Assembly: GCF_004153545.1 (NCBI RefSeq)
Contig: NZ_SDVA01000007.1
Coordinates: 124,001 to 188,000, forward strand
DNA: 64,000 nucleotides
Reading direction: 5' to 3'
Source: Serinicoccus sediminis
Lineage (GTDB): Bacteria > Actinomycetota > Actinomycetes > Actinomycetales > Dermatophilaceae
The position numbers and the translations under genes are program-made. Below are positions 1 through 64,000 of the stretch, one piece after another (the first letter of the stretch is position 1; every line of letters begins with the position of its first letter). A model generated the notes under the pieces. That model saw nothing but the letters and a program-made list of their open reading frames with translations, searched no databases and was not told where the DNA came from.

Positions 1-1205
1 GAGCGCTCCAGCGCCTGCTGCCGGGTACGCCCGGTGACGATGAGCTTGGCGAGCATCGAGTCGAACTGACCGGCCACGGTGTCGCCCTCGACGACGCCGG
101 AGTCCAGGCGCACCCCCGGGCCCGACGGCGGCCGGAAGACCGTCGCGGTGCCCGGCGCCGGGAGGAAGTCACGGCCCGCGTCCTCGGCGTTGAGCCGGAA
201 CTCGAACGAGTGCGCCACCGGTGCGGGGTCGTCGTAGCCCAGCTCCTCGCCGTCGGCGATGCGGAACTGCTCACGGACGAGGTCGACGCCGGTGACCTCC
301 TCGGTCACCGGGTGCTCCACCTGCAGCCGGGTGTTGACCTCCAGGAAGGAGATGTCGCCCTCGGGGCCGACGAGGAACTCGCAGGTGCCGGCGCCGACGT
401 AGCCCGCCTTCTGCAGGATGGCCTTGCTCGCACGCACGAGCTCGGCGTGCTGTTCCTCGCTCAGGAAGGGCGCCGGGGCCTCCTCGACGAGCTTCTGGTT
501 GCGGCGCTGCAGCGAGCAGTCCCGCGTGGAGACGACGACGACGTTGCCGTGCTGGTCGGCCAGGCACTGGGTCTCGACGTGCCGGGGACGGTCGAGGAAG
601 CGCTCGACGAAGCACTCGCCACGCCCGAAGGCGGTGACCGCCTCGCGGACCGCGGAGTCGAACAGGTCGGGGATCTCCTCCATCGTGCGGGCGACCTTGA
701 GCCCGCGGCCGCCACCCCCGTAGGCGGCTTTGATGGCGACCGGGAGCCCGTGCTCCTCGGCGAAGGCCACGACCTCGTCGGGTCCCTCGACGGGGTCGGT
801 GGTCCCGGGGACGAGCGGTGCCTCCGCCTCGAGCGCGATGTGCCGCGCCTTGACCTTGTCGCCGAGGGCGTCGATCGCCTCGGGGGAGGGGCCGATCCAG
901 GTCAGCCCGGCGTCCATGACGGCCTGGGCGAAGGACGCGTTCTCGGCGAGGAAGCCGTAGCCCGGGTGCACCGCGTCCGCGCCCGCCTGCCGCGCCACGT
1001 CGAGCAGCTTCTCCTGCACCAGGTAGGACTCGCCGGGGGTGGAACCGCCGAGGGAGTACGCCTCGTCGGCGACCTTGACGTGCAGGGCGTCGCGGTCGGG
1101 GTCGGCGTAGACCGCGACCGAGCCCAGGCCTGCGTCGCTGCAGGCGCGGGCGATGCGCACGGCGATCTCGCCCCGGTTGGCAATGAGGACCTTGCTGATC
1201 GGCAT
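1..1205 (-). CDS. Acyl-CoA carboxylase alpha subunit, biotin carboxylase part (3' end off window)
   Basis: Carboxylates biotin with ATP and bicarbonate, the first half-reaction of an acyl-CoA carboxylase complex. The 401 visible codons start [20 protein letters not shown], the typical biotin carboxylase N-terminus. They include the ATP-grasp loop GGGGRG, the catalytic-core stretch [10 protein letters not shown] and the lid motif [18 protein letters not shown]. The frame is open to the window edge, so a C-terminal biotin carrier domain is likely but not visible. A -10 box TAGGGT (1213-1218, minus strand) lies 7 nt before the ATG, so the mRNA is probably leaderless. The neighbouring acyl-CoA dehydrogenase and carboxyltransferase suggest a branched-chain acyl-CoA (leucine-type) pathway, which is inference; it could also be a general acetyl/propionyl-CoA enzyme. 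Confidence 0.92.
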
Positions 1206-1280
1206 GGGGGTCACCCTAGCCCGAGAGGTATGCCGTCGGCGCCAGGCAGCGCGGGGGCCCTGGGCTCGCCTGGACGAGGG

Positions 1281-1667
1281 TCAGGAGAGGCGCGCGACGT
1301 CCTCGGCGCAGCGCTGCTCCAGCTCGTCGAGCTCCCGCAGGCTGTCCTCGATGTCGCGGCGGCGCCGCTCCAGGTCCTGGCGACGGTCGCCGATCTGGGA
1401 CAGCAGGTAGCGCAGCTGCCCCACCTCCCCGGGCTGGTCGTCGTACATGTCGAGGATGGTCGCGATCTCCTCGAGGGAGAAGCCGAGCCGGCGTCCCCGC
1501 AGGATGAGCGCCAGACGGGTGCGCTCGCGGCGGTGGTAGATGCGCCGCTGGCCCTCCCGGTCCGGCGCGAGCAGCCCCAGGTGCTCGTAGTGCCGCAGCG
1601 CCCGGTGGGTGACGTCGTAGTCGTCAGCCATCTGGGCGATGGTCCACGTCGTCGTGGTCTCGGTCAC
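1281..1667 (-). CDS. MerR-family regulator, LiuR-like
   Basis: A 128-residue MerR-type transcription factor starting at GTG. It has an N-terminal winged helix-turn-helix (TIAQMADDYDVTHRALRHYE, about residues 9-28), the wing with REGQRRIYHRRER, and a long C-terminal coiled-coil region (about 75-125) for dimerisation. No cysteine cluster is visible, so a metal sensor is unlikely. It lies between the biotin carboxylase and a divergent acyl-CoA dehydrogenase. A 14-bp inverted repeat sits in the intergenic space, which fits a regulator of acyl-CoA or branched-chain amino-acid breakdown like the LiuR group. The effector is not known from sequence. Confidence 0.88.
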   Translation of the reverse strand: MTETTTTWTIAQMADDYDVTHRALRHYEHLGLLAPDREGQRRIYHRRERTRLALILRGRRLGFSLEEIATILDMYDDQPGEVGQLRYLLSQIGDRRQDLERRRRDIEDSLRELDELEQRCAEDVARLS

Positions 1668-1697
1668 GGTGCTTGTCCTAACGTCAAGGTGTCGCGC

Positions 1698-1737
1698 CCA
1701 TCCTGCTTGACCTTGGCGTCAACGTCAAGCAGGATGG
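1698..1737. promoter_or_regulatory. Palindromic operator between the MerR gene and acyl-CoA dehydrogenase
   Basis: Two perfect 14-bp arms (CCATCCTGCTTGAC at 1698-1711 and GTCAAGCAGGATGG at 1724-1737) flank a 12-nt centre CTTGGCGTCAAC that is itself roughly symmetric. A further CGTCAAG half-site lies at 1682-1688. The centre with its edges resembles the TTGACGT-N-ACGTCAA type of site known for MerR regulators of acyl-CoA catabolism. Binding by the adjacent MerR protein is inference. Read as RNA it could also form a hairpin in the acyl-CoA dehydrogenase leader. Confidence 0.7.
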
Positions 1738-1798
1738 TGAGGACGTCGGCGGGAGCTCCCGCCGCCACCGTCGAGCGCGAGCGAGGATGCGGACACCG

Positions 1799-2983
1799 AT
1801 GTTCGAACTGACCGAGGACCACGAGGAGTTCCGCGGCCTGGTCCGCGAGTTCGCGGAGGCGGAGGTCGCCCCGCACGTCGAGCAGTGGGACAAGGACGCG
1901 CACTTCCCCGACGAGCTGGTGCCCAAGATGGGGGAGCTGGGCCTGTTCGGGCTCAACGCCCCCGAGGAGTTCGGCGGCGCCGGCACCGAGCACGGCGGCT
2001 TCACCTACACCTGCCTGGCGATCGAGGAGCTGGGCCGCGTCGACCAGTCGGTCGGCATCACGCTCTCCGCCGGGGTGGGGCTGGGCATCAACCCGATCCT
2101 GTCCTACGGCACCCAGGAGCAGAAGGAGACCTACCTCCCCGACCTCCTGGCCGGTCGCACCCTCGCCGGCTTCGGCCTCACCGAGCCCGACGCCGGGTCC
2201 GACGCCGGCGCCAGCCGCACCAAGGCACGGCTCGAGGACGGTCACTGGGTCGTCGACGGGGCCAAGGCCTTCATCACCAACTCCGGCACCGACCTGACCT
2301 CGGTCGTCACGGTCACCGCCAAGACGGGCGAGACCGCGGACGGTCGGCCCGAGATCAGCGCCATCATGATCCCGGCCGGCACCGACGGGTTCGTCGTCGA
2401 GCCGTCCTACCGCAAGCTCGGGTGGCGCATCTCGGACACCCACGGGCTGACCTTCGAGGGATGCCGCGTCCCCGAGGACAACCTGCTCGGCCAGCGCGGG
2501 GAGGGCTTCCGGCAGTTCCTCAAGACGCTCGACGACGGCCGCGTCGCGATCTCCGCGCTCGCCGTCGGCTGCGCGCAGCGCATGCTGGAGGAGTGCACCG
2601 CCTACAGCCAGCAGCGGCAGGCCTTCGGGCGGCCGATCGCGGTCAACCAAGGAGTGTCCTTCCAGATCTCCGACCTGGCCGTGATGGTCGAGGCGGCCCG
2701 GCTGCTCACCTACAAGGCCGCCTGGCTCAAGGACGAGCAGGAGGCCGGGCGCCGCGGGGTGGCCGAGGTCAAGCAGGCCGCGGCGGTCGCCAAGCTCTAC
2801 TCCACCGAGGCCGCGGTCAGCTCGACGCGGATCGCCACGCAGATCTTCGGCGGCAACGGCTTCATGGAGGAGTACCCCGTGGCCCGCTTCTACCGGGATG
2901 CCAAGATCCTGGAGATCGGCGAGGGGACCTCCGAGGTCCAGCGCATGGTCATCGCCCGCGGCCTGGGCCTGCCCGCCCGCTGA
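1799..2983 (+). CDS. Acyl-CoA dehydrogenase
   Basis: A flavoprotein that oxidises acyl-CoA to the trans-2-enoyl-CoA and passes electrons to ETF. The 394 residues are the usual length. An N-terminal helical domain is followed by the central beta domain with FGLTEPDAGSDAG and FITNSGTD (flavin contact). The C-terminal helical domain has RQAFGRPIAVNQGVSFQ, the cofactor-binding QIFGGNGFMEEYPVARFYRD, and the final EGTSEVQRMVIAR that holds the usual catalytic glutamate. The ATG at 1799 (MFELTEDHEEF) matches family N-termini better than the in-frame ATG at 1787, which has GAGG directly against it. It is divergent from the MerR gene across the palindromic operator and is followed 55 bp later by the carboxyltransferase, so isovaleryl-CoA-type activity is plausible but unproven. 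Confidence 0.93.
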   Translation: MFELTEDHEEFRGLVREFAEAEVAPHVEQWDKDAHFPDELVPKMGELGLFGLNAPEEFGGAGTEHGGFTYTCLAIEELGRVDQSVGITLSAGVGLGINPILSYGTQEQKETYLPDLLAGRTLAGFGLTEPDAGSDAGASRTKARLEDGHWVVDGAKAFITNSGTDLTSVVTVTAKTGETADGRPEISAIMIPAGTDGFVVEPSYRKLGWRISDTHGLTFEGCRVPEDNLLGQRGEGFRQFLKTLDDGRVAISALAVGCAQRMLEECTAYSQQRQAFGRPIAVNQGVSFQISDLAVMVEAARLLTYKAAWLKDEQEAGRRGVAEVKQAAAVAKLYSTEAAVSSTRIATQIFGGNGFMEEYPVARFYRDAKILEIGEGTSEVQRMVIARGLGLPAR

Positions 2984-3038
2984 CGAGAACCTCGACCTCG
3001 ACCCACCGGGTCCCAGCACACGAGGAGGACGGACGTCC

Positions 3039-4604
3039 ATGAGCAGCAGCGCGGCCGACACCCCCGGCGACCCGCGGGTCGCGGACCTGCGCGAGCGCCT
3101 CGACACGGCCTACCGCGCCTCGGCGGAGCCCAGCGAGCGGGCCCGCGCCAAGCTCGACTCCCAGAACAAGCTCTACGTCCGTGAGCGGATCGCCCTGCTC
3201 TTCGACGAGGGGACCTTCGTCGAGGACGGCCGGTATGCGAACGCGACGGCGGGCGCGCTCCCGGCGGACGGCGTCGTGACCGGTCGGGGTGAGGTGGACG
3301 GGCGGGCGGCGATCGTCGTCGCCAACGACCCCACGGTCAAGGCGGGGTCGTGGGGCGCGCGCACCGTGGAGAAGATCATCCGGGCGACCGAGGCGGCCCT
3401 GCGCGAGGAGCTGCCGATCTTCTGGTTCGTCGACTCCGCCGGTGCCCGCATCACCGACCAGGTCGACCTGTTCCCGGGCCGGCGCGGCGCGGGCCGGATC
3501 TTCCACAACCAGGTCGCGCTGTCCGGCAAGGTGCCGCAGATCTGCTGCCTCTTCGGGCCGAGCGCCGCCGGCGGCGCCTACATCCCCAGCTTCACCGACA
3601 TCGTCATCATGGTCGAGGGGAACGCGTCGATGTACCTCGGCAGCCCGCGGATGGCCGAGATGGTGGTGGGGGAGACGGTGTCGCTGGAGGAGATGGGCGG
3701 CGCGCGCATGCACTGCACGGTGTCCGGGGTGGGGGACCTGCTCGCCGCCGACGACACCGAGGCGATCGAGCTCGCCCGGCACTTCTTCTCCTACCTGCCC
3801 GAGTCGTGGCGCGCACCCGTCCCCGCCTACGAGGGCGAGGAGCCCGCGCGGCCGCTGGGGCGGCACACCGTGCCCGAGGCGGAGTCGGTGCCCTTCGACG
3901 TGCACGACGTCATCGAGGGCCTGGTCGACGACGACAGCTTCTTCGAGGTCAAGCCGCTCTTCGCCGCCGAGCTCGTGGTGGGTCTGGGACGTGTGGACGG
4001 GCAGACCGTCGGCATCGTCGCCAACAACTCGGCGGTCAAGGGCGGGGTGCTCTTCACCGACTCGGCCGACAAGGCCGCCCGCTTCATCTGGCTGTGCGAC
4101 GCGTACGGCATCCCGCTGCTCTACCTCGCCGACGTGCCGGGCTTCATGATCGGCTCCGAGGTGGAGCGCGGCGGGATCATCCGGCACGGCGCCAAGATGG
4201 TCTCGGCCGTCTCCGAGGCGACGGTGCCGCAGCTGTGCGTCGTGCTCCGCAAGGCCTACGGGGCCGGGCTCTACGCCATGGGTGGGCCGGGCTTCGGGCC
4301 GGAGGCGACGATCGCGCTGCCCACCGCGCGGATCGCGGTCATGGGCCCGGAGGCGGCGGTGAACGCGGTCTACGCCAACAAGATCGCCGAGATCCAGGAC
4401 GCGCGGGAGCGCCAGGAGTTCATCGACGCCCGCCGCGCCGAGTACCTCGAGGACGTCGACCTCGAGCGGCTCGCCGCTGACCTCGTCATCGACGCGATCA
4501 CCGAGCCCGAGGACCTGCGCGCCGAGGTCGTCCACCGGCTGCGGTACGCCGCCCGCCGGGACCGGCACTTCTCCACCCGCCACCGCAGCATCCCCCCGGT
4601 CTGA
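3039..4604 (+). CDS. Acyl-CoA carboxylase beta subunit (carboxyltransferase)
   Basis: Transfers the carboxyl group from carboxybiotin to an acyl-CoA and partners the alpha subunit at the left edge. The 521 residues show the two crotonase-like halves of the family. The N half has FWFVDSAGARITDQVDLFPG and FGPSAAGGAYIPSFTD; the C half has GILFTDSADKAARFI-like and YLADVPGFMIGSEVERGGII stretches and KAYGAGLYAMGGPGF. The start at 3039 has a good ribosome site (GAGGAGG, 3022-3028). It is probably co-transcribed with the acyl-CoA dehydrogenase, and its stop overlaps the next start by one base (TGATG). The DLFPGRRGAGRIF stretch is reminiscent of methylcrotonyl/geranyl-CoA-type subunits, but substrate choice cannot be settled by eye. 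Confidence 0.92.
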   Translation: MSSSAADTPGDPRVADLRERLDTAYRASAEPSERARAKLDSQNKLYVRERIALLFDEGTFVEDGRYANATAGALPADGVVTGRGEVDGRAAIVVANDPTVKAGSWGARTVEKIIRATEAALREELPIFWFVDSAGARITDQVDLFPGRRGAGRIFHNQVALSGKVPQICCLFGPSAAGGAYIPSFTDIVIMVEGNASMYLGSPRMAEMVVGETVSLEEMGGARMHCTVSGVGDLLAADDTEAIELARHFFSYLPESWRAPVPAYEGEEPARPLGRHTVPEAESVPFDVHDVIEGLVDDDSFFEVKPLFAAELVVGLGRVDGQTVGIVANNSAVKGGVLFTDSADKAARFIWLCDAYGIPLLYLADVPGFMIGSEVERGGIIRHGAKMVSAVSEATVPQLCVVLRKAYGAGLYAMGGPGFGPEATIALPTARIAVMGPEAAVNAVYANKIAEIQDARERQEFIDARRAEYLEDVDLERLAADLVIDAITEPEDLRAEVVHRLRYAARRDRHFSTRHRSIPPV

Positions 4605-4852
4605 TGGCCACCGGTCGTGGGCCCGCCGCCCCCGCGTGGGCGCTGGCAGGGGCGGGCGCGCTGGCGGTGCTGGGCGGCGTCCTCCTGTGGCTCAGCACGC
4701 CCCGGAGCTTCGGGTGGTTCGTGTACGACGACGTCGTGCCGAGCTTCCCCGTCCAGTGGCAGGAGGTCGTCGGGCCGATCGTCATCTGCGTGGGCGCGGT
4801 GCTCCTGGCCCTCGGCAGCTACCTGCTGGGTCGGCGGTCCCGAGCGGGTTGA
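4604..4852 (+). CDS. Small two-helix membrane protein, unknown
   Basis: An 82-residue protein whose ATG shares one base with the upstream stop codon, so translation is probably coupled. Two hydrophobic segments are visible, about residues 11-30 (WALAGAGALAVLGGVLLWLS) and 54-75 (VVGPIVICVGAVLLALGSYLL). They are joined by an aromatic loop (FGWFVYDDVVPSFPVQW) and followed by a short basic tail. No catalytic motif is visible and I do not recognise a family. Its position at the end of the acyl-CoA operon may be incidental. Confidence 0.7.
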   Translation: MATGRGPAAPAWALAGAGALAVLGGVLLWLSTPRSFGWFVYDDVVPSFPVQWQEVVGPIVICVGAVLLALGSYLLGRRSRAG

Positions 4853-4860
4853 CCTCGCTG

Positions 4861-4895
4861 CATACCTAACAAAGTCGTTAAGTATGCGGTAGGGT
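4861..4895 (+). promoter_or_regulatory. Operator and -10 box of the ArsR-family gene
   Basis: CATACCTAAC (4861-4870) and GTTAAGTATG (4877-4886) form a 10-bp inverted repeat with one mismatch around AAAGTC. It is followed at once by a -10 box TAGGGT (4890-4895), 7 nt before the ATG. An AT-rich palindrome overlapping the promoter is what an autoregulated ArsR repressor needs. Binding is inferred. Confidence 0.72.
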
Positions 4896-4902
4896 GGGCG
4901 CC

Positions 4903-5232
4903 ATGTCCTCCCTCGACGCGGTGGTCGGCGCCATCGCCAGCGAGCCCCGCCGCCGGGTGGTCGAGCACCTGGCCGACGGGCCCGCCACCGTGAGCGCGCT
5001 GGCCGAGGTGCTCGGGATGAGCGTGCCCGGCACGATGCGCCACGTGGACCGCCTGGCGGAGGCGGGGATCGTCCTCCGGACCAAGGCCGGACGCGTCGTC
5101 ACCGTCGAGCTGGTGCCCGGCAGCCTGGACCCCCTGGCGACCTGGGCCCTGCAGCACCGCCTCTTCTGGGGCAACCACCTGGACCGCCTGGCAGGTCACC
5201 TGGCAGGTCCCACCGACAGGAGCGAGCCATGA
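4903..5232 (+). CDS. ArsR-family winged-helix regulator
   Basis: A 109-residue regulator with a winged-helix fold. The recognition region is ALAEVLGMSVPGTMRHVDRLAEAG (about residues 29-52) and the beta-wing is VLRTKAGRVVTVEL. The C-terminal WALQHRLFWGNHLDRL motif is typical of ArsR proteins paired with SRPBCC/AHSA1 partners, and metal-binding cysteines are absent. The ATG at 4903 is preferred to an upstream GTG because TAGGGT sits 7 nt before it (leaderless). The stop overlaps the next gene as ATGA. It most likely represses its own two-gene operon; the inducing ligand is unknown. Confidence 0.9.
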   Translation: MSSLDAVVGAIASEPRRRVVEHLADGPATVSALAEVLGMSVPGTMRHVDRLAEAGIVLRTKAGRVVTVELVPGSLDPLATWALQHRLFWGNHLDRLAGHLAGPTDRSEP

Positions 5233-5657
5233 GCGACAGCACCGTCACCGTCACGCGGGTCGTCCCGGCCGACGCCGACCGGGCCTTCCGGGCGTGGATG
5301 GACCCCGCCGAGCTGGCCCGGTGGTGGTGGCCGCAGTGGCCGGACACGACCTACGAGGTCGACGCCCGCCAGGGCGGGCGGCTGCGCATCACGGCCCCCT
5401 CCGCCGGGGTGGGCGTGGAGGGGGCCTTCCTCGAGCACGATCCCCCGCGCCGGTTCGTCATGACCTGGACCTGGGTGGACGACCCGGCTGCCGGCGTGCC
5501 CGCGGACGCCGCGGTGGACACGGTCGAGGTCACCTTCACCCCGGGCGACGGGGGCACCGAGGTGACCGTGCGGCATACCTCGAGCGGGCACGACGGCGGC
5601 GACGAACAGGGCTGGAACGACGTGCTGGACCGGCTGCCCGGGCACCTGGCGAGCTGA
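5229..5657 (+). CDS. SRPBCC (AHSA1-like) domain protein
   Basis: A 142-residue single-domain START/SRPBCC protein. It begins with the family pattern VTRVVPADADRAFRAWMDPAELARWWWP and continues through the beta-sheet with GGRLRITAP and VEGAFLEHDPPRRFVMTW. It ends with the long C-terminal helix EQGWNDVLDRLPGHL that closes the ligand cavity. It overlaps the ArsR gene by 4 nt (ATGA), a very common pairing in Actinobacteria. Such proteins bind small hydrophobic molecules, and no enzymatic activity can be claimed. Confidence 0.9.
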   Translation: MSDSTVTVTRVVPADADRAFRAWMDPAELARWWWPQWPDTTYEVDARQGGRLRITAPSAGVGVEGAFLEHDPPRRFVMTWTWVDDPAAGVPADAAVDTVEVTFTPGDGGTEVTVRHTSSGHDGGDEQGWNDVLDRLPGHLAS

Positions 5658-5740
5658 CCCTCGGGCACCGAGGCCCGGCTGGGCCCGAGGGCGTGGCCGC
5701 GGGGTCGGGAGCGGTCCGACTCCCGCGGCGTCGACCTTGT

Positions 5741-5746
5741 TAGCCT
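5741..5746 (+). promoter_or_regulatory. -10 box of the deacetylase-sulfotransferase gene
   Basis: TAGCCT lies 6 nt upstream of the ATG at 5753. This is the spacing expected for a leaderless transcript. No convincing -35 box is visible. Confidence 0.55.
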
Positions 5747-5752
5747 CCCGGC

Positions 5753-7294
5753 ATGCTCTCCACCCGTCGACAGGCCCCCGGGGGCACCCCCGGCACGGCA
5801 GGACTGCGCAGGCGTGCCCGCACGGGAGCGCGACGGGTCGCCCAGGCGTTCTCCCGGCCGGTGACCTACGTCGTCGCACCGCACCCGGACGACGAGACCC
5901 TGCGGCTCGCCTCCTACATCCCGTGGCTCTGCGCCCGCACCCAGCACCCGGTCGTCCTGGTCGCCGTCAGCGACGGCGGTGCCTCCCGGCGGGCGGAGCT
6001 CAAGGGGTGGACCCCGGCCTACGAGAGGGAGTTCCGCCGGTCCGAGCAGGCCGCCGCGTGGTCGGCCCTGACGGCGGGCGCGGGGCACATCGTCCGGCTC
6101 GGGCTCCCGGACGGCGGCGTCCAGGCGGAGGAGGTCGGCCGGGCGCTGAAGAAGCTGGACCGCCGCGGGGCGCGGTGGGTCGTCGCGGCCCACCCCGACG
6201 ACGACCACCCGGACCACCGCGCGGTCGTCGAGGCGGTGCAGGGGCTCGGGGCCCGGACCGTGCGGTTCAGCCTGGGCACCCTCATGTCCGGCGAGGCCTC
6301 CGTCTACCGGCCGACCCGCAGCAGCGAGGACCAGATCCAGATCGCCGTGGCCGCCTACGAGAACTTCGGCCGGCAGTCCGTCAAGGACGAGTTCTCGGCC
6401 CTGCGCAGGCTGGGCTACGTGAGCCGCGTCGTCTCCCGGTCGATGGAGCCCGCCGCGGCGGCGCCCCGCCCGCAGCCGCCGGCGGAGCCGGCACGTGCCG
6501 CCGCCTCTGAGCCGGCGCCCGCTGCCACCGCCGAGCCCTCGCCCCCGGCGCCGGCCCCGCCCATCTTCGTCCTGGGCAACCAGAAGTCGGGGAGCACGGC
6601 GATCGCCAGCCTGCTGGCCGAGTGCATCGGCGGGAAGGCCTCGCTGGACGTGCTCTACCAGACCCGCACCCGGCTGGCCGACCTGCTGGGGCAGGAGGAC
6701 GCGGTCGCCACGCTGGCGCAGCGCCGGCCCAAGGTCTTCGCCGCGGACGTGGTGAAGGACAACGACGTCATCTTCCTGCTGCCCTCGCTGCGGGCGGCGT
6801 TCCCGGACGCCCAGGTGGTCTTCGTCGTCCGCGACCCCCGGGACAACATCAGGAGCATCCTCAACCGGGTGGACCTGCCCGGGTCGCAGGCGGACCTCAC
6901 CGCGGACCAGTACGACGACCTGAGGGAGCGGCTGCCCGGGTGGTACCCCATCCTCACCAACGCGGGGATGGCCACCGGGCCCAGGCAGTACGTGGAGGCA
7001 CTGGCGGACCGGTGGGTGCGCGCCGCACAGGCCTACGTCGACGCCGCCGAGCACCTGACGCTGCTGCGCTACGAGGACTTCTGCGCCGACAAGCGCGGGA
7101 GCATCGAGGCGCTGGCCCGGTCCCTGGAGCGACCGGTCGTGCACGACATCACCGGCTCGCAGGACCGGCAGTTCCAGCCCCGCGGAGACCGCGAGGTCAC
7201 CCCCGCGGCGTTCTTCGGCGAGGACAACCTGCGGCGGATCGAGCACACCTGCCGCGCCCTGATGTCCCGCTTCGGCTACCCGACGACCGACTGA
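5753..7294 (+). CDS. PIG-L deacetylase fused to a sulfotransferase
   Basis: A 513-residue two-domain protein. Residues about 36-228 are a PIG-L/LmbE-type zinc N-deacetylase, with APHPDDE (42-48) and AAHPDDDHPDH (145-155) as metal ligands. A Pro/Ala linker covers about 231-270. Residues 271-513 look like a PAPS-dependent sulfotransferase: GNQKSGSTAI (275-284) resembles the 5'-phosphosulfate loop and VVFVVRDPRDNIRSIL the 3'-phosphate site. The order of activities recalls animal heparan N-deacetylase/N-sulfotransferase, though built on a different deacetylase fold. A surface glycan or amino-sugar glycoside substrate is inference. No signal peptide is visible, so it probably acts in the cytosol. 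Confidence 0.85.
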   Translation: MLSTRRQAPGGTPGTAGLRRRARTGARRVAQAFSRPVTYVVAPHPDDETLRLASYIPWLCARTQHPVVLVAVSDGGASRRAELKGWTPAYEREFRRSEQAAAWSALTAGAGHIVRLGLPDGGVQAEEVGRALKKLDRRGARWVVAAHPDDDHPDHRAVVEAVQGLGARTVRFSLGTLMSGEASVYRPTRSSEDQIQIAVAAYENFGRQSVKDEFSALRRLGYVSRVVSRSMEPAAAAPRPQPPAEPARAAASEPAPAATAEPSPPAPAPPIFVLGNQKSGSTAIASLLAECIGGKASLDVLYQTRTRLADLLGQEDAVATLAQRRPKVFAADVVKDNDVIFLLPSLRAAFPDAQVVFVVRDPRDNIRSILNRVDLPGSQADLTADQYDDLRERLPGWYPILTNAGMATGPRQYVEALADRWVRAAQAYVDAAEHLTLLRYEDFCADKRGSIEALARSLERPVVHDITGSQDRQFQPRGDREVTPAAFFGEDNLRRIEHTCRALMSRFGYPTTD

Positions 7295-7321
7295 CGACCC
7301 GGCCCGCGGGGGCGCCGCGCC

Positions 7322-9256
7322 TCAGCGCAGGTGGTCGCCCCACCAGGTGAGGATGTGCTCGAACCGCTGCTGGCGGTGCCGCGGCTGGCCGCTGCGGGTG
7401 AGCTCGTGACCCTCGCCCGGGAAGATGAGCAGCTGGCTGGGGACCCCGTTGCGCCGGAGCCGGGCGAAGAGTCGCTGGCCCTGCTCCAGCGGGCACCGGA
7501 AGTCGCGCTCGGAGTGGATGATGAGGGTGGGCGTGGTGATGTTGTCGGCCCAGGTGAGGGGCGACTGCTCGTGCTGGTAGGCCCCGGCGTACTCGTCGGC
7601 GAAGAACCAGCCGATGTCGCTCGTGCCCGCGAAGGAGTCCCAGGCGTTGACGGCGCGCTCGCTGATGGCCGCGGTGAAGCGGTCGGAGTGCCCGACGAGC
7701 CAGGTGGTCATGAGCCCGCCGTAGGACCCGCCCTGGACCCCCACCCGGGAGCCGTCCAGCTCGGGCAGGGTCAGCGCGTGGTCCAGCAGGGCGGTCAGGT
7801 CGGCGACGTCGACGGTGCCGATGGCCTCCTTGACGGCCCGACCGTGGCCGGCGCCGTAGCCCGACCCGCCGCGCGGGTTGCCCATCACCACGGCATACCC
7901 CGCCCCGGCGAGGACCTGCGCCTCGTCGAAGAGGTTGCCGGAGTACTGCGTGTAGGGCCCGCCGTGGATCATGAGGACGACCGGGTGGCCGGCCTTGCGG
8001 CGCGGCTTGCTCGGGGGGCGGAACAGCCAGCCGTGCACCGGGTAGCCGTCGTTGGCGCTGGCCGACAGCTCCTCCGGCTCGATCGGGTCCGCGGCCTCGC
8101 GCAGGTGACGCCCGAAGTCGGTGCGGGCGGTGAGCGTCTCGCCGAGCCGGCCGACGAACAGCTCGGAGTATGACGTGCGCGTGCCGGCCACCGCCACGAC
8201 CAGGTCGCCCCCGCTCGCCAGCGCGGTGACCGAGACGTGGCCGTCGAGCAGGACGTGCCCCGAGCCCACGTCGCGGACGACGGTGTCGCCGCGCTGCTCG
8301 AACGCGGCCACGACGCTGCCGTCACCGGCGATGACCGGTGCGCAGGCCAGGTGGTCGGTCTCGGCGTCGGTGAGGGCCACGCCGGGGCCGTCGAGCCGCC
8401 GGAGCACGGCGTTGCGGGCGACGAAGTCCTGCTTCGAGCTCCCGAGGTCGTTGGACCCGTAGACGGCGGTGCCGTCCGTGCCCACCGTGACGCTGCCGAC
8501 GCTGCCGGTGCCGTCGGTGTGCCGCCGGAACCCCTTGCCGCGCAGGTCGACCGAGCACACGTCACGGACCAGCGTGTCCGGCACCCAGGCCCCCCTCCGG
8601 TCGCGGGAGGCCAGGAACGCGACCCGGGTGCCGCCGTGGACGAAGCGGGGCTCGGTGTCGTCGCCGGCCCCGCCGGTGAGCTGCACGCTCGCGGGCAGCT
8701 CCTCGGCGTCCGCCGCGTCGGTCGCGGGCAGCTCGGCCAGGTCGAGGAGGAACACCGTGCTGGGGCGGTCCAGGACGTAGCCGAGCCCGTCGGCGAGATA
8801 GGTGCTGTGGCTGATGAGGCGGGGGGCCTCCTGGTCGGGCTTGACGTCGTCGTCGGTGCCGTAGCGCCCTTCCTCCGGGACGCGCGCGGCATACGCCAGA
8901 TGGGTGCTCCCCGGCGACCAGTCGAAGCTGCCCACGCCGAGCTTCTGCTCGGTGAGGACCCGGGCGTCGCCCCCGTCGGCGCGCATGACGTGCAGCTGGG
9001 CGGGGCCGTCCTCACCGGCGCGCAGGAACGCCAGCCACCGACCGTCGGGGGAGTAGCGGGGGGAGGAGTCGCGGGTGCTGCTCGTCAGCCGGACGGGCTC
9101 CGCGCCCTCCTCGGTGAGGTCCAGGCGCCACAGGCTGGAGCGGTAGCGGTTGTCCTCGGTGTCCGGACGGCTGACGCTGAAGACGACGTCGCTGCCGTCC
9201 GGTCGCACGGTGGGGGAGGACAGGGTGCGGATGGCGGTCAGGTCGGTGGGCTTCAC
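7322..9256 (-). CDS. S9-family serine peptidase (prolyl oligopeptidase/acylaminoacyl peptidase type)
   Basis: A 644-residue cytosolic peptidase. The N-terminal two thirds form a beta-propeller with repeated WD40-like blades such as SSPRYSPDGRWLAFL and VGSFDWSPGSTHLAY. The C-terminal alpha/beta-hydrolase domain has HGGPYTQYSGNLFDEAQ, the nucleophile motif GVQGGSYGGLMT, the acid region TPTLIIHSERDFRCP and the catalytic histidine in FPGEGHEL. The start GTG at 9256 has a -10 box TAGGGT 7 nt upstream (leaderless). It is convergent with the deacetylase-sulfotransferase gene, 27 bp apart. It likely trims oligopeptides. Confidence 0.93.
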   Translation of the reverse strand: MKPTDLTAIRTLSSPTVRPDGSDVVFSVSRPDTEDNRYRSSLWRLDLTEEGAEPVRLTSSTRDSSPRYSPDGRWLAFLRAGEDGPAQLHVMRADGGDARVLTEQKLGVGSFDWSPGSTHLAYAARVPEEGRYGTDDDVKPDQEAPRLISHSTYLADGLGYVLDRPSTVFLLDLAELPATDAADAEELPASVQLTGGAGDDTEPRFVHGGTRVAFLASRDRRGAWVPDTLVRDVCSVDLRGKGFRRHTDGTGSVGSVTVGTDGTAVYGSNDLGSSKQDFVARNAVLRRLDGPGVALTDAETDHLACAPVIAGDGSVVAAFEQRGDTVVRDVGSGHVLLDGHVSVTALASGGDLVVAVAGTRTSYSELFVGRLGETLTARTDFGRHLREAADPIEPEELSASANDGYPVHGWLFRPPSKPRRKAGHPVVLMIHGGPYTQYSGNLFDEAQVLAGAGYAVVMGNPRGGSGYGAGHGRAVKEAIGTVDVADLTALLDHALTLPELDGSRVGVQGGSYGGLMTTWLVGHSDRFTAAISERAVNAWDSFAGTSDIGWFFADEYAGAYQHEQSPLTWADNITTPTLIIHSERDFRCPLEQGQRLFARLRRNGVPSQLLIFPGEGHELTRSGQPRHRQQRFEHILTWWGDHLR

Positions 9257-9303
9257 GGCGTCGACCCTACGCCGGGGGCCGCAGGGTGCCCGCGGTCGGT
9301 GGC

Positions 9304-10290
9304 TCAGCCACTCGCCGCGGATGAGGGGTCACGGCGCTCGAGGACGACCCAGGCGGTGATCGGGGTGCCCTCGGGGCCGGGCTCGCGCGACACCTCGCGC
9401 CAGACCGAGGGGTCGACGTGCGGGAACCGGGTGCTGCCCTCCGGCGCGAGGTCGACCTCGGTGAGCACCAGCCGGGTGGCGTGGTCGATCGTCTGGGCAT
9501 AGATCTCCCCGCCGCCGACGACGAAGACCTCCGTGTCGCCGGCCACGAGCAGGGCCTCGGGCAGCGAGTGCGCGACCTGCGCGCCCGGGGCCGACCAGCC
9601 CCGGCGACGGGTGACCACGACCGTGCGGCGGCCGGGGAGGGCGCGGCCGATGGAGTCCCAGGTGCCGCGCCCCATGACGAGCACCCCGCCCATCGTCGTC
9701 TCCTTGAAGAAGCGCAGGTCGGCGGGCAGGTGCCACGGCATCGAGGCCCCGTCGCCGATGACCCCGTTGCGTCCGACGGCGGCCACCAGCGTGAGGGACT
9801 GCTCGAACCCGTGGATCACGAGCGCCCCGGTGCGGCCCTCGCGCAGCGCCTCCAGCGCGAGCCGCTCGTGGGGCACCACGTCGTCGGGCAGCCCGTCCAG
9901 CGGCCACCAGCGCAGCTCGGCGGCGCGGTCCGGCTCGGCCACGTGCGGGTCGCCCGACCACGAGGTGGTGGTGACGACCACGTCGACCCGCTGCTCCACC
10001 GGCTCGGGCAGCGCGCAGGTGCGCTGGAGGGTCGCGACGTGGTCGAGGTCGCCGGTCTGGACGACCACCCCCAGCTCCTCGCGCGCCTCGCGCACCCCCG
10101 CCTCCAGGAAGGACTCTCCCGGCTCGACGTGACCCGCGGCGCCGCACGCCCACCACCCGTCCATGAAGGGCGTGCCGCGGCGCAGCTGCAGCAGCACCTC
10201 GGTGCCGTGCTCGCCCTGCCGCTGCAGGACGACGTAGGTCGCGGGCACCAGGCGCCCGTCCGGGGGGCGCTGCACCGGGCCGTGCGTCAT
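9304..10290 (-). CDS. Nudix hydrolase - dihydrofolate reductase fusion
   Basis: A 328-residue protein with two intact enzyme domains. Residues about 14-155 are a Nudix hydrolase with a perfect Nudix box at 53-75 (G-x5-E-x7-REUxEExGU, ending REAREELGV). Residues about 166-328 are a dihydrofolate reductase: [30 protein letters not shown] (184-201), [10 protein letters not shown], and the NADPH site [14 protein letters not shown]. No stop or separate ribosome site lies between them. The ATG overlaps the thyA stop as ATGA, so the two are translated together. DHFR regenerates tetrahydrofolate used by ThyA. The Nudix part may sanitise nucleotides or cleave dihydroneopterin triphosphate; its substrate is unknown. 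Confidence 0.9.
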
Positions 10291-11108
10291 ACGGCGATCG
10301 GGGCCTTGATCGTGGGGGCGGCGACGTAGTCGCGGACCTCGACGTCCTCGATCTCGAAGGCGTCGATCTCGCGGACCTCGGGGTTGAGCCACAGGGTCGG
10401 CAGCGGCCCCGGGGTGCGGGTGAGCTGCTCGGCGGCCTGGTCGAGGTGGTTGAGGTAGAGGTGGGCGTCGCCGAGGGTGTGCACGAAGTCCCTGGCCCGC
10501 AGGTCGGTGACCTGGGCGACCATGTGCGTCAGGAGGGCGTAGGAGGCGATGTTGAAGGGCACACCCAGGAAGGTGTCGCCGCTGCGCTGGTAGAGCTGAC
10601 AGGACAGCCAGCCGCGCCGGTCGGGGTCGTCGGGCGCGGCGGGGGCGACGTAGAACTGGAACATCGTGTGGCACGGCGGCAGCGCCATCCGGTCGACGTC
10701 CGCGACGTTCCACGCGCTGACGACGTGCCGGCGGGAGTCGGGGTTGGTGCGCAGCCCCTCGACGAGCCGCTGGATCTGGTCGACGGTCCCGCCGTCGGGG
10801 GTCGGCCAGGAGCGCCACTGGTGCCCGTAGACCGGGCCGAGGTCGCCGTGCTCGTCGGCCCACTCGTCCCAGATGCTGATGCGCCGCTCCTGCAGCCACC
10901 GCACGTTGGTGTCGCCGCGCAGGAACCAGATGAGCTCGCCGATGATCGAGCGCAGGTGCAGCCGCTTGGTCGTCAGCGCCGGGAACCCCTGGGTGAGGTC
11001 GAAGCGCATCTGGTGCCCGAAGACCGACAGCGCGCCGGTGCCGGTGCGGTCCTCCTTGCGGACTCCCTCGGTGCGGATCCGCTCCAGGAGATCGAGGTAT
11101 GCCTGCAT
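10287..11108 (-). CDS. thyA: Thymidylate synthase
   Basis: Makes dTMP from dUMP using methylene-tetrahydrofolate and releases dihydrofolate, which the overlapping downstream DHFR domain recycles. The 273 residues follow the classic ThyA layout: [40 protein letters not shown], the catalytic cysteine in [33 protein letters not shown], and the terminal IKAPIAV. The internal ATG giving [11 protein letters not shown] is preferred to the GTG at 11117, because a -10 box TACAGT lies 7 nt before it and the E. coli enzyme starts in the same place. Confidence 0.96.
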
Positions 11109-11145
11109 GCCGCCCACTGTAGACGCGGGCTCCGACCACCCGCCC

Positions 11146-11976
11146 TCAGCCGGCGGCGACCAGGGCGACGCAGACCGCGCAGAAGGCGAGGCCCGCGGCC
11201 TGGCCCCGACCGATGCGCTCGCGCAGGAGCGCCGCCGCGAGCAGGACCGTCACGGCGGGGTAGAGGGAGGTGAGCACCGCGGCCACGGTCAGCAGACCGG
11301 TCTGCGTCGAGAGCAGGAAGCCCAGGGCTGCCAGGGTCGCGAGGACCCCGGCGAGCAGGCCCCCGCCCACCTCGACGCCGGTCCGCGGCCACCAGGTGCT
11401 GCGCAGCAGGGTCGCGACGGCCACGACACTCACCGCCCCCACCGCCTGCGCCACCGCCAGCGGCCAGTAGCCCGCGCCGTCCGGGACCTGGCCGATGGCG
11501 GCGAAGAGCAGGCCGAACCCGGCGCCGGCGAGGGCGCCGTCGGCGATGCCGGCAGCGAGCTGGCGCTGCGGTCCGGGCTCCCGGCTGACCAGCCAGATCC
11601 CGGGCAGCGCCGCCGCGACACCCCACCAGACGAGCGCCCCGGGCCGTTCGCCGGTCGCCAGCGCCACCGCGACCGGCAGCACGGCCGCCCCCACGCCGGA
11701 GACCGGGGCGACGACCCCCATACGCCCCTCGGCGAACCCTCGGTAGAGGAAGGCGCCGCCCAGCCCGCTGCCCACCCCGGCCAGCGCGCCCCAGGCCAGG
11801 TCCGCACCGGAGGGGTCACCCGTCGTCGCGGCGGCGATCACCACCGCGCCGAGCAGGCCGCCGACGGCGCACATCACCGCGACCGGCCACGGCGAGCTGC
11901 GGCGGGAGGCGACACCGCCCACGAAGTCGGACAGGCCGTACGCCAGGGCGGCGCCGAGGGCCAGGATCACCCCCAC
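11146..11976 (-). CDS. EamA/DMT-family transporter
   Basis: An integral membrane protein of about 276 residues with roughly ten hydrophobic segments arranged as two EamA repeats. Typical motifs are [17 protein letters not shown] near the start and [20 protein letters not shown] before the second repeat. The substrate is unknown; the family exports or imports small metabolites. I chose the GTG at 11976 ([14 protein letters not shown]), where the first helix begins, over the GTG at 12036, which would add a basic non-hydrophobic 20-residue leader. It is divergent from the RNase J gene. Confidence 0.8.
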
Positions 11977-12112
11977 GGGCGACTCACCCGGCTGCCGGGA
12001 CAGACCCGGGCGCCGGTCGGGGCGGTATGCCGTCACGGACGGCCGCGATCATGTCCACACCGTCCAGCGTCCCAGAGCGGACGCGCTGGCGGTCGGACGC
12101 CCCTCCTGGGGA

Positions 12113-12118
12113 TACCCT
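12113..12118 (+). promoter_or_regulatory. -10 box of the RNase J gene
   Basis: TACCCT lies 8 nt before the ATG at 12127. Position and sequence fit an actinobacterial leaderless promoter. A GGTATGCCGT copy lies upstream at 12024. Confidence 0.5.
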
Positions 12119-12126
12119 GGTGCGCC

Positions 12127-13812
12127 ATGAGCCACCCCCATCCCGAGCTGACCGCGCCCCCGCCCCTCCCGGACGGGGGCGTCCGCATCATCCCCCTCGG
12201 CGGGCTGGGTGAGGTGGGCCGCAACATGGCGGTCATCGAGCACCGCGGCAAGCTGCTCGTCATCGACTGCGGCGTGCTCTTCCCGGAGGAGCACCACCCC
12301 GGCGTCGACCTCATCCTGCCCGACTTCACCGCGATCGAGGACCGGCTCGACGACATCGTCGCCATCGTCCTGACCCACGGCCACGAGGACCACATCGGGG
12401 CGGTGCCCTACCTGCTGCGGCTCAAGCCCGACATCCCGCTCGTCGGCTCGCAGCTGACCCTGGCCCTCATCGAGGCCAAGCTCAAGGAGCACAAGATCAC
12501 CCCGCTCACCCTGGGTGTGACCGAGGGCGGGCGCGAGGAGCTGGGTCCCTTCGACTGCGAGTTCGTCGCGGTGAACCACTCGATCCCGGACGCGCTCGCG
12601 GTCTTCATCCGCACCTCCGGCGGCACCATCCTGCACACCGGCGACTTCAAGATGGACCAGCTGCCGCTGGACGGCCGGATCACCGACCTGCGCGCCTTCG
12701 CCCGGCTGGGGGAGGAGGGCGTCGACCTGTTCATGACGGACTCCACGAACGCCCACGTCCCGGGCTTCACGACCCCCGAGCGGCAGATCGCGCCGGCCAT
12801 CGAGCGGGTCTTCCACAACGCGGCCCGACGGATCATCGTGGCCTGCTTCTCCTCGCACGTGCACCGCGTCCAGCAGGTGCTCGACGCCGCCGAGGAGTCG
12901 GGCCGCAAGGTGGCCATGGTGGGACGCTCGATGATCCGCAACATGGGGATCGCCGCCGACCTCGGCTACCTGCGCATCCCGGACGGCGTGCTCGTCGACC
13001 TCAACCGGCTGACCAGGCTGCCCGACGACCAGCAGGTGCTCGTCTGCACCGGGTCGCAGGGCGAGCCGATGGCGGCCCTGTCCCGCATGGCCGGCGGCGA
13101 CCACAAGATCGACGTGGGCGAGGGCGACACCGTGCTGCTGGCCTCCTCGCTCATCCCCGGCAACGAGAACGCCGTCTACCGCGTCATCAACGGGCTGACC
13201 CGCCGCGGCGCGGACGTCGTCCACAAGGAGAACGCGCTGGTGCACGTCTCCGGCCACGCCAGCGCCGGCGAGCTGCTCTACTGCTACAACATCGTGCGCC
13301 CCCGCAACGTGCTCCCCGTCCACGGCGAGTGGCGGCACATGGTCGCCAACGCCGACCTGGCCGTGCAGACGGGAGTGCCGCGCGACAACGTGGTCATCGC
13401 CGAGGACGGCGTCGTCGTGGACCTCCTCGACGGGAAGATCCGCGTCGCCGGGGCCGTCGACTGCGGCTACGTCTACGTCGACGGGTCCCTCGTCGGCGCG
13501 GCGGACGAGACGATGCTCAAGGACCGCCGGATCCTGCGGGACGAGGGGTTCGTGACGATCATCGTCGTCCGCGACGCCTCCACCGGGGCGATCGCGGCCG
13601 GGCCGGAGATCCAGACCCGGGGCTTCGCGGAGGGCGAGGACGTCTTCGAGCGGGTCCGGCCCAAGCTGGTCGCGGCGCTGGAGGAGTCCCAGCGCACCGG
13701 CACCCAGGACAGCTACCAGCTGCAGCAGGTGATCCGGCGCACCGTGGGCTCGTTCGTCGGCAACAAGCTGCGGAGGCGCCCGATGATCATCCCCATCGTC
13801 ATCGACGCCTGA
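12127..13812 (+). CDS. rnj: Ribonuclease J
   Basis: A metallo-beta-lactamase/beta-CASP nuclease with 5'-exo and endonuclease activity in mRNA decay and rRNA maturation. The 561 residues are the normal length. Zinc ligands are seen in LTHGHEDHIG (about 82-91), HTGDFKMDQ and VSGHASAGEL. VIIPLGGLGEVGRNM-like residues open the fold, and CTGSQGEPMAALSRMA marks the beta-CASP region. A C-terminal domain follows. Placement next to ftsK is conserved in many Actinobacteria. A strong hairpin lies 30 bp after the stop. Confidence 0.96.
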   Translation: MSHPHPELTAPPPLPDGGVRIIPLGGLGEVGRNMAVIEHRGKLLVIDCGVLFPEEHHPGVDLILPDFTAIEDRLDDIVAIVLTHGHEDHIGAVPYLLRLKPDIPLVGSQLTLALIEAKLKEHKITPLTLGVTEGGREELGPFDCEFVAVNHSIPDALAVFIRTSGGTILHTGDFKMDQLPLDGRITDLRAFARLGEEGVDLFMTDSTNAHVPGFTTPERQIAPAIERVFHNAARRIIVACFSSHVHRVQQVLDAAEESGRKVAMVGRSMIRNMGIAADLGYLRIPDGVLVDLNRLTRLPDDQQVLVCTGSQGEPMAALSRMAGGDHKIDVGEGDTVLLASSLIPGNENAVYRVINGLTRRGADVVHKENALVHVSGHASAGELLYCYNIVRPRNVLPVHGEWRHMVANADLAVQTGVPRDNVVIAEDGVVVDLLDGKIRVAGAVDCGYVYVDGSLVGAADETMLKDRRILRDEGFVTIIVVRDASTGAIAAGPEIQTRGFAEGEDVFERVRPKLVAALEESQRTGTQDSYQLQQVIRRTVGSFVGNKLRRRPMIIPIVIDA

Positions 13813-13841
13813 GGCCGGGCCGGACAGCCGCCCACCGCCGC

Positions 13842-13860
13842 GCACCCCGGACCGGGGTGC
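13842..13860. terminator. Hairpin between convergent RNase J and 2TM genes
   Basis: GCACCCCGG and CCGGGGTGC form a 9-bp perfect stem around a single A; the real loop would open the inner pairs. It lies between two convergent genes and could end transcription from both sides. There is no U-tract, as is usual in GC-rich Actinobacteria. Confidence 0.6.
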
Positions 13861-13876
13861 GGCGGCAGGGGTCGTG

Positions 13877-14242
13877 TCAGTCCTCCGGGTGGTCGGGGCG
13901 GCCCAGCCGCTTGCGCAGCCGCGCGGCCTCCTCGGCGATCTGCGCCTCGGTGGGCTCCCGGTCGAGGCGCAGGGTGCTGGCGTGGATGGCCACGCCGACG
14001 CCCCAGCCCATCATCGGCCAGATGGGCCAGTAGTAGCCCATGCCGCTGACCAACCAGATCGCGGTGAGCAGCGTCATGATGATGACGTAGACGCTGAGGT
14101 GCTGCAGGAACTCCTTGCGCTGCTGCAGGCGCTGCAGCGCGCGCTCGCGCATCTCCGGGTCGAGCTCGGTGTGCGGACGGTACGGCTGCAGCGGGAGGTT
14201 GCCCTCGACCGGCTCGTGCGGCCCCTGCGGTGGCTGGCTCAC
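13877..14242 (-). CDS. 2TM-domain membrane protein
   Basis: A 121-residue protein. After a hydrophilic N-terminus comes a helical stretch MRERALQRLQQRKEFLQHL. It is followed by two membrane segments, YVIIMTLLTAIWLVSGM and YYWPIWPMMGWGVGVAIHA, and a charged tail with an EAQIAEEAARLRKRL helix. The W-P-x-W-P-M-G-W pattern between and in the helices matches the small 2TM domain found alone or attached to histidine kinases. The GTG at 14242 (VSQPPQGPHEP) starts just before the conserved part. A related protein is encoded next door at 14256-14615, so these are probably tandem paralogues. The function is unknown. Confidence 0.8.
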   Translation of the reverse strand: MSQPPQGPHEPVEGNLPLQPYRPHTELDPEMRERALQRLQQRKEFLQHLSVYVIIMTLLTAIWLVSGMGYYWPIWPMMGWGVGVAIHASTLRLDREPTEAQIAEEAARLRKRLGRPDHPED

Positions 14243-14255
14243 CCCTGCAGCGTAC

Positions 14256-14615
14256 TCAGCGGGACGCCGCGGCACGAGCGTCCCGATGCTCGACGAGGCG
14301 GGCGACGTCCGGCACCAGGCAGGCACCCCAGCCGATCATCACCCAGACGGGCCAGAAGTGCCCCCCGCCACTCATGGCCCAGACGACCACGAGCAGGCCG
14401 ATGAGCATCCCTGCTCGCGCCACGCGGGCCCGGCTCGCGGCCACGTCACCCCGGCTGCGAGAGCCGCAGGGCGGCGAGCCGCCGGCCCGCCCCGGCCGGT
14501 GCTGCCCCGGCAGGTCCTCCACCCCGCCCGTGCCGGGCGTGGGCAGCGGCGGTGGGGCGTCCGCCGTGCCGGACCTCTTGAACGGGCTGGTCGGGCCCTG
14601 CACCGGGACGGACAT
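14256..14615 (-). CDS. 2TM-domain membrane protein, second copy
   Basis: A 119-residue protein starting MSVPVQGPTSPFKRSG with a good ribosome site (GAGGAG). A Pro/Gly-rich cytosolic region of about 65 residues precedes two hydrophobic segments, AGMLIGLLVVVWAMSGGGHF and WPVWVMIGWGACLVPDV. The pattern G-GHFWPVWVMIGWG mirrors GYYWPIWPMMGWG in the neighbour, which supports duplication. The N-terminal halves are unrelated. It is only 13 bp upstream of its paralogue, so they likely share one transcript. No catalytic residues are visible. Confidence 0.78.
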   Translation of the reverse strand: MSVPVQGPTSPFKRSGTADAPPPLPTPGTGGVEDLPGQHRPGRAGGSPPCGSRSRGDVAASRARVARAGMLIGLLVVVWAMSGGGHFWPVWVMIGWGACLVPDVARLVEHRDARAAASR

Positions 14616-14783
14616 GTCGGCTCCTCGCTCTGTCGGACGGTATGACCCGACACTAGGGTCGGCGCGCCCGAGGGTGCCGTGACAGATGTCAGCGGGTCGC
14701 CGGGCAGGCCGTCCCGACGGGCGCGAGGGACCGGGTCGGGCAGCGGACGGCGTGGGACCCCTGTGACGACCGTGGCCATTGGG

Positions 14784-14789
14784 TACCGT
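14784..14789 (+). promoter_or_regulatory. -10 box of ftsK
   Basis: TACCGT lies 6 nt before the GTG at 14796. No Shine-Dalgarno sequence is present just upstream of that GTG, so a leaderless message is likely. Confidence 0.5.
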
Positions 14790-14795
14790 GCGAAC

Positions 14796-17663
14796 GTGGC
14801 CAAGACTGCGACATCGACCCGTGCCGGCTCCGGCGGCGCCTCCCGGCGTCCCGCCAGCCGGTCGACGACGACCAAGGGCCGCGCGTCCGGGGGCTCGGGC
14901 CGCGGCTCTGGCCCGGCGTCCCGGCCGGCCGACGGCCCCTCGCTGCCGGGCCGGGCGCTGCGCGGCATCGCCGGCGTCACCGGGGGCACGGTGCGGGCGA
15001 TGACCGACACCGCCCACGACCTGGACCCCGAGCACCGCCGCGACGGCGCCGGGTTCCTGCTGCTGGCCCTGGCCCTCGTCGTGGCCCTGCGCGAGTGGTG
15101 GGGCCTGGACGGCTTCGTCGGCGACGTCATCCACGTGGCGGCCGCGGGCACCTTCGGGCGGGTCGCCCTGGTGCTGCCCGCGGTCCTCCTCTTCTTCGCC
15201 GTCCGCCTCTTCCGCGCACCGGGGGAGCAGCAGGCCACCAACCGGATGAGCATCGGCATGACCGCCATGCTCGTCGCCGCCAGCGGCATCACCCACCTCG
15301 CGACCGGCAACCCCGACTACGCCGAGGGCTCGGCGGTGCTGCAGCGCTCGGGCGGGATCCTCGGCTTCATCGCCTCCTCCATCCCGGCGTCGGCCATCAC
15401 GGTCACCGGCGCCTACATCGTGCTCAGCCTGCTGGGCGTCTTCGGCTTCCTCGTGCTCACCCGCACGCCGGTCCACCGGATCCCCGACCGGATCCGCGAG
15501 GTCGAGCAGCAGCTCTTCGACTCCGCGCGCTTCGACGAGGTCGACGCCGACGGCAACCCGGTGCCGCGCCGGCGCCGGGGGGCCGGCTCCGTCGACGGCC
15601 CGCGCGACGGCGACGTCCCCTTCGACCAGGCGGCCGAGGTCGACCGTGCGACCAAGCGCCGCGCCCGGCGTGCTCCGGCCGCGCGTGACGCGGCCAGAGA
15701 CACGGACACGGACCCGACCGGCGAGGTCGCGGCGACCGGTTCGCGCACCACCGCCAAGGCCGCCCCCCGGGGCGGGGCCAGGCCCGCCCCCGCGCAGGAT
15801 GCGCAGGGCGACTCGACCGACGAGATCCCCGGCCCGCGGCCCGGGCAGAGGCGCGCCACCGCCCCCACCGCGGTCGAGAAGGCCAAGGCGGCCAAGCGCG
15901 AGCTCGAGGCGCCCCCGACCGCCCAGCTCCCGCAGCGGGTCGAGCAGCTGCAGCTGGCCGGGGACGTCACCTACACCCTCCCCGAGTCGGCCCTCCTCAA
16001 GCCCGGCACCCCGCACAAGGAGCGCTCCGAGGCCAACGACAAGGTGGTGGAGGCGCTCACCGGCGTCCTCGAGGACTTCAACATCGACGCCCAGGTCACC
16101 GACTTCAGCCGCGGGCCGACCGTCACCCGCTACGAGGTGGAGCTCGGCCCCGGGGTCAAGGTCGAGCGGATCACCGCGCTCTCCAAGAACATCGCGTATG
16201 CCGTGGCCAGCGCCGACGTGCGCATCCTGTCGCCGATCCCGGGCAAGTCGGCGGTCGGGGTGGAGATCCCCAACGCTGACCGGGAGAACGTCAGCCTGGG
16301 CGACGTGCTGCGCAGCCAGACCGCGCGCAACAACACCCACCCGATGGTGATGGGCGTGGGCAAGGACGTCGAGGGCGGCTACGTCATCGCCAACCTCGCC
16401 AAGATGCCGCACATGCTCGTCGCCGGTGCCACCGGCTCGGGCAAGTCGAGCTTCGTCAACTCGATGATCACCTCCATCCTCATGCGGTCGACCCCCGACG
16501 AGGTGCGGCTCATCCTCGTCGACCCCAAGCGGGTCGAGCTGACGGCATACGAGGGCATCCCGCACCTCATCACCCCGATCATCACCAACCCGAAGAAGGC
16601 CGCCGAGGCCCTGGCGTGGGTCGTCAAGGAGATGGACCACCGCTACGACGACCTCGCGGCCTTCGGCTACAAGCACATCGACGACTTCAACAAGGCCATC
16701 CGGGCGGGCAAGGTGACGCCGCCGCCGGGGTCGGAGCGGGTGCTGCAGCCCTACCCCTACCTGCTCGTCGTCGTCGACGAGCTCGCCGACCTCATGATGG
16801 TCGCCCCGCGCGACGTCGAGGAGTCGGTCGTGCGGATCACCCAGCTCGCCCGCGCCGCGGGCATCCACCTGGTGCTGGCCACCCAGCGGCCCAGCGTCGA
16901 CGTCGTCACCGGTCTCATCAAGGCCAACGTGCCGAGCCGGATGGCCTTCGCGACGTCCTCGCTCGCCGACTCCCGGGTCGTGCTGGACCAGCCCGGTGCG
17001 GAGAAGCTCATCGGCATGGGCGACGCGCTCTTCCTGCCGATGGGCGCCAGCAAGACCATGCGCGTGCAGGGGTCGTGGGTCACCGAGTCCGAGATCCACG
17101 ACGTCGTCGCGCACGTCACCGGCCAGCTCAAGCCGAGCTACGTCGAGGAGGTCGTCGCGGCCCCGGTCCAGAAGCAGATCGACGAGGACATCGGCGACGA
17201 CCTCGACCTGCTCCTCCAGGCGACCGAGCAGGTCATCACGACCCAGTTCGGGTCGACGTCGATGCTGCAGCGCAAGCTGCGGGTCGGCTTCGCCAAGGCC
17301 GGCCGCCTCATGGACCTCATGGAGAGCCGGGGCATCGTCGGTCCGTCCGAGGGCAGCAAGGCCCGTGACGTGCTCGTCAAGCCGGACGACCTCGAGACCA
17401 CCCTCGCGCTGCTGCAGGGTCAGGACCCGCCCCGCCCCGAGGTCGAGACCGACACCGCCCCCTTCGACGCCGACCCGACGGAGGTCGCCGACGAGGACGA
17501 CGGCGACGCCGACGAGGGGCGGGCGCCGGCCGGCCGGGCAGCGCCCCAGCCCGCGGCACGGCGGGACAGCCGCTACGACGGCGACCCGATCAGCGGCAGC
17601 TACGTCGAGGACGAGGAGGAGCCGGAGAGCGAGGACGCCTGGTCGCTCACCGGACGCGACTGA
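14796..17663 (+). CDS. ftsK: DNA translocase FtsK
   Basis: A septum-anchored motor that pumps DNA during chromosome segregation, 955 residues from the GTG at 14796 (VAKTATSTRAG). A basic, Ser/Gly-rich N-terminus is followed by four membrane helices (about residues 85-215), an acidic/Ala-rich linker, and the RecA-like motor with Walker A AGATGSGKSSFVN and Walker B PYLLVVVDELADLMM. The C-terminal winged-helix gamma domain that reads KOPS follows (LLLQATEQVITTQFGSTSMLQRKLRVGFAKAGRLMDLME). An acidic tail ends the protein. The order rnj-ftsK-rimO is typical of Actinobacteria. Confidence 0.96.
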   Translation: MAKTATSTRAGSGGASRRPASRSTTTKGRASGGSGRGSGPASRPADGPSLPGRALRGIAGVTGGTVRAMTDTAHDLDPEHRRDGAGFLLLALALVVALREWWGLDGFVGDVIHVAAAGTFGRVALVLPAVLLFFAVRLFRAPGEQQATNRMSIGMTAMLVAASGITHLATGNPDYAEGSAVLQRSGGILGFIASSIPASAITVTGAYIVLSLLGVFGFLVLTRTPVHRIPDRIREVEQQLFDSARFDEVDADGNPVPRRRRGAGSVDGPRDGDVPFDQAAEVDRATKRRARRAPAARDAARDTDTDPTGEVAATGSRTTAKAAPRGGARPAPAQDAQGDSTDEIPGPRPGQRRATAPTAVEKAKAAKRELEAPPTAQLPQRVEQLQLAGDVTYTLPESALLKPGTPHKERSEANDKVVEALTGVLEDFNIDAQVTDFSRGPTVTRYEVELGPGVKVERITALSKNIAYAVASADVRILSPIPGKSAVGVEIPNADRENVSLGDVLRSQTARNNTHPMVMGVGKDVEGGYVIANLAKMPHMLVAGATGSGKSSFVNSMITSILMRSTPDEVRLILVDPKRVELTAYEGIPHLITPIITNPKKAAEALAWVVKEMDHRYDDLAAFGYKHIDDFNKAIRAGKVTPPPGSERVLQPYPYLLVVVDELADLMMVAPRDVEESVVRITQLARAAGIHLVLATQRPSVDVVTGLIKANVPSRMAFATSSLADSRVVLDQPGAEKLIGMGDALFLPMGASKTMRVQGSWVTESEIHDVVAHVTGQLKPSYVEEVVAAPVQKQIDEDIGDDLDLLLQATEQVITTQFGSTSMLQRKLRVGFAKAGRLMDLMESRGIVGPSEGSKARDVLVKPDDLETTLALLQGQDPPRPEVETDTAPFDADPTEVADEDDGDADEGRAPAGRAAPQPAARRDSRYDGDPISGSYVEDEEEPESEDAWSLTGRD

Positions 17664-17674
17664 CGCGGCCGCGC

Positions 17675-18814
17675 TCAGCCGTCCGCAGCGTCCTCGACGT
17701 CCTGCAGCAGACGCAGCACGTTGCCGTGGGCGAGCTTGGCCAGGTCCGCCGGCGACCAGCCTCGCCGGCTCAGCTCGGTGAGCAGCACCGGGTAGGTCGA
17801 GACGTCCTCGAGCCCGGCCACGACGTGCTCGGTGCCGTCGACGTCCCCGCCCAGCCCGACGTGGTCCACCCCCGCGACCTCGCGCAGGTGGTCGAGGTGG
17901 TCGGCGACCTCCGGCAGGGTGGCCCCGGGGCGGGGGTGCCGCTGCTCCCACGCCAGGCCGAACCGGGTCATCTCCGGGTGGTCGTTGGGGTCGACCCCGG
18001 CGGCCTGCGCCGCGGCCCGGGCCTCCTCCTGCCACTGCCAGCAGGCCGGCGAGACGAACTGCGGGACGAAGGTCGCCATGCACACCCCGCCGCCCTCGGC
18101 CATCGTCGCGAGCACGTCGTCCGGGACGTTGCGCGGCGAGGGGCACAGGGCGTGGGCGTTCGAGTGGCTGAAGACCACGGGCGCGTCCGAGGCCGTCAAG
18201 GCGTCGCGCATGGTCGAGGCCGCCACGTGGGCGAGGTCGACGAGCATGCCCAGCCGGTTGAGCTCGCCGACGACCTCGCGCCCGAACTGCGTCAGCCCGC
18301 CGTGCACCGGCTCGTCGGTGGCGCTGTCGGCCCAGGGGGTGTGGTGGTTGTGGGTGAGGGTCAGGTAGCGCACGCCCAGCCGGTGCAGCGTCCGCAGCAC
18401 CCCGAGCGAGGACCCGATCGAGTGCCCTCCCTCGGCCCCCAGCAGTGACGCGACCCGGCCCTGCGCCATCGCCTCCCGCACCTCACCGGCGGTCGTCGCC
18501 AGGGCCAGGCGGTCGGCATACCGGTCGATGAGGCGGTGCACCAGGTCCACCTGCTCCAGGGTCTGCACCACGGCGTCCGCCTCGCTCAGCGAGGAGGGGA
18601 CGTAGACCGACCAGAACTGCCCGCCGACGCCCCCGCGCGCCAGCCGGGGCAGGTCGGTGCGCAGCCCGCGCCCCGCGGTGTCCGCTCGCAGGTCGACCTC
18701 CAGCGCGTCCTCGGCGCCGACGAGCTCGCGCAGCGCCCAGGGCAGGTCGTTGTGCCCGTCGACGACCGCCGGCCCGCTGCCGTCCCACGCCGCCCGGTCC
18801 TGCGTCTCAGCCAT
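17675..18814 (-). CDS. Membrane dipeptidase (peptidase M19, renal dipeptidase family)
   Basis: A zinc dipeptidase of 379 residues that hydrolyses dipeptides. Visible features are the N-terminal metal site VVDGHNDLPWALREL, the bridging glutamate region LLGAEGGHSIGSSLGVLRTLHRLGVRYLTLTH, VVFSHSNAHALCPSPRNV, and the C-terminal HVGLGGDVDG. The start at 18814 (MAETQDRAAW) is preferred to an upstream ATG that would extend over the rimO promoter side. It is convergent with ftsK, 11 bp apart, and divergent from rimO. No secretion signal is present, so it acts in the cytosol. Confidence 0.92.
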   Translation of the reverse strand: MAETQDRAAWDGSGPAVVDGHNDLPWALRELVGAEDALEVDLRADTAGRGLRTDLPRLARGGVGGQFWSVYVPSSLSEADAVVQTLEQVDLVHRLIDRYADRLALATTAGEVREAMAQGRVASLLGAEGGHSIGSSLGVLRTLHRLGVRYLTLTHNHHTPWADSATDEPVHGGLTQFGREVVGELNRLGMLVDLAHVAASTMRDALTASDAPVVFSHSNAHALCPSPRNVPDDVLATMAEGGGVCMATFVPQFVSPACWQWQEEARAAAQAAGVDPNDHPEMTRFGLAWEQRHPRPGATLPEVADHLDHLREVAGVDHVGLGGDVDGTEHVVAGLEDVSTYPVLLTELSRRGWSPADLAKLAHGNVLRLLQDVEDAADG

Positions 18815-18893
18815 GCGCTCATCCGACCACGGCGCAGGCTGGCTCCGGGAGGCGGGGGCGGTGAGCAGGCACGCCGCACCCCAGGAGCGCACC

Positions 18894-18899
18894 TAGACT
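18894..18899 (+). promoter_or_regulatory. -10 box of rimO
   Basis: TAGACT sits 6 nt before the ATG at 18906, consistent with a leaderless transcript that would run through rimO, pgsA, cinA and clgR. Confidence 0.55.
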
Positions 18900-18905
18900 G
18901 CAGGG

Positions 18906-20426
18906 ATGCTCGAGACCACGCGTAGCGTCGCCGTCGTCACCCTGGGGTGCACCCGCAACGAGGTGGACTCCGAGGAGCTCGCGGGCCGGCTCGCTTCCGA
19001 GGGCTGGACCCTCGTCGAGGACGCCGCCGAGGCCGACGTGGCCGTCGTCAACACCTGCGGCTTCGTCGAGCAGGCCAAGAAGGACTCCATCGACGCCCTG
19101 CTCGAGGCCAACGACCTGAAGACCACCGGCCGCACCCAGAAGGTCGTGGCGGTCGGGTGCATGGCCGAGCGTTACGGCGAGCAGCTCGCCGCCGAGCTGC
19201 CCGAGGCCGACGCGGTGCTGGGCTTCGACTCCTACGGGGACATGTCGCAGCACCTGCGGACCATCCTGGCCGGCGGCAGCGTGCCCTCGCACGTGCCGGG
19301 CGACCGCCGGCGGCTGCTGCCCATCTCGCCCAGCGCCCGGCACACCTCCAGCAGCGGGGTCGCCCTGCCCGGCCACCAGCAGCCCGCGCAGCCGGCGCCG
19401 GCTGCGACCGAGCCCGCCGTGCCCCTGGAGCAGGTCGCCCCCGCAACGGGGCCCAGGGTGGTCCGCGCCCGGCTGGACGGCCGCCCGTGGGCGCCGCTGA
19501 AGATCGCCTCCGGGTGCGACCGGCGCTGCGCGTTCTGCGCGATCCCGATGTTCCGCGGTGCCTTCGTGTCCCGGACCCCGGAGGAGATCCTCGCCGAGGC
19601 GGCCTGGCTGGGGGAGCGGGAGGTCAAGGAGGTGTTCCTCGTCAGCGAGAACACCACGTCCTACGGCAAGGACCTCGGCGACCTGCGCCTCGTCGACGCG
19701 CTGCTGCCCGAGCTGACCCGGGTGCCCGGCATCGAACGGGTGCGGGTGTCCTACCTGCAGCCGGCCGAGATCCGGCCCGACCTGCTCGACGCCATGGCCG
19801 GCACCCCGGGGGTCGCGCCCTACTTCGACATCTCCTTCCAGCACGCCTCGGGGCCCCTGCTGCGCCGGATGCGTCGGTTCGGCGACCGCGCGTCCTTCCT
19901 CACGCTGCTGGAGCAGGTCCGCGACCGGGTGCCGGAGGCCGGCATCCGCACCAACGTCATCGTCGGTTTCCCCGGCGAGACCGAGGAGGACCTCGCCGAG
20001 CTCACCGCGTTCCTCTGCGCGGCGCGCCTGGACGTCGTGGGTGTCTTCGGCTACTCCGACGAGGACGGCACCGAGGCGGAGGGCTACCCGGACAAGCTCG
20101 AGGAGCACGTGGTCCGCGAGCGGGTGGAGCGGGTCGCGGCGCTCGTCGAGGAGCTCACGGCGCAGCGCGCCGCCGAGCGGGTCGGCACGCTCGTCGAGGT
20201 GCTCGTCGAGTCGGTCGAGGACGACGACGGCGAGCCTCGGCTCGTGGGGCGCGCGGGCCAGCAGGGCCCTGACGTCGACGGCGTCACCTACCTCGTCGAC
20301 GAGGACGGTGGTCTGCCGCAGCTCGCCCCCGGTGCGCTGGTCACGGCGCGGGTGGTGGACACCGAGGGTGTGGATCTGGTGGCATGTCCCATCGCGTCCC
20401 CCGGCAGCGAGGAGCCCGGCCGATGA
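18906..20426 (+). CDS. rimO: Ribosomal protein S12 methylthiotransferase RimO
   Basis: A radical-SAM enzyme that methylthiolates an aspartate of ribosomal protein S12. The N-terminal MTTase domain has the cluster ligands in [33 protein letters not shown] and [10 protein letters not shown]. The radical-SAM triad is C204-x3-C208-x2-C211 (CDRRCAFC). A C-terminal TRAM domain follows. An extra Pro/Ala-rich insertion of about 40 residues precedes the SAM domain, as in other actinobacterial RimO proteins. The sequence [12 protein letters not shown] separates it from MiaB, which is encoded at 55.7 kb. The stop overlaps pgsA (ATGA). Confidence 0.95.
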
Positions 20427-21043
20427 TCGGCCCGCACGACCCCGACGGCCCCGAGCTCGCGACGGCCGCGGTCCCGGGACCCGTGTCGTCCTGGAACCTG
20501 CCCAACGCCCTGACCGTGCTGCGCATCGTCCTGGTCCCGTTCTTCGGGTGGCTCCTGCTGGCCGGCGGGGGAGAGGACCCGGGCCAGCGGTGGTGGGCCC
20601 TGGTCGTGTTCCTCGTCGCCATCGGCACCGACTGGGTGGACGGGCACCTCGCCCGCAAGCACGGGCTGGTCACCGCCTTCGGCAAGCTCATGGACCCGAT
20701 CGCCGACAAGGCCCTGGTCGGCACCGCGCTGGTGGGCCTCTCGCTGCTGTCGCTGCTGCCCTGGTGGGTGACCGTCGTCATCCTCGTCCGCGAGGTCGGC
20801 ATCACCCTCATGCGCTTCGTCGTCATCCGGCGCGGGGTCATCCCGGCGAGCAAGGGCGGCAAGCTCAAGACGGTGCTGCAGGCGGTGGGGATCGCCATGC
20901 TGGTGGCGCCGGTGGCCGGCTGGTTCCACGAGCTGGGGGTCTGGGTCATGTATGCCGCCGCCGTCGTCACCCTCGTGACCGGCGTCGACTACGTCCGCCA
21001 GGCCCTGGCCCCGGCCGGGCGGCCACCGGTCGCGGGATCGTGA
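20423..21043 (+). CDS. pgsA: CDP-diacylglycerol--glycerol-3-phosphate 3-phosphatidyltransferase
   Basis: Makes phosphatidylglycerol phosphate in the membrane. The 206 residues carry the CDP-alcohol phosphotransferase signature: [12 protein letters not shown] followed by [11 protein letters not shown] fits D-x2-DG-x2-AR-x8-G-x3-D-x3-D. Five or so membrane helices surround it. [21 protein letters not shown] is the standard start of the first helix. It overlaps rimO by 4 nt and the next gene by 4 nt, so the block is one tightly coupled operon. Confidence 0.95.
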
Positions 21044-21666
21044 CCGAGGTCTCCGGCGAGGCCGGTGCGACGGGGGCGGTCGGGCTGGTCGAGGCGTTCC
21101 TCGCGCGTGGTGAGACCGTGGGGAGCGCCGAGTCGCTGACCGGGGGGCGGGTGTGCGCGACCCTCACCGACGTGCCCGGCGCCAGCGGAGCGGTCAGGGG
21201 AGCGGTCGTCGCCTACGCCCTGGCCGTGAAGGAGCAGGTGCTCGGGGTGGACCCTGCCGTGCTGGCGGACCCGGGGCCGGTGTCCCGCGAGTGCGCGGTG
21301 GCCATGGCCCTCGGGGGAGCCCGGGTGCTGGACACCGACTGGTGCGTCTCGACCACCGGCGTGGCCGGCCCCGGGCCCAGCGACGGCGTCCCGGCGGGCA
21401 CCGTGCACGTCGCGGTGGCCCGCCGGGAACACGTCGTGGGCCACCGGGTGTTATCCCTGCATGGTGACCGAGACCACGTCAGGACGGCGACCGTGAGCGC
21501 CGCCCTCGGGCTGCTCCGGGACTGCCTGACGAGAGATGTGTCGGAGGGGGACGGTACGGTAGAGACATCAGGTGCCGCCACGGCATCCGCGCCCCCCACC
21601 GGGCGGGCTCGGGTCGACGCCGCGGCACGGCGCGAGGACCGAGACGCGAGAGGTGAGGAGGGATGA
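21040..21666 (+). CDS. CinA C-terminal-domain protein (nicotinamide-nucleotide amidohydrolase, PncC type)
   Basis: A 208-residue protein with the stand-alone CinA C-terminal fold. [27 protein letters not shown] contains the conserved serine/threonine core, and [22 protein letters not shown] the second conserved loop. The family deamidates NMN to NaMN. The GTG start overlaps the pgsA stop (GTGA). The conserved domain ends around LLRDCL; the last 45 or so residues are low-complexity and overlie the region where a clgR promoter would lie, so this tail is probably not part of the fold. Confidence 0.9.
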
Positions 21667-21668
21667 CC

Positions 21669-22004
21669 ATGGTGCTGCTGCGACGCGAGCTGGGGGACGC
21701 CCTCCGGGAGACCCGCCAGACCCAGGGCAGGACCCTGCGCGAGGTCAGCGCCTCGGCCTCGTGCTCCCTCGGCTACCTCTCCGAGATCGAGCGCGGGGAG
21801 AAGGAGGCCAGCTCCGAGTTGCTGGCCTCGATCTGCCGGGCGCTGGACGTGCCGCTGTCGCAGATGCTCTCCACCGTCGCCGACCGGGTCAGCCTCACCG
21901 AGACGGCCGAGACCCAGATGACGACCGTGCTCACCGAGGGTCTCGCCCAGCCGATCGACCCGCGTCGGGTCGGCCGCCGCGACTCCGTCGTCTCGGCCGC
22001 CTGA
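21669..22004 (+). CDS. clgR: XRE-family regulator ClgR
   Basis: A 111-residue helix-turn-helix regulator that in Actinobacteria activates clp protease and other stress genes and is itself a Clp substrate. The HTH is seen in [40 protein letters not shown]. The C-terminus ends SAA, a hydrophobic Ala tail of the kind Clp recognises. The ATG at 21669 ([13 protein letters not shown]) is chosen because GAGGAGGG lies at proper distance; the ATG at 21663 would sit on top of it. It normally precedes recA closely; here recA is 27 kb away. Confidence 0.9.
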
Positions 22005-22026
22005 GCAGGCCCGACGCGCGTCGCTG

Positions 22027-23424
22027 ATGCACCTCGACATCGGCCATCGACCCGGCTGCGTCGAGATCACCCTGACGCCGGGCCACGGTGAACCTGACAC
22101 CCGCAGGGGAGGGCTGGCGCGGCACACCGCGTCGTTCTCGGTCACGGTGGCACCCCGCTCGGTGCACCCCGACCTGCTCGTCCTGTCCGCCGTGCTGTGC
22201 GCCCGCCCGTGGGTCCGGCGGCAGACGACGGTCACCAGCAACCTCGGGGCCAGCCGGGCCCTGGCCGAGGCCCTGCGCGCCGGACCCGGGCTGCGGCTGG
22301 GCTCCGTCGACGCCGGGCTCGAGCCCCGGGCCAGGCCCGAGCCCGGGGTGCCCGGCCTGTGCTTCAGCGGCGGGACCGACAGCGTCGCGACCCTGGCGAT
22401 GATGCCGGAGGCGACCCGGTCCTACCACCTGCTGCGACGCGCGCCGGAGGGGGAGCGGCGCGCCACGATGTTCGACACCCGCGCGGCCCGGGAGTCCTGC
22501 GACGTCGTGCGCCGCCTGGGCCGGCGCGTGGACGTCGTGGACAGCGACGTCGAGTACCTGCGGGAGTCCATGGGCTTCCCGCACGACTTCACCACCGCCG
22601 TCCCGCTGCTGCTGCACGCGGACCGGGACCGGCTGGACGTCGTCGCCTGGGGCGCCCCGCTCGAGGCGACCTACCGGTTGCAGCGCGGCCACTACCGCGA
22701 CTTCGCCGACTCGCCCTTCATCGCCGAGTGGGGGCCGGTGTTCGCAGCCGTCGGGCTGCCGGTGTGCGTGCCGATCGCCGGTGTCTCCGAGCTGGTGACG
22801 AGCGAGATCGTGCACACGCACGCGCTGGGCCTGGCCGCCCAGTCGTGCGTGCGCGGGCCCCGCCTCGGCTCGCCCTGCGGCAGGTGCGCCAAGTGTGCCC
22901 GCAAGACCCTGCTCGCCGGCGCGGTGAGCGGGCAGTGGCCGGCCACCGACGTGCTGGAGCGGCAGTGGCGCGGCGCGGAGCCGCGCGGGCACCTGCTCGC
23001 CGACCCCATCAAGGTCGAGCCGGTGGTCGCCCACACCGTGCACCGCTACCTCGCCGACGGCGGCCACAGCACCCTCATGGGCCTCGTCGCCGACAAGGTG
23101 GGCCCGGACCCGCTGCCGTGGCTCGCCCGCTCCTACGAGCCCGCCCTCGAGCTGGTCCCGGAGCCCTACCGCGCCGAGATCACCGACCGGCTGCACCGGG
23201 TGGCCCCGCCCATGAGCCCCGCGCAGGAGCAGGCGGTGCGGGACTACGACGTGCGGGGGGAGGACCGGGTGGCGGCGCAGCAGGCGCTGGCCTCGTGGTT
23301 CGACGCCCATCCGCCGCAGGAGCGGTGGTCGAGGATGCGCGGCCGGGCCCGGCGGGAGGCGCGGGCCCGGATGAGGCGGGCCCGTGACTCGGCGCGGCGC
23401 CTCCTGCCCGGCACCCCCGCCTGA
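22027..23424 (+). CDS. PP-loop ATPase superfamily protein, QueC/asparagine-synthase-like, unknown substrate
   Basis: A 465-residue protein, 22 bp after clgR. The middle has a pyrophosphatase loop LCFSGGTDSVATLAMM (about residues 111-126), which binds ATP and adenylates a substrate. A later cysteine set CGRCAKCARK resembles the zinc-binding knuckle of QueC-type enzymes. The C-terminal 60 residues are very Arg-rich and helical. The length and the surrounding domains do not match QueC, and no other queuosine genes lie nearby. Related PP-loop proteins occur in surface-glycan loci. The function is unassigned; the start is uncertain because no ribosome site is visible. Confidence 0.75.
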   Translation: MHLDIGHRPGCVEITLTPGHGEPDTRRGGLARHTASFSVTVAPRSVHPDLLVLSAVLCARPWVRRQTTVTSNLGASRALAEALRAGPGLRLGSVDAGLEPRARPEPGVPGLCFSGGTDSVATLAMMPEATRSYHLLRRAPEGERRATMFDTRAARESCDVVRRLGRRVDVVDSDVEYLRESMGFPHDFTTAVPLLLHADRDRLDVVAWGAPLEATYRLQRGHYRDFADSPFIAEWGPVFAAVGLPVCVPIAGVSELVTSEIVHTHALGLAAQSCVRGPRLGSPCGRCAKCARKTLLAGAVSGQWPATDVLERQWRGAEPRGHLLADPIKVEPVVAHTVHRYLADGGHSTLMGLVADKVGPDPLPWLARSYEPALELVPEPYRAEITDRLHRVAPPMSPAQEQAVRDYDVRGEDRVAAQQALASWFDAHPPQERWSRMRGRARREARARMRRARDSARRLLPGTPA

Positions 23425-23461
23425 CCAGCCCGGCCCGGGCATGGCCGATCACCCAGGCAGC

Positions 23462-24319
23462 TCAGTAGGTCGGGCGCCGCCCGTGACCGAGGGGTGACTG
23501 CGGGCGCCCGTCGTCGGTGGGTGCGCGGCCGCCCTGGCAGCGCGGGCAGGAGAACATCACCCGTTCCTGGGGCTGGCGCCCGATAGGCGCCAGCCGGATG
23601 GTCGTCCCGCACCGCTTGCACGGCAGGCCCATGCGCCCGTGCACCCAGGCGTCGTCCTCGTTGACGTCCCCCCGACCGGTGATGGTCGTCCGCCCCGCGC
23701 GACAGCTGACGACGAGCAGGCGGCGCGCCAGCGCCAGCAGCTCGCGCACGCGCTCCTCCTCCAGCTCGCCGACAGGGGTCCACGGGTTGATGCCGAGGAG
23801 GAAGAGCGGCTCCGCGGTGAAGATCGTGCCCATGCCCGCCACGTTGCGCTGGTCCAGGCAGGCCTCGGTGATGGTCCGGGCGGGCTGCGACCGCACGTTG
23901 GCCAGGGCGGCCTCGGCGTCGTAGCCCGGGTCGAGCAGGTCGGGCCCGAGGTGGCCGACCACCCGGTGCTCCTCACTGGTCCGGACCAGCTCGAGCAGGC
24001 CCAAAGAGTCGCCGACCGCGACCCGGCGCTGCGTCCAGACCAGCATGCGGACGGTATGCCGTCGGCCCAGCGCGTGTCGACGCCCCACCGGGTGGACCCG
24101 CCAGGACCCCTCCATCCGCAGGTGGCTGTGCACGGTGACGTCGCCCTCCACCCGGTGCAGCAGGTGCTTGCCACGGGGCACCACCTCCAGGGTGCGCCGC
24201 CCGGCGAGGTCGGCCGTGGCATGGGCGGGGACCCGCACGTCCGACCCCTCGACGACCTCGCCCGCGAGCGCGCGGTGCAGCCGGCGTGCGGTCCGCCAGA
24301 CCGCGTCCCCCTCAGGCAT
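23462..24319 (-). CDS. Fpg/Nei-family DNA glycosylase (endonuclease VIII type)
   Basis: Removes oxidised bases and nicks the DNA. The 285 residues start MPEGDAVWRTA, with Pro2-Glu3 as catalytic residues after Met removal. A lysine in VVPRGKHLLHR, the H2TH region LDQRNVAGMGTIFTAEPLFL, and a C-terminal zinc finger (CKRCG and CPRCQ) follow. The GDAVWRTA start is that of actinobacterial Nei2 proteins. It overlaps the upstream gene by 8 nt. In mycobacteria nei2 lies beside lhr; here three genes sit between them. Confidence 0.93.
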   Translation of the reverse strand: MPEGDAVWRTARRLHRALAGEVVEGSDVRVPAHATADLAGRRTLEVVPRGKHLLHRVEGDVTVHSHLRMEGSWRVHPVGRRHALGRRHTVRMLVWTQRRVAVGDSLGLLELVRTSEEHRVVGHLGPDLLDPGYDAEAALANVRSQPARTITEACLDQRNVAGMGTIFTAEPLFLLGINPWTPVGELEEERVRELLALARRLLVVSCRAGRTTITGRGDVNEDDAWVHGRMGLPCKRCGTTIRLAPIGRQPQERVMFSCPRCQGGRAPTDDGRPQSPLGHGRRPTY

Positions 24320-25358
24320 CGGTGAACCCCACCCCGAGGGAGGTGCCGATGCTGATCACCGCGACGGCCGGGCCGGCGGCGAGCGGTCCTCGTCGCCCGG
24401 TGGCGGTGGTCGATGTCCGCGCGTCGGCTGCGGCCGGGGTGGCGTGGGCCTCGACGGAGAGCGCGGCGGCGGCGCCGTCGTTGACGAGCAGCTCGACCCT
24501 GACCGGCCGCGCCAGCCGCTCGGACAGCTCCCTCGACAGGGTGTCGCGAGGGTCCACGCCGGGATCGGCGAGCGTCCCGTAGGTCTGGTCGTCGTCGAGC
24601 CGGCCGCCGACGACGTAGTTGGCGATGGCCACCCTGACCCGGAGCGGACCGAGGCCCGCGCGGGCGGGCAGCACCGTCCGGCACGCGGCCGCCACCAGGT
24701 CCAGGAGGGCCTCCGGCGACGGCCAGGTGCCCGTGTCGAAGGGCGTCCAGGGCACCGGCACCGTCGCCGTGGGCCCGAGCGTCCCGTGGTGGACGGAGGC
24801 CGCCTTCACGCTGGAGTGGCCCAGGTCGAGGACGAGGACGGCACCGCGGTCGTCGCGGTCGCCGTCGTCGCCGGCACCGGCCGCGAGCCCGATCAGACAG
24901 GCACGGGCTGGGTCGGGGGACACCTCGGCCCGGTGCGCACGCACCGCCGGGTCGTGGGCGGCCCGGCTCCCCAGCTCACCGGCCACGACACCACCGCACA
25001 CCAGGACGCGCGGCGCCGAGGACCACCTGGCCCAGTCGGCGTCGCCCCACTCGGGGCGGGCCTCACGGTCCGGATCGGTGGGCTCGCGCAGGGTCCGCAG
25101 CAGGTGCGACAGGGCGTCGGTCCACGCCGTGGCCACGTCCTGCGCCCACGGCGCCCCTCCGGCGAGCGCGCGGTCGAGGAGCTGGAGCGGGGGACTCTCC
25201 GTGATGACACCGGCCCCGGCCGCCGCGGAGGCCACGGTGGCCGACAGCCCGGTGGCACCCAGGACCCGACCGGCGGGCCGTCCGTGCCACGCGGCGCCAG
25301 GGCGCAGCAGGACGGTGCGGTTCAGCCCGGTGCGCCGGGTGATGTCGGGTGGGGCCAC
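24312..25358 (-). CDS. Actin-fold (ASKHA) sugar-kinase-like protein, unknown
   Basis: A 348-residue protein with two phosphate-binding-type strands: VLVLDLGHSSVKAASVHHG in the middle and AVISIGTSLGVGFTDA at the very C-terminus. ANYVVGGRLDDDQTYGTL and LLVNDGAAAALSV lie between them. These resemble the nucleotide-binding elements of ROK/hexokinase-like kinases, but the order is unusual because an N-terminal half of about 170 residues precedes the first phosphate loop. The GTG start at 25358 is the most likely. It overlaps nei by 8 nt and follows the ABC-F gene by 46 bp, so it is probably co-transcribed with them. No substrate can be named. Confidence 0.6.
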   Translation of the reverse strand: MAPPDITRRTGLNRTVLLRPGAAWHGRPAGRVLGATGLSATVASAAAGAGVITESPPLQLLDRALAGGAPWAQDVATAWTDALSHLLRTLREPTDPDREARPEWGDADWARWSSAPRVLVCGGVVAGELGSRAAHDPAVRAHRAEVSPDPARACLIGLAAGAGDDGDRDDRGAVLVLDLGHSSVKAASVHHGTLGPTATVPVPWTPFDTGTWPSPEALLDLVAAACRTVLPARAGLGPLRVRVAIANYVVGGRLDDDQTYGTLADPGVDPRDTLSRELSERLARPVRVELLVNDGAAAALSVEAHATPAAADARTSTTATGRRGPLAAGPAVAVISIGTSLGVGFTDA

Positions 25359-25404
25359 GGCTTCAGTGTCCCCTCGGGCGCCGTGGGCCGCGAACCGGAC
25401 CCGC

Positions 25405-27102
25405 TCAGGCGGACAGGTCGAGGCGGTCCCCGGCCCAGTCCTCCCGCAGCCACCGGTCGTGGCTCGCGACGACCACCGCCCCGGGGTAGCCGGGCAGCGC
25501 CAGCTCGAGCTCGGAGACCAGCAGGAGGGACAGGTGGTTGGTCGGCTCGTCGAGCAGGAGCAGGTCCGGAGGGTCGGCCAGCACGACGGCCAGGTCGAGG
25601 CGCCGCCGCTGACCCACCGACAGCTCCACGACGGGGCGGTCGAGGTCACGATCGGCGAGCAGCCCGGAGCCGGCCAGCGGTCGCTGCTCGGCGCGCTGGT
25701 GCCCGACGTGACGCGCATACACCTCGCGGGCGGTGCCCTCCGCGCCGCCCCGGCGGGGCTCCTGCGTCAGCAGCCCGACCCGCAGGCCGGCCGCCCGGGT
25801 GAGCGCGCCGGCGGTCGGCGCCAGCGACCCGGCCAGCAGGGCGAGCAGGGTGGACTTGCCCGAGCCGTTGGAGCCGGTGACGAGGAGCCGGGCGCGGGCG
25901 GGGACGACCAGGTCCAGGGGCGCGAGACGCGACTCGACGCCGGCTTCGTCAGCGATGACCAACGGGTCGGCGTCACCGGGGCGCAGCCGGTCGGGCCCGG
26001 GCGTGCCCAGGCCGCGGAACCGCAGGAGCGCGGGCGGCCGGCGCACCTGCTCGCGCTCGAGACGCTCGAGCGCGACGCTCGCGTCGTTGACCCGGCGGGC
26101 CACGACCTTGGCGTTGCGGTCGGCGTAGAACTTCCGGCTCGCCCGCGCCTCGGTGCGCGGGCCACGGTCGGCGTGGCCGACCGTGTGGTCGTCGGCGACC
26201 CGGCGTCGCAGCCGGGCCAGCTCGGCCTGCTCGTCGCGGTGCTGACGCACCCACCGCCGCCGGTCCTCGCGACGCTGCTGCAGGTATGCCGTGTAGCTGC
26301 CGGTGTACCGCCGCAGGCCGTAGCCCGACCCGGGCGAGTCGTCGTCGTCGGCGACCCGGGCGTGCGGCAACGGAGTCGGGTCCAGGTCCAGCACGGTGGT
26401 GGCCACCTCGTCGAGGAAGGCCCGGTCGTGACTGGCCAGCAGCACCGGGCCGGCCCAGGAGCGCAGCAGCTCGACGAGCAGCTGCGTGCCGGTGTCGTCC
26501 AGGTGGTTGGTGGGCTCGTCGAGCAGCAGGGTGTCCGGGGAGCGCAGCAGCGTCAACGCCAGGGACAGCCGCGACAGCTGCCCGCCGGAGAGCCCGTCCG
26601 CTCGTCGGTCGCGGGTCAGGGCGGCGAGCCCGAGGCCGTGGAGCACCCGGTCGGTGCGGTGCTCGAGGTCCCAGGCGTGGTGGCGGCGGGCTGCCTCGAC
26701 CGCCGCGTCGAGGGCGGCTCCGGCGCCCGGCTCGCCCCGGGCGAGCGCCTCACCCGCGTGCTCGACCCGGGAGACCAGCCGGTGTACCGGTGCCGTGGCC
26801 CCGGCCAGGACCTGGTCGACGGTGAGGCTGACATCGAAGGGGGGCTCCTGGTGGTGCAGGGCCACGGTGCCGGGGGCGTCCACCGCGCCGGTGTCGGGCG
26901 GCGTCAGGCCACCGACGACCCTCAGCAGGGTGGACTTGCCCGAGCCGTTCTCGCCGATGAGGCAGGCCCGGTCACCCGCGGGCACGACGAGGGACACGTC
27001 GGTCAGCACGCGGCGGGTGCCGTAGGTCTTGGACACGCCGTCGACGCGCAGGTGCCGGGGGCCGGCGACGTGGGCGGACGGCAGGACGGAGGGGAAGGGC
27101 AC
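25405..27102 (-). CDS. ABC-F family ATPase, antibiotic-resistance (ribosomal protection) type
   Basis: A cytosolic protein of 565 residues with two ABC ATPase domains and no membrane segments, so it acts on the ribosome rather than as a transporter. Domain 1 has Walker A GENGSGKST and signature LSGGQLSRLSLAL; domain 2 has GSNGSGKST and LSVGQRRRLDLA. Both Walker B motifs are DEPTNHL. The interdomain linker is Arg-rich and long (YGLRRYTGSYTAYLQQR onward), as in drug-protection ABC-F proteins of Streptomyces. A short upstream ORF and a pairing segment that can hide the ribosome site (27102-27178) suggest induction by ribosome stalling. The drug class is not predictable by eye. Confidence 0.85.
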   Translation of the reverse strand: MPFPSVLPSAHVAGPRHLRVDGVSKTYGTRRVLTDVSLVVPAGDRACLIGENGSGKSTLLRVVGGLTPPDTGAVDAPGTVALHHQEPPFDVSLTVDQVLAGATAPVHRLVSRVEHAGEALARGEPGAGAALDAAVEAARRHHAWDLEHRTDRVLHGLGLAALTRDRRADGLSGGQLSRLSLALTLLRSPDTLLLDEPTNHLDDTGTQLLVELLRSWAGPVLLASHDRAFLDEVATTVLDLDPTPLPHARVADDDDSPGSGYGLRRYTGSYTAYLQQRREDRRRWVRQHRDEQAELARLRRRVADDHTVGHADRGPRTEARASRKFYADRNAKVVARRVNDASVALERLEREQVRRPPALLRFRGLGTPGPDRLRPGDADPLVIADEAGVESRLAPLDLVVPARARLLVTGSNGSGKSTLLALLAGSLAPTAGALTRAAGLRVGLLTQEPRRGGAEGTAREVYARHVGHQRAEQRPLAGSGLLADRDLDRPVVELSVGQRRRLDLAVVLADPPDLLLLDEPTNHLSLLLVSELELALPGYPGAVVVASHDRWLREDWAGDRLDLSA

Positions 27103-27178
27103 AGGTCTCCTGGGGCAGCAGGGCAGGCGGGCGCACTGCGCGGGGCAGCCTCAGGAGATCCACATGGCCCCGACCCTA
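27103..27178 (-). promoter_or_regulatory. Leader region of the ABC-F gene with leaderless uORF and putative attenuator
   Basis: A -10 box TAGGGT (27178-27173) is followed after 7 nt by ATG TGG ATC TCC TGA (27165-27151), a 4-codon peptide MWIS. The GATCTCCTGAGG at its end can pair in 10 of 12 positions with CCCCAGGAGACC, which contains the Shine-Dalgarno AGGAG just before the ABC-F GTG at 27102. Ribosomes held on the uORF would free that site. The -10 box shares its TAG with the stop codon of the upstream phosphotransferase gene. Elements are visible; the mechanism is inference. Confidence 0.6.
27151..27165 (-). CDS. Leader peptide MWIS
   Basis: A four-residue ORF, 48 nt upstream of the ABC-F start and placed 7 nt after a -10 box, so it would be read by leaderless initiation. 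Its last codons and stop form one side of the predicted stem that covers the ABC-F ribosome site. Too short to be supported by conservation from this window alone. Confidence 0.5.
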   Translation of the reverse strand: MWIS

Positions 27179-28120
27179 GGCGCTGCTGCCTCCCCGGCGC
27201 GACCGGTTTGTCGAGGTGCGCAGGCCCTCGAGCTGCGTGCGCAGCCCACCCAGGGCGGTACGGGTGTCCGCGGTGTCGTCGTGCGGCCCCCGCAGCCAGT
27301 CGGCGTAGGAGCGCACCTCGCCCAGCTGCCACTCCAGCCGGAACAGCTCCAGCAGCGCCGGGTCGTGCTCGACATGGGGGGCGTACCCGGCGAGCACGTC
27401 GCGTTCGCGTGGCGCGAGCCGCAGGGTCTCCCAGTCCAGCAGCAGCAGGCGGCCGTCCTCGGCGCGCCACAGGTTGTGCAGACCGGGCTCGCCGTGGGTG
27501 GGCACGTGGGTCGCGGGGTCGAGGCGCTCGAGGAGTCGGAGGTATGCCGCGAGGCCGCGTTCGACGTCGGCCGCCCCGGTCACGACGGCCTCCCGTGCCG
27601 CCTCCCCGAGCGGACCCGCGGTCCACGCGTGGCGGGTCCAGTCCTCCAGATGGTCCACGACCTCCGGGGGGACCGATGGTTCCCAGGCGAGGATCCCCTC
27701 CGGTGGCGGGCTGGTGTGCAGGTCGTCCAGGGCCTGCACCGCCTCGGGGCCGAGCGATCCCGGTCGGTGACCGGGCACCCACGAGGTCACGCTGAGCCAG
27801 CCGTCACCGAGTGCGCCGGTGAAGTCCCCGTGCACGGTGGGCACCGACGGGTGGACGAACGGGAGCAAGTCGCTCAGGGTGGCCGCGGCGGCGTAGGTCG
27901 CCTCCAGCGTCGTCGCCGAGTGCCACCACGGGGGGTCGAGGCTGACGAAGTAGCCTGGTGCGGCCCGCTCCTCGCGGCCCGGCTCGCCGACGTCGGCGCG
28001 CCAGTGCCAGGCGCCGAACCCCACGGCCAGGTGCTCCACCCCGATCACGCGGCCGTCCCACAGCGAGCGGACCTCGGTCAGGACCTGGTCTGCGGTGACG
28101 CTGCGGGGTGGCTCGTGCAC
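27176..28120 (-). CDS. Aminoglycoside phosphotransferase-fold protein
   Basis: A 314-residue kinase-fold protein starting at GTG, 7 nt after a -10 box TAGCCT (leaderless). The catalytic loop is THGEPGLHNLWRAEDGRLLLLDWETLRLAPRERD: the H-G-E-P-x-x-x-N brace and the DWE metal motif match the APH/choline kinase family. The N-terminal part with VGFGAWHWRADVG is a weak phosphate-loop region. It may phosphorylate a drug, a sugar or a metabolite; many family members are not resistance enzymes. It follows lhr by 26 bp and precedes the ABC-F gene, which may hint at a resistance role (inference). Confidence 0.8.
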   Translation of the reverse strand: MHEPPRSVTADQVLTEVRSLWDGRVIGVEHLAVGFGAWHWRADVGEPGREERAAPGYFVSLDPPWWHSATTLEATYAAAATLSDLLPFVHPSVPTVHGDFTGALGDGWLSVTSWVPGHRPGSLGPEAVQALDDLHTSPPPEGILAWEPSVPPEVVDHLEDWTRHAWTAGPLGEAAREAVVTGAADVERGLAAYLRLLERLDPATHVPTHGEPGLHNLWRAEDGRLLLLDWETLRLAPRERDVLAGYAPHVEHDPALLELFRLEWQLGEVRSYADWLRGPHDDTADTRTALGGLRTQLEGLRTSTNRSRRGGSSA

Positions 28121-28146
28121 CGGCCCCAGGCTAGGGCACGGGGGTA

Positions 28147-31100
28147 TCAGCGCCGGAGCCGTAAGCCCTGCGGCGCGGTGTGGAACCCGGCGTCGGCCAG
28201 GGCGGCGGCCAGCGGGTGGGTGGACGCGAGGGCACCCCCACCGTCGATCTTGGCGATGGTGATGCCGCTGAGCGACCCCCGCCGGACCGCCGTCACCAGC
28301 GCGCGGGCCGCGGCGGCCCAGACGGCGTCGGTGGCGGCCTCGGGGGGCGGCTCCATGGTGAGGGCGCTGCGCCCACCGCGCTCGAGGTAGAGCGCCAGCG
28401 CGCCGTCCACCAGGACGACCATCGACCCCGCCTTCCGCGCCGGGCGGTGGGACCCCTCGTCGTCGCCGCGCTCCGGCCAGGGCACGCTCGCCCCGAACGG
28501 GCTCGCCGGGTCGGTCGCCGCGAGCAGGACGACCTCCGGGCCCTGGTCGGCGCCGTCGGCCGACGACACCGGCCGGTGCTCGTGGCTCAGGGCCCGCAGG
28601 CGGTCGATCGCCCCGCTGCTGCCGAACTGCGCCGCGCCGAGCCCCTCCACGACATACCCCCGGCGCACCCGCCCGGCCTCCTCGGCGCCGGACAGCACCC
28701 GGTAGACCCCGGCGAAGCCACCCGGGATGCCCTCGGCCACGACCGACCCGCGGGTGAGGACGCCGTAGCGGTCGAGGAGCTGCTCTGCGCCGGCGAGCGC
28801 GCGCACCGTGGGGTCGGTCTCGATCGGCGGCAGCAGCGACCACCGGCCCACGGTCGCGGGCGGGCCCGACCGCACCGGTCGGGAGGGCCGCGACCCGGCC
28901 GTGCGTGATGCGGCCAGGCCGACGGAGGTCCGCGACCAGCGGCCGGTGCGCGACGGGGCGCGCCGTGCCTTGTGGGTGGTGCGTCCACCGGCGAGCAGGG
29001 CCCGGACGGGGGCATAGGTGTCGGCGCTCACCCGCCCCGCCCACACCAGCTCCCACAGGGTGCCGGCCAGCTGCTGGTCGTCCAGCGAGCCGACGGCGTC
29101 GCTGAGGGCACGGAAGAAGTAGGCGCCGCCGGCCACCCGCTCCAGCACCTCGAGCACCCCGCGCGCGGTCTCGCCCAGCTCGTCGGTCGACGCGTCCTGG
29201 GCTGCCCCGGCCGACGGGTCCAGGGGCGGCGTCATCGTGAGGTGGGCGGTGTCGGCGAGGTGCAGCGACACCCATCCGTCGTCCCCGGGGAGCGAACCGT
29301 GCCCCTGCCACAGCACCTCACCCGCGCTCATGAGCTCGTCGAGCATCGCGGGGGAGTAGTCCACCACCCGCGCGGGCAGGACGAGCGACTCCAGCGCCGA
29401 GGCCGGGATGCGGGCACCGGCCAGCTGCTCGACGGCCCGCACCGTGCCGTCCAGGCCACGCAGCTCCCCGACCGACTGCCACCGCGGCAGGAACCGCGCG
29501 TAGGTCGCCTGGGTGACCGGCTCGACCTCCTGGCGCAGTGCGGCCAGCGAGCGGCGGCGCAGCAACCGCAGCACCTCGGCGTCGCAGACGTCCTCGTCGC
29601 CCGTGCCCGACGGGGCCAGCGCCCCGAGGACCATGCGCCCGGACGACACCTGTCGCCGCACGGCGTCCCGGACGACCGCGGTGCCGAGGCCCAGGCGGGT
29701 CGCCAGGGACTCGACGGTGAACGGGGTGTGCGTGCGCGCGTGCCGGACCACGAGATCGGCGAGCGGGTCCTCCACGCCCTCCAGGAACGTCGCGGGCACA
29801 CCGACCGGCATCGCCACACCCAGCGCGTCGCGCAGCCGGGCGGCGTCCTGCGCGTCCGCGACCCGCTGCTCACCGGCCACCCGCACCTCGATGACCCGGC
29901 GGGCCTCCAGCAGCGAGGTCAGCCACCCCTCGACCTGGTCCTGGCCCTCCTCGGTGGTGCGCTCGGTCACCTCCTGCCGGGTGAGCGGTCCGAGCACCCG
30001 GAGCAGGTCGACGACCTCCTCGGGGTCGCGGGCCCGGCGGTCGGGGGCCAGCCGTTGCAGCTCGGCCTCGGTGCGGGCCACCACCTCCGGGTCGAGCAGG
30101 TCGCGCAGCGCCGCGCCCTCGCCCCGGCCGAGCAGCTCGGCCAGCAGCCCGGCGTCGAGCGAGAGGGCGGCCGCGCGCCGCTCCGCCAGGGGGGAGTCGC
30201 CCTCGTAGAGGAACTGGGCGATGTAGCCCATGAGCAGCGAGGACGCGAAGGGCGAGGGACGCTGGCTCGCCACCGAGACCAGCCGGACCTCGCGCGCAGC
30301 CAGCCGCCGCATCAGCTCGCGCAGGGCGTCCACGTCGTAGACGTCCTGGACGCACTCGCGGACGGCCTCCAGCACGATGGGGAAGGTGGGGTAGCGCGCG
30401 GCCACCTCGAGCAGCTGGGCCGAGCGCTGCCGCTGCTGCCACAGGGGCTGCCGCTTGCCGGGGTTGCGCCGGGGCAGGAGCAGCGCCCGGGCGGCGCACT
30501 CGCGGAAGCGGGCGGCGAACAGCGCCGACCCCCCGATCTCCTGGGTGACCAGGTCGGCCACCTCGTCGGGGTCGAGGGTGAGGAGCTCGGCGATCTCGGC
30601 GTCCAGGCGGGCCGCCTCCGAGCCACCTCCTCGGGTGCCGCCGTCACCGCGACTGCGGCCACCGCCCGGGGAGCCCGCCGTGCCGTCGTCCACCGTGCCG
30701 TCACCGCCCGGGTCGTCCCAGCCCCCGAGGTCGGGCAGGCGCAGCACGATGCCGTCGTCGGCGGCCAGGGCCTGCACGTCGGTGCCGAAGCGCTCGCGCA
30801 TCCGCGCGGCCAGGCACAACGCCCAGGGGGCGTGCACCGGGCTGCCCCACGGGGAGTGCACGACGACGCGCCAGTCGCCGATCTCGTCGCGGAACCGCTC
30901 GACCACGATGGTGCGGTCGTCGGGCAGGTGGCCCACCGCCTCCCGCTGGTCACCGAGGTAGGTGACGAGGTTGTCGGCGGCGAACCCGTCGAGACCCTGC
31001 TCGGCCAGCTCGCCCAGCGCGGCCTCCCGCGGCTGGCCCGCGACGCGGCGCACGAACTCGCCGACCGCCGCACCCAGCTCGGCCGGACGCCCCAGCGACT

Positions 31101-33276
31101 CGCCCTTCCAGAAGGGCAGGCGCCCGATCTGCCCCGGGGCGGGCGTGACCAGCACCTGGTCGTGGGTGATGTCCTCGATCCGCCAGCTCGTCGTGCCCAG
31201 GGTGAACACGTCCCCGACCCGGGACTCGTAGACCATCTCCTCGTCCAGCTCGCCGACGCGGCGGCCCGGACCCTCGCCGGTGGCGAGCATGACGGCATAC
31301 ATGCCGCGGTCCGGGATGGTGCCGCCGGAGGTGACCGCGAGCAGCTGCGCCCCGCGGCGGGCGCTGAGGGTGTCGGTCACCCGGTCCCAGACGATGCGCG
31401 GGCGGAGGTCGGAGAAGTCCTCCCCGGGGTAGCGCCCGGCGAGCATGTCGAGGACGGCGTCGAACAGGGAGCGGGGGAGCGCGGCGTAGGACGCGCTGCG
31501 GCGCACCAGCTCGAAGAGGTCGGTGACGGACCAGTCCTCCATCGACAGCATGGCGACGACCTGCTGGGCCAGCACGTCGAGCGGGTTGGTGGGCACGGCG
31601 AGCTGCTCGATAGCGCCGCGGCGCATCCGGTCCACGACGACCGCGGTCTGCACCAGGTCGGCCCGGTGGGTGGGGAAGAAGACGCCGTGGCTCGTGGCCC
31701 CGACCTGGTGACCGGCCCGCCCCACCCGCTGCAACCCCGAGGCCACGCTGGGCGGGCTGGCGACCTGGACGACGAGGTCGACCGCGCCCATGTCGATGCC
31801 CAGCTCCAGGCTGCTCGTGGCGACCACCGCGGGCAGCTGGCCGGTCTTGAGGGCGTCCTCGATCTGCGCGCGCTGCTCCTTGCTGACCGAGCCGTGGTGG
31901 GCGCGGGCGAGGACCGGCGGAGCGCCTCCGCTCGCTCCGGACTGGGCCATGACCTGCGCCGGCGTCCGGGAGGTATGCCGTCCGCCCCCGCCGGACCCGT
32001 CGGCGCGACGATCCTGGTGGTCGTCGGGGTCGGCGTCCTCGTCGGCCGCGGGGTGCCGGTCCTCCCACTCCTCGTTGAGCCGGGAGGTGAAGCGCTCGGC
32101 CACGCGGCGGGAGTTGGTGAAGACCAGCGTCGAGGTCTGGCCCGAGACCAGGTCGGCGACCCGTCGCTCGATGTGCGGCCAGATCGAGGCGCGCTCCTCG
32201 GGGTCACCGGCCGGCTCCCATTCGTCCTCGCCGAGCTCGCCCCCGCCACCGTCGAGGTCGGGCAGGACCGGGCCGGCGCCCACCGGCGCCGCCTCGTCGT
32301 CCAGGTCGGGTAGCACGGGGCCCCCGCCCACCTCGGCACCGTCGTCGTCCTGCTCCCAGTCCGTGCTGCCCGGTGGGGCGGCGTCGCTGCGTCGGGCCGG
32401 GGCGTCGCCCGGTGCTCCGGGGCGGTCGGCGGCCCCGGGGTCGGCCATGTCCGGGATGGGCACGACCACCTCGAGGTCCCAGGTCTTGGTGGACGGCGGC
32501 TGCACGGTGCTCACCGGGCGCCCGCCGCCCAGGTAGCGTGCCACCTCCTCGACCGGGCGCACGGTCGCCGACAGGCCGATCCGCTGGGCGGGCCGCTCCA
32601 GCAGGTGGTCGAGGCGGTCCAGGGTGAGGGCCAGGTGGGTGCCCCGCTTCGTCCCGGCCACGGCGTGGACCTCGTCGACGATGACCGACTCGACCCCGGT
32701 GAGGGCGCTGCGCGCCTGCGAGGTCAGCAGCAGGAACAGCGACTCCGGGGTGGTGATGAGGATCTCGGCGCCGTCCTTGGCGAACGCCCGGCGCTCGGCC
32801 GCCGGGGTGTCGCCGGAGCGCACCGCGACGGACACCTCGGGGGCGTCCGCGCCGAGCCGGCGGGCGGCGTGGCCGATGCCCACGAGGGGGGAGCGCAGGT
32901 TGCGCTCGACGTCGACGGCGAGCGCCTTGAGCGGCGAGACGTAGAGCACCCGGCACCGCCCCCGCGGCTCGTCCGCCGGCTCGGGCGGGGGTGCGCCCCG
33001 CCGGCGCGGGGGGCGCGGGGCGCGGGGCGGACGCGGCTCGCCGACGATCCGGTCGATCGCCCAGAGGAAGGCCGACAGGGTCTTGCCCGACCCGGTGGGC
33101 GCCACGACCAGGGTGTGCTCGCCCCGGCTGATGGCGTCCCAGGCCCCCAGCTGCGCCTCGGTGGGCCCGGCGAAGGACGCCTCGAACCACGCCCGGGTGG
33201 GCGCGGAGAACCGGCCCATCACCGTCGCCGGGTCGGGCACCTGCACGCTGCTCTCCCGCTGCTGGCTGCCGGTCAC
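28147..33276 (-). CDS. lhr: Lhr-type DEAD/DEAH-box ATP-dependent helicase
   Basis: A large superfamily 2 helicase for DNA repair, 1709 residues from the GTG at 33276. Walker A is APTGSGKT (about 59-66), Walker B is VIVDEVHAVAGTKRGTHLAL, motif III is GLSATVRP, and motif VI is GLQRVGRAGHQVG. The long C-terminal region contains the winged-helix and Lhr-specific domains. A 100-residue low-complexity insertion rich in Asp, Pro and Gly (about 275-370) lies between the two RecA lobes, which is unusual. Lhr unwinds DNA and RNA-DNA hybrids 3' to 5'. In mycobacteria it neighbours nei2, also present in this block. Confidence 0.95.
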   Translation of the reverse strand: MTGSQQRESSVQVPDPATVMGRFSAPTRAWFEASFAGPTEAQLGAWDAISRGEHTLVVAPTGSGKTLSAFLWAIDRIVGEPRPPRAPRPPRRRGAPPPEPADEPRGRCRVLYVSPLKALAVDVERNLRSPLVGIGHAARRLGADAPEVSVAVRSGDTPAAERRAFAKDGAEILITTPESLFLLLTSQARSALTGVESVIVDEVHAVAGTKRGTHLALTLDRLDHLLERPAQRIGLSATVRPVEEVARYLGGGRPVSTVQPPSTKTWDLEVVVPIPDMADPGAADRPGAPGDAPARRSDAAPPGSTDWEQDDDGAEVGGGPVLPDLDDEAAPVGAGPVLPDLDGGGGELGEDEWEPAGDPEERASIWPHIERRVADLVSGQTSTLVFTNSRRVAERFTSRLNEEWEDRHPAADEDADPDDHQDRRADGSGGGGRHTSRTPAQVMAQSGASGGAPPVLARAHHGSVSKEQRAQIEDALKTGQLPAVVATSSLELGIDMGAVDLVVQVASPPSVASGLQRVGRAGHQVGATSHGVFFPTHRADLVQTAVVVDRMRRGAIEQLAVPTNPLDVLAQQVVAMLSMEDWSVTDLFELVRRSASYAALPRSLFDAVLDMLAGRYPGEDFSDLRPRIVWDRVTDTLSARRGAQLLAVTSGGTIPDRGMYAVMLATGEGPGRRVGELDEEMVYESRVGDVFTLGTTSWRIEDITHDQVLVTPAPGQIGRLPFWKGESLGRPAELGAAVGEFVRRVAGQPREAALGELAEQGLDGFAADNLVTYLGDQREAVGHLPDDRTIVVERFRDEIGDWRVVVHSPWGSPVHAPWALCLAARMRERFGTDVQALAADDGIVLRLPDLGGWDDPGGDGTVDDGTAGSPGGGRSRGDGGTRGGGSEAARLDAEIAELLTLDPDEVADLVTQEIGGSALFAARFRECAARALLLPRRNPGKRQPLWQQRQRSAQLLEVAARYPTFPIVLEAVRECVQDVYDVDALRELMRRLAAREVRLVSVASQRPSPFASSLLMGYIAQFLYEGDSPLAERRAAALSLDAGLLAELLGRGEGAALRDLLDPEVVARTEAELQRLAPDRRARDPEEVVDLLRVLGPLTRQEVTERTTEEGQDQVEGWLTSLLEARRVIEVRVAGEQRVADAQDAARLRDALGVAMPVGVPATFLEGVEDPLADLVVRHARTHTPFTVESLATRLGLGTAVVRDAVRRQVSSGRMVLGALAPSGTGDEDVCDAEVLRLLRRRSLAALRQEVEPVTQATYARFLPRWQSVGELRGLDGTVRAVEQLAGARIPASALESLVLPARVVDYSPAMLDELMSAGEVLWQGHGSLPGDDGWVSLHLADTAHLTMTPPLDPSAGAAQDASTDELGETARGVLEVLERVAGGAYFFRALSDAVGSLDDQQLAGTLWELVWAGRVSADTYAPVRALLAGGRTTHKARRAPSRTGRWSRTSVGLAASRTAGSRPSRPVRSGPPATVGRWSLLPPIETDPTVRALAGAEQLLDRYGVLTRGSVVAEGIPGGFAGVYRVLSGAEEAGRVRRGYVVEGLGAAQFGSSGAIDRLRALSHEHRPVSSADGADQGPEVVLLAATDPASPFGASVPWPERGDDEGSHRPARKAGSMVVLVDGALALYLERGGRSALTMEPPPEAATDAVWAAAARALVTAVRRGSLSGITIAKIDGGGALASTHPLAAALADAGFHTAPQGLRLRR

Positions 33277-33322
33277 GCGGTCACTGTGCCACGCGCCACC
33301 GACAGACGCCGCGCCGGAGCGC

Positions 33323-33544
33323 TCAGTCCATCGTGCTGGTGATGGGGGTGTCGTCACCCCGCTGCGGCACCAGGCGGCGGCGCGTGGAGGTCACCAGCCG
33401 GTTGCCGTAGGCGCCGGTCACGGGCGGCATCTCCGGACGCTCCATCTCCTTGCGCACGTGGTGGTCGGTCCGGTGCTCGGGCCGCCACAGCTTGAGGGCG
33501 ACGAGCAGCTTCTGCCACCAGGCCAGGTCTTGCTGGGTGCTCAT
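33323..33544 (-). CDS. Small hypothetical protein
   Basis: A 73-residue protein starting MSTQQDLAWWQKLLVALKLWRPEHRT... with a clear ribosome site (GGAGG). It has one amphipathic or weakly hydrophobic helix (LAWWQKLLVALKLW) followed by a hydrophilic, Arg-rich tail. No family is recognised. It lies 46 bp upstream of lhr and divergent from the ABC exporter. Codon use is like the native genes, which supports it being real. Confidence 0.6.
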   Translation of the reverse strand: MSTQQDLAWWQKLLVALKLWRPEHRTDHHVRKEMERPEMPPVTGAYGNRLVTSTRRRLVPQRGDDTPITSTMD

Positions 33545-33712
33545 GAGGTTCCTCCAGGACGCCGGGACGGATGCTTGGACCCTCATCCTCTCATCCCGGG
33601 CCGAGCCGTCCCAGACCTCTCCCGGACGCGACGGCGCAGCATACCGGGGACGTCTCGGCACCCGGTCTTGACGTGCACGGAAAATTGGTGGTGGTGTGTC
33701 GCAGAGCCGTCC

Positions 33713-33718
33713 TAGGCT
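33713..33718 (+). promoter_or_regulatory. -10 box of the ABC exporter operon
   Basis: TAGGCT sits 10 nt before the ATG at 33729. The region just upstream is locally AT-richer (GGAAAATTGG). No clear -35 box at 16-18 bp is visible. Confidence 0.45.
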
Positions 33719-33728
33719 GACCCTCGCC

Positions 33729-35693
33729 ATGCGCGACTTCCCACCCACCGTCACCGCCTGGACCCCCGCTTCGACGCCGGCGGGTCACCGGGCCGCCATC
33801 GGCGTGCCCGACACCCGGGGGCCGGTGCGGTTCCTGTGGTGGCTGCTCCGTCAGCAGCGAGACCTCGTGCTGTTCGGCTGCCTGTGCAGCCTGCTCTGGA
33901 TGCTGCCGACGGCGCTCACGCCGTGGGTCTTCGGGCGGGCCATCGACGAGGGCATCCTCGCGGGCGACGCCTCCCGCACGGCGCTGTGGTGCGGGGTGCT
34001 GCTGCTCGTCACGCTCGTCGGGGCCAGCAGCGGCGTCTTCTACCACACCGTCGTCGTGCGCTCGTGGTTGTACGCCGCGTACGGCCAGACCCGTCTGGTC
34101 ACCCATCAGGCCACCCGGCTCGGGCACGTGCTGCCCCGCCGGGCGCCGACCGGCGAGGTCCTCAGCGTCAACGGCAGCGACGGCGACCAGTTCGGGCAGT
34201 TCATCGAGATCTTCTCGCGGCTCGTCGGCAATGTCGTGGCCTACCTGCTCGTCGCCGTCATCGTGCTGCAGATCTCGGTGCCGCTCGGCCTCGTGGTGCT
34301 GCTCGTCGCGCCCGTGCTCGTGCTGATCTCCTCGGTGCTGCTGCGTCCGTTGGCCGCCGCCCAGACGCGCGAGCGCAGCCGCGACTCCGAGCTGACCTCG
34401 ATGGCCACCGACATCGTGGCCGGGCTGCGCATCCTGCGCGGGATCGGCGGCGAGCGGATCTTCGGCGACAACTACGCCGGCCAGAGCCAGCGGGTGCGCC
34501 ACGCCGGCGTGCAGGCCGGCGCGTGGGGCGCCTTCGTCGAGGGCGTGGGCGTGCTGCTCTCCGGGCTGTTCGTCGTCGCGCTCCTGGTGCTCGGCGTCCA
34601 GCGGGTGCGCTCGGGCGACATCGAGATCGGCGACCTCGTCACCTTCCTGGGGTATGCCCTGTTCCTGGTCCAGCCGATCCGCGTCGTCTTCGAGGCGGCC
34701 CAGCAGGTCACCCGCTCGGTGGTCTCGGCCCGCAAGACCATCGGGGTCTTCGGCACCACCGACCCGTGGCCGCAGCGGGCGCCGCTGGAGAGCGACCAGC
34801 TGTGCGCGATGTCGGCCGGTGAGCTCGTGGACGAGGCGTCCGGGCTGCGGGTGCGCCCCGGCCGGCTGACGATGGTCGTGAGCGCGCTGCCCGACGAGAG
34901 CGCGCGCCTGGCGGACCGGCTCGGCCGCTACCTGCCCGCCGGTGACACCGTGCCGGCGGGCGACGACGAGGCCACGGGCCGCGTCGCCCGCCGGGCGGCC
35001 GCGGAACGGGCCCGGGTCCGGACCGAGCTCGAGGCCCGCGACGCGCGCCGTGCGCAGGAGGCCTGGGGCGTGACGCTGGGCGGCACCGACCTGGCCGAGC
35101 TGCCGCTGGACCAGGTGCGCTCGCTCGTGCTGGTCAGCGACACCGCCGCGCACGTCTTCGCGGGCACCCTGCAGGACGCGGTCGACCCGCACCGGACCCT
35201 GCGACGCGAGCAGGCGGAGGCCGCGCTGCACGCGGCCGCGGCCGAGGACGTCTACGACATCCTGCCCGGCGGTTGGCAGGGGGTGCTCGACGAGCGCGGG
35301 CGTGGCCTGTCCGGCGGGCAGCGGCAGCGGCTCGTCCTCACCCGGGCGCTGGCGGCCGACCCGCCGGTGCTCGTCCTGGTCGAGCCGACCTCGGCGGTGG
35401 ACGCCCACACCGAGGCCCGGATCGCGCAGCGGCTGCCCGGGCACCGTCGGGGCCGCACGACCGTGGTCATGACCGCCTCCCCGCTGCTGCTGCACCACGC
35501 CGACGAGGTGGCCTTCCTCGAGGACGGCCGGGTGGTCGCCACGGGGACGCACGACGACCTCGTCGCCGGGCACGCGGCATACCGCTCCACCGTCCTGCGC
35601 GGCGAGGCGCAGGACCGGCCGGCTGACCGCGGCACGCCGGGCAGCACCACGACCACCAGCACGACGACCGGCACCAGGGAGGTGACGCCATGA
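33729..35693 (+). CDS. ABC exporter subunit 1, with degenerate ATPase site
   Basis: A 654-residue half-transporter with six membrane helices followed by an ABC ATPase domain. The ATPase domain has an intact signature LSGGQRQRLVLTRALA. Its Walker A is gone: where GxxGxGKST should be, the chain reads VVSALPDESARLADRLG. Walker B lacks its aspartate (LVLVEPTSAVD) and the H-loop histidine is missing (VVMTASPLLLHHAD). Partner subunit 2 supplies the complementary parts. The C-terminus is a Thr-rich tail. It overlaps subunit 2 by 4 nt. The start at 33729 (MRDFPPTV) is preferred to 33696. The substrate is unknown. Confidence 0.88.
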   Translation: MRDFPPTVTAWTPASTPAGHRAAIGVPDTRGPVRFLWWLLRQQRDLVLFGCLCSLLWMLPTALTPWVFGRAIDEGILAGDASRTALWCGVLLLVTLVGASSGVFYHTVVVRSWLYAAYGQTRLVTHQATRLGHVLPRRAPTGEVLSVNGSDGDQFGQFIEIFSRLVGNVVAYLLVAVIVLQISVPLGLVVLLVAPVLVLISSVLLRPLAAAQTRERSRDSELTSMATDIVAGLRILRGIGGERIFGDNYAGQSQRVRHAGVQAGAWGAFVEGVGVLLSGLFVVALLVLGVQRVRSGDIEIGDLVTFLGYALFLVQPIRVVFEAAQQVTRSVVSARKTIGVFGTTDPWPQRAPLESDQLCAMSAGELVDEASGLRVRPGRLTMVVSALPDESARLADRLGRYLPAGDTVPAGDDEATGRVARRAAAERARVRTELEARDARRAQEAWGVTLGGTDLAELPLDQVRSLVLVSDTAAHVFAGTLQDAVDPHRTLRREQAEAALHAAAAEDVYDILPGGWQGVLDERGRGLSGGQRQRLVLTRALAADPPVLVLVEPTSAVDAHTEARIAQRLPGHRRGRTTVVMTASPLLLHHADEVAFLEDGRVVATGTHDDLVAGHAAYRSTVLRGEAQDRPADRGTPGSTTTTSTTTGTREVTP

Positions 35694-37645
35694 CCAGCCT
35701 GCTCGACCCCGACCTGCGCGAGCGTTCCGCGCGCACCTGGCGCGACACGGACGCCGATCCTCCGGCCCCCGTCGTGCCCGACCTCCTGCGGCCGCCCCCG
35801 CCCGGGTCGGTGGGGCTGCGCGAGCGGCACCGCCTGCTGTGGGAGCGGCACGCCCTGCGCCGGCAGCGGGCCCGCGCCCACCTCATGACCGCGCTCGACC
35901 CCGACCGGGGGATGCCCGTCGCCATCTCCCGCACGGTCGTGGCCTACCTGCGCGGCCTGCTGCGGGAGCGTTCCCGGCTGGTCGTGCTCGTCACCCTCGC
36001 CAACGGTCTCGCGGCCGCGGCCGGGCTGGCCGTGCCGCTGCTGCTCGGCCGGTTGGTCGACGCCGTCGACCAGGCCGGCGGTGACCCCGCACCCGGCGTG
36101 GTGCGCGACATCGTGATGCTCGTGGTCGTCGTCCTCGTGGCGCAGGCGGTGCTCACCTACGGCGCCAAGGCGCTCGCGGCGGTGCTCGGCCAGGGTGTGC
36201 TCGCGCAGGCCCGGGAGCACGTCATCCGGGCCGTGCTCCGGCTGCCGCTGGGCAAGGTCGAGTCGGCCAGCACCGGCGACCTCGTCACCCGGGTGACCCG
36301 CGACGTCGGCTCGATGAGCGGCGCCGTGCGCTGGGCGCTGCCCGAGTTCATCATCGGCGTCGTCACGGTGCTGCTCACCGTGGTCTTCATGGTCCTCAAC
36401 TCGTGGGCGCTGGCGCTGCCCACCCTGGTGACCGCGTCCCTGTCGCTGTGGCAGGTCCGCCGCTACCTCCAGCAGGCGCCGGCCGGCTACCTCCTGGAGG
36501 GCGCGACCTACAGCGACATCAACACCACGCTCACCGAGACCGTCGAGGGAGTCCGGACGGTCGAGGCCTACCGGCTGCAGGGCGGCCGCCGCGCCGCCGG
36601 TGTCGACGACATCGAGGTGTCCTCGCAGGCCGAGCGCTACGGCCTCGTCCTGCGCAACGTGCTCTTCGCGGTCATGGACATGGCCTTCTCGCTGCCCCGC
36701 GTCATCACCCTGGTCGTCGGCGCCTGGCTCTACTCCACCGATGCCGTGACCCTCGGGCAGATCACCACGGCCATGCTCTACATCGAGACGTTCTACGGTC
36801 CCTTCGACCGGCTGGTGGGCACCATCGACCGGCTGCAGGTCGGCGTCGCCTCCACGACCCGCCTGCTCGGCATCGCCGAGGTGCCCCCGGACCGCACGCC
36901 GGGCGAGGAGCGCCCCGAGGGCAGCACGCTGGTCGGCCGGGAGCTGCGCTACGCCTATCGCCCCGGGCACGACGTGCTGCACGGCATCGACCTCACTCTG
37001 GAGCCGGGGGAGCGGCTGGCGATCGTCGGACCCTCCGGGTCGGGCAAGTCGACCCTGGGCCGGCTCATCTCCGGCATCCACGCCCCGACCGGCGGTTCCG
37101 TGACCGTGGGCGGGGTGGAGGTGACCGAGCTGCCGCTGGAGCTGCTGCGCACCGAGGTCGCGCTCGTCACCCAGGAGCACCACGTCTTCCGCGGGTCGGT
37201 CCGCGACAACGTCGAGCTGGCCCGCGACGGCGCGGGCGAGGACGGGGTATGGCGCGCGCTCGCCACGGTGGACGCGCGCGGCTGGGTCGAGGCGCTGCCG
37301 CAGGGCCTGGACACGGTGCTGGGCTCGGGCCACCACGAGCTGACCCCGGCGCAGGCGCAGCAGATCGCGCTGGCCCGGCTCATCCTCGCCGACCCGCACA
37401 CCCTGGTCCTCGACGAGGCGACGAGCCTCATCGACCCGCGCACGGCACGCCACCTGGAGGGCTCGATGAACGCCCTGCTCACCGGGCGAACCGTCGTGGC
37501 CATCGCGCACCGCCTGCACACCGCGCACGACGCGGACCGCATCGCGGTGGTCCAGGACGGCCGGGTGGTCGAGCTGGGCAGCCACGACGAGCTCATGGCC
37601 GCGGACGGCGAGTACGCCGCGCTGTGGCGGGCCTGGACCAGCTGA
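35690..37645 (+). CDS. ABC exporter subunit 2, with ATPase-competent Walker motifs
   Basis: A 651-residue half-transporter starting inside the last codon of subunit 1 (ATGA). About 80 hydrophilic residues precede six membrane helices. Its ATPase domain keeps Walker A GPSGSGKST, Q-loop LVTQEHHVF, Walker B LVLDEATSLID and H-loop IAHRLH. Its signature is altered to LTPAQAQQIAL instead of LSGGQ. Paired with subunit 1 this leaves one complete ATP site per heterodimer, the known design of asymmetric ABC exporters. It is the last native gene before the foreign patch. Export of the neighbouring Cys-rich product is possible but there is no direct evidence. Confidence 0.9.
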   Translation: MTSLLDPDLRERSARTWRDTDADPPAPVVPDLLRPPPPGSVGLRERHRLLWERHALRRQRARAHLMTALDPDRGMPVAISRTVVAYLRGLLRERSRLVVLVTLANGLAAAAGLAVPLLLGRLVDAVDQAGGDPAPGVVRDIVMLVVVVLVAQAVLTYGAKALAAVLGQGVLAQAREHVIRAVLRLPLGKVESASTGDLVTRVTRDVGSMSGAVRWALPEFIIGVVTVLLTVVFMVLNSWALALPTLVTASLSLWQVRRYLQQAPAGYLLEGATYSDINTTLTETVEGVRTVEAYRLQGGRRAAGVDDIEVSSQAERYGLVLRNVLFAVMDMAFSLPRVITLVVGAWLYSTDAVTLGQITTAMLYIETFYGPFDRLVGTIDRLQVGVASTTRLLGIAEVPPDRTPGEERPEGSTLVGRELRYAYRPGHDVLHGIDLTLEPGERLAIVGPSGSGKSTLGRLISGIHAPTGGSVTVGGVEVTELPLELLRTEVALVTQEHHVFRGSVRDNVELARDGAGEDGVWRALATVDARGWVEALPQGLDTVLGSGHHELTPAQAQQIALARLILADPHTLVLDEATSLIDPRTARHLEGSMNALLTGRTVVAIAHRLHTAHDADRIAVVQDGRVVELGSHDELMAADGEYAALWRAWTS

Positions 37646-37909
37646 CGCACTGAAGTATCGGCGTGTGGCGGCCATCGGCACAGCGGTGCACCAGGGCCTC
37701 ATTAGAGAAGCACGCATCACAAACAACACGGCTAGCTCGCGCCGTCGCAGCGTGCCAGGATGTTAGTCTCGACGACCTGGCAAGTGGCTGTTGGTGGCTA
37801 GGGCCACTACCGCTCCTCCCCAGAAGTTGTCTCGTTAGCGCCGCTGCGACGATGCAATCTGTGCTAACCTTCTCCGATCTTCAGAGACGAGGATGGGGAG
37901 GGTGTCCAG
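37646..37909 (+). promoter_or_regulatory. 264-bp gap entering the AT-richer patch, with a possible -10 box
   Basis: Base composition drops from here onward. No gene is convincing; a 90-codon frame inside shows no features. TAACCT at 37865-37870 could be a -10 box about 40 nt before the ATG at 37910, and GGGGAGGG just upstream of that ATG is a fair ribosome site. No terminator for the ABC exporter operon is evident. Confidence 0.4.
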
Positions 37910-38416
37910 ATGTCGATGATGGTATTGGGGTATGACGGAAACTGCTCGGCGTGCGGCGGTCTTGCAGGCGCCATTCGGCGAGAAGTGGGTGATCAGCTTG
38001 AGTTGCTACCCCTTCAAGATCCTCGAATGCTGTCTTGGCGAGAAGAGATCTTCGGTAGTGATCCCCCTTGGGCTCCGACATTGATCGAAGTGCAGGAGGA
38101 CGGCCAGGCCGCTTCTGGTCATGTCGGACTGCCTCTCGCCATCAACCTCGTCCGCGTGGTCGGTCCGCGTAAGGCGCATGCGGTCGTGCGAACCATTGGG
38201 GAAGACAGACTGCGGGGCGGGCAGGGGCTTCTTGGTCGGAGGCGATTCGTGCAATTTGTCGCTGGACTGAGTGTCGGTGCCGGCACCATCATGGGGTTTC
38301 CGGCTATCGCCTCCGCAGGTCCCAGGGTCGGGAAATTGTTCAGTCCATTCGATGATCCCGCATTCTTTTCATCGCCGGTCGTGACGAGGAGACCATTAGA
38401 GACTCGAGTTTTTTGA
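37910..38416 (+). CDS. DCC-type thiol-disulfide oxidoreductase domain with Tat-like segment (first half of a frameshifted gene)
   Basis: 168 residues. YDGNCSAC (8-15) is the Y-D-G-x-C-x-x-C active site of the DCC/DUF393 thioredoxin-like family (C12, C15); the domain runs to about residue 100. Then GRRRFVQF (109-116), a hydrophobic stretch to about 131 and ASA (134-136) look like a twin-arginine export signal, oddly in mid-protein. After it comes SAGPRVGKLFSPFDDPAFF. The frame ends in TTTTTTGA; removing one T gives TRVFDGMIAEIS and joins it to the next ORF, which starts 4 nt later. AT-rich codons unlike its neighbours show transfer. Alternatively two translationally coupled genes. Confidence 0.75.
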   Translation: MSMMVLGYDGNCSACGGLAGAIRREVGDQLELLPLQDPRMLSWREEIFGSDPPWAPTLIEVQEDGQAASGHVGLPLAINLVRVVGPRKAHAVVRTIGEDRLRGGQGLLGRRRFVQFVAGLSVGAGTIMGFPAIASAGPRVGKLFSPFDDPAFFSSPVVTRRPLETRVF

Positions 38417-38420
38417 TGGC

Positions 38421-38993
38421 ATGATAGCAGAGATCTCGGCGAACGCTACGGTGGAAAAGCGCGACAGAGCACTTCATGCAGTAGATTTGATCGATGGTTC
38501 GGATCAGGCGCTTCTTCTTGAAGATGCCAATGGCAACATCTCGGTGGCGGCGAGTACCTTCGATTTAAAGGACGGCTCGCAGGTTCATACGGCAGTGATG
38601 GTCGAAAATAACGGTGTCGTGCTTCTTCACAGGAAAGAGGCAGCAGTTGGCTCGGATCATGTCGCCGTCAGTCGCTTTCGCTTAGGAGGAGGCGAACTTG
38701 ATGGGCGTAATGGACCTACGGGCACCCTCACCCTGAACGAGTATGTCTTTGATGGTACGAGAATCGAGACTCTTTCGAGTAGTTGTCCCGGCGGGTGCCC
38801 TCGTTGTTACCGGTGTGCCTGCACGTCGTACAACTTGACTTGCATGGCGCGGCAATGTTGGGGCTGCACCATTTGCTGGCTCGGTGGAGTCCAAGCATGC
38901 GTGGCTTGTGTCCTGGCCCTTTGTGGCGTTGGGTCGGCTCTCTTCTGCTGCCGTAGTTCTCGATGCCAGTATCAGCCCTCGACAAATTGCTAG
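38421..38993 (+). CDS. Cysteine-rich bacteriocin-like precursor (second half of a frameshifted gene)
   Basis: 190 residues. Residues 1-121 have no cysteine and look beta-rich. Residues 122-190 hold 16 cysteines (122, 126, 129, 132, 134, 141, 146, 149, 152, 160, 163, 168, 176, 177, 182, 190), many as CxxC, around a hydrophobic core WLGGVQACVACVLALCGVGS. This resembles disulfide-rich bacteriocins; CAC-x6-C has the spacing of CSC-x6-C in fulvocin C, and the hydrophobic Cys-rich layout recalls halocin C8. Both are recollections, not searches. It has no signal peptide or ribosome site of its own, which fits its being the continuation of the upstream Tat-containing frame. Confidence 0.7.
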   Translation: MIAEISANATVEKRDRALHAVDLIDGSDQALLLEDANGNISVAASTFDLKDGSQVHTAVMVENNGVVLLHRKEAAVGSDHVAVSRFRLGGGELDGRNGPTGTLTLNEYVFDGTRIETLSSSCPGGCPRCYRCACTSYNLTCMARQCWGCTICWLGGVQACVACVLALCGVGSALFCCRSSRCQYQPSTNC

Positions 38994-39002
38994 GACGGCC
39001 CC

Positions 39003-39446
39003 ATGAACTGGTCTCTCAGCCGCAAGGTCAACGTGGCATCGCCCGCTCACCTGCCAGCACGCCAAAACTCAAACATTGAAGTCGCAGCGCTCTGTGGCTT
39101 GACCCTGTTTCTGGGGTTGACCCTGTGGGCCCTGAGTCAGTTGCTCGGGAACTTTAGTATACGGCACGTCCTTCTCACCCTCTTACTGGCTGGGTCCGCC
39201 ACCTTTTTTTCTATGGCTCCCTTGTTGGCGGGCGGCGCTTCGCGGCGATTTTTGCTAAGTCGTGCGATTTTAGCTCTTCTCGCAATTGCTGTGTGGACTT
39301 TCACTCTCCAGGCAGACAGTGGTACCAGCGTCGCTTGGGCACTGTCTATGCTGGCGGGAATCCTCGCAATCTCTGTATTTGCCGCCATGGGAATTGCAGC
39401 GAACGGTGATGTAGAGCAACAAGGCCCGCGTGGCTCTCTTCGGTAA
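39003..39446 (+). CDS. Four-helix membrane protein, possible immunity or maturation partner
   Basis: 147 residues, starting 10 nt after the Cys-rich precursor with AGGA about 9 nt before the ATG. Four hydrophobic segments are visible, about 29-49, 55-75, 86-104 and 109-131, with a hydrophilic N-terminus and a charged tail. No cysteine pair typical of DsbB or VKOR and no catalytic motif is seen, so it is not an obvious disulfide oxidase. Composition matches the other foreign genes. Its place directly after a bacteriocin-like gene suggests immunity, which is inference. Confidence 0.65.
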   Translation: MNWSLSRKVNVASPAHLPARQNSNIEVAALCGLTLFLGLTLWALSQLLGNFSIRHVLLTLLLAGSATFFSMAPLLAGGASRRFLLSRAILALLAIAVWTFTLQADSGTSVAWALSMLAGILAISVFAAMGIAANGDVEQQGPRGSLR

Positions 39447-39531
39447 GCTGTTCCCTGCGCCAGGCCACGTCCACGAGAAGGACCTACGTCGACCGGTTAT
39501 GGACCACGTGTTCGCGCGGAGGGCCTACCGC

Positions 39532-40668
39532 GGCTCTTCTCCTGTGTGAGTGGGGTAAAGGCGGCGCGCCGACGGACTGGGCGAGGCCGGAGAGGGTCGA
39601 GGTCCCCGATGACCAGGGGGATTTCTACCTCTCGCGATGGCCAAGGGCATCGACACGTCTGAGCCGACGTCGTGCTGCCGTGCCCGGTCCATGGCCGGCG
39701 CGTACTGCCACCACTGCGACCTGCTCTTGGCGTGGATGGCCTGCACGTGACCGACGTACGGCGGGAACTGGAGCTGCTCATCATGACCGTCGAGTCAGCC
39801 TCGCAACCGACGGGGCCCGGGGCAGCGGGACGGTGGCTGTGGCGCACAGCCGCCGCGTGGTGCGGTTGGTCGACGCCCATGCTTGGAGACCCCCGGTGGT
39901 GCTGCTGTGGCGCAAGCGGCGCTACCGAAGCCGCGAGGACTCCTGCGAGGTGGCCACACTCATCGGACAGGTGCCTGACCTGGTCCAACCACGGGGCTGG
40001 CGAGGACCCACGCCACGCCGTGGGCCATCGCCCAGATCCGCTCCGGGCATGCATCGGTGCAGGGCCTGGCCCGTCAGCTCGGGGTGCGGCGGCGCACGGT
40101 CTGGTCGGCGATCAAGCCAGTCCTCGCCGCCGCGGCCGGCGACGAGACCCGCTCGTCGGCCTGACCATTCGGGGCGTGGACGAGCACGTGCGACACCACG
40201 TGTCCACCAAGGTACAGCGGGCGATACCCCCAGTCGTCGCGCTGGGCACCCGGTGCGTGGACGAGGTGAGAAGGCGGCTTCAGGACACCCGCTGGCTACC
40301 GGGGCCGCAAGGGCGAGCCGCTGTACGGGGTTCAGACCATCCTGCGGGCCGGCGCGAAGAACTCACCAACCAGCCGCCCTGGACCGAGCGGGCGTTCGCC
40401 GCCCGCGCCGAGCACGAGGTGGTCGACCTGGCAGGGCAGTGCGCAACAGAAGCTGCGCACCGCGTGCAAGCAGGTCGACAAGGCAGAGGGCCGCAAGATC
40501 GCCGAGCGCACTGCGGCCTCGTTGCCTCCTCCCGATCCCTGAGATCGCCCGCCTCGGCTTGAGCCCTGCGCATATTGCAGGACACGTTCCTGGCCTACTT
40601 CGACACCGGCGCCACCGAAACGATCAATGAACTCGTCAAGTTGCGCCTGCGCTGGCATCACTCTGTCG
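39532..40668 (+). mobile_element. Decayed ISL3-family insertion sequence, right end missing
   Basis: The left end starts with GGCTCTTC (39532-39539), the terminal sequence known for actinobacterial ISL3 elements such as IS31831. No GAAGAGCC partner is seen before the carboxyltransferase gene, so the right end is lost. The transposase inside is broken by several frameshifts and an internal deletion. The 85 bp from 39447 to 39531 hold no gene I can support. The element lies at the edge between the foreign cassette and native DNA. Confidence 0.75.
39690..40660 (+). pseudogene. ISL3-family transposase remnant
   Basis: Pieces of one transposase appear in order in different frames: GVDGLHVTDVRRELELLIMT (N-terminus), VVLLWRKRRYRSREDSCEVA (zinc-ribbon region), WAIAQIRSGHASVQGLARQL and RRRTVWSAIKPVLAAAAGDE (HTH), then GVDEHVRHHVSTK (start of the DDE core). 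These are followed by CVDEVRRRLQ, GRKGEPLYGVQTILRAGAKN, PIPEIARLG and FLAYFDTGATETINELVKL near the end. About 100 residues between HHVSTK and the CVDEVRRR segment are deleted, including a DDE residue. It cannot make an active enzyme. Confidence 0.85.
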
Positions 40669-42673
40669 TGAGGCCCGGCTCCGGCGCGTGGCGGGGGTCC
40701 GGCCGGTGGTCGTCGCGATGCTGCTGCGGCGCCTCGTCGGCGCGCAGGTGCCGCCTCTGCGTCTCGTCGGCGCCGAGGTGCTGCTGCTGCGGCTGCTCCT
40801 CGTGGCTGCCGGCGTGCCGCTCCTCCACGGTGGCCAGCTTGCCCAACGTGCGCGGCCGCAGCCGCTCGTCCGCCTGCCGGCGCAGCCGCCGCGGGTTGAG
40901 CCCGTGCTGGTCGTTGTAGCCCTTGGTGATGGCGGCCCGCAGCTCGCGGGCGGTCTCCGCCGGCTCGTCGGCGTCATGGACGATCGTGTCGACCAGGCCC
41001 TGGGCCTTGAGGTCGAGGGCTGAGGCCTTCATCGTCTCCAGGGTCATGCCGACCTGCTCGACCGTGGGGTTGGCCACGCTGTAGAGGATCGAGGCGGTGG
41101 ACCGCGGCTCGGACACGAAGCCCAGGGCGCTGTCGAGCATGATCGTCTCGCGGCCGAAGGGGGTCGTCGCCAGGCCACCGCCGGAGCCCATCGCCCCGGA
41201 GATCACCGAGATGGTGGGGTAGGGGTGCGAGGCGGCCCGCTTGATGCTCTGGGCGATGGCACGGGACTGACCGCGGCGCTCGGCCGCCATCGACGGCATG
41301 GCCCCAAGGGTGTCGGTGAAGAAGACGATGGGCAGGTCCCAGCGCTCGGCCGCCGTCATCATCCGCACGGCGTACTCGAAGTCCTCCGGACTCGGGTTCG
41401 CCGGACGCTTGCCGACATACCCCCCGGAGATGGTGTAGGACGGCTGGTCGCCGATGACCATGAACGACTGGCCGCCCAGGCTCGCCAGCGCCGCGATGAT
41501 GCTGGGGTAGGCCTTCTGGTCCTCGAAGCGCACGTGGTTGTAGAAGGGGACGGCGGCGTCGAAGACGTGCCGCAGGAAGTACTCGGTGTCCAGCCGTCCC
41601 GCCCCGGCGGCGATCTCGTTGTAGCGCGCCATGAGCGAGTCGCGCGTGCTGGCGCTGTCCCGGTCGCGGCGCTCCCGGGGGACGTCGACCGACTGCTCGA
41701 CCTCCTGCCGGTCCCACAGGGCGGCGGAGAACCCCTCGGGGCCGGCCGTGACCGTGCGCGACCCGGGCGCGACCGCGGCCTCGTCACGTGCCCGGTCGCG
41801 GTCGCCGGGCTTGATCCGGTGCGAGTGCCGCCCGGAGGTCAGCACCTGGCCGATGAACGAGATGAGCTCGTCGACATCCTTGACCAGGACGTCCACGTTG
41901 CGGTCCAGGTAGTTGGCCTCGGCGCTCTGCAGCCCGCGCGGCACCTCCCGGCCCTCGAAGGTCTCGATGACCCGGCGGCCGGCGAAGCCGTAGTCGGTGC
42001 CCTCGAGCGCGACGATGAGGTCGGCCACCGGCACCGCGCTGGCCGACATGCCGCCCCACACCTGGCCGGCGAGCACGGAGACGTAGGGCCGGTTCGTGGT
42101 GTGCTGGAACTTGTTGGCCGCCGCCGCCATCCGCTGCATCTGCACCAGGCCGAGGACGTTCTCGTGCTGCCGGACGCCGGAGGAGGCCCCCATGCTGATG
42201 AGCGGCAGCCCCTCGCGCTCGGCGAGCTCGGCGGCCTGGACGAACTTCTCCCCGGCCACCTCGCCCAGCGACCCGGCGAAGAAGGACCAGTCCACGACAT
42301 ACACGACGGCGCGCTCACCACCGAAGTGGCCGATGCCGAAACGCGCCGACTCGCTGGTGCCGGAGCGGGCCTCGGCGTTGCGCAGCTTGTCGGTGTAGCG
42401 CTCGATGGTGTCGCCCACCCGGCGCTGCAGCCCGATGAGGTCGTCGACGACGCGCAGGTGGCCGTAGCGCTCCTGGAGGTTGACCGCCTCGACGAAGGTC
42501 TTGACGGCATGGGTGGGGTTCAGACCGGGCCGCGACTCGTAGAGGCTGGCGACGGTGCGCGGCACGACCGGACGCCGGTCCAGCAGGTCCGGGGTGACCC
42601 CGCCCTCGCCGTAGACGTCGTCGACATCGACGTCGGAGTCCACCGGGTCGGGGGTGTCGCGCGGATCGGCCAT
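40658..42673 (-). CDS. Fused acetyl-CoA carboxylase carboxyltransferase (beta-alpha type)
   Basis: 671 residues combining both carboxyltransferase halves in one chain, used to make malonyl-CoA. The N half has RFGIGHFGGERAVVYVVDWSF, ISMGASSGVRQHENV and GQVWGGMSASAVPVADL. The C half has PFYNHVRFEDQKAYPSI, GDQPSYTISGGYVGKR, FFTDTLGAMPSMAAERRGQS and SGAMGSGGGLATTPFGRE. There is no N-terminal zinc finger. The ATG at 42673 has TAGCGT 8 nt upstream (leaderless). The last 55 or so residues are a Gln/His/Glu-rich tail, and the stop codon lies in what looks like IS sequence, so the native C-terminus may have been altered. Confidence 0.85.
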   Translation of the reverse strand: MADPRDTPDPVDSDVDVDDVYGEGGVTPDLLDRRPVVPRTVASLYESRPGLNPTHAVKTFVEAVNLQERYGHLRVVDDLIGLQRRVGDTIERYTDKLRNAEARSGTSESARFGIGHFGGERAVVYVVDWSFFAGSLGEVAGEKFVQAAELAEREGLPLISMGASSGVRQHENVLGLVQMQRMAAAANKFQHTTNRPYVSVLAGQVWGGMSASAVPVADLIVALEGTDYGFAGRRVIETFEGREVPRGLQSAEANYLDRNVDVLVKDVDELISFIGQVLTSGRHSHRIKPGDRDRARDEAAVAPGSRTVTAGPEGFSAALWDRQEVEQSVDVPRERRDRDSASTRDSLMARYNEIAAGAGRLDTEYFLRHVFDAAVPFYNHVRFEDQKAYPSIIAALASLGGQSFMVIGDQPSYTISGGYVGKRPANPSPEDFEYAVRMMTAAERWDLPIVFFTDTLGAMPSMAAERRGQSRAIAQSIKRAASHPYPTISVISGAMGSGGGLATTPFGRETIMLDSALGFVSEPRSTASILYSVANPTVEQVGMTLETMKASALDLKAQGLVDTIVHDADEPAETARELRAAITKGYNDQHGLNPRRLRRQADERLRPRTLGKLATVEERHAGSHEEQPQQQHLGADETQRRHLRADEAPQQHRDDHRPDPRHAPEPGLTTE

Positions 42674-42725
42674 GAGGTGCAACGCTAGCAGCAGGGCACC
42701 CTGCGGCCCGACAGGACGGAGCGCC

Positions 42726-42731
42726 GATAAT
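42726..42731 (+). promoter_or_regulatory. -10 box of the AEC transporter gene
   Basis: GATAAT, 6 nt before the GTG at 42738. The intergenic space (42674-42737) also holds the opposite-strand TAGCGT box of the carboxyltransferase gene, so it is a compact divergent promoter region. Confidence 0.5.
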
Positions 42732-42737
42732 GGCCGC

Positions 42738-43658
42738 GTGCTGTCGGTGCTGGAGGGGTTCTCGCTCATCGCTGCCGTCATCGCCGTGGGGTGGGTGCTG
42801 GCGCAGACCGGCATCTTCGGGCGGGACGAGCAGCGGATGCTGGCGCGGCTGACCTTCTGGGTCGGTTCGCCCGCCCTGCTCTTCCTCATCGTCGCGCGGG
42901 CCGACGTCGACGTCATCTTCTCCGGTTTCCTCGTGGCCACGGTCGCCGCGACCGCGGTCTGCGTGCTCGTCTACCTGGCCGTCGCCCGACGGCTGCTGCG
43001 GCGGCGGTGGGCCGACGCGGTGATGGGCGGGATGGCGGCGAGCTACGTCAACGCCAACAACCTCGGCCTGCCCATCGCCATCTACGTGCTCGGCGACGCG
43101 TCCTGGGCGGCCCCGGTGCTCTTCATGCAGCTGCTGTTCCTGCAGCCGGGCTGGCTGGCCGCCCTCGACGCGACCCGGGCCGGCCGGGTGTCCTGGGTGC
43201 GGGTGCTGCGCTCGCCGCTGACCAACCCGCTGACCATCGGGACCGTGCTCGGGCTGCTGGTCAACCTGTCGGGGTGGCAGCCGCCCGAGCTGCTGCTGGC
43301 GCCCGTGGAGCTCGTCGCCGGTGTCGCCGTGCCCTGCATGCTGCTCGCCTTCGGCATCTCGATGCGGCTGTCCCCGCTGCCCGGCCGCGAGGGCGGGCTC
43401 GCCGAGCCGGCGTCCGTGGTGCTCGTCAAGCTCGTCCTCATGCCGCTGGTCGCCGGGCTGGTGGCGGGCCCGCTGCTGGGGCTGCGGGACGCGGAGGTGC
43501 TCGCCGCCGTGGTCATGGCGGCCCTGCCCACCGCGCAGAACGTGCACGTCCTCTCGATCGCCTACGGGCGCGGGGAGCGGATCGCGCGTGACGGCGTCTT
43601 CCTCACCACGGTGCTCTCGCTGCCGGTCATGCTCGTCGTCACGGCCGTCCTGGGGTGA
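42738..43658 (+). CDS. AEC-family transporter
   Basis: A membrane protein of 306 residues with about ten hydrophobic helices in two five-helix repeats, as in auxin-efflux-carrier-type permeases. Conserved family features are ASYVNANNLGLPIAIYVLG in the first half and AALPTAQNVHVLSIAYGRG in the second. It probably moves organic anions or other small metabolites; the substrate is unknown. The GTG start is set by the -10 box spacing. It is divergent from the carboxyltransferase. Confidence 0.88.
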   Translation: MLSVLEGFSLIAAVIAVGWVLAQTGIFGRDEQRMLARLTFWVGSPALLFLIVARADVDVIFSGFLVATVAATAVCVLVYLAVARRLLRRRWADAVMGGMAASYVNANNLGLPIAIYVLGDASWAAPVLFMQLLFLQPGWLAALDATRAGRVSWVRVLRSPLTNPLTIGTVLGLLVNLSGWQPPELLLAPVELVAGVAVPCMLLAFGISMRLSPLPGREGGLAEPASVVLVKLVLMPLVAGLVAGPLLGLRDAEVLAAVVMAALPTAQNVHVLSIAYGRGERIARDGVFLTTVLSLPVMLVVTAVLG

Positions 43659-43660
43659 CC

Positions 43661-43666
43661 TAGCCT
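43661..43666 (+). promoter_or_regulatory. -10 box of the DUF3046 gene
   Basis: TAGCCT, 6 nt before the ATG at 43673. GGAGGT lies in between but touches the ATG, too close to act as a ribosome site, so leaderless initiation is likely. Confidence 0.5.
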
Positions 43667-43672
43667 GGAGGT

Positions 43673-43900
43673 ATGCGGTTGAGCGAGTTCTGGGACCTGG
43701 TCGAGCAGGAGTTCGGCTCCGGCTACGGCGCCGTCGTCACCCGCACCCAGTCGCTGGGCAGCCTGGGGGGACGCACCGCCGACGAGGCGCTCGAGCAGGG
43801 GGAGTCGGCCCGCCGGGTGTGGGAGGCCATCTGCCGCGACATGGACGTGCCCCCCGAGCACCACTACCTCCCGGACCCGCCCGCTCCGGACGAGCGGTAG
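43673..43900 (+). CDS. DUF3046 protein
   Basis: A 75-residue actinobacterial protein of unknown function. The pattern MRLSEFWDLVEQEFGSGYGAVV... LGGRTADEALEQGESARRVWEAICRDMDVPPEHH is the whole DUF3046 domain. It is usually encoded between clgR and recA; here it stands alone 5.6 kb before recA and 22 kb after clgR, so this locus has been split by insertions. Confidence 0.9.
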   Translation: MRLSEFWDLVEQEFGSGYGAVVTRTQSLGSLGGRTADEALEQGESARRVWEAICRDMDVPPEHHYLPDPPAPDER

Positions 43901-43926
43901 CTGCCGCCGTCCGGCAGGATGCCCCC

Positions 43927-44577
43927 ATGCCGCAGCAGGGGGAGGAGCTGACCAGGACCGCCTACGACACGGTGGCCGACCTCTACGCCGACACGTTCAC
44001 CTCGACCGAGCCCGAGCAGCCGCTCGAGCTCGCGATGGTCGACCACTTCGTGGTGCTGCTCGGTCACCGTCCGCGCGTGCTCGACGCCGGCTGCGGTGCG
44101 GGCCGGATGCTGCCCCAGCTCGCGGCCCGCGGCTGCCGGCCGGAGGGGGTGGACCTCTCGCCGGAGATGGTCCGTCGGGCGCGGGCCGACCACCCCGCAT
44201 ACCCGTCCACCGTCGGTAGCCTCACCGCCCTCGATGCCTCCGACGGCGAGTTCGACGGCGTCTTCTCCTGGTACTCCACCATCCACACGCCGGACGACCA
44301 CCTCGACCGGATGCTCTCGGAGATGGTGCGGGTGCTGCGCCCGGGCGGCCATCTCCTGCTGGCCTTCCAGGTGGGCGAGGGCGGCCGCGACATCGGCCCG
44401 GGCTTCGCGGCCCACGGGTTCCAGGTCACCCTGAACCGGTACCACCGCAGCGTGCAGGACGTCGCGTCCCGGCTCGGGAGGCTGGGTATGCCGGTGGTCG
44501 CCCGGCTGGAGCGCGACCCCCTCGGGTCGGAGGGGGAGCCCCAGGCGGTCGTCCTCGCCCGGCGGCCGACGGGATGA
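43927..44577 (+). CDS. SAM-dependent class I methyltransferase
   Basis: 216 residues with a Rossmann methyltransferase fold. Motif I is VLDAGCGAGRMLPQLA (about 59-74), the acidic end of strand 2 is EGVDLSPEMVRRAR, motif II is FDGVFSWYSTIHTPDDHL, and motif III is LRPGGHLLLAFQVG. It resembles small-molecule methyltransferases of the UbiE/Methyltransf_11 type; the substrate is unknown. The stop overlaps the next start (ATGA). Confidence 0.9.
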   Translation: MPQQGEELTRTAYDTVADLYADTFTSTEPEQPLELAMVDHFVVLLGHRPRVLDAGCGAGRMLPQLAARGCRPEGVDLSPEMVRRARADHPAYPSTVGSLTALDASDGEFDGVFSWYSTIHTPDDHLDRMLSEMVRVLRPGGHLLLAFQVGEGGRDIGPGFAAHGFQVTLNRYHRSVQDVASRLGRLGMPVVARLERDPLGSEGEPQAVVLARRPTG

Positions 44578-45064
44578 GCCTGCACCCTCGAGCGGGTCGG
44601 GGACGGAGAGGACGAGACGTGCGCGCGGACGACCGGACCTGGCGGCGTATGCCGCGGCTGCGGTGGGTCTGGCTGGCGATCGCCGTCTGCCAGGCCGCCT
44701 GCGGAGTGTACTTCGCCACTCAGGGTGAATGGGCGTGGACAGCCATCACCGCAATCCTCACCGTGACCTCGTACCTCCAGCACGTCGTGGCCAGCAGCGG
44801 CACCGTGGCCGACGTCCTGGGCCTCCGGCTGGGCCGACGGCATGTGCCCTGGGACGACGTGGTCGGGTTCCGACGGCAGGGCCGTGACCTCGATGTCCTG
44901 TCCCTGCGACTGGCGGACGGCTCCGAGGTGCCGCTGACCGTGCCCGGCGGCCAGCTGGACGAGCTGCTGGCCTCGCCCCCTCGCACCTGCGCGACGTCGA
45001 GGTGCGCCGCGGCAGCAGGCTGGCCGAGCTCCGCCAACAGTTGCGCGACACCGGCGAGGGGTAG
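44574..45064 (+). pseudogene. PH-like membrane protein with a 3' frameshift
   Basis: It starts in the methyltransferase stop (ATGA). Two hydrophobic segments (WVWLAIAVCQAACGVYFAT and AWTAITAILTVTSYLQ) precede a PH-like beta domain (RRHVPWDDVVGFRRQGRDLDVLSLRLADGSEVPL). After GQLDELLA the frame becomes unlike the rest. In the other frame, TCGCACCTG... reads SHLRDVEVRRGSRLAELRQQ and stops at 45062-45064. One extra C in the C5 run at 44976-44980 would restore the gene. So a one-base loss has changed the last 30 residues, or there is a base-calling error. The domain itself is complete and may still work. Confidence 0.65.
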
Positions 45065-45223
45065 ACCGGAAGCGCCCTGCCCGTGTCACTCCAGTCACGC
45101 CGATCACAGCCTGCGCCGACATGTCCGCAAGGCGGGGAGATAACCCGTGCAGATGAGCACATCTCCGCATCCTGGTGCCCGTGAGTCCTGTGTGACGCAA
45201 GGGGCGGCCCCCGGCTCCGGACC

Positions 45224-45287
45224 GGCCAGGCCTCGGGCCTGCCAGACCTCGGGCCGGCCGGGCCTCGGGCCAGCCCACCCTCGGACC
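45224..45287. repeat. Four tandem copies of a 16-bp unit
   Basis: Units GGCCAGGCCTCGGGCC, TGCCAGACCTCGGGCC, GGCCGGGCCTCGGGCC and AGCCCACCCTCGGACC run head to tail, ending just before the asd stop codon. Units 1 to 3 share CCTCGGGCC. They lie in the 228-bp gap between two convergent genes. They could form GC-rich hairpins that slow or end transcription. No gene is seen in the gap. Confidence 0.75.
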
Positions 45288-45292
45288 GGCTC

Positions 45293-49054
<3,762 letters not shown>

Positions 49055-49110
49055 GGGCACGCCTCGCGCTCGCGGCGGGTCGCGACACGCGGACGTGCCC
49101 CTGCGCGGTG

Positions 49111-49126
49111 TCGTACAGGTTTTCGA
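49111..49126. promoter_or_regulatory. LexA SOS box upstream of recA
   Basis: TCGTACAGGTTTTCGA matches the actinobacterial consensus TCGAAC-N4-GTTCGA at 10 of 12 fixed positions. It lies about 180 bp before recA, directly next to TACGGT (49128-49133), a likely -10 box. LexA binding is inferred from family knowledge. Confidence 0.75.
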
Positions 49127-49302
49127 TTACGGTATCCACATGGGGTCGCCGACCGGCGCCGTCGTCCACAGATCCGTGGTGGACGGGCAGGTGTGTCGGA
49201 GGCGGCGCCTAGCGTCTGACGCAGACATCGGGCCACCCACCGGGGGAGGTCCGCGGGTCGGTCGAAGGTAGGCGCGCCCGCCACGAGACGAAGGAGCACC
49301 GC

Positions 49303-50397
49303 ATGGCACAGGCCAGCAAGACCACCAAGCCCGTCGGAGCCGACACCGACCGGCTCAGGGCCCTCGACACGGTCATGGCCCAGATCGAGAAGCAGCACGG
49401 CAAGGGCTCGGTCATGCGCCTGGGCGACGAGGAGCGGCCGCCGATCCAGGTCATCCCCACCGGTGCCATCGCGCTCGACGTCGCGCTCGGCGTGGGCGGT
49501 CTGCCCCGTGGCCGCGTGGTGGAGATCTACGGCCCGGAGAGCAGCGGCAAGACCACGGTCGCGCTGCACGCCGTGGCCAACGCCCAGAAGGGCGGCGGCA
49601 TCGCCGCCTTCATCGACGCCGAGCACGCGCTCGACCCGGAGTACGCCAAGAAGCTCGGGGTCGACACCGACGCCCTGCTCGTCTCCCAGCCGGACACCGG
49701 TGAGCAGGCGCTGGAGATCGCGGACATGCTGATCCGTTCCGGCGCGCTCGACATCATCGTCATCGACTCGGTGGCGGCCCTGGTGCCGCGGGCGGAGATC
49801 GAGGGCGAGATGGGTGACAGCCACGTGGGTCTGCAGGCCCGGCTCATGAGCCAGGCGCTGCGCAAGATCACCGGTGCCCTCAGCTCCACCGGCACCACGG
49901 CGATCTTCATCAACCAGCTCCGCGAGAAGATCGGGGTGATGTTCGGCTCCCCGGAGACGACGACCGGCGGCAAGGCGCTGAAGTTCTACGCCTCGGTGCG
50001 CATCGACGTGCGCCGCATCGAGACCCTCAAGGACGGCACCGACGCGGTCGGCAACCGCACCCGCGCGAAGATCGTCAAGAACAAGGTGTCCCCGCCGTTC
50101 AAGCAGGCGGAGTTCGACATCCTCTACGGGCAGGGGATCTCCCGCGAGGGAGGCCTCATCGACATGGGCGTCGAGCACGGCTTCGTCCGCAAGTCGGGCG
50201 CCTGGTACACCTACGAGGGCGAGCAGATGGGCCAGGGCAAGGAGAACGCCCGCCAGTTCCTCAAGGACAACCCGGACATCTCCGAGACGATCGACCGCAA
50301 CATCAAGGCCAAGCTCGGCATCGGTGCGGCCCCGGCGTCCGACGACCTCCCGGACGGCGTGGACCCGGTCACCGGTGAGGTCTCGGTCGACTTCTGA
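49303..50397 (+). CDS. recA: Recombinase RecA
   Basis: Forms filaments on single-stranded DNA for strand exchange and triggers LexA cleavage. 364 residues. Walker A is GPESSGKTT, loop L1 and L2 regions are seen in [21 protein letters not shown] and [28 protein letters not shown], and the C-terminus is acidic. No intein is present. The ribosome site AAGGAG precedes the ATG. The leader is about 170 nt long with an SOS box near the promoter, unlike the many leaderless genes here. recX follows, sharing one base. Confidence 0.98.
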
Positions 50398-51008
50398 TGG
50401 CCGGCGCAGACCGACTGTCTGCGGCCCGTGAGGCGCTGGCGGCGGCGGAGACCTCCGCCAGCGCCTACGGGCTCCGCTCGGCCGGCACGGCCGACCGTGG
50501 AGGTCGCGCCCCGTCGACGGACGAGCCGGACCCGCACGCCGTCGCCCGCAAGATCGTCCTGCGCCAGCTCGCCATGGGTCCGCGCACCCGTCGACAGCTC
50601 GAGGACAAGCTCCGGGACCGCGACTGCGACCCGCAGGTGGCGGCCCGGGTCCTGGACCGGATGAGCGAGGTCGGCCTGGTCGACGACGAGGCCTTCGCGG
50701 AGATGTACGTCCGGTCCAAGCAGGAGACCAAGGGCCTCGCCACGACCGCGCTGCGTCAGGAGCTGCGGCAGAAGGGTGTCTCCGACGAGCTGGTCGACGC
50801 CACGCTGCAGGACATCGACCCTGAGCAGGAGAAGGAGCAGGCCCGGGCTCTGGTCGCTCGTCGGCTGCGGTCGATGCGCGGGCTGGACCGTGAGGTGCAG
50901 ACCCGGCGCCTGACGGCGTTCCTGGCGCGCAAGGGCTACGACGCCGGGGTGTCCTACCAGGTCATCCGCGAGGCGCTGGACGACCTGCCCGAGCACGGCC
51001 GCGACTGA
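50397..51008 (+). CDS. recX: RecA regulator RecX
   Basis: A 203-residue all-helical protein that caps and destabilises RecA filaments. Three-helix repeats are visible: ARKIVLRQLAMGPRTRRQLEDKLRDRDCD, VLDRMSEVGLVDDEAFAEMYV, LRQELRQKGVSDELVDATL and RRLTAFLARKGYDAGVSYQVI. A 50-residue disordered N-terminus precedes them. It starts on the last base of the recA stop (TGATG), so its level is tied to recA translation. Confidence 0.95.
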   Translation: MAGADRLSAAREALAAAETSASAYGLRSAGTADRGGRAPSTDEPDPHAVARKIVLRQLAMGPRTRRQLEDKLRDRDCDPQVAARVLDRMSEVGLVDDEAFAEMYVRSKQETKGLATTALRQELRQKGVSDELVDATLQDIDPEQEKEQARALVARRLRSMRGLDREVQTRRLTAFLARKGYDAGVSYQVIREALDDLPEHGRD

Positions 51009-51040
51009 GACCGCGGGCCGGCGCGATCTGCACGGCTCGC

Positions 51041-51082
51041 CCCTGCGGCCCGGTCGGGCGGTCGGACGCCCGGCCCGCAGGG
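51041..51082. terminator. Hairpin between convergent recX and tricorn protease genes
   Basis: CCCTGCGG (51041-51048) and CCGCAGGG (51075-51082) form an 8-bp stem. Inside it GGGCG (51056-51060) and CGCCC (51067-51071) can pair further. It lies between two convergent stops and could end both transcripts; no U-tract. Confidence 0.5.
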
Positions 51083-51110
51083 CGTGTCGCCCCGCGAGCC
51101 GGGGAGAGGA

Positions 51111-54100
51111 TCAGTGCCGCCGGACGCGCGGCCCGGGCAGCCCCGGCGGGGTCGCCGCGGGGTGCTGCTCCAGCAGCCGGAAGGCCTCCTCGATCGCCCG
51201 GTCCAGCTGGCGGTCCGTGCCGGTGGCGACATCGGCGGGGGAGTGGACCACCTCGATGTCGGGGTCGACGCCGTGGTTCTCCACGCCGAAGCCCTTGTCC
51301 TTGAGCCAGAAGGCGTACCGCGGCTGGGTGATCTGCGTGCCGTCCACGAGGTCGAACCGTCCGTCGATGCCGACGACCCCTCCCCACGTGCGGACCCCGA
51401 CGACCGGCCCGAGACCCATGGCCTGCGCGCCCGCGTTGACGATGTCGCCGTCCGACCCGGAGAACTGGTTCGCCACCATGACCACCGGCCCGCGCGGCGC
51501 CTGGGAGGGGTAGCTGCCGACCTCCTCATAGTGCCTCGCCGCGGCCCACCCGACGACCTTCGCCGCGAGGCGGGAGAGCACCAGCTGGCTGGTGTGCCCG
51601 CCGCGGTTGTAGCGGACGTCGACCACCAGCCCCTCGGCGCGGGTGGCGACGTGCAGGTCACGGTGCAGCTGCGCCCACCCGACGCTCATCATGTCCGGGA
51701 TGTGCAGGTAGCCGAGCCGGCCGCCGCCGTGCTCCTCCACGTAGGCGCGCCGGGAGGCGACCCAGTCCTGGTAGCGCAGCCCCTCCTCGTCGGGCACCGG
51801 CACCACGACCACCTGCCGGTCCGCACCGGCCCGCCGCAGCGTGAGCTGGACCGGCCGGTCCGCGGCGCCGACGAGCAGCGGTGCGGGCCCGTCGGCCGGG
51901 TCGACGGGTCGGCCGTCGACGGCGACGAGGACGTCGCCGGGCCGTGCGTCGACCCCGGCCGCCCGCAGCGGCGAGCGGGCCGCCGGGTCGCTCGACTCAC
52001 CGGTCAGCACCCGGTCGATGCGCCAGCCCTCGGCGTCCGGGGACAGGTCCGCCCCCAGCAGCCCGAGCCTGCGATCGGCGTCGCCCGGCGGCTCGGGAGG
52101 AGTGACGTAGGCGTGCGACGTGTTCAGCTCGCCGACCGTCTCCCACAGCACGTCGAGCAGGTCGTCGTGGGTCGCCAGCCGCTCGACGAGCGGTCGCCAC
52201 CGGCGCGTCAGCCCGTCCCAGTCCACGCCGTCCATGTCGGCCCGCCAGAACTGGTCCCGCATGATCCGCGCGTTCTCGTCGAACATCTGGTGCCACCGGG
52301 CACGGGGGTCGACCTCGAGCCGGATCCGCGTCAGGTCGACGTCGACCTTGTCCGACGGTGACGCGTCCTCCTCGGGCTTGCGGTCGGTGGGCTGCACGTG
52401 CAGGGACTCCTCGTGCTGCACGACGACCCGCTCCCCGTCCCCGGAGACGTGGAACCGGTCCACCGCGGTCGCCACGGTCGTCAGCGTGCGCTTGGTGAAG
52501 CTGAAGAACTCGAGCGCGTCGGTGGGCTCGTCGCCGTCGACGCCGGCCCGGCGGCTCCCGAGCTCGCCGGCCGCCCCGCTGACCCGGACCCAGAGCACGC
52601 CGTCCTTGGCCGCCCGCAGGTCCCGGTAGTCGTCGGAGGGCACCGGGAACGGGGTGATCCGCTGCTCCGCGCCGTCGACGTCCAGGTCCGGGCTCGCCGG
52701 TGCCGCGGTGGCCGCGTCGCCCGGGTCCGGGGTGTCCTGCGCCCCTGTGCCGTCCGCGGCCTCGCTGATCCGCCAGCCCTGCACGCTGGGCGCGAAGGGT
52801 GCGGCGTCCGCAGCGGCGAGCGGGATCAGCCAGGGCCGGGTCGCGCCGGTGAAGCTGAGCGCGAACTCGTGCGCCGCATACGTCGGGTCGAAGGTCCGGT
52901 CGGAGAGGAACACCAGCGCCTTCCCGTCACGGGTGAAGTCGACGTCGCGGTCGTGGTAGCGCCCGCTCGTCACGGCGACGGGTTCGGCACCGGCACGCAC
53001 GTCCAGCACCATGAGCTGGTGGTGCTCGCCCTCGCCGGCGGTGGGCTGGCTCCAGGCGAGATAGCGGCCGTCCGGCGAGAAGCGGGGGGTGAGCGCCTCG
53101 CCCTGGACCGACCGGCCGACCACGCGGGCCTGCCCGGTCTCGACGTCGACGACCCGCACCGCCCCGTCGTGGCTGAGGCAGGCCAGTGCGGTGCCGTCGG
53201 GCGCCGCCGCGAGGTGCAGCACCCGGCCGAGCTCACCGCCGCACAGGCGTCGTGGCGAGGCCGCACCGTCCAGCCGGTGGATCTCCAGGGAGTCCTCGCC
53301 CTCCACGTCGGTGACGAGCACGGCGGCGTCCTGGCCGAGGAAGACGGGCTCCCGGGTGCGCACCGCCGAGTCCGCGACGAGCGCCCGCACCGGCCCCGAC
53401 CGGTGGCTCACCCAGAAGGTCGCACCGTGGGTGCCGACGAGGCTGGCGTCCCCGCCCCGGTCGACCGCCAGGTGGTCCAGCCGCTGCGCGGCCTCGACGG
53501 TATGCCGTGCCGGACGTCCCACCGGCAGATCCACCTCGACCCGGCGCGGGGTGGCGTCGAGAGAGTCGAGCAGCCACAGCTCGCCACGGCTGTGCCACAC
53601 GACCCGCCGGCCGTCGGTGGTCGCGTCGCGGACGTAGCCCTGCGCGCCGTCCTGGTGGGTGAGCTGCCGGGGACGGGTGGCCACCTTGCGGAGCCGGCGT
53701 CGGGTGCCGCCCGGCGACTCCCACGCCCACAGGTTGGCCTGCTCGTCCGCGGCCTCCGGGAAGTGCGCCGCCCGGTCGGACACGAAGAGCAGGGTGTCAC
53801 CCACCCACAGCGGGTCGACGAGCGCCGCGGGCTCGTCGTCGAGCAGCTGGGTCCAGGTGCCGTCGCCGGCCTCGTCGAGCCACAGCCGCGGGGCCGTGCC
53901 GCCGCGGTACCGCTTCCACTGGGCGGGCGGCCGGCTGCCGACGGTGCTCAGGGCCACCGCGCCGTCCGCCCGGACGGCGACGCCCCAGGCCGGGCCCCAC
54001 GGCATACGCTCCACCGCCCCGTCCAGCGAGACCGCCTTGACCTCGGCGTGCCGCACGTTGACCTCACCGCCGTTGCTGGCGACGAGCACCCGGCCCTGCG

Positions 54101-54386
54101 CGTCCCAGCCCAGGACCATGGTGGTCGAGGCGCCCCACCAGGTGAGCCGGCGCGCGGTCCCCGTGGCCAGCTCGACGACCATGACCTCGGGGTGCCCGTC
54201 GCGGTGGCTGACGTAGGCGACGTGCGTGCCGTCCGGCGAGAAGCGGGGGGACCGGGCCGGGACCCGGTCGGCCGTCAGCCGCCACGCGCGGCCCCCGGTC
54301 ACCGGGGCCAGCCAGACGTCGTCGTCGGCGACGAAGGTGACGAGATCGCCGTGCAGGTGAGGGAAGCGCAGGTAGGACGGGCTCAC
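51111..54386 (-). CDS. Tricorn-type protease (S41 family)
   Basis: A giant cytosolic protease of 1091 residues that degrades oligopeptides. Its order is an N-terminal beta-propeller (SPRFSPDGTHVAYVS type blades), a second propeller (TPRFSPDGRYLAWS), a helical core with DDLLDVLWETVGELNTSHAY, a PDZ domain (AAGVDARPGDVLVAVDGRPV), and the C-terminal S41 catalytic domain. The last has RYNRGGHTSQLVLSRL and ANQFSGSDGDIV, whose serine is the expected nucleophile. Length matches archaeal and Streptomyces tricorn. The GTG start has TAGGGT 7 nt upstream (leaderless). Confidence 0.93.
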   Translation of the reverse strand: MSPSYLRFPHLHGDLVTFVADDDVWLAPVTGGRAWRLTADRVPARSPRFSPDGTHVAYVSHRDGHPEVMVVELATGTARRLTWWGASTTMVLGWDAQGRVLVASNGGEVNVRHAEVKAVSLDGAVERMPWGPAWGVAVRADGAVALSTVGSRPPAQWKRYRGGTAPRLWLDEAGDGTWTQLLDDEPAALVDPLWVGDTLLFVSDRAAHFPEAADEQANLWAWESPGGTRRRLRKVATRPRQLTHQDGAQGYVRDATTDGRRVVWHSRGELWLLDSLDATPRRVEVDLPVGRPARHTVEAAQRLDHLAVDRGGDASLVGTHGATFWVSHRSGPVRALVADSAVRTREPVFLGQDAAVLVTDVEGEDSLEIHRLDGAASPRRLCGGELGRVLHLAAAPDGTALACLSHDGAVRVVDVETGQARVVGRSVQGEALTPRFSPDGRYLAWSQPTAGEGEHHQLMVLDVRAGAEPVAVTSGRYHDRDVDFTRDGKALVFLSDRTFDPTYAAHEFALSFTGATRPWLIPLAAADAAPFAPSVQGWRISEAADGTGAQDTPDPGDAATAAPASPDLDVDGAEQRITPFPVPSDDYRDLRAAKDGVLWVRVSGAAGELGSRRAGVDGDEPTDALEFFSFTKRTLTTVATAVDRFHVSGDGERVVVQHEESLHVQPTDRKPEEDASPSDKVDVDLTRIRLEVDPRARWHQMFDENARIMRDQFWRADMDGVDWDGLTRRWRPLVERLATHDDLLDVLWETVGELNTSHAYVTPPEPPGDADRRLGLLGADLSPDAEGWRIDRVLTGESSDPAARSPLRAAGVDARPGDVLVAVDGRPVDPADGPAPLLVGAADRPVQLTLRRAGADRQVVVVPVPDEEGLRYQDWVASRRAYVEEHGGGRLGYLHIPDMMSVGWAQLHRDLHVATRAEGLVVDVRYNRGGHTSQLVLSRLAAKVVGWAAARHYEEVGSYPSQAPRGPVVMVANQFSGSDGDIVNAGAQAMGLGPVVGVRTWGGVVGIDGRFDLVDGTQITQPRYAFWLKDKGFGVENHGVDPDIEVVHSPADVATGTDRQLDRAIEEAFRLLEQHPAATPPGLPGPRVRRH

Positions 54387-54433
54387 GCGCCCGACCCTAC
54401 GTGCTGGCCGGGGGACACGCAGGGGGAGCGGAC

Positions 54434-54847
54434 CTACTCGTCCTCACCGGGCTGCGGGTCGTCCGAGGGCTCCCACTCCACCTCGGTGAGCTCCTCGTCG
54501 TCCTCGCCGGTCCAGTAGTGCATGGCCGACTCCTCCGGGGAGTCCCAGCTCGTGGTGCGGCACTCCCGGGCGATGTCCCGGGCCTCGGTGTCCGGGCGGT
54601 GCCGCTGCGCCCACCGCTCCGACTCCTCCTGCCGCTCGCGCTGAGCGATGCTCTCCTCGAGCGACTGCTCGCCGGGGGTGACGCCGAACGCCGAGGAGCC
54701 GACGTAGTGCTCGCCCGTCTGGTAGCCACGGTCCAGCACGTCGCCGTCGCCGTCGAGCGTGTCCTCCGGCTGCAGCTGGTCCTCCGCGTCGACGCTCCAC
54801 ACCCCCAGGTCGTCACCGATGGTGTCGCGGTCGGTCTGGTCGCTCAT
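54434..54847 (-). CDS. DUF5709-like acidic protein
   Basis: 137 residues, strongly acidic and hydrophilic, starting MSDQTDRDTIGDDLGVWSVDAEDQLQPEDTL. GYQTGEHYVGSSAFGVTPGEQSLEESIAQR and the TSWDSPEESAMHY end are as in the actinobacterial DUF5709 family. No catalytic motif, cysteine or membrane segment. The function is unknown. It lies between two unrelated genes and is divergent from the TauE/SafE gene. Confidence 0.8.
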   Translation of the reverse strand: MSDQTDRDTIGDDLGVWSVDAEDQLQPEDTLDGDGDVLDRGYQTGEHYVGSSAFGVTPGEQSLEESIAQRERQEESERWAQRHRPDTEARDIARECRTTSWDSPEESAMHYWTGEDDEELTEVEWEPSDDPQPGEDE

Positions 54848-54959
54848 GACGGTGCTCCTTCGCGCGCGGCTCCTTCGCTCACGCCTGCTCCGGCTCACAG
54901 TAGCGCCGCCGGGCTCCCCGCGGCAGCCCCGGCGCCGGCCGTGGGCCAGACTGCGCACC

Positions 54960-55706
54960 ATGACCTTCGCCGTGCTCGTCGTCGCCGCCGTGGCGCTCGG
55001 CGCCGCCCTGCAGCGGGTGGCCGGCATGGGCCTGGGGATGAGCGTGGCCCCGGTCGCCACCGTGCTCATCGGCCCGGTGGCCGGGGTCATGGTGTCCAAC
55101 GTGGCGGCGATCGTGGCCGCGGCGATCCTCGCCGTCATGCTGCGCGGTGACGTGGACTGGCGGAGGTTCCGCACGCTGGTGCCGCTGCTGCTGGTCGGCT
55201 CCCTCGCCGGGGCCCTGGTGGTGCGGCACGTCCCCGTCGCGGTGCTGGACGTCGTGCTGGGGGCCAGTGTGCTGGTCGCCATCACCGCCGTGGTGGGCAC
55301 CCGTCACCAGCCGGCGGTGACCGGTGGCGGCGCGGTCGTCGTCTCGGGCGCGGTCGCCGGCTTCATGAACACCACCGCGGGCGTCGCCGGGCCCGCGATG
55401 GCGGTGTACGCCGTGGCCTCCCGCTGGGGCCAGCGCTCCTTCGCGGCCACCCTGCAGCCGATCTTCCTGCTGGCCAACACCGCCTCGGTCGTCGCCAAGG
55501 TCGCGCTCGGCGCCACCCCGGCCGCGGGGGTCGTGCCGTGGTGGACCTGGCCGGTGGTGTGCGGGGCCGTGCCGGCCGGCATCTGGGCGGGCACCGCGGT
55601 CAGCGACCGGGTGAGCCTGCGGACGGCCCGCCGGGTGGCGATCGGGGTCGCCGCCACGGGGGGTCTGGTCGCCCTCGTCCGGGGGCTGCTGGCCTGGCTG
55701 GGGTGA
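54960..55706 (+). CDS. TauE/SafE-family membrane protein
   Basis: 248 residues with about eight hydrophobic helices in two repeats. The family pattern is visible in [30 protein letters not shown] and in the second repeat [24 protein letters not shown]. Members export sulfite, sulfoacetate and other sulfur anions; the substrate here is unknown. The ATG at 54960 follows a weak -10 box CAGACT by 7 nt. Confidence 0.88.
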
Positions 55707-55734
55707 GCTGCGCGGCGCGTACCCTAGGAGGGCC

Positions 55735-57282
<1,548 letters not shown>

Positions 57283-57286
57283 GGCG

Positions 57287-57889
57287 TCAGGAGGCCTCGC
57301 GGCTGCCCGCGGCCGCCTCGGAGGCGTCGGCGACCCGGTCGGCGTGAGCCGCCTCGCGCGTCGCCTGCCGTGCCTCGCGGCGCTCTGCCCAGGCCTGTCG
57401 ACGCTCCTCGCGGGCGACCGCGGCCTTGTGGTCGGCCTCCATGCGGTCGATCTCGGCCCGTGCCTCCGGCTTGCCGTAGAACCGCCAGACGCTGTAGCCG
57501 AGCAGGATGATGGCGATGGCGCTGGAGACGATCATGGTGATGGCCACCGGCCGGCCGCCGAAGAGCCACCACTGCTCGTCTACCGGCCACCAGCCGGGGG
57601 CGGGCGGCGCCATCAGCCACACGACGGCCACTCCTACGAGGCCGAGGGCGATGAGGGCCGACAGCGCGATCCGCGGGATGGTCTGGACCCCCTGGGCGGC
57701 GCCGCGCAGCGCGCGGAACTTCACCGGGTTGGTCCACCGCCGGGCCCAGGCGTACTGCGTCGACAGGATCCACAGGCCGGCGAAGGTCAGCAGCAGGCCG
57801 GGCCCGGGGAGCACGAGCGCCAGGATGCCGACCACGAGGACCACCCAGCCCAGGGTCTCCAGGGCGATCCTCTTGGCGGCGGCGTTCAC
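57287..57889 (-). CDS. PGPGW (TIGR02611-like) membrane protein
   Basis: 200 residues from GTG (VNAAAKRIALETLGWVVL). The first hydrophobic hairpin holds the VLPGPGLLLTFAGLWILSTQYAWARRW motif that defines the small PGPGW family. Two more membrane segments (IALSALIALGLVGVAVVWLM and AITMIVSSAIAIILLGYSVW) and a charged, Arg/Ala-rich coiled-coil tail follow. A -10 box TAGGCT lies 8 nt before the GTG (leaderless). Function unknown. It is convergent with miaB, 4 bp apart. Confidence 0.85.
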   Translation of the reverse strand: MNAAAKRIALETLGWVVLVVGILALVLPGPGLLLTFAGLWILSTQYAWARRWTNPVKFRALRGAAQGVQTIPRIALSALIALGLVGVAVVWLMAPPAPGWWPVDEQWWLFGGRPVAITMIVSSAIAIILLGYSVWRFYGKPEARAEIDRMEADHKAAVAREERRQAWAERREARQATREAAHADRVADASEAAAGSREAS

Positions 57890-58006
57890 AAGGGTCGAGC
57901 CTAGGCGAGGCGGGGGCCGGGCGCGAGCCGCGGCCTCGCGGGGGGTCCGTCGCGCACGAGCCGGGGCGGTCTGCACCCGGGGGGAGGCTGTGGCAGGCTA
58001 CCGCCC

Positions 58007-58825
58007 GTGACGTGGAGCCAGGTCGACCGTGACGAGCTGCTCGAGATCTCCCACCACGACCCGTTCGTCCGCTTCGCCACGAGCAACGAGATCGTGGCTG
58101 TTGCCGCGCCCGAGGGCTGGGCGTGCGTGGGGCCGTGGCGCCCCGGCTCCGCCCACTGGGGCGGTGCGGCCGTGGTGTCGTCCCAGGCGCCGGCCGGCGC
58201 GGAGGCGCAGGCGCTGGAGGCGATCGTCCGGGCCGGCGGCGACGGGCTGGCCCTGGAGTGGTTCTCCACCGCCGAGGACCGCTCGCTGTGCCTGCCGGAC
58301 ACCTATGCCTGCACCGGCACCGGACGGTGGTCGTTCATGTGGACCGAGGGGCGCGAGGGCGCCAGGGCAGCCGGTGAGCTGGCCTCGCGGGGGCTGCAGG
58401 TCGAGGAGCTGCACGACCGTGACGACGCCTCGGCCATCGAGGAGTTCGGCGCGGCGCACTCCCGTGGCCGCTACCTCGGCTTCCCCGGGTGGGGGTTCGC
58501 CACGACGTGGCTCGCGGTCCGCGACAGCGCCGGTCAGACCGTCGCGGTGGGCGGCCTGCACGAGCTCGCCTCCGGCATGCCGCACGTCGCCGGCATGGTC
58601 GTCCGCCCCGACGCCCGCGGACGCGGCGTCGGCGGGCTGCTGACCCGCGAGCTCACCGCCCGCGCCGTGGAGGAGGCCGGGGTCTCGACGCTGAGCGTCT
58701 TCTCCGACAACGTCGGGGCGGTGGCGCTCTACCAGCGCCTGGGGTATGCCGTCGCCCACCGCTTCCACACCCGCGAGCTCGAGGCAGCCGGCGTCCATCC
58801 GCTCGCGTCACGCGACCTACGATGA
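58007..58825 (+). CDS. GNAT-family N-acetyltransferase
   Basis: 272 residues. The C-terminal half has the acetyl-CoA binding motif AGMVVRPDARGRGVGGLLTREL (R-G-x-G-x-G) and the following LSVFSDNVGAVALYQRLGYAV, typical of the GNAT fold. The N-terminal half looks like a second, degenerate GNAT-like domain. It starts at GTG with no ribosome site but a -10-like CAGGCT 7 nt upstream. The substrate is unknown. Confidence 0.88.
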   Translation: MTWSQVDRDELLEISHHDPFVRFATSNEIVAVAAPEGWACVGPWRPGSAHWGGAAVVSSQAPAGAEAQALEAIVRAGGDGLALEWFSTAEDRSLCLPDTYACTGTGRWSFMWTEGREGARAAGELASRGLQVEELHDRDDASAIEEFGAAHSRGRYLGFPGWGFATTWLAVRDSAGQTVAVGGLHELASGMPHVAGMVVRPDARGRGVGGLLTRELTARAVEEAGVSTLSVFSDNVGAVALYQRLGYAVAHRFHTRELEAAGVHPLASRDLR

Positions 58826-58829
58826 CCGG

Positions 58830-59249
58830 GTGAGCGAACGGCATACCCCCACGTCGGCGCCCGGACCGGTGGACCCGCCGACGCCGCGGCAGCGCACGGC
58901 CGGGAAGGTCGCCGCGGCGCTCGTGGCCGTGGAGGCGGTGGTCGTCGTCGGGTTCGCGGTGTTCTACCTCGTCGAGCTGGCCCTTGGGCAGGGGCAGGAC
59001 ACGCTGGTCGTCATCATGTCGGTGGTGACGATGGTGGTCTTCGTCATCGGCCTGGCCTACACCGCCCTCGGGCTGCTGCGCCGGCACCCCCGCGCGCAGG
59101 CGCCGGCCATCGCGTTCAACTTCCTCATGGTGCCGCTGGGCATCGCGCTGCTGCCGCTCGCGGCCTGGTGGGTCGGGGCGGGTGTGCTCGCGCTCGGGGC
59201 CGGCGTCGTGGTCGCGACCTTCTCGATGGGCAAGCTCGAGGAGCGCTGA
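58830..59249 (+). CDS. Small membrane protein, unknown
   Basis: 139 residues starting VSERHTPTSAPG at a GTG placed 6 nt after TACGAT (58818-58823), which overlaps the end of the GNAT gene. Four hydrophobic segments follow a Pro-rich start: about 26-47, 56-77, 88-104 and 105-128. A short charged end SMGKLEER closes it. No family motif is recognised. It may share regulation with the GNAT gene. Confidence 0.72.
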   Translation: MSERHTPTSAPGPVDPPTPRQRTAGKVAAALVAVEAVVVVGFAVFYLVELALGQGQDTLVVIMSVVTMVVFVIGLAYTALGLLRRHPRAQAPAIAFNFLMVPLGIALLPLAAWWVGAGVLALGAGVVVATFSMGKLEER

Positions 59250-59336
59250 CCCCCCGGCGTCTCGGCGTGCGCGGGAACCCCTCCACGGCCCGGGCAGGTC
59301 GGCCGGTGACGGGCCCGCCGGTCGGTCGGCACCGGG

Positions 59337-60194
59337 TCAGGGTGACCTGGTCCGGCGCACCAGCCCCGCGAGCAGGTCGGGCTCGGCCCGGAAGTCGATG
59401 CGCTGCACCACGCCGTCCCGGACGGTGAAGTCGAAGGCGACCTGCGGCCTACCGCGCAGGAACCACGCGGCCCCCGGCCGGTCGCCCACGAGCACCGGCA
59501 GGGCCGACGCCGCGCCGCCGTCGAACATCCGGGCGACGGCCTCTCTGCCCTCGATGCGGGCGGGGGTGCCCACCGCCACCGCGGCCGCGTCGCCGACCAC
59601 GAGCGCGTCCGGGGCCAGCAGCTGCAGCAGCCGGGCGAAGTCGCCGTGCCGGGCCGCGGCCAGGAACGCGTCGACGACCACGGCGTCCGCCTGCCGGTCG
59701 GGCTCGACCGGCTGCCGCACCTTGCCGCGGGCCCGGGAGGCCAGCTTGCGCGCGGCCGGCGGGGTGCGGTCGAGGATCTGCGCGATGGTGGTGAAGTCGA
59801 CCCCGAAGGTGTCGTGCAGCACGAAGGCCACCCGCTCGCTCGGCGTCAGCCGGTCCAGCACCACCTGCAGCGCGACGCCGACGGTGTCGGCCAGGACGAC
59901 CTCGTCCACCGGGTCCGGGGCCGCGCCGGAGCCGCCCCCGTCCACCGCATCCTGCGTCTCCTGCGGGTCGACCGGCTGCGGCACCCGGGCCCGGAGGCGG
60001 TCCAGGCACAGCCGCACGGTCACCGTGGTCAGCCAGCCGGGCAGGTTCGCGATGTCGGCGGCGTCCGGGGTGCCGTGCAGCCGCAGCCACGCGGTCTGCA
60101 CGACGTCCTGCGCCTCGGCGTGGTCGCCCAGGATTTGACCGGCGAGGCGCAGCAGCCGCGGCCGCTCCGCCTCGAAGGCGCTCGTCTGCTCCAT
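59337..60194 (-). CDS. ECF-type RNA polymerase sigma factor with SnoaL-like C-terminal domain (ECF41/SigJ type)
   Basis: 285 residues. Region 2 is FEAERPRLLRLAGQILGDHAEAQDVVQTAWLRLHG (-10 recognition) and region 4 is LTPSERVAFVLHDTFGVDFTTIAQILDRTPPAARKLASRAR (-35 recognition). A C-terminal SnoaL-like domain of about 110 residues (VDAFLAAARHGDFARLLQLLAPDAL onward) replaces an anti-sigma factor, as in ECF41 proteins, where it tunes activity. ECF41 genes usually lie next to a target gene; the divergent DUF1059 protein at 60279 is the likely candidate. Confidence 0.92.
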   Translation of the reverse strand: MEQTSAFEAERPRLLRLAGQILGDHAEAQDVVQTAWLRLHGTPDAADIANLPGWLTTVTVRLCLDRLRARVPQPVDPQETQDAVDGGGSGAAPDPVDEVVLADTVGVALQVVLDRLTPSERVAFVLHDTFGVDFTTIAQILDRTPPAARKLASRARGKVRQPVEPDRQADAVVVDAFLAAARHGDFARLLQLLAPDALVVGDAAAVAVGTPARIEGREAVARMFDGGAASALPVLVGDRPGAAWFLRGRPQVAFDFTVRDGVVQRIDFRAEPDLLAGLVRRTRSP

Positions 60195-60278
60195 GTCGTC
60201 ACACTTCCACGTCGGGATCCGTCAGGGGAGTGACGATCACGGGGCCGGACCTGTGACCGCACCGAGAGAGGACGAGCG

Positions 60279-60515
60279 ATGAAGACCATGACCTGCCGCC
60301 AGCTGGGCGGCCCGTGCGACCACGCGCACCGTGGCGAGGACGCCGACGCGGTGATCGCCGCGCAGGACCAGCACCTCAAGGACGCCGTCGCCGCCGGCGA
60401 CGCCGCGCACGAGCCGGCGGACGCCGACATGCGCGGCCGGTGGAAGCACCCGGCGAGGTCGCTGGGGTGGTACCGCGACATGAAGAAGCAGTTCGCGGCG
60501 CTGCCCGCGGACTGA
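60279..60515 (+). CDS. DUF1059-like small protein
   Basis: 78 residues starting MKTMTCRQLGGPCDHAHRGEDADAVIAAQDQHLKDAV. The C-x-x-x-GGPCDHA opening and the helix after it match the DUF1059 family of small Cys-containing proteins. A ribosome site GAGAGG lies upstream of the ATG. It is divergent from the ECF41 sigma gene with an 84-bp gap, so it may belong to that sigma factor's regulon. Function unknown. Confidence 0.75.
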   Translation: MKTMTCRQLGGPCDHAHRGEDADAVIAAQDQHLKDAVAAGDAAHEPADADMRGRWKHPARSLGWYRDMKKQFAALPAD

Positions 60516-60521
60516 GGACCC

Positions 60522-63500
60522 TCACCCCCGTCCGGGAGGCGGGGACGCCACCTGCACGCGGGTGCACCGTCCGCGGTGGACGAGCACGCCGCGTCCGGGC
60601 AGCGCGAGGTCGCCGACCGGCACCCCGACGCCGAGCACGGAGCCGTGGGACGCGGTGGTGGGCTGCAGGACCAGCCCGGTGCGGCCGCGCGCGGCGAGCG
60701 GCACCAGCCCGCGGAAGGCGCTCGCCGCGGCGTCGACGTCGGCGGCGACGAGCAGGTCGACCCGGTATGCCGTGACCGCCTGCACCAGGGCGTCCTCCAC
60801 CGGGGTGCCCGCGAGCAGGTGGGCGTCGTCGACGACCACGCAGCCCTCCGGCCCCAGGTCGGCCACGGACCGCTCGAGGTCGGCCCGGTCTGGTGGGTCG
60901 CCGGGGTCCACGACCAGGGCCTGGCGCCCGCGGGCCAGCAGCCCGAGCGCGTGCGAGCGGCCCGACCCGGGCGGCCCGAGCACGAGGAACGAGCCGCCGG
61001 GCGGGGGCAGCGGGAGAGCCTCGTCACCGCCGGCCGCCCACGCGGCGGGGTGGTCCGCACCGGGCGTCCAGCTGCGGGGGAGCGGGCGGCATACCAGGGG
61101 AGGCGGACCCACCGGCGGAGCCGCCACGGCCTCGGCCGAGGGCAGCACGACGTGCGCCTCGACACCGTCGCGCATCCCGACGAGCCGCCCGGGTGGGTGG
61201 TCGACGGGCAGCTGGTGGGTGCGGAGCCCGGTCATGAGCAGGTCGGCCGGGTCGTTGAGGCGGTGCGCCCAGGTGTGCGGGAGCACGGAGGCGACCTTGC
61301 CGAAGAGGAGGCTGCGGTCGCCGGTGACCAGGCCCACCACCCCGGCGGCCGGGCCCTCGCGCAGGAGGCGCAGGGCGACGTCCTCGGCACGACCCCGCTC
61401 GAGGCCGCCGAAGAGGTCGACGAGGCGGTCCCACCCGTCGACCGCCCAGACCACCGGCGTGCGGTCGCCGCCGCCCGCGGCCTGCCGGGAGCGGACCAGC
61501 TCGTCGAGGCGGTCCAGCACCCGCAGCCCGTGGGCGAGGTCGTCCGGCTCCACCCAGGCGAGCAGGCCCGGGTGGTGCCGCAGCTCGGTGGCCTCCAACG
61601 AACGACCCAGGTCGAGCACCACCACCCAGGCACCACCCGTGCGGGAGAGCACCGAGCGCAGCGTGGTCGAGCGCCCGGAGCGGGCGGCGCCGACGACGGC
61701 GAGGTGCTCCCGGGCCGGCCAGTGCAGCGGCTCGCGCCGCTGCCGGGCGGGGAGGTCCAGCAGGGCCCAGGCCTGCGGCGACCCGGGCAGGGTGTCGACC
61801 CGCGGCGGGAGGGGGGGATGCCAGACGACGGGCGGTGCCAGGCCCGTCGCCCGTGCGGCGGAGCGGAGCACCTCGGCGACGGCGCCCAGGTCGTCCTCGC
61901 TCCGCGTCCGCCCCACCGGTGCCTCGAGCACCCGGCGGGCCGCCCACACGTCGGGGGTCGCGGTCACCTGCCAGGCCTGGGTGGACGAGGGTGCGGGTGG
62001 CCCGACCCGAGCCACCTGCACCGCGCGCGGCGGCTCTGCGCCGGTGCGCCACAGCGCCAGGCCGGGGCGTCCCTCGGGGAGCAGCGCGGCGGCCGGGGTC
62101 TCGACGACGTCCAGGGAGTCGGTGACGTCACGGACCCGTAGCGCGACGCGAAGATTGACGTTGGCGCGCAGGTCGGGGCCTACCACCCCGGCCGGGCGCT
62201 GGGTGGCGAGCACGAGGTGGACCCCCAGGCTGCGCCCGACCGCGGCGAGCCGGACCAGCCCGGTCATCACCTCGGGGACCTCCTCCGCCAGCACCCGGAA
62301 CTCGTCGATGACGACCACCAGGCGGGGCAGCCCGGGTAGGTGGGCCGCGTCCCTGACGCCCGCCTCGGCCAGCCTGCTCTCCCGGCGGGTCAGCTCGGCC
62401 TGCAGCGAGGCCAGCACCCGCGCGGCCAGGTGCGGGTCGAGGTCGGTCACGAGCCCGGTGACGTGCGGCAGCGCGGCACAGTCGCCCAGCGAGGACCCAC
62501 CCTTGAAGTCCACCAGGAGGAGGGCCAGGTCGGCGGGGGAGGAGCACAGGGCCAGCCCGGTGACCAGGGTCCGGAGCAGCTCGGACTTGCCGGACCCGGT
62601 GGTGCCCGCGACCAGGGCGTGCGGCCCGTCGCGAGCCAGGTCGATGGTGACCACCGCGCCCGCGGCGTCGACGCCGAGAGGGACGGCCAGACCTTTCCGT
62701 CGCCACCCGGTCTCCGCCTCGGCCGTGGTCGTGGGCCAGGAGGCGATCCCGCCCAGCGGCGGGGCGTCCCCGGGCAGCGCCGGACCCTCGTCGGCCTCCC
62801 GCGTGGCCGAGCGACCGACCAGCGGGGCGAGCGCCCGCGCCAGGCTGCGGGCCCGTGCCAGCCCGAGCGTCGTCGGTCGGAAGGCCACGTCCGGTCGGCC
62901 GGGCACCTGCAGGACGGCAGCGGCGGGCCCGTGCACCTGCACCCGGGTCGTCCCCGGCGGGGCCTGCGACAGGTCGTCGACGAGCAGCAGGTCACGACCC
63001 CACGCCACCGCCGTGCCCTCGACCACGCCCCCGGAGGTGTCCGTGTGCGGCAGCCAGGCGAGCAGGTCCCAGTCGGGCCCCGGCGGCCGGTCGGGGTCCA
63101 CGGAAAGGGTCCAGACGCCGGGCGGGTATGCCGTGGCGAGCTGCAGCAGGACGGCACGTGCCAGCCCCTCCCGGGTCGTGCGGTCGCCGGCGATCACGAG
63201 GGGGCCGTCGAGGGCGAGCGGGAGCGGGGCCGCCTCGTGCCCCAGGACCTCTCCCTCGAGGAGGATCTCCGAGTCGCACGCGTGCTCACCCAGGGTGACC
63301 GACAACGGTTCGGTGGCGCACTGCCACAGGGCGAGGGAAGGGTGCGGGCCGAGGCTGGTCACGACACCGACGAGCCCGGGGTGTCGCCGTCGCAGCAGGT
63401 CGAGCTCACGCCGGAGGCATACCCGTGCCGCGGCCCGGTGGGCGGCGCGGGCCTCGGCGGTCGCCTCCACACCCTCCTCGAACTCGAGCCGGGCCGCGCG

Positions 63501-64000
63501 CCGGTCCCCGAGGTGGTGGCCGAGGACCATGGCCGGTCCGAGCAGACCGAAGAGCAGCAACCAGGGCATCCGCAGCACCACGGCGACCGCCAGGGCCACG
63601 ACCAGCGGCAACGTCCAGGTCCAGGCGCTCGGGGCGCGTACCCGTCGTCGCTCGGGCGCCGGGGGAGTCGAGAGCTCGTGCGGCTCGACCACGCTCGTCG
63701 GCCTGGGCCAGGGGACGATCTCACGGCGGCCGGCGGTCAGCACCTGTCGGGCCGGGGCCGGTGGCCGGGGCACGAGCACCACACCCGAGCCGCCGATGAC
63801 GAGCCGGTCACCGGGAGACCACCGGGCCTCTGCGGGATGGCGCCCGCTCTCCCAGGCCATCCCGTTGGTGGACCCGAGGTCCTCGACGCGGACGCCGTCA
63901 CGGTCCTGACGGACCCGGACGTGCCGCCGCGACAGCCCCGGGTCGGCGATGGTGAGGTCGCACCGCGGGTCCCGGCCCAGGGTGACCCATCGGCCGGGCG
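60522..64000 (-). CDS. FHA-FtsK/SpoIIIE ATPase, EccC/EssC-like (5' end off window)
   Basis: At least 1159 residues; the frame is open to the right edge. The visible start is an FHA domain (GRDPRCDLTIADPGLSRRHV and VEDLGSTNGMAW), which binds phosphothreonine. Two close membrane segments near LPLVVALAVAVVLRMPWLLLFG follow, then three FtsK-like ATPase domains. The first has intact Walker A AGTTGSGKSELL and LVVVIDEFRVL. In the second and third the Walker lysine is Arg (GAARSGRSTTLR, GPPGSGRSHALG). This is the layout of type VII secretion motors. No WXG100 substrate gene is seen within the window. Confidence 0.88.
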   Translation of the reverse strand, partial: PGRWVTLGRDPRCDLTIADPGLSRRHVRVRQDRDGVRVEDLGSTNGMAWESGRHPAEARWSPGDRLVIGGSGVVLVPRPPAPARQVLTAGRREIVPWPRPTSVVEPHELSTPPAPERRRVRAPSAWTWTLPLVVALAVAVVLRMPWLLLFGLLGPAMVLGHHLGDRRAARLEFEEGVEATAEARAAHRAAARVCLRRELDLLRRRHPGLVGVVTSLGPHPSLALWQCATEPLSVTLGEHACDSEILLEGEVLGHEAAPLPLALDGPLVIAGDRTTREGLARAVLLQLATAYPPGVWTLSVDPDRPPGPDWDLLAWLPHTDTSGGVVEGTAVAWGRDLLLVDDLSQAPPGTTRVQVHGPAAAVLQVPGRPDVAFRPTTLGLARARSLARALAPLVGRSATREADEGPALPGDAPPLGGIASWPTTTAEAETGWRRKGLAVPLGVDAAGAVVTIDLARDGPHALVAGTTGSGKSELLRTLVTGLALCSSPADLALLLVDFKGGSSLGDCAALPHVTGLVTDLDPHLAARVLASLQAELTRRESRLAEAGVRDAAHLPGLPRLVVVIDEFRVLAEEVPEVMTGLVRLAAVGRSLGVHLVLATQRPAGVVGPDLRANVNLRVALRVRDVTDSLDVVETPAAALLPEGRPGLALWRTGAEPPRAVQVARVGPPAPSSTQAWQVTATPDVWAARRVLEAPVGRTRSEDDLGAVAEVLRSAARATGLAPPVVWHPPLPPRVDTLPGSPQAWALLDLPARQRREPLHWPAREHLAVVGAARSGRSTTLRSVLSRTGGAWVVVLDLGRSLEATELRHHPGLLAWVEPDDLAHGLRVLDRLDELVRSRQAAGGGDRTPVVWAVDGWDRLVDLFGGLERGRAEDVALRLLREGPAAGVVGLVTGDRSLLFGKVASVLPHTWAHRLNDPADLLMTGLRTHQLPVDHPPGRLVGMRDGVEAHVVLPSAEAVAAPPVGPPPLVCRPLPRSWTPGADHPAAWAAGGDEALPLPPPGGSFLVLGPPGSGRSHALGLLARGRQALVVDPGDPPDRADLERSVADLGPEGCVVVDDAHLLAGTPVEDALVQAVTAYRVDLLVAADVDAAASAFRGLVPLAARGRTGLVLQPTTASHGSVLGVGVPVGDLALPGRGVLVHRGRCTRVQVASPPPGRG

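What the first reader, a model, noticed from the sequence alone, without database searches (positions are those of the whole stretch)
5753..7294. One-chain N-deacetylase plus sulfotransferase
A PIG-L zinc deacetylase and what looks like a PAPS sulfotransferase are joined by a Pro/Ala linker. The order and pairing of activities mirror animal heparan N-deacetylase/N-sulfotransferase but use an unrelated deacetylase fold. This suggests a bacterial route to N-sulfated amino sugars or glycosides. Both sets of key residues are present.
Basis: partly seen in the sequence, partly recalled or inferred. Interest (0 to 1): 0.6.

Follow-up and report, generated by a model that had tools for sequence, protein, structure and literature searches.

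The report
Bacterial deacetylase fused to a sulfotransferase
A rare actinobacterial gene makes one protein that looks able to strip an acetyl group from an amino sugar and then add sulfate, a chemistry known as a fused pair in the animal enzyme that starts heparan sulfate sulfation, here rebuilt with an unrelated deacetylase; the activity and the sugar are untested.

Summary
ORF 5753-7294(+) encodes 513 aa: a PIG-L/LmbE zinc deacetylase (Pfam E 7.5e-17, catalytic residues intact), a Pro/Ala linker (68% P+A), and a PAPS sulfotransferase (Sulfotransfer_3, E 1e-12). The C-terminal fold (AlphaFold pLDDT 92) matches tyrosylprotein sulfotransferases (Z 16.8) and the NDST1 sulfotransferase domain (Z 14.5), so it is not another P-loop kinase. 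The fusion occurs in 4 of 31 genomes of its genus. Both domains are under purifying selection; the linker is free. Each half also exists alone in congeners: the sulfotransferase (56% id) follows cysDN in a PAPS-synthesis cluster that also holds a PIG-L gene; the deacetylase (50% id) sits beside two acetyltransferase genes. New here: in four other species the same chromosomal slot carries an acetyltransferase-linker-PIG-L fusion, and the PIG-L/sulfotransferase cassette recently crossed between species (dS 0.05-0.11 against 0.34-0.52 in flanks). Swapping acyl- for sulfo-transferase beside a deacetylase favours 'deacetylate, then re-cap' on one substrate. N- rather than O-sulfation, and the substrate, remain unproven. 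No natural bacterial fusion of this kind turned up in my literature searches. It is a functional analogue of NDST, not an NDST.

The parts
5753..7294 (+). gene for PIG-L deacetylase-linker-sulfotransferase fusion, 513 aa
   Evidence: conserved in G007, G011, G021
5795..5848 (+). residues 15-32: predicted N-terminal helix, net charge +6, no transmembrane segment
   Evidence: secondary structure; charge; maximum 19-residue Kyte-Doolittle mean 1.41
5870..6241 (+). PIG-L/LmbE de-N-acetylase core (residues 40-163); H44, D46, D47, H152, H155
6437..6556 (+). Pro/Ala-rich linker (residues 229-268), fast evolving
   Evidence: composition; dN/dS about 0.74; residues 221-252 under pLDDT 50
6560..7291 (+). 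PAPS-dependent sulfotransferase domain (residues 270-513): P-loop K278, D299 (candidate base), K335, R360/D364/S368, RGDR 477-480
4894..5232 (+). ArsR-like winged-helix regulator; upstream part of the exchanged cassette
   Evidence: Pfam HTH_20; dS 0.06-0.07 to G007/G021
5229..5657 (+). AHSA1/SRPBCC-domain protein; upstream part of the exchanged cassette
   Evidence: (dS 0.09-0.11)
3036..4604 (+). acyl-CoA/acetyl-CoA carboxylase carboxyltransferase: left border of the variable slot
7322..9256 (-). S9 prolyl-oligopeptidase-family peptidase: right border of the variable slot

Best explanation
It is a cytosolic two-step enzyme. The N-terminal PIG-L domain removes the N-acetyl group of an amino sugar (zinc on H44/D47/H155, D46 as general base), and the tethered C-terminal domain then transfers sulfate from PAPS to the same sugar-bearing molecule, most likely to the amine just freed (N-sulfation), so that an acetyl cap is swapped for a sulfo cap. 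Likely substrates are a lipid-linked glycan repeat unit or a soluble amino-sugar glycoside, since PAPS is cytosolic and the protein has no membrane span. Shown: both folds, catalytic motifs, selection on both domains, PAPS supply in the genome. Inferred: activity, one shared substrate, nitrogen as acceptor, identity of the sugar.
For: Domains and motifs; sulfotransferase fold. APS kinase in all 5 genus genomes with this sulfotransferase, against 8 of the other 26 (hypergeometric p 0.0076, relatedness ignored); own genome holds cysDN, APS kinase, a CysQ-like phosphatase and four more sulfotransferases in a Wzx/Wzy polysaccharide cluster. G001: unfused sulfotransferase (56% id) directly after cysD-cysN, and a separate PIG-L gene in the same cluster with APS kinase. 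G185: nearest PIG-L (50% id), unfused, beside a GNAT-like and an Acetyltransf_6 gene. Same slot in G012/G184/G188/G189 carries GNAT plus Acetyltransf_6-linker-PIG-L; another congener has PIG-L fused to a NodS-type methyltransferase. The recurrent partner is a group transferase whose natural acceptor could be the freed amine. Both domains selected, linker not.
Against: No assay and no known substrate. The immediate neighbours are not glycan genes. By fold the sulfotransferase is closest to TPST, an O-sulfotransferase (Z 16.8 against 14.5 for NDST1). PIG-L next to PAPS genes was seen in only one of 13 PAPS clusters examined. The PIG-L of the acetyltransferase fusions is a different lineage from that of the sulfotransferase fusion, so the slot swap is convergent pairing, not a swap of partners on one deacetylase.
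Confidence: 0.45

Rival explanations
1. Same substrate, but O-sulfation: the PIG-L domain frees an amine and the sulfotransferase sulfates a hydroxyl of the same sugar or a neighbouring one, as NodH O-sulfates Nod factor.
For: Closest solved fold is TPST, an O-sulfotransferase; NodH, a bacterial Sulfotransfer_3 enzyme, makes GlcNAc 6-sulfate (PMC11625862). A carboxylate base (here candidate D299) serves O- and N-sulfotransferases alike.
Against: Nothing specific; the partner-swap pattern (acyl-, methyl-, sulfo-transferase beside PIG-L) is slightly better explained by modification of the freed amine.
Confidence: 0.3
2. The two domains are tethered but act on different substrates; the fusion only co-regulates two glycan- or metabolite-tailoring activities.
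For: Long, flexible, fast-evolving linker; no neighbouring pathway genes; ArsR and AHSA1 genes travelled in the same cassette.
Against: Both halves are kept together in 4 species with selection on each; congeners pair PIG-L with other group transferases at the same slot.
Confidence: 0.15
3. The sulfotransferase acts on something other than a sugar (a peptide tyrosine, lipid or natural-product hydroxyl) after the PIG-L domain deacylates it, as in antibiotic tailoring (teicoplanin-type deacylase and StaL/Teg sulfotransferases).
For: Fold hits include TPST, StaL and Teg12/14 and PIG-L hits include teicoplanin pseudoaglycone deacetylases.
Against: No NRPS or PKS or other natural-product genes were found among the genes examined next to the fusion; the slot equivalents and unfused halves sit with acetyltransferase, glycosyltransferase and PAPS genes.
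Confidence: 0.07
4. The C-terminal domain is another P-loop kinase.
For: P-loop at residues 275-282.
Against: Pfam, the 3'-phosphate-binding motif and nearly all top fold hits are PAPS sulfotransferases.
Confidence: 0.01

Closest known systems
[quoted passage not shown]
   Same: One chain, deacetylase before sulfotransferase; sulfotransferase domains share the PAPS fold (Z 14.5, rmsd 3.7 over 210 residues)
   Different: NDST deacetylase is a (beta/alpha)7 barrel with an extra N-terminal domain (PMC10864358); here it is PIG-L/LmbE and there is no such third domain; about 12% identity between sulfotransferase domains; cytosolic, not Golgi
PIG-L/LmbE zinc deacetylases (MshB, BshB, diacetylchitobiose deacetylase)
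   Same: Fold family and zinc/base motif
   Different: Those named act alone; here fused to a sulfotransferase. Substrate unknown
Bacterial Sulfotransfer_3 enzymes (NodH, mycobacterial Stf family, polysaccharide sulfotransferases)
   Same: Pfam family, PAPS motifs, fold
   Different: Fused to a deacetylase; P-loop QK instead of the usual PR; close relatives outside the genus found only in one Thermoleophilia MAG (40% id, unfused)
Acetyltransf_6-PIG-L and PIG-L-NodS fusions of the same genus
   Same: PIG-L joined to a group transferase; the acetyltransferase version lies in the same chromosomal slot and also has a Pro/Ala linker
   Different: Partner is acyl- or methyl-transferase; different PIG-L lineage
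Artificial NDST built for heparin production (PMC13353177)
   Same: Deacetylase and N-sulfotransferase joined by a designed linker
   Different: Engineered by fusing a polysaccharide N-deacetylase with a separate N-sulfotransferase domain; the present gene is natural and uses PIG-L

Membership tests
PIG-L/LmbE de-N-acetylase (PF02585) | Profile match above the curated cut-off | tested here: met
   62.5 bits against 28.2
PIG-L/LmbE de-N-acetylase (PF02585) | Zinc ligands and base: HPDD(E) and HPDH | tested here: met
   H44, D46, D47, H152, H155 nearly invariant in the alignment
PIG-L/LmbE de-N-acetylase (PF02585) | Deacetylase activity on an N-acetyl sugar | not testable with these tools
   needs assay
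PAPS-dependent sulfotransferase (PF13469/PF00685) | Profile match above the curated cut-off | tested here: met
   49.3 against 27 and 23.9 against 22 bits
PAPS-dependent sulfotransferase (PF13469/PF00685) | PSB lysine loop and 3'-phosphate motif RxxxDxxxS | tested here: met
   GNQK278SGST; R360-x3-D364-x3-S368 (motif as given in PMC11625862)
PAPS-dependent sulfotransferase (PF13469/PF00685) | Sulfotransferase fold | tested here: met
   AF2 pLDDT 92; TPST1 Z 16.8, NDST1 Z 14.5
PAPS-dependent sulfotransferase (PF13469/PF00685) | Genome can make PAPS | tested here: met
   cysD, cysN, APS kinase on contig C16
NDST | NDST-type (beta/alpha)7 barrel deacetylase | tested here: not met
   N-terminal domain is PIG-L; no NDST-type deacetylase family in the Pfam scan (barrel from PMC10864358)
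NDST | Deacetylase then sulfotransferase in one chain | tested here: met
NDST | Both steps on GlcNAc, product N-sulfated | not testable with these tools
   needs assay

The most novel reading that the evidence does not exclude
A natural bacterial enzyme that replaces N-acetyl by N-sulfo on a glycan, invented independently of animal NDST from a PIG-L deacetylase, and carried by an exchangeable locus where bacteria swap the cap put on a freed amino sugar (acyl in some species, sulfo in others).
Probability: 0.35. Interest if true: 0.82.

Novelty: new variant of a known kind. Interest (0 to 1): 0.62.

Why it matters
N-sulfated hexosamine polymers have been reported chemically in bacteria (Pontiella, 75-80% N-sulfation) while sulfotransferases acting on glycosaminoglycans were said not to be known in prokaryotes (PMC7356697). 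This gene is a concrete, soluble candidate for such chemistry. Functional NDST expression in bacteria is called a key bottleneck of heparin biosynthesis, which led others to build artificial fusions (PMC13353177). The syntenic exchange of acyl- and sulfo-transferase versions would also make a test case for how bacteria diversify glycan charge.

Tried and rejected
P-loop kinase: rejected by fold and motifs. Phage or plasmid origin: no phage match; one weak plasmid match to the sulfotransferase part only. Chance ORF or annotation artefact: rejected by conservation and dN/dS. Wider distribution of the fusion: none in 247 other genomes of the order, in 147 others of the class (sulfotransferase query), or with a PIG-L among the sulfotransferase hits of 197 others of the phylum; the best other-genus hit was a PIG-L fused to cell-wall-binding repeats. 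Partner swap on one PIG-L lineage: rejected by tree. General PIG-L association with PAPS clusters in the genus: not found beyond G001. Direct sequence search of PDB with the whole protein gave only chance hits. First combined alignment misplaced the sulfotransferase rows, so domains were modelled separately. A full-length model gave a poor overall pTM (0.56) and no trustworthy domain arrangement. Literature searches for a natural PIG-L/sulfotransferase fusion found none. Two searches at family and order level failed for machine reasons. Genus name was not determined.

Full report
WHAT IS THERE. The ORF at 5753-7294 on the + strand is intact and encodes 513 residues. Pfam finds PIG-L at 40-163 and Sulfotransfer_3/Sulfotransfer_1 across about 270-462, all above curated cut-offs. 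Between them lies a 40-residue linker that is 68% Pro plus Ala. There is no transmembrane segment; a predicted N-terminal helix carries net charge +6.

CATALYTIC PARTS. The deacetylase residues H44, D46, D47 and H152-P-D-H155 are nearly invariant (at least 90%) among the aligned PIG-L rows; the roles (zinc on H44, D47, H155; D46 as base) follow from the known PIG-L enzymes such as MshB (own knowledge). A profile built mostly of PIG-L rows hits solved LmbE-type enzymes, best 1uan (E 4e-24), diacetylchitobiose deacetylases, BshB and MshB. The sulfotransferase has the PAPS loop GNQK278SGST, K335, the R360-x3-D364-x3-S368 motif and a C-terminal RGDR. D299 is invariant in the five closest relatives and lies 21 residues after the loop lysine, the spacing I recall for the base Glu of TPST2; I mark it as a candidate base only (inference).

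FOLD. The sulfotransferase domain alone was predicted with pLDDT 92 and pTM 0.90. The 50 best structural matches shown are PAPS sulfotransferases or relatives of that fold: TPST1/2 at Z 16-17 (rmsd 3.1 over about 210 residues), human NDST1 at Z 14.5 (9f6z) and 13.9 (1nst). PMC11625862 notes that N-sulfotransferases, 3-O-sulfotransferases and TPSTs resemble each other in base and PAPS fold, which fits; it also means that fold cannot tell N from O. The full-length model gives confident domain cores, a low-confidence linker and no reliable domain arrangement.

DISTRIBUTION. In the genus (31 genomes) the full fusion occurs in the window's genome, G007 (98%), G011 (74%) and G021 (about 96%, split by one missing C in a run of five Cs, either a sequencing error or a fresh pseudogene). 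Beyond the genus it was not found in 247 other genomes of the order, and close relatives of the sulfotransferase are rare: one unfused 40% relative in a Thermoleophilia MAG, next to glycosyltransferase, another sulfotransferase and ATP-grasp genes as judged from sequence. Both halves are under purifying selection (G000-G011 dN/dS 0.16 and 0.19), the linker nearly free (about 0.74).

THE HALVES ALONE. In G001 the unfused sulfotransferase (56% id) directly follows cysD and cysN, with APS kinase and a separate PIG-L gene in the same few kilobases. This ties the sulfotransferase to PAPS. A PIG-L near such a cluster was seen only there among the 13 PAPS clusters examined, so it is weak evidence by itself. 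In G185 the PIG-L nearest to the fusion's (50% id; joined to it in the tree with 100/99 support) is unfused and sits between inositol-phosphate synthase and a GNAT-like gene, an Acetyltransf_6 gene and a glycosyltransferase. The GNAT-like call there is from sequence resemblance; Pfam gave no match to it.

THE SLOT. The fusion always lies between a carboxyltransferase gene (with or without ArsR/AHSA1 genes) and an S9 peptidase gene. In G012, G184, G188 and G189 the same slot carries a small GNAT gene plus an Acetyltransf_6-Pro/Ala linker-PIG-L fusion; in other congeners it carries neither. The ArsR-AHSA1-fusion segment is far more alike between G000 and G007/G021 (dS 0.05-0.11) than the flanking genes (0.34-0.52), so about 2.4 kb was exchanged between species recently. 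The PIG-L domains of the two slot versions are different lineages: PIG-L was joined to a group transferase at least twice. A third kind of congener joins PIG-L to a NodS-type methyltransferase.

INTERPRETATION. PIG-L enzymes uncover an amine. Acyltransferase, NodS-like methyltransferase and sulfotransferase are all transferases that could act on that amine; NodS is known to N-methylate de-acetylated Nod factor (own knowledge). The simplest reading is that these loci re-cap a freed amino sugar with different groups, and the window's version adds sulfate. APS kinase is present in all five genus genomes with this sulfotransferase against eight of the other 26 (p 0.0076 if genomes were independent, which they are not). 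The host also has a Wzx/Wzy-type polysaccharide cluster with cysDN, APS kinase, a CysQ-like phosphatase and four other sulfotransferases on another contig, so sulfated glycans are likely made. Whether the fusion works on that polymer is unknown.

STATUS OF THE STEPS. Shown by computation: domain identities, motifs, fold, selection, distribution, slot exchange, PAPS supply. Inferred: catalytic activity (about 0.9), one shared substrate (about 0.75), nitrogen as acceptor (about 0.6 given a shared substrate), a sugar substrate (about 0.9). It works like NDST in layout but is not an NDST: the NDST-type deacetylase barrel (PMC10864358) is absent.

Noticed in passing
window 4894-7294; L098, L100: ArsR, AHSA1 and the fusion form a segment of about 2.4 kb exchanged recently between species (dS 0.05-0.11 against 0.34-0.52 in flanks).
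   Followed up: yes
L184:3287-5856, L185:3612-6154, L186:3974-6519, L187:4511-7122: GNAT gene plus Acetyltransf_6-linker-PIG-L fusion occupying the same chromosomal slot as the sulfotransferase fusion.
   Followed up: partly
L104:4089-5489 (G003): PIG-L fused to a NodS-type methyltransferase in the same genus.
   Followed up: no
L191:472-2166 (G422, another family of the order): PIG-L fused to cell-wall-binding repeats (CW_binding_2).
   Followed up: no
window about 9304-10290, - strand; L184:7880-8860: Nudix hydrolase fused to dihydrofolate reductase, directly after thyA (Pfam on the congener's copy).
   Followed up: partly
own genome G000:C16:386000-422000 (L117-L119): Polysaccharide cluster with cysDN, APS kinase, CysQ-like phosphatase, a transporter, Wzx/Wzy/Wzz-type genes and four sulfotransferases: likely sulfated exopolysaccharide in an actinobacterium.
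   Followed up: partly
L124:6353-11490 (G185): PIG-L, GNAT-like, Acetyltransf_6 and glycosyltransferase genes following myo-inositol-1-phosphate synthase.
   Followed up: no
L100 about 9566 (G021): One-base deletion in a C run splits the fusion gene of G021.
   Followed up: partly
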